NCBI GenBank assembly: GCA_013696525.1
Contig: JACCYK010000044.1
Coordinates: 1-10,910, forward strand
Length of the DNA: 10,910 bases
From: Chloroflexia bacterium
GTDB lineage: Bacteria; Chloroflexota; Chloroflexia; Thermomicrobiales; UBA6265
Direction of reading: 5' to 3'
Shown: in pieces, positions 1 through 10,910 of the stretch
How the letters are laid out: each line of letters begins with the position of its first letter
Numbering within the stretch: position 1 is the first letter of the stretch
The notes under the pieces: generated by a model
Databases searched by the model: none
What the model saw: the letters and a program-made list of their open reading frames with translations, nothing else
What the model was told of the DNA's origin: nothing
Position numbers and translations under genes: made by a program

Positions 1-276
1 GACGTATTCCTCACGCTCGAAAGTGGTGAGGATGATGACCCGCGTGGCGGGCGCGGCAGCGGTAATTTGCGCCGTGGCGGCGACCCCGTCCAGCTCCGGC
101 ATCTGGACATCCATCAGGACAATGTCGGGCCGCAACGCCAAGACGCGGGAAATCGCTTCCTGGCCGGTGGTCGCTTCCCCCACCACCTCGAAGCCGTCCT
201 CCAACTCGAGGATGGTGCGCAAGCCCTGCCGCATCAAGGTCTGATCCTCGGCCAGCACGATCCGGATGCTCGTCAT
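1..276 (-). CDS. NarL/LuxR-type response regulator, receiver domain only (3' part outside window)
   Basis: These 92 codons are the N-terminal receiver domain of a response regulator, the partner of the kinase just upstream. Visible receiver features are the acidic pocket E10-D11, the phospho-acceptor D56 in an 'LRPDIVLMDVQMPELDG' context, and T84/T85 after the 'RVIIL' strand. The conserved lysine and the expected C-terminal LuxR-type helix-turn-helix lie beyond the left edge, so the output domain is inferred from the kinase type and the close NarL-like match ('IRIVLAEDQTLMRQGLRTILE'). The ATG start overlaps the kinase stop by 4 nt (ATGA), implying translational coupling. The kinase would phosphorylate D56, and the regulator would then bind DNA, plausibly the dyads upstream of the export operon. 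The receiver call is firm; the exact regulon is a guess. Confidence 0.93.
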   Translation of the reverse strand, partial: MTSIRIVLAEDQTLMRQGLRTILELEDGFEVVGEATTGQEAISRVLALRPDIVLMDVQMPELDGVAATAQITAAAPATRVIILTTFEREEYV

Positions 277-1592
277 CGGGCACCCCGGTCCAGCATCAGG
301 TCACGCCGCGCTGCCGGCATCGCCTCGCCGGCGCCTGGCTCCGCCGTTGTTCCGTCGAGCGGAAACGTCGCCTCCACGATCGTGCCTCCCCCTGGCCGGG
401 GCAGAAGGCGAAGCCCGCCCCCCAGCTCCTCGGCTCGTTCCCGCATCCCGGTCAGACCGTAATGCCCGGAGCGGGCGAGCGCGGCGGGCGGCAGTCCCGT
501 CCCATCGTCCGCCACGCGGAGCACGATCGCCGCGCCCTGGCGACGCAGGCTGACGACGACGCTCCCGGCGGCGGCATGCCGCTCCACGTTTTGGAGCGCC
601 TCCAGCAGCACCGCCCACATCGCCGTCGCGATCGCCGGCGGCAGCTCCGGCACCTCGGGCGCGATCTCACTCGTCGCCACCAGCGACGTCCGCGCTTGCA
701 GCTCGGCCAGATGCTGGTGGAGATCGACCGGAACGTCCCGCGCTGGCGGGTGCCCCCGTTGGGCGATCGGCCCCCGCAGGTCATCGAGCGAGTGCCGCAG
801 ATCGACCATCGCTTGGCGGACCAGATCACGGGTGGCGCGCAGCTCGGTGACGCCCCGCGCCGGGTCGCGCGCGTAGAGTCGTTCGACGACCTCGAGTTTG
901 ACATTTACCGTGACCAGGGCATGGCCGAGGCTGTCGTGCATCTCGCGGGCCAACCGGGTCCGCTCCCGCAAGGCTGCCAGCTCATTCGCCTGGGCCGCGG
1001 CCCGGCGCAGCTCTTCGTGCGCCTGGCGCAGCTCCTCGACCAGTTGGGCCAGCCGCTCGCGCTGCCGCAGCAGCACCAGCGCCACGCCGAAGATGGAGAC
1101 CCACATCAGCACCTGCAAGACAATCGCTAAAACGGTCCCCAGATTGCCCTGGCGCACCAGACTTGGTACGTCGAAGCCGATGGCGACGACCGCGAGCAGG
1201 CCGGCGACCGGAACCGGCCAGCGGCGAAGCGGGAGGACGCTCATCACTTGGAGCGTGAGCGCGATCGCCAGTCCGAAGAAATCTCCGGAGTAAAGCCTGA
1301 GCAGGGCGAGGACGACCACGGTTTGGGCGGCGCCATAGACGGCAACCTGCCACGCCGGGGGAAACTCGGGCCCGCGGAAGACTCGGTGGAAGAGGAGGAA
1401 GAAGGTGGCGAGCAGGGCGGCCAGCCCGACCAGCGACCACCCCTGCAACGCCTCCGGCCGGTTCGCCTGGAGGCTCCAGAGGCCGAGGCCGGCGGTGAGG
1501 TAGGTGAGACCGGTCCAGAAGAGGACCACCCGCCCCTCGAACCGGCGATACGCCTCAGCCTCGTTATCGCCGCGCTGCCGGATGGCCGTCAT
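273..1592 (-). CDS. Sensor histidine kinase, HisKA_3 (DesK/NarL-partner) family
   Basis: This 439-aa membrane sensor kinase has about five hydrophobic segments in residues 22-175 with almost no extracytoplasmic domain, so it probably senses the membrane or works with the neighbouring exporter. A coiled-coil linker (about 176-212) leads to the dimerisation/phospho-acceptor helix 'LAREMHDSLGHAL', with H219 as the phosphorylated residue. The C-terminal HATPase_c domain shows the N box 'EALQNVERHA' (331-340), the G1 box 'ADDGTG' (361-366) and 'GHYGLTGMRERA' (about 377-388). The H-box form and short ATPase domain are typical of kinases paired with NarL-type regulators. It follows the ABC permease after a 148-nt gap that contains a strong hairpin, and it overlaps the regulator start by 4 nt. 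A 'TAAGGGG' tract 14-20 nt upstream is a distant ribosome-binding candidate. The stimulus is unknown; envelope stress or an antimicrobial is inferred from context. Confidence 0.95.
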   Translation of the reverse strand: MTAIRQRGDNEAEAYRRFEGRVVLFWTGLTYLTAGLGLWSLQANRPEALQGWSLVGLAALLATFFLLFHRVFRGPEFPPAWQVAVYGAAQTVVVLALLRLYSGDFFGLAIALTLQVMSVLPLRRWPVPVAGLLAVVAIGFDVPSLVRQGNLGTVLAIVLQVLMWVSIFGVALVLLRQRERLAQLVEELRQAHEELRRAAAQANELAALRERTRLAREMHDSLGHALVTVNVKLEVVERLYARDPARGVTELRATRDLVRQAMVDLRHSLDDLRGPIAQRGHPPARDVPVDLHQHLAELQARTSLVATSEIAPEVPELPPAIATAMWAVLLEALQNVERHAAAGSVVVSLRRQGAAIVLRVADDGTGLPPAALARSGHYGLTGMRERAEELGGGLRLLPRPGGGTIVEATFPLDGTTAEPGAGEAMPAARRDLMLDRGAR

Positions 1593-1694
1593 CAGCCTAC
1601 TATCAACCCCTTACCGGTCTATCCATTGCCGGATGCTGCCTGAACCCGGTAACGATGCGGTCACAGCATACCCGCATCGCCCGCCCGGCGCGGC

Positions 1695-1736
1695 GGATCC
1701 CGCCCAGGCCCCAATCGGGGAGCGTGGGCGGGATCC
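1695..1736 (-). terminator. Strong intercistronic hairpin just after the ABC-2 permease stop
   Basis: A perfect 12-bp inverted repeat (1695-1706 pairs with 1725-1736, arms GGATCCCGCCCA / TGGGCGGGATCC) encloses an 18-nt loop that itself contains CCCC-AATC-GGGG. It begins 4 nt after the permease stop. No T-run follows on the minus strand, so it is not a textbook intrinsic terminator. It could be a partial terminator or an mRNA-stabilising hairpin that sets transporter levels apart from kinase and regulator levels. Confidence 0.5.
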
Positions 1737-1740
1737 CGAT

Positions 1741-2490
1741 CTAGACGCGCGACTCCCAGCGAAACCAGCGGGCCACGACGAGTAGCGCCAGCACCCCGTA
1801 GCCAAGCAAGCCCGCCAGGTTGATCCAGACCGCGTGCAGCGCCTGATCGGAGGTCAGGATCGGCCGCAGCAGATCGACCAACAAGGCGGCGGGCGACCAT
1901 TGGGCGATGCGCTCCAGCCAATCCGGAAAGGCGTCGATCCCAATCACGAGGTTGCTCAGAAACAGGAGCGGGAAGTAGATCATGTTGCTGAGCACATTGG
2001 CCGCGCTGGCCGTCGGCGACGCGGCGGCCAGGGCCTGCCCGAGCAGGAGAAAGACCACCCCGCCCACCAACGTCACCAGCATCGCCGGGATCAGCGTGTC
2101 CCAGCCCGGCCGGACGCCGAAGACGACCATCGCCACGGTCACGATCAGCGCCGATTGCAGCATCACCAGCCCGAGCCGGACGACCGTGTAGGCGGCGACC
2201 AGATCGGTCACTGGCAAGGGAGCGGCCCGCAACCGCGGCAAGACGCCGCGATCGCGCATGGTCGCCAGCCAGGTGGCATCGCCGGCAAGCCCGGCAGTCA
2301 TGATGTTCATCACCAGAACGCCGGCCATCAACCAGGCCGCGACCACCCCCGGCGCCGCGCCAGAACCAAGGTTCGCCGCTCCCAAAACCAGCAGCAAGCC
2401 GATCGGGAACACGAAATACCAGAACAGTGCTTCCCGGTCTCGGAGATTCATCAGTCCGAACATTCGGGTCAATATCGCAAACCGTCGCAT
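1741..2490 (-). CDS. ABC-2 type transporter permease
   Basis: This 249-aa integral membrane protein forms the transmembrane half of an ABC exporter with the ATPase encoded just upstream. About six hydrophobic segments can be seen (residues near 22-40, 50-70, 101-124, 132-152, 166-186 and 222-242). The order is usual for ABC-2 permeases: an amphipathic N-terminus ending 'REALFWYFVFPI', a cytoplasmic 'MRDRGVLPRLRAAPLP' loop (78-93), and the 'NVLSNMIYFPLLFLSNLVIGIDAFPDWL' region (165-192) that is typical of drug or lipid exporters of the DrrB/YadH kind. Length is normal. The start is supported by an AGAGGAGA ribosome site 5 nt upstream (2496-2503). It sits 48 nt after the ATPase stop, in the same operon. 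The substrate cannot be read from sequence; a drug, peptide antibiotic or lipid is likely given the linked two-component system. Confidence 0.93.
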   Translation of the reverse strand: MRRFAILTRMFGLMNLRDREALFWYFVFPIGLLLVLGAANLGSGAAPGVVAAWLMAGVLVMNIMTAGLAGDATWLATMRDRGVLPRLRAAPLPVTDLVAAYTVVRLGLVMLQSALIVTVAMVVFGVRPGWDTLIPAMLVTLVGGVVFLLLGQALAAASPTASAANVLSNMIYFPLLFLSNLVIGIDAFPDWLERIAQWSPAALLVDLLRPILTSDQALHAVWINLAGLLGYGVLALLVVARWFRWESRV

Positions 2491-2538
2491 CGTCGTCTCC
2501 TCTGGTTTCGATTCATTCGCAACGTGACCGGGCAGACG

Positions 2539-3339
2539 TTACGCCGCGTCCGCCACGTAATCCTCGGCTGGCTCCGCCAACCGGCGGCCCGCCAGGGCCA
2601 GGAACACATCTTCCAAGTTCGGCTCGCGCCGGGCGGCCTCGGCGGCGGCCAGCGGCGGCGCGTGGCGTTCGATCAGCGCCGCCGGCGTCCCCAGCGCAAC
2701 CAGCCGGCCGGCGTCGATTATGCCGACCCGGTCGCAGAGCACCTGGGCCTCTTCCATGGAATGGGTCGTGAGGAGGACGGTTCGCCCTTCGTCCCGCAGC
2801 CGCTCGATGGCGCCCCAGACCCCGCGCTTCGCCTGGGGATCGAGCCCGGTCGTCGGCTCGTCCAACAGCACGATCGTCGGGCTGTTGACGACCGCCAGGG
2901 CCAGCGCCAGCCGTTGTTGCTGGCCGCCCGAGAGCTGGCCGGGCCGGGCCTCCGCCTTGGACTCCAAGCCGAAGCGCGCCAAGAGTGCCGCGATCTCTTG
3001 TGGGGATGGAAACTGCTCATACAGCGCGGCAAACAGCGCGACCATCTCCTTGACGCGCAGCATCGGGAAGAACGCCGTTTTCTGCAATTGGACCCCGAGC
3101 CGGCGTTTGACAGCAAACGGCTCCCGCGCCACATCGAGGCCATCGACCAGGATGGTGCCGGCGTTTGGCCGGCGCAAGCCCTGGATTGCGGCCAAGATCG
3201 TCGTTTTGCCGGCGCCGTTGGGGCCTAGCAGGCCAAAGACCTCGCCCCGGCGAATCTCGAGACTGAGCCCATCGACGACCGTGTGGTTGCCGAACTTAAC
3301 TCGTAGATCCTGTATGTCGATCATGACGTCGTGTGTCAC
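2539..3339 (-). CDS. ABC-2 exporter ATP-binding protein
   Basis: This 266-aa cytoplasmic ATPase powers the neighbouring permease. Motifs in order are Walker A GPNGAGKTT (39-47), Q-loop near Q86, signature LSGGQQQR (136-143), Walker B IVLLDEP (156-162), D-loop 'TTGLDP', and the H-loop His at 193 in 'LLTTHSMEEA'. The 'EDVFLALAGRRL' ending (243-254) is typical of the DrrA/CcmA-like exporter class, DRA family. The chosen start is a GTG, because GGAGAGGG lies 7 nt upstream (3347-3354). An in-frame ATG at codon 6 lacks such a site. It is the first gene of the putative operon ATPase, permease, kinase, regulator. Its upstream region carries two dyads suited to regulator binding. The drug- or lipid-export role is inferred from family and context. 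Confidence 0.95.
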   Translation of the reverse strand: MTHDVMIDIQDLRVKFGNHTVVDGLSLEIRRGEVFGLLGPNGAGKTTILAAIQGLRRPNAGTILVDGLDVAREPFAVKRRLGVQLQKTAFFPMLRVKEMVALFAALYEQFPSPQEIAALLARFGLESKAEARPGQLSGGQQQRLALALAVVNSPTIVLLDEPTTGLDPQAKRGVWGAIERLRDEGRTVLLTTHSMEEAQVLCDRVGIIDAGRLVALGTPAALIERHAPPLAAAEAARREPNLEDVFLALAGRRLAEPAEDYVADAA

Positions 3340-3362
3340 TGCCGTGCCCTCTCCGTGTGTTA

Positions 3363-3382
3363 GGGAAACCGTGTGGTTTCCC
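3363..3382. promoter_or_regulatory. Perfect 8-4-8 palindrome upstream of the exporter operon
   Basis: GGGAAACC and GGTTTCCC arms (3363-3370, 3375-3382) flank a GTGT spacer. The site lies 23-43 nt upstream of the GTG start of the exporter ATPase, just beyond its ribosome-binding site. It could be an operator for a dimeric regulator or, as RNA, a 5'-UTR hairpin. On the minus strand it is preceded by further G/C-rich partial repeats (CGCTA-TCAATC-TAGCG, 3384-3399). No T-run follows it, so a terminator is less likely. Confidence 0.5.
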
Positions 3383-3444
3383 CCGCTATCAATCTAGCGA
3401 TCGCGGGGACGGCCCAACAGTGCCGGACGGCATTCCATCCGGGA

Positions 3445-3456
3445 TGACTTTCGTCA
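3445..3456. promoter_or_regulatory. TGAC-N4-GTCA dyad, candidate response-regulator operator
   Basis: TGACTTTCGTCA is a 4-4-4 inverted repeat about 105-117 nt upstream of the exporter ATPase start. Short dyads of this size suit dimeric NarL-type regulators, and the operon encodes one. A weak promoter could lie between this site and the gene (TTGGGC, 15 nt, TAGATT on the minus strand, about 3393-3418). Assignment to the regulator is inference. Confidence 0.3.
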
Positions 3457-3582
3457 CTCCATTCAGCGGGTGGCCGCTCGCCCCGAGGGACAACGAGCGA
3501 TAGCGGCGTGACCCGGAAGCGGGCCGAGCGGCTAGAGGCGCCACGTTTCGAGACAGCGGCGACGCCGAATGCACGGGGCGGC

Positions 3583-4971
3583 TCAGCCGGCCGGCTCGCT
3601 CGCGGCGTTCGCCCGCGCGGACCGGTCCGGCACCGTGCGTAAGACCAGCCAGCCGGCGATGCCGGCAATCAGCGACCCGGCGAGAATGCCGAGCTTGGCC
3701 GCGTTCGTGAGCTCAATCGAGGTGAAGGCGAGTCCGGTAATGAAGATGGACATCGTGAAGCCGATCCCGGCCAGCAGGCCGAGCCCCCCGATCTGTCGCC
3801 AGGTGACTTCGGCCGGGAGGCTGCTTAGGCGAAGGCGAACCACCAACCAGGTCGCCGCGATGATGCCGACCGGCTTGCCGAGCACGAGCCCGCCAACGAT
3901 CCCCAGGAGGATTGGGTCCGTCACCGCGGCGCTCAGGTCGGCTGGCAACGTCACCCCCGCGTTCGCCAGCGCAAACAGCGGCACAATACCGTAGGCAACC
4001 CAGGGATTGAGGCCATGCTCGAGCTGTTGCAACGGGGTCTCAGCCCGCGACGCCGAATCGTTCAGGCGGTGAATGATGGTCTGCTGGGCGTGATTGCTGA
4101 GCACCGATGCCGCCGGGCTGCTCGCCTCCGCCAGATCATCCAGCAGCCGCCGCCCCTCACTCACCAACTCCAACGGGTGAATCCAGGTCCGCACCGGGAT
4201 CATGAACGCGACGAGGACACCGGCCACCGTGGCATGGACGCCGGAGGCAAAGACCGCCAGCCAGACGCCGACCCCGAGCACGGCATAGACCGCCGGCTGG
4301 CGAACGCCGGCCCGGTTGGCCACGAATAGGGCCACGAGGAGAGCGGCTGCCGCGAGCAATGGCGTCACCTCCATGCCGCCGGTGTAGACGAGGGCAATGA
4401 CCAGGACCGCGCCGATATCGTCGATGATCGCCAGGGCGGTCAGGAAGATCCGCGCCCCGATCGGGATTCGGTCGCCGATCACCGCCAGCACGCCGAGCGC
4501 GAACGCGATATCGGTCGCCATCGGAATCGCCCAACCGTTGCTCCCCGCTGCCCCGGCGTTGAAGAAGACATAGATCAGGGCCGGGACCACCATTCCACCC
4601 AGCGCCGCCGCGATCGGTAGCGTGGCGCCGCGCCGGGTGCTCAGCTCCCCGACCAGGATCTCCCGCTTGATCTCGAGCCCGACCACGAAGAAGAAGAGGG
4701 CCATCAGGCCGTCGTTGATCCAATCCCGCAGGGAGTGGACCAACTCGACCGTGCCGATCGTGATGCTGGCGTCCAGGTTCCACAGCCGGGTGTAGCCGTC
4801 CGCCCACGGCGAATTGGCCCAGACCAGCGCCACCACCGTCGCCAGCAGCAACAGAATACCGCCCGACACCTGATCGGCCACGAAGGACCGAAACGGCGAC
4901 AGCGCCCGGTACAGCGGTAGCCCGCGATTAGTCGTCTCTAGCAGAACGGAGTCATCGAGCGGTTGCGGCAC
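3583..4971 (-). CDS. nhaA: Na+/H+ antiporter NhaA
   Basis: This 462-aa inner-membrane antiporter exchanges cytoplasmic Na+ (or Li+) for external H+. It matches NhaA along its length: 'ALSPFRSF...SGGILLLLATVVALVWANSPW' (23-56), the pH-sensing stretch 'GLEIKREIL' (98-106), 'ATDIAFALG' (152-160), the cation-binding Asp pair D184-D185 in 'AIIDDIGAV', and the lysine K366 in 'LGKPVGI'. These correspond to T132/D133, D163/D164 and K300 of the E. coli protein. The cytoplasmic loop at 270-325 is longer than in E. coli, as is common in GC-rich phyla. I start at GTG 4971 because AAGGAG (4979-4984) sits 7 nt upstream. The longer open frame to 5205 would read through the structured leader and has no conserved N-terminus. 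The gene has its own leader RNA, shared in kind with the next transporter upstream. Expression is probably cation- or pH-responsive. Confidence 0.96.
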   Translation of the reverse strand: MPQPLDDSVLLETTNRGLPLYRALSPFRSFVADQVSGGILLLLATVVALVWANSPWADGYTRLWNLDASITIGTVELVHSLRDWINDGLMALFFFVVGLEIKREILVGELSTRRGATLPIAAALGGMVVPALIYVFFNAGAAGSNGWAIPMATDIAFALGVLAVIGDRIPIGARIFLTALAIIDDIGAVLVIALVYTGGMEVTPLLAAAALLVALFVANRAGVRQPAVYAVLGVGVWLAVFASGVHATVAGVLVAFMIPVRTWIHPLELVSEGRRLLDDLAEASSPAASVLSNHAQQTIIHRLNDSASRAETPLQQLEHGLNPWVAYGIVPLFALANAGVTLPADLSAAVTDPILLGIVGGLVLGKPVGIIAATWLVVRLRLSSLPAEVTWRQIGGLGLLAGIGFTMSIFITGLAFTSIELTNAAKLGILAGSLIAGIAGWLVLRTVPDRSARANAASEPAG

Positions 4972-5000
4972 GCGGGCGCTCCTTGGACGTGGACACAATA

Positions 5001-5081
5001 CAAAAGGACGTACCAAAATGGCAGTCCCCTCCGTCAGCCAGGTGGATACGGGGAACCTGGCATCCCCATCGGCGTCGCGCC
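5001..5081 (-). promoter_or_regulatory. Structured leader RNA (riboswitch-like), copy A, upstream of nhaA
   Basis: Read on the minus strand 5' to 3': a short hairpin GGCG-CGA-CGCC (5081-5071); a G4 tract (5067-5064); a 7-bp stem GCCAGGT/ACCTGGC (5061-5055 with 5043-5037) with the 11-nt loop TCCCCGTATCC; TGACGGA; GGGGACTGCCA; a hairpin GGAC...GTCC (5027-5006); and TTTTG (5005-5001). The core from the G4 tract to ACTGCCA aligns without gaps to the element at 6624-6705 (38 of 49 identical). The nhaA ribosome site is 17 nt after TTTTG. A cis-acting cation or pH sensor is inferred. Na+-I (former DUF1646) and Li+-I (former nhaA-I) classes are candidates by context only. Confidence 0.75.
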
Positions 5082-5092
5082 AACTGAGCGGA

Positions 5093-5101
5093 AGGATACC
5101 A
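5093..5101 (-). promoter_or_regulatory. Candidate extended -10 promoter for the nhaA leader
   Basis: TGGTATCCT on the minus strand fits an extended -10 (TGnTAnnnT). No good -35 is seen. The start point would be near 5086, a few bases before the first hairpin of leader copy A. This matches the promoter-to-leader spacing of copy B. Confidence 0.4.
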
Positions 5102-5235
5102 GGTCGGCGTGTCGGATCGCGATTTCGGTCGTGAGCAACCGAATTCCAATCAATACTCCGCCGCCAAGGGGGCGGGCCAGGGCCGAGGGCACCCCATCCC
5201 CGCACCCGCCAGTCCGCCGTTTATCGGCAAGCAAC

Positions 5236-5248
5236 TGCCCGCGGGGCA
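5236..5248 (-). terminator. Short hairpin after the ArsB/NhaD-type transporter stop
   Basis: TGCCC-GCG-GGGCA (5-bp stem) begins 4 nt beyond the transporter stop on the minus strand. There is no T-run after it, so it is at best a weak terminator or a 3' stabilising hairpin. The rest of 5102-5235 holds no gene I can support; a TTCGGT-N8-ACCGAA inverted repeat lies at 5124-5143. Confidence 0.25.
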
Positions 5249-5251
5249 CGG

Positions 5252-6577
5252 CTAGAACGCGAAGTAGCGTAACCAGACGTAGAGACTGGCCACCACCAGG
5301 CTGACCAAGGCGAACGGCAACCCCACCCGGGTGAAGCCCCAAAACCCGATCGGCTCGCCCCGGCGCTCGGCAATCCCCACCGCCACCACGTTGGCCGAGG
5401 CCCCGACCATCGAGCCGTTCCCGCCGAGACACGCCCCGAGCGCCAGCGCCCACCACAGCGGCGCCACCGAGGCATGGGTCGCCAGTGCGGCGTCATCCAG
5501 GCCGGCCAGGTCCGGGAAGAGGAGCCTCGCCACCGAGAACGTGAGCGGAATCAAGGTCGCCACGGCGGGAATGTTGTCGACGATCGCCGAGGTGATGCCG
5601 GCGAACCAGAGGAGCACGAGGGCGGTCACCAGGATGTTGCCGCCGGTGAGGTCGACCGCGCCCCGCGCGATCCGATCCAGCAACCCGATCTCCTCGATCC
5701 CGCCAACAACGATGAAGAGCCCGATAAAGAAGAAGATTGTCGGCCATTCCACCTCGGCGAGCACGTCGTGGAGATCAACCCGGCTGAGCAGGAGCAGCAA
5801 GATGGCGCCGAACATCGCGATCGTGCCGGCCTGATAGTGGAGCGCGCCGTGCAGGATGAACCCCAGGATCGTCAGGCCCAGCACAATCAGCGCCCGGCGC
5901 AACAGGCGCCGATCACCGAGATGGACATTGGCTTCGGCCTGCCGCAACGCCTGCCTGGCCTCCGCCGTCGGCACCCCGAGGCGGTCGTTGCCCCGGTAGA
6001 TGAACCAGAATCCACCAAGCATCAGCACCAGCAAGACAAGGACCACGGGCCCGAGATTGGCGAGAAAATCGAGAAAGGTGAGACCGGTAGCGCTACCAAT
6101 CAAAATGTTGGGCGGATCGCCGATGAGGGTAGCGGTGCCTCCGATGTTACTGGCGATGACCTCGGTAATCATGAACGGCCGCGGGTCGAGCCCGAGATCG
6201 TCACAGATGGCGATGGTGACCGGCACAATCAGCAGGATCGTGGTCACGTTGTCGAGAAAGGCGGAGCCGACGGCGGTAAAGAGCGTGAAGCCGACAAGCA
6301 ACCGCCACGGGTCACCCTTGACGGCGATGGCGGTTTTCCAGCCAGCGTAGCGGAAGATGCCGGTCCGCTTCAACACGTTGACGATGATCATCATCCCGAC
6401 CAGGAGGACGATGGTATTGGCATCGATCGCCTCCAGCGCCTGCTGCTGGTTCAGCACGCCGAAGGCGATCATCAAGCTGCCGCCGGCCAACGCCACAACC
6501 GTCCGGTCGAGCCGCTCACTGATGATGACCGCGTAGGTGATCAGAAAAATCGTCGTGGCGACCGTGATCTCCGTCAT
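5252..6577 (-). CDS. ArsB/NhaD-type ion transporter (probable Na+/H+ antiporter)
   Basis: This 441-aa polytopic membrane protein belongs to the ion-transporter superfamily (ArsB, NhaD, CitM, SLC13). It has the two inverted pseudo-repeats of the fold, each with a re-entrant hairpin: 'SAFLDNVTT' (105-113) followed by 'ASNIGGTATLIGDPPN' (142-157), and 'SAIVDNIPA' (330-338) followed by 'LGGNGSMVGASAN' (384-396). About 11-12 hydrophobic segments are present. Family members move Na+/H+, arsenite or dicarboxylates. I favour Na+/H+ because the gene neighbours nhaA and carries the same leader RNA; no ars genes are present. I start at ATG 6577 ('MTEITVATTIF'). The open frame continues to 6655 but its N-terminus is Arg/Gly-rich and overlaps the leader. 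The ribosome site is diffuse (GAGGGAAGTGGGGGG just upstream). Confidence 0.9.
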   Translation of the reverse strand: MTEITVATTIFLITYAVIISERLDRTVVALAGGSLMIAFGVLNQQQALEAIDANTIVLLVGMMIIVNVLKRTGIFRYAGWKTAIAVKGDPWRLLVGFTLFTAVGSAFLDNVTTILLIVPVTIAICDDLGLDPRPFMITEVIASNIGGTATLIGDPPNILIGSATGLTFLDFLANLGPVVLVLLVLMLGGFWFIYRGNDRLGVPTAEARQALRQAEANVHLGDRRLLRRALIVLGLTILGFILHGALHYQAGTIAMFGAILLLLLSRVDLHDVLAEVEWPTIFFFIGLFIVVGGIEEIGLLDRIARGAVDLTGGNILVTALVLLWFAGITSAIVDNIPAVATLIPLTFSVARLLFPDLAGLDDAALATHASVAPLWWALALGACLGGNGSMVGASANVVAVGIAERRGEPIGFWGFTRVGLPFALVSLVVASLYVWLRYFAF

Positions 6578-6623
6578 ACCCCCCACTTCCCTCGCGCGGC
6601 GGTCCGGCCGGCGGCATGCACAG

Positions 6624-6705
6624 CAAAAGGGACCGCCACTGGCAGTCCCCCCCATCAGCCGCGCGGGTACGGGGTACGCGGCGCCCCCGGCGCTGCCTCA
6701 GCGCC
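6624..6705 (-). promoter_or_regulatory. Structured leader RNA (riboswitch-like), copy B, upstream of ArsB/NhaD-type gene
   Basis: Minus strand order: perfect 7-bp hairpin GGCGCTG-AGG-CAGCGCC (6705-6689); GGGGGC (6688-6683); stem GCCGCG/CGCGGC (6682-6677 with 6663-6658) with loop TACCCCGTACCCG; TGATGGG; GGGGACTGCCA; a GC-rich hairpin GGGAC...GTCCC (6649-6629, loop AGT); TTTTG (6628-6624). Compared with copy A, stem pairs change together (A-U to G-C, G-C to C-G), while the loop CCCCGTA, the TGA, and GGGGACTGCCA are unchanged. The last hairpin plus T4 could terminate transcription. A long 46-nt stretch then leads to the start codon. Confidence 0.75.
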
Positions 6706-6717
6706 CATGCACCCGCG

Positions 6718-6745
6718 AGTATACCCGACCCAACGGATCGTCGAA
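6718..6745 (-). promoter_or_regulatory. Candidate sigma-A promoter for leader copy B
   Basis: The minus strand reads TTCGAC (6745-6740), 16 nt, TATACT (6723-6718). The predicted start is near 6711-6709, a few bases before the first hairpin of copy B. The -10 is a 5/6 match to the consensus; the -35 is weak. Confidence 0.5.
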
Positions 6746-6839
6746 TCGATGCTTCATGTCAGCGTGCCGTCACCGGCTGGTTGGCGAGTTCGGCACCAGG
6801 TGCATTGATTTTCCACCGGCATGCCATTCCGGTCGCTGT

Positions 6840-6845
6840 TACAAT
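6840..6845 (+). promoter_or_regulatory. Candidate -10 box for a leaderless HEPN transcript
   Basis: TACAAT ends 7 nt before the ATG at 6853, which would place the start point at or next to the A of the ATG. No Shine-Dalgarno site precedes that ATG (CCGGCGC only). This is consistent with a leaderless mRNA. The -35 region is poor. Confidence 0.35.
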
Positions 6846-6852
6846 CCGGCGC

Positions 6853-7243
6853 ATGGACCACGACGCGGTGCGCTTTCTCACCAAGGCGGAAGAAAGCCTG
6901 GCCTCGGCGGAGGCCGATTTCCGCCACTCCCGCTATATATAATAGTTGTGCGAACCGCTGTTACTACGCCTGTTTTCATGCAACGATCGCGGCGCTTTTA
7001 CACGAGGGCATCCGTCCCACGGGTCGCTGGGGTCATGACTACGTACAGGCTCAATTCGCCGGTCAGCTCGTCCACCGACGCAAGCGGTACGCTTCCGCGT
7101 TTCGGACCACGCTCGTTGAGACATTTGCTTTGCGTCGCATAGCGGATTACAGCACGGATTCCGTGAGTCGAGCTGAAGGCAGACGAGCGTTGACGCGGAC
7201 GAGCGCCTTCACCAAGGCTATTGCCGGGAGAGCAGGCACATGA
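6853..7243 (+). pseudogene. HEPN-domain protein, reading frame broken at a TA repeat
   Basis: Two frames together give one HEPN-domain protein (PF05168-like) of about 129 residues, a usual size. Frame one runs from ATG 6853: 'MDHDAVRFLTKAEESLASAEADFRHSRY', then meets TAA at 6940. Frame two continues from 6941: 'NSCANRCYYACFHATIAALLHEG', then 'GHDYVQAQFAGQLVHRR', ending TGA at 7241-7243. The break falls in the TATATAT run at 6934-6940, which needs a net change of +1/-2 nt to join the halves; a family-like 'RYNSCANR' would result if 4 nt (two TA units) were removed. The 'NRCYYACFH' stretch holds an R-x6-H spacing reminiscent of HEPN RNase motifs, though this family's catalytic residues are uncertain. 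It overlaps the next gene by ATGA. HEPN proteins often act as RNase toxins or accessory factors in defence modules. It could be a true pseudogene, phase-variable, or a sequencing error. Confidence 0.75.
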
Positions 7244-7611
7244 GGCTGATGGAAGGGGTTGAAGTCACCAAGACACCACGGATCAAAGCCGCCCTGGCCG
7301 AACTCCAACAGATGATCGCCGGGCGGTATCCACCCGCAACGTTTTCGGACACGATCGGCACCGATCCGATCGGCTTCTACCTTGATGTAACGGCTGATGT
7401 CGACGACACCGATGAAGTATGGGAACTCATCGTCGACCGTCTTGTCGACATCCAGGTAGAAGACGAGTTGCCCATCCAAGTCTCCCTGCATCAGACCCCA
7501 GAACGCCAGGAGGCAGCATGGCGCGAGTATCTGGCGACGCGAGCGGCGGCGAAAGAGAGCGAGGCGGTTGTGTCGCGAGCCGTCACCGCCGCCTTGGCGC
7601 TGCCCGATTAG
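7240..7611 (+). CDS. Small uncharacterised protein partnered with the HEPN gene
   Basis: This 123-aa acidic protein begins at ATG 7240, overlapping the HEPN stop (ATGA), with GGGAGAG 7 nt upstream as its ribosome site. Its N-terminus (residues 10-30, 'TKTPRIKAALAELQQMIAGRY') looks helical. The conserved-looking core is 'PPATFSDTIGTDPIGFYLDVTADVDDTDEVWELIVDRLVDIQVEDELPIQVSLHQTPER' in layout (31-89): an alternating beta-strand, Asp-rich turn, helix, strand pattern. The tail (90-123) is an Ala-rich helix. It has no nucleotidyltransferase GSxxxG motif, so it is not the MNT partner usual for HEPN pairs, and no DNA-binding motif is seen. It resembles, from memory, small proteins coupled to HEPN genes in Chloroflexota and cyanobacteria, but I cannot name the family. 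An antitoxin or regulatory role is inference from the coupling only. It ends tail to tail with the ABC ATPase gene. Confidence 0.8.
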   Translation: MRLMEGVEVTKTPRIKAALAELQQMIAGRYPPATFSDTIGTDPIGFYLDVTADVDDTDEVWELIVDRLVDIQVEDELPIQVSLHQTPERQEAAWREYLATRAAAKESEAVVSRAVTAALALPD

Positions 7612-8399
7612 GTTTTCACCAGCTGCAAGAAGCGTTGGGTCCGCTCGTGACCGGGGGCGGTGAAGAAGCGGTCCGGCGGCGCTTCTTCGATGATCTCGCC
7701 CTCGTCCATCATCACGATCGCGTTGGCCGCTTCGTGCGCGAAGCGCATCTCGTGACTGACCACGATCATCGTCATCCCCTCGGCCGCCAGCTCCTCCATC
7801 ACGTCGATCACCTCCCGCACCAGCTCGGGATCGAGGGCCGAGGTCGGCTCGTCGAAGAGCATCACCCGCGGCCGCACCGCCAGGGCGCGGGCGATCGCGA
7901 CCCGCTGCTGCTGGCCGCCGGACAGCTCGTGCGGGTAGCGTCCGGCCCGGTCCCCCAGCCGGACCCGGTCCAGCAGCGCCATCGCCTCCGCCTCGGCCTG
8001 CCGCTTCGGCGTGTGGCGGACATGCATCGGCCCGACCATGACATTTTGCAGCGCGGTCAGGTGCGGAAAGAGGTTGAAGTGCTGGAACACCATGCAGAGC
8101 TGGGAGCGGTACGGCGCCAGCCGGCGCTCCGTGCCGCCCCCGGCCCCAACCTTCCAGCTCACGTCACGCTGTTCGAGGACCACCCGTCCGGCATCGACCG
8201 GCTCCAGCAACGCCAGGCAGCGTAAGAACGTGCTCTTACCCGACCCGGACGGCCCGACGATCACCTTCACCTGGCCCCGCGCCACCGCTAGCGAGACGCC
8301 GCGCAAGACCTCGAAGTCGCCGTACCGCTTAACGAGGTTATCCGCCTCGATCATCGGCCCCGGCTCGGCGGGCACGGTGGGCGCGGGGTCGATGCTCAC
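7608..8399 (-). CDS. Polar amino acid ABC importer, ATP-binding protein
   Basis: This 263-aa ATPase is of the GlnQ/HisP class and energises uptake of polar amino acids with the permease and binding protein upstream. Motifs are Walker [10 protein letters not shown] (49-57), Q-loop Q106 in '[13 protein letters not shown]' (hallmark of this class), signature LSGGQQQR (159-166), Walker B VMLFDEP (179-185), and H216 in 'VVSHEM'. A short variable insertion '[14 protein letters not shown]' (81-94) precedes the Q-loop. I start at GTG 8399, whose GTGA overlaps the permease stop, suggesting coupled translation. ATG at 8354 would give a 248-aa protein nearer the family norm and remains possible. The open frame to 8468 overlaps the permease and is rejected. 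The stop codon shares bases with the convergent gene at 7611. Confidence 0.95.
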
Positions 8400-9133
8400 C
8401 GGTTCACCGTCACGATCGCGGGCACGGCCGCGGCGGCGCCGCGACGCCCTTCCGCCCGCGAGGTCCATTGGTAGCGGCGCTCCAGCCGGCTCTGGAGGAG
8501 CATGAAGATGCTGACAATGAGCAGATACCAGACGGTGGCCGCCGTGTAAAGCTCGGCGAAGCGAAAATTGACCGACACGGTCTGGCTGGTGATCGTCAGC
8601 AATTCCCGCAACGAGATGACCGAGGCCAGCGAAGTCAGCTTCAGCAAGGTGATGAACTCGTTGCCGGTCGGCGGGATGATGACCCGGATCGTTTGCGGCA
8701 TGACAATCAGGCGAAAGACCTGGCCGCTGGTCAGGCCGAGCGTCTTGCCGGCCAGGACTTGGCCCTTATCGACCGCGTTCAACCCGGACCGGATGATCTC
8801 GGCCATGTAGGCCGCCTCGTTCAGGGCCAGGGCGACGAAGGCCGCCAGGAACGGCGTGAACCACGGATCGCGCAGGCTGGGGATCAACTGCGGCAGCGCG
8901 TTCCAGACAAAGAGCAACTGGAGCAAGGTCGGAATGGCGCGGAAAAGCCAGACATAGGTGGCGGCAACCCAGCGCAGGGGAGCGATCGGCGAGGCCCGCA
9001 ACAGGGCGACGCCGAGGCCGATCACGATCGCCGCCGCTTGGGCCGCGGCGGCGAGCCCGATCGTCAGCGCCGCCCCGGAGACAAACGCCTCCGAGGTCAG
9101 CGCGTCAACGAAAATCTGCCAGTCAAACTCCAT
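8396..9133 (-). CDS. Polar amino acid ABC importer, permease
   Basis: This 245-aa membrane protein is of the HisM/GlnP family. The first hydrophobic segment (18-45) is followed by 'ATYVWLFRAIPTLLQLLFVW' in layout (59-77), the family's 'RgtPllvqL' motif, and then 'NEAAYMAEIIRSGLNAV' (105-121). The coupling loop that contacts the ATPase reads 'GQVLAGKTLGL' (124-134), where most relatives have GQ-x-EAA-x-x-LGL, so the Glu is replaced by Leu and the last Ala by Gly. 'VMPQTIRVIIPP' (144-155) follows, as expected. The C-terminus has a short Arg/Ala-rich tail (about 225-245). The ATG is preceded by GGAAG 5 nt upstream. It lies 39 nt after the binding protein gene and overlaps the ATPase. Both halves of the membrane channel are probably homodimers, since only one permease gene is present. 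Confidence 0.94.
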   Translation of the reverse strand: MEFDWQIFVDALTSEAFVSGAALTIGLAAAAQAAAIVIGLGVALLRASPIAPLRWVAATYVWLFRAIPTLLQLLFVWNALPQLIPSLRDPWFTPFLAAFVALALNEAAYMAEIIRSGLNAVDKGQVLAGKTLGLTSGQVFRLIVMPQTIRVIIPPTGNEFITLLKLTSLASVISLRELLTITSQTVSVNFRFAELYTAATVWYLLIVSIFMLLQSRLERRYQWTSRAEGRRGAAAAVPAIVTVNR

Positions 9134-9155
9134 CGCGGCTTCCGCATCCCTGGAT

Positions 9156-9169
9156 GGGCGATCCCGCCC
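9156..9169 (-). other. Intercistronic stem-loop between binding protein and permease genes
   Basis: GGGCG-ATCC-CGCCC (5-bp stem) sits 3 nt after the binding-protein stop. Stem-loops here often stabilise the 5' message so that the binding protein is made in excess. No T-run follows. Confidence 0.35.
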
Positions 9170-9172
9170 GCG

Positions 9173-10069
9173 CTAGCCGGCCGGCGTCGCCTCCGCCGTG
9201 GCGTCGCTCTCAAACTCGTTGAACTCGACCCCCTCGACCGGCAGGCTCCAGGTCTCGGCGATCATGACGGTGGCGCCGTCGTCGCGCATGGCCTCGACCG
9301 CGTCCCGCAACGCCGCCGACAGCTTCGGCGAATCCTGCCGGTGGTAGATGCCGAAGGTCTGGGGCTCGTCATAGGTGTAGGCGATCTTGAACTGGCCGGG
9401 CTGGGCGATCGCCCGGAAGGCGGCTTCCGTGTCTTGGGTGATCGTGGCCTCGGCCCGGCCAACGATCAGTTGCTGGATCGCGTCCGTCTGGTCCGGGTAG
9501 AGCTGAATGTCGATGGCGGGGCTGCCGGCCGCCTGCACCTCTTCGTTGAGCGCGTTCATGATCTCGACGTAGTTGGTGCCGGACTGGACGGCGACCGTCT
9601 TCCCGGCCAAGTCCTCCGGCGACGTGATCTCGTCATTGTCGGCATTGGTCATCAGCACGATCGAACTGTTGTAGTAGGGTTGGGCGGCAAAGGTTTCCAG
9701 CCGCTCGGCGGTGAGGTAGATGCCGCTGGCGACGACATCGCAACGGCCGGCCTCTAGCGCCGGCAGCAAGCCGGTGAACTCGGTCGGGATATGCTGGACC
9801 TCGACCCCCCACCGAGCGCCAATCGCATTGATCAGATCGATGTCGAAGCCGACCGGCGTCGTCGCGTTCTGATCCTCGAAGAACTCCATTGGCGGGAACG
9901 AGGGATCGACACAGTTGGTGAGGACGCCGTCATCGCCCACGATCGCCGCCATGTCCGCCGGCGGCGTCGCCTCCTGGGCCAGGCCGGCCGAGACGAGCAA
10001 CGCGCCCGCCACGAGCGAGGTCAGGACGCCGGACCCAAGCGTCCGGCGGTCACGGGGAACGAGCTTCAT
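9173..10069 (-). CDS. Polar amino acid ABC importer, substrate-binding protein
   Basis: This 298-aa exported protein is of family 3 (SBP_bac_3). It has a basic N-region (MKLVPRDRR), a hydrophobic core (12-29) and a probable cleavage after 'SAGLA' (27-31). There is no lipobox Cys, so it is either free or anchored in another way. After a Thr/Pro-rich linker the domain begins 'VLTNCVDPSFPPMEFFED' (49-66), then 'GFDIDLINAIGARWGVE' (74-90), 'TGLLPALEAGRCDVVASGIYLTAERLETF' in layout (99-127, with R123 expected to bind the amino acid carboxylate), 'VAVQSGTNY' (159-167) and 'GRAEATITQDT' (204-214). The C-terminus is a short Ala/Thr/Pro/Glu tail. I start at ATG 10069, 8 nt after GGAGAGG (10078-10084), not at the upstream in-frame ATG 10129. 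The ligand is unknown. A basic or guanidino amino acid fits the divergent ureohydrolase gene. Confidence 0.94.
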   Translation of the reverse strand: MKLVPRDRRTLGSGVLTSLVAGALLVSAGLAQEATPPADMAAIVGDDGVLTNCVDPSFPPMEFFEDQNATTPVGFDIDLINAIGARWGVEVQHIPTEFTGLLPALEAGRCDVVASGIYLTAERLETFAAQPYYNSSIVLMTNADNDEITSPEDLAGKTVAVQSGTNYVEIMNALNEEVQAAGSPAIDIQLYPDQTDAIQQLIVGRAEATITQDTEAAFRAIAQPGQFKIAYTYDEPQTFGIYHRQDSPKLSAALRDAVEAMRDDGATVMIAETWSLPVEGVEFNEFESDATAEATPAG

Positions 10070-10103
10070 GGGATTCGCCTCTCCGCTTAGTAGCGCCGGG
10101 CTC

Positions 10104-10130
10104 TTGCCGTGCGGCGCCAGCCAATACAAT
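10104..10130 (+). promoter_or_regulatory. Candidate promoter for the ureohydrolase gene
   Basis: TTGCCG (10104-10109) and TACAAT (10125-10130) are separated by 15 nt, slightly short. The start point would be near 10137, giving a leader of about 93 nt that contains the structures at 10154-10225. Confidence 0.35.
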
Positions 10131-10147
10131 CGTGGAAACTGGGGACG

Positions 10148-10176
10148 ATTCTACTTGGTCCGGGGCGCTGGCGGAA
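10148..10176 (-). promoter_or_regulatory. Candidate promoter for the amino acid importer operon
   Basis: On the minus strand TTCCGC (10176-10171), 17 nt, TAGAAT (10153-10148). The -10 is good and the -35 poor. The leader would be about 70 nt. It overlaps the divergent leader of the ureohydrolase gene. Confidence 0.3.
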
Positions 10177-10225
10177 CCTGGTCCTTAGCGCGCCACACCA
10201 AGCTATCGCGGGGAGGAGTTCGCGA
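10154..10225 (+). promoter_or_regulatory. Structured leader of the ureohydrolase gene
   Basis: Nested inverted repeats: outer CTTGGT/ACCAAG (10154-10159 with 10197-10202) and inner GCGCT/AGCGC (10165-10169 with 10187-10191), extendable by two pairs across a bulge. A second hairpin, TCGCG/CGCGA (10206-10210 with 10221-10225), places the GGAGGAG ribosome site in its loop. Pairing could modulate translation. It matches no RNA family that I recognise. Confidence 0.35.
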
Positions 10226-10229
10226 ACCG

Positions 10230-10910
10230 ATGGCTGACGATGAGATGACACTGCTGGAGGCGCTCTGGTGGTGGGGCGTGCCCTCGCTCTTCCGCTGCCC
10301 GGTCAACCCCGACCCGGCCCAATGCGACATCGCCCTGGTGGGGGTGCCGCACGCCGCCGGCAACGGCTCGACCGAGCGAGACCAGCACCTGGGCCCGCGG
10401 TCGGTGCGCAATGTCTCCGCCCATAACCGGCGGCTGCACAAGGCGTTCGGCTACTTCTCGCCCTGGGAGGCCTGCCGGATCCACGACCTGGGCGACGTGC
10501 CGCTGCCGGAGGCGATGGCGAACGAAGCCTGCATCGAGCGGATCAGCCGCTACTACCGGCGGATCGCGGACGCGAAAACTCGCGTCGTCTCCATCGGCGG
10601 CGATCACTCGATCTCCGGCGCCATCCTGCAAGCGATCGCTGGCGAGGGCTCGGCCCTGACCGAAGGGAAACCGGTGGCGCTGGTCCACATCGATGCCCAC
10701 ACCGACACCTACGAGAATATCGAGCACTGGATGGGGGCCCGCAAATCGGCCGCCCACTGGGCCGCCTACACGGTGCGCCAGGGCAACGTCGATCCCGCCC
10801 GGAGCACCCAGCTCGGCATCCGGGGCAACACCCGCTCCCGCGACTGGCTGAAGACCTCGCGCGACCTCGGCTACGACCTGATCGAGATGGAGCGCTACCG
10901 CGAGCTCGGC
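10230..10910 (+). CDS. Agmatinase / ureohydrolase (arginase family), 3' end outside window
   Basis: These 227 codons, open to the right edge, encode a manganese- or nickel-type metallohydrolase that removes urea from a guanidino compound. The binuclear metal site shows as GGDHS (123-127, H126) and DAHTD (155-159: D155, H157, D159). The N-terminal motif is 'GVPHAAGNGSTERDQHLGPRSVRNVSAHN' in layout (38-66), with the GPR-x-x-R signature conserved. The second-shell segment reads 'AHWAAYTVRQG' (175-185) where agmatinases and guanidinobutyrases usually have HGTPFR, so substrate specificity may differ. 'TQLGIRGNTRSRDW' (193-206) is typical of the family. The remaining Asp residues (SFDxDxxDP) would lie beyond the edge. 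GGAGGAG is 11 nt before the ATG, a little far. The gene diverges from the amino acid importer, suggesting catabolism of the imported compound or polyamine synthesis. Confidence 0.92.
   Translation, partial: MADDEMTLLEALWWWGVPSLFRCPVNPDPAQCDIALVGVPHAAGNGSTERDQHLGPRSVRNVSAHNRRLHKAFGYFSPWEACRIHDLGDVPLPEAMANEACIERISRYYRRIADAKTRVVSIGGDHSISGAILQAIAGEGSALTEGKPVALVHIDAHTDTYENIEHWMGARKSAAHWAAYTVRQGNVDPARSTQLGIRGNTRSRDWLKTSRDLGYDLIEMERYRELG

Follow-up and report, generated by a model that had tools for sequence, protein, structure and literature searches.

Alkali-cation sensing is known for only a few RNA classes. The Na+-I class (DUF1646 motif) precedes napA-type and other Na+ transport genes, and in some of its members ligand binding blocks a terminator, according to the accessible text of PMC9337991; it also precedes nhaD. 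The latter location is given in the accessible text of PMC9646797, which also describes Na+-sensing variants of Li+-I (Na+-II; Li+-I is the nhaA-I motif) that carry a terminator platform, and which reports Li+-II (the nhaA-II motif) only from some Gammaproteobacteria. We analysed a stretch of 10,910 nucleotides (the window) in which nhaA and a CitMHS/ArsB-type gene are preceded by two copies of a leader RNA that resembles these classes in position and differs from them in sequence and predicted fold.

The RNA shares with Na+-I that it is a short 5' leader before cation transport genes, with Li+-I and its Na+-II variants that it leads nhaA and other antiporter genes, and with Li+-II that it leads nhaA. 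The Na+-I consensus runs GGUU..P1..AAG spacer and then a hairpin with a GGGGUG loop, and that of Li+-I runs GGGUGC..P1..GCAGGU..P2 with a GGGCCG loop, whereas in the present RNA a G-tract is putatively joined by a pseudoknot to a CCCSKUAYCC loop, and GGNGG lies on the 3' side. Consensus comparison covered Na+-I and Li+-I, and Li+-II was set apart by model scores and length (84 model positions). Compact pseudoknot sensors beside an expression platform also occur in preQ1-I, guanidine-III and fluoride riboswitches, which have other conserved bases and other genes. Another leader RNA before a Na+ transport gene, the nqrA-II motif, a Na+-related riboswitch candidate of Pasteurellaceae, was set apart by its published description, which gives it four stem-loops and another host group (accessible text of PMC11109978).

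The original prediction had proposed searching both leaders with the Rfam models of Na+-I, nhaA-I and nhaA-II, and this search was negative. Na+-I (RF03071), Li+-I (RF03057) and Li+-II (RF03038) were not listed for either leader at E values up to 10, nor at 19 of the 27 other loci described below at E values up to 5, and the same held at these thresholds for the preQ1-I, guanidine-III and fluoride families. The single Rfam match among those 19 loci lies outside the RNA. When the window and each leader were searched against Rfam, only matches far below the gathering scores were returned, some of them overlapping the leaders (sR51, 11.9 bits; MIR1437, 17.5 bits; Scr4115, 15.5 bits), and these were rejected. 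The best matches in the same genome lay elsewhere than the leaders, at 15.5 bits for Na+-I (cut-off 40.5; a control search exceeded the cut-off in 1 of 14 genomes), 18.4 bits for Li+-I (cut-off 37; control 1 of 14) and 22.4 bits for Li+-II (cut-off 70.4; control 0 of 14, thus with no positive control). Location before cation transport genes, found in 22 of 27 cases, is a trait shared with Na+-I that does not suffice for membership. No description of such an RNA was found in the literature passages surveyed, including those of PMC9646797, PMC9337991, PMC11109978, PMC8632094 and PMC2864571. The RNA is probably an undescribed class among the cation-responsive riboswitch candidates.

The two leaders in the window

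The window comes from a fragmented assembly of 3.6 Mb in 689 contigs (approximately 79% complete), in which it is contig 215. The original prediction placed leaders of one architecture on the minus strand before nhaA and before the CitMHS/ArsB-type gene, and both were found there (Table 1). Their likeness was borne out, with 38 of 49 positions identical and no gap in the best match (5067-5019 against 6688-6640), as compared with a maximum of 28 and a mean of 24.0 identical positions of 49 in 200 dinucleotide-shuffled leader pairs. The compensatory changes claimed for P2 were likewise correct (G-C/A-U at alignment columns 11:30, C-G/G-C at 12:29 and U-G/U-A at 14:27). The 3' part needed revision: what had been described as separate parts, GGGGACTGCCA, a hairpin and TTTTG, is a single element, a terminator-like hairpin whose 5' arm is GGGACTGCC and whose T-tract is TTTT. 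Both leaders do show the first hairpin (P1) as claimed, with weak support from shuffling (Table 1). Since the folding energy of the whole leaders as single sequences was not significant (z of -1.26 and -0.89), support for the RNA comes from comparison.

Table 1. Positions of the two RNA copies, their parts and the genes that follow them in the window
Feature	Positions	Strand	Basis
Possible -10 box TATACT, promoter of CitMHS/ArsB-type gene	6718..6723	-	sequence
P1 hairpin GGCGCTG-AGG-CAGCGCC, optional, weakly supported	6689..6705	-	86/200 shuffles fold at least as well; several members without P1
Conserved RNA core, copy 1, before CitMHS/ArsB-type gene	6624..6689	-	R1 83.9 bits, R2 74.6 bits; copy itself in both models
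G-tract, putative pseudoknot 5' strand, copy 1	6685..6688	-	alignment A5 columns 2-5
P2 hairpin, copy 1, loop ACCCCGTACCC; CCCC 6674-6671 is the putative pseudoknot 3' strand	6658..6682	-	comparison
Terminator-like hairpin GGGACTGCC-AGT-GGCGGTCCC and TTTT, copy 1	6625..6649	-	-16.0 kcal/mol; covariation
CitMHS/ArsB-type membrane transporter, 441 aa	5252..6577	-	PF03600 6.4e-92, PF02040 1.3e-15
Possible -10 box TATCCT, nhaA promoter	5093..5098	-	-10-like hexamer search
P1 hairpin of nhaA leader, optional, weakly supported	5069..5083	-	89/200 shuffles fold at least as well
Conserved RNA core, copy 2, before nhaA	5000..5068	-	R1 68.3 bits (5002-5068), R2 59.0 bits (5000-5068); copy itself in both models
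G-tract, putative pseudoknot 5' strand, copy 2	5064..5067	-	covariation tests
P2 hairpin, copy 2, loop TCCCCGTATCC; CCCC 5053-5050 is the putative pseudoknot 3' strand	5037..5061	-	comparison
Terminator-like hairpin GGGACTGCCA-TTT-TGGTACGTCCT and T-tract, copy 2	5002..5028	-	-10.8 kcal/mol
nhaA, Na+/H+ antiporter, 462 aa from the chosen GTG start	3583..4971	-	PF06965 4.8e-150; TIGR00773 422.8 bits, cut-off 254

A promoter scan that also requires a -35 box listed nothing on the minus strand between 4900 and 6800, and a simple terminator scan listed neither hairpin of the window, perhaps because G-U pairs let the stem extend into the T-tract. The CitMHS/ArsB-type protein reached no NCBIfam cut-off. 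Its solved structural relatives include VcINDY-type carriers and an ArsB, and its own names rest on distant similarity.

Relatives and fold of the RNA in Chloroflexota

We first scanned 61 genomes for an 11-base piece and a 21-base pattern and fetched 20 stretches, of which six, all in other genomes, had the whole architecture. These short patterns were unspecific, reversed control patterns giving similar counts. We then built covariance models, R1 from eight sequences and R2 from the 26 best. With a threshold of E ≤ 0.01, R1 gave matches in 14 of the 32 family genomes, in 19 of the 158 from the class and in 16 of a phylum sample of 400, the tails of these lists including false matches. When R2 was used, a second class had matches in 9 of its 29 genomes (E ≤ 0.001; G307 by weak matches only), and matches were also present in 16 of 158 genomes of the own class (E ≤ 0.001; G034 by one weak match only) and 10 of 400 of the phylum sample (E ≤ 0.0001), the scans over more than 40 genomes being lower bounds because strict filters left few candidates to be scored. 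From the 43 R1 matches we dropped seven as opposite-strand or second matches in the same loci, and ten in which the loop or the terminator was missing (L064, L071-L074 and L082-L086). Four weak R2 matches (L103, L104, L105 and L107; 29.7-31.2 bits), in which the loop is lacking or distorted, keep GGNGG and the terminator arm and were left uncounted.

The good copies number 29 in 23 genomes of two Chloroflexota classes (15 genomes of the own class and eight of the second), and in their alignment, A5, the mean pairwise identity is 0.70 and the lowest 0.43. A search of a collection of 84,980 species genomes with an exact pattern returned 12 places. Eleven were true, in metagenome assemblies titled Thermomicrobiales, Chloroflexia, Chloroflexi or Chloroflexota, and these were contigs already found, so that no new copies were added; the twelfth (L112, Competibacteraceae) was rejected as a CAAAGGGGGG-type repeat without the structure of the RNA. 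As the pattern is strict and catches 11 of the 29 members, absence from other taxa is weak evidence. Two copies occur in the genome of the window and three in each of G005 and G025, where they precede different genes and thus make up a small regulon.

The core, of about 67 nt, consists of (C)GGG(G), two free nucleotides, P2, 2-4 nt, GGNGG, the terminator-like hairpin and a T-rich tract, after which the gene follows. P2 has about seven pairs and a loop that mostly reads RCCCSKUAYCC, in which columns 16-18, 21 and 24 never vary among the 29 members and columns 21, 22 and 24 hold U in 29, A in 28 and C in 29. Two-sided changes were found at all seven P2 pairs and at eight of the nine terminator pairs (15 of 16), in alignments (A4 and A5) that were fitted to P2 and the terminator. 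The original prediction was to be given up if further examples or covariation failed to appear; both appeared, most of the copies lying before cation/proton antiporters. P1 was dropped from the core as optional, because it forms a free-sequence hairpin in many members, is missing in several, and beats 95% of its own shuffles in none of the 29. In 19 of the 29 members the -10-like hexamer that fits best is 20-28 nt upstream of the core, and in three members without P1 the distance is 9-13 nt, counts made without a background control.

The G-tract, which lies two nucleotides upstream of P2, is predicted to pair with the CCC of the P2 loop in an H-type pseudoknot that was not included in the search models. 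This putative pseudoknot is supported by an exchange between G-C and C-G at one pair, columns 2:19 (G-C in 13 members, C-G in nine, A-U in one, U-G in one, other in five), both forms being present in both classes. Taken alone, the four-pair pseudoknot is paired in 95.7% of cells, as compared with 86.4% in shuffles and at most 69.8% with slid partners. Two of the five measures did not rise above the shuffles (pairs with two-sided changes; pair types, 133 of 500). Three of the four pairs are invariant and uninformative either way, and the fourth mispairs in 5 of 29 members; a possible fifth pair, 1:20, fails in 13 of 29. With all five pseudoknot pairs included, the full structure is paired in 95.3% of cells (shuffles, 80.5%; slid partners, at most 50.7%) and has two-sided changes at 17 of 21 pairs, and none of 500 shuffles reached it in any of the five measures. 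In a scan of all column pairs, leaving aside P2 and the terminator, 2:19 ranked first among those of Watson-Crick character; the couple 6:15, which scored above it, is non-pairing and pairs in only 43%.

In a survey made without a background control, every one of the 29 members showed a hairpin (-7.6 to -18.3 kcal/mol) with 5-8 T among the 9 nt that come after it; the T-run starts directly after the stem in 23 of them and not directly in the other six. One-sided changes in the terminator pairs number 24 on the 3' arm and two on the 5' arm, an asymmetry that is partly expected because a 5' G still pairs when the 3' C becomes U. A second constraint may act on the 5' arm, as would be expected if this arm overlapped the sensor: taken with the near-invariant loop, the asymmetry is suggestive of a 5' arm that is also part of the sensor, and thus of competition between sensor and terminator. 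No conserved antiterminator helix was found; in the upstream-only fold, the 5' arm of the terminator pairs differently from one member to the next.

Genes downstream of the RNA

Two of the 29 members end within 113 nt at a contig edge, leaving 27 readable downstream genes, of which 22 encode cation/proton antiporters, namely nine CitMHS/ArsB-like, six CPA2, three NhaA, three CPA1 and one MrpA-like protein (22 of 31 if the four weak copies are counted). The other five encode HflK (L078, above its own cut-off), NfeD1b, a methyltransferase, and two proteins with no Pfam match (L068 and L101). The reading frames were chosen by hand, and CPA1 and CPA2 were assigned by PF00999, a split that NCBIfam backs for six of the nine, a curated cut-off being exceeded in L070 only; for L076, L079 and L080 the CPA2 label comes from likeness judged by eye. 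The locus with the MrpA-like protein (L063) ends within the gene, and the truncated protein lies below its cut-offs.

We also approached the association from the gene side, for the CitMHS/ArsB type only. Ten matches were found in 9 of the 32 family genomes (E ≤ 1e-60), and the RNA lay just upstream of all nine that have a 5' end, the tenth being a C-terminal fragment. Prokaryotic Na+/H+ exchangers are grouped as the CPA, IT and Mrp superfamilies (accessible text of PMC9408914). All three are represented among the genes downstream of the RNA. We take NhaA to belong to the CPA superfamily and CitMHS/ArsB to IT; K+ can also be moved by CPA2 proteins. Taken together, these alignments and gene neighbourhoods support a leader RNA that is conserved, shows covariation and is associated with cation/proton antiporters well beyond the two genes of the window.

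Proposed mechanism and candidate ligands

Comparison across the members shows a conserved predicted fold, a terminator-like hairpin, a position before genes and an association with antiporters. A conserved, covarying 5' leader structure and an expression platform, as expected of a riboswitch, were both found, the platform being the covarying terminator-like hairpin of all 29 members, at which termination is predicted. The order of putative promoter, fold, terminator and gene is that of a transcription-attenuating riboswitch. From this we infer direct ligand binding, an ON direction and Na+ as the ligand, the last being read from the downstream genes. Our best reading, which we regard as about evenly balanced between right and wrong, is an undescribed pseudoknot riboswitch candidate that acts in cis and relieves termination before antiporter genes when Na+ rises. 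The mechanism owes its likelihood to the terminator and the pseudoknot, neither of which the original prediction had named.

Transcription would start just upstream of the RNA, and the nascent transcript would fold into a compact H-type pseudoknot in which CCC(S) of the P2 loop pairs with GGG(G) 2 nt upstream of P2. The fixed UAYCC of the loop, together with GGNGG further downstream, would most likely form the ligand site, and GGNGG leads straight into the 5' arm of the putative intrinsic terminator. Without ligand, the terminator would form and transcription would end before the antiporter gene; with ligand, the pseudoknot would hold the GGNGG/GAC region and the polymerase would read through (an ON switch), competition between sensor and terminator being assumed to act through packing or pseudoknot geometry. 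An ON response is favoured because it fits efflux genes and the Na+-I precedent (accessible text of PMC9337991). The ligand would most likely be Na+, because Na+(K+)/H+ exchange is what the downstream families have in common; Li+ and alkaline pH would come next.

With Li+ as the ligand, the same kind of riboswitch would be a further, unrelated Li+ sensor that turns antiporters on for detoxification. Li+-I and Li+-II mainly control nhaA, and Li+-I sometimes nhaD, in the accessible text of PMC9646797, and 3 of the 27 readable genes here are nhaA and 9 of 27 are of the CitMHS/ArsB type; however, the same text describes Li+ riboswitch genes beyond nhaA as rare, and 15 of the 27 are neither nhaA nor of the CitMHS/ArsB type, so that we consider this reading unlikely.

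In another reading the RNA would respond to pH or protons and turn antiporters on in alkali, the sensor being a C or an A of the UAYCC loop that is protonated above the GGG:CCC helix; this too we consider unlikely. In its favour, antiporters of these types also take part in pH homeostasis under alkaline conditions, hardly any variation is seen at loop columns 21, 22 and 24, and the MrpA-like, HflK and NfeD1b proteins suit a regulon for alkali or membrane stress no less than one for Na+. However, no validated natural riboswitch is known to have the proton itself as its ligand, and Na+ sensing accounts for the same genes, with a precedent (accessible text of PMC9337991). In its strict form, a direct proton riboswitch, the CCCSKUAYCC loop over GGG:CCC would change protonation in alkali and relieve termination in these uncultured Chloroflexota, so that several antiporter families would be turned on together with HflK and NfeD-type proteins; this we find quite unlikely.

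The ligand might instead be organic, either a signal such as c-di-AMP or a compound that one of the transporters exports. In other bacteria c-di-AMP controls ion transport, and small H-type pseudoknots commonly bind small molecules. Na+ and c-di-AMP riboswitches have moreover been found in tandem (accessible text of PMC9337991). Nevertheless, no Rfam riboswitch family was listed on the RNA in the window or at 19 of the 27 other loci. Cation/proton exchange is common to the downstream families and, to our knowledge, no organic substrate is, which makes such a ligand distinctly unlikely. A protein-bound or ligand-free attenuator, that is, an antiterminator-protein leader or a fixed brake on expression, would give the same anatomy of leader and terminator and would fit the lack of a conserved alternative helix, but is very unlikely, as the near-invariant loop, the covarying compact pseudoknot and the conservation biased to the 5' arm exceed what a passive terminator needs.

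If the Na+-responsive riboswitch reading is true, the RNA would add a further class to those that sense alkali cations, with a pseudoknot core of approximately 67 nt and a sequence unlike the others, meaning that the recognition problem was solved again. It would provide a small, testable object for how RNA discriminates Na+ from K+ or Li+, or senses pH, and it would group several antiporter families with HflK and NfeD in one salt or pH regulon of Chloroflexota.

Weak copies of the leader RNA

The GGNGG motif and the terminator arm were retained in the four weak covariance-model matches L103, L104, L105 and L107, with the loop altered or absent. At L105, which is followed by a sigma-70 region 2 gene, both pseudoknot strands were judged by eye to be altered jointly (CGGCG with CGCCG).

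Antiporter loci and other genes of the window

A single in-frame TAG was found within the CitMHS/ArsB-type match L127 of genome G008, and it is perhaps the gene's own earlier stop, close to its end. At the RNA-bearing locus L106, a short reading frame sits between the RNA and nhaA and resembles, by eye, the C-terminal end of a CitMHS/ArsB-type protein, as if the leader's own gene had been lost and the leader now served nhaA.

Coordinates of genes and reading frames in the window and at individual loci
Feature	Position	Strand	Basis
Histidine kinase adjoining ABC-2 transporter	window 1-3339		Pfam
Amino-acid-type ABC transporter set	window 7608-10129		Pfam
Frame resembling agmatinase/arginase	window 9915-10910	+	by eye
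CitMHS/ArsB-type match, L127	G008:C181:3725-5038
Short frame, L106	117-353
SPFH/Band 7 gene, L078	1588-2712
SPFH/Band 7 gene, L104	131-1264

Membrane-protein genes other than antiporters

SPFH/Band 7 domain genes lie downstream of the RNA at two loci, L078 and L104 (the latter a weak copy), and an NfeD1b-type membrane protein gene follows it at L065. The L078 protein scored above the HflK cut-off. With the RNA ahead of these SPFH/Band 7 and NfeD1b genes, membrane quality control may share a signal with the antiporters.
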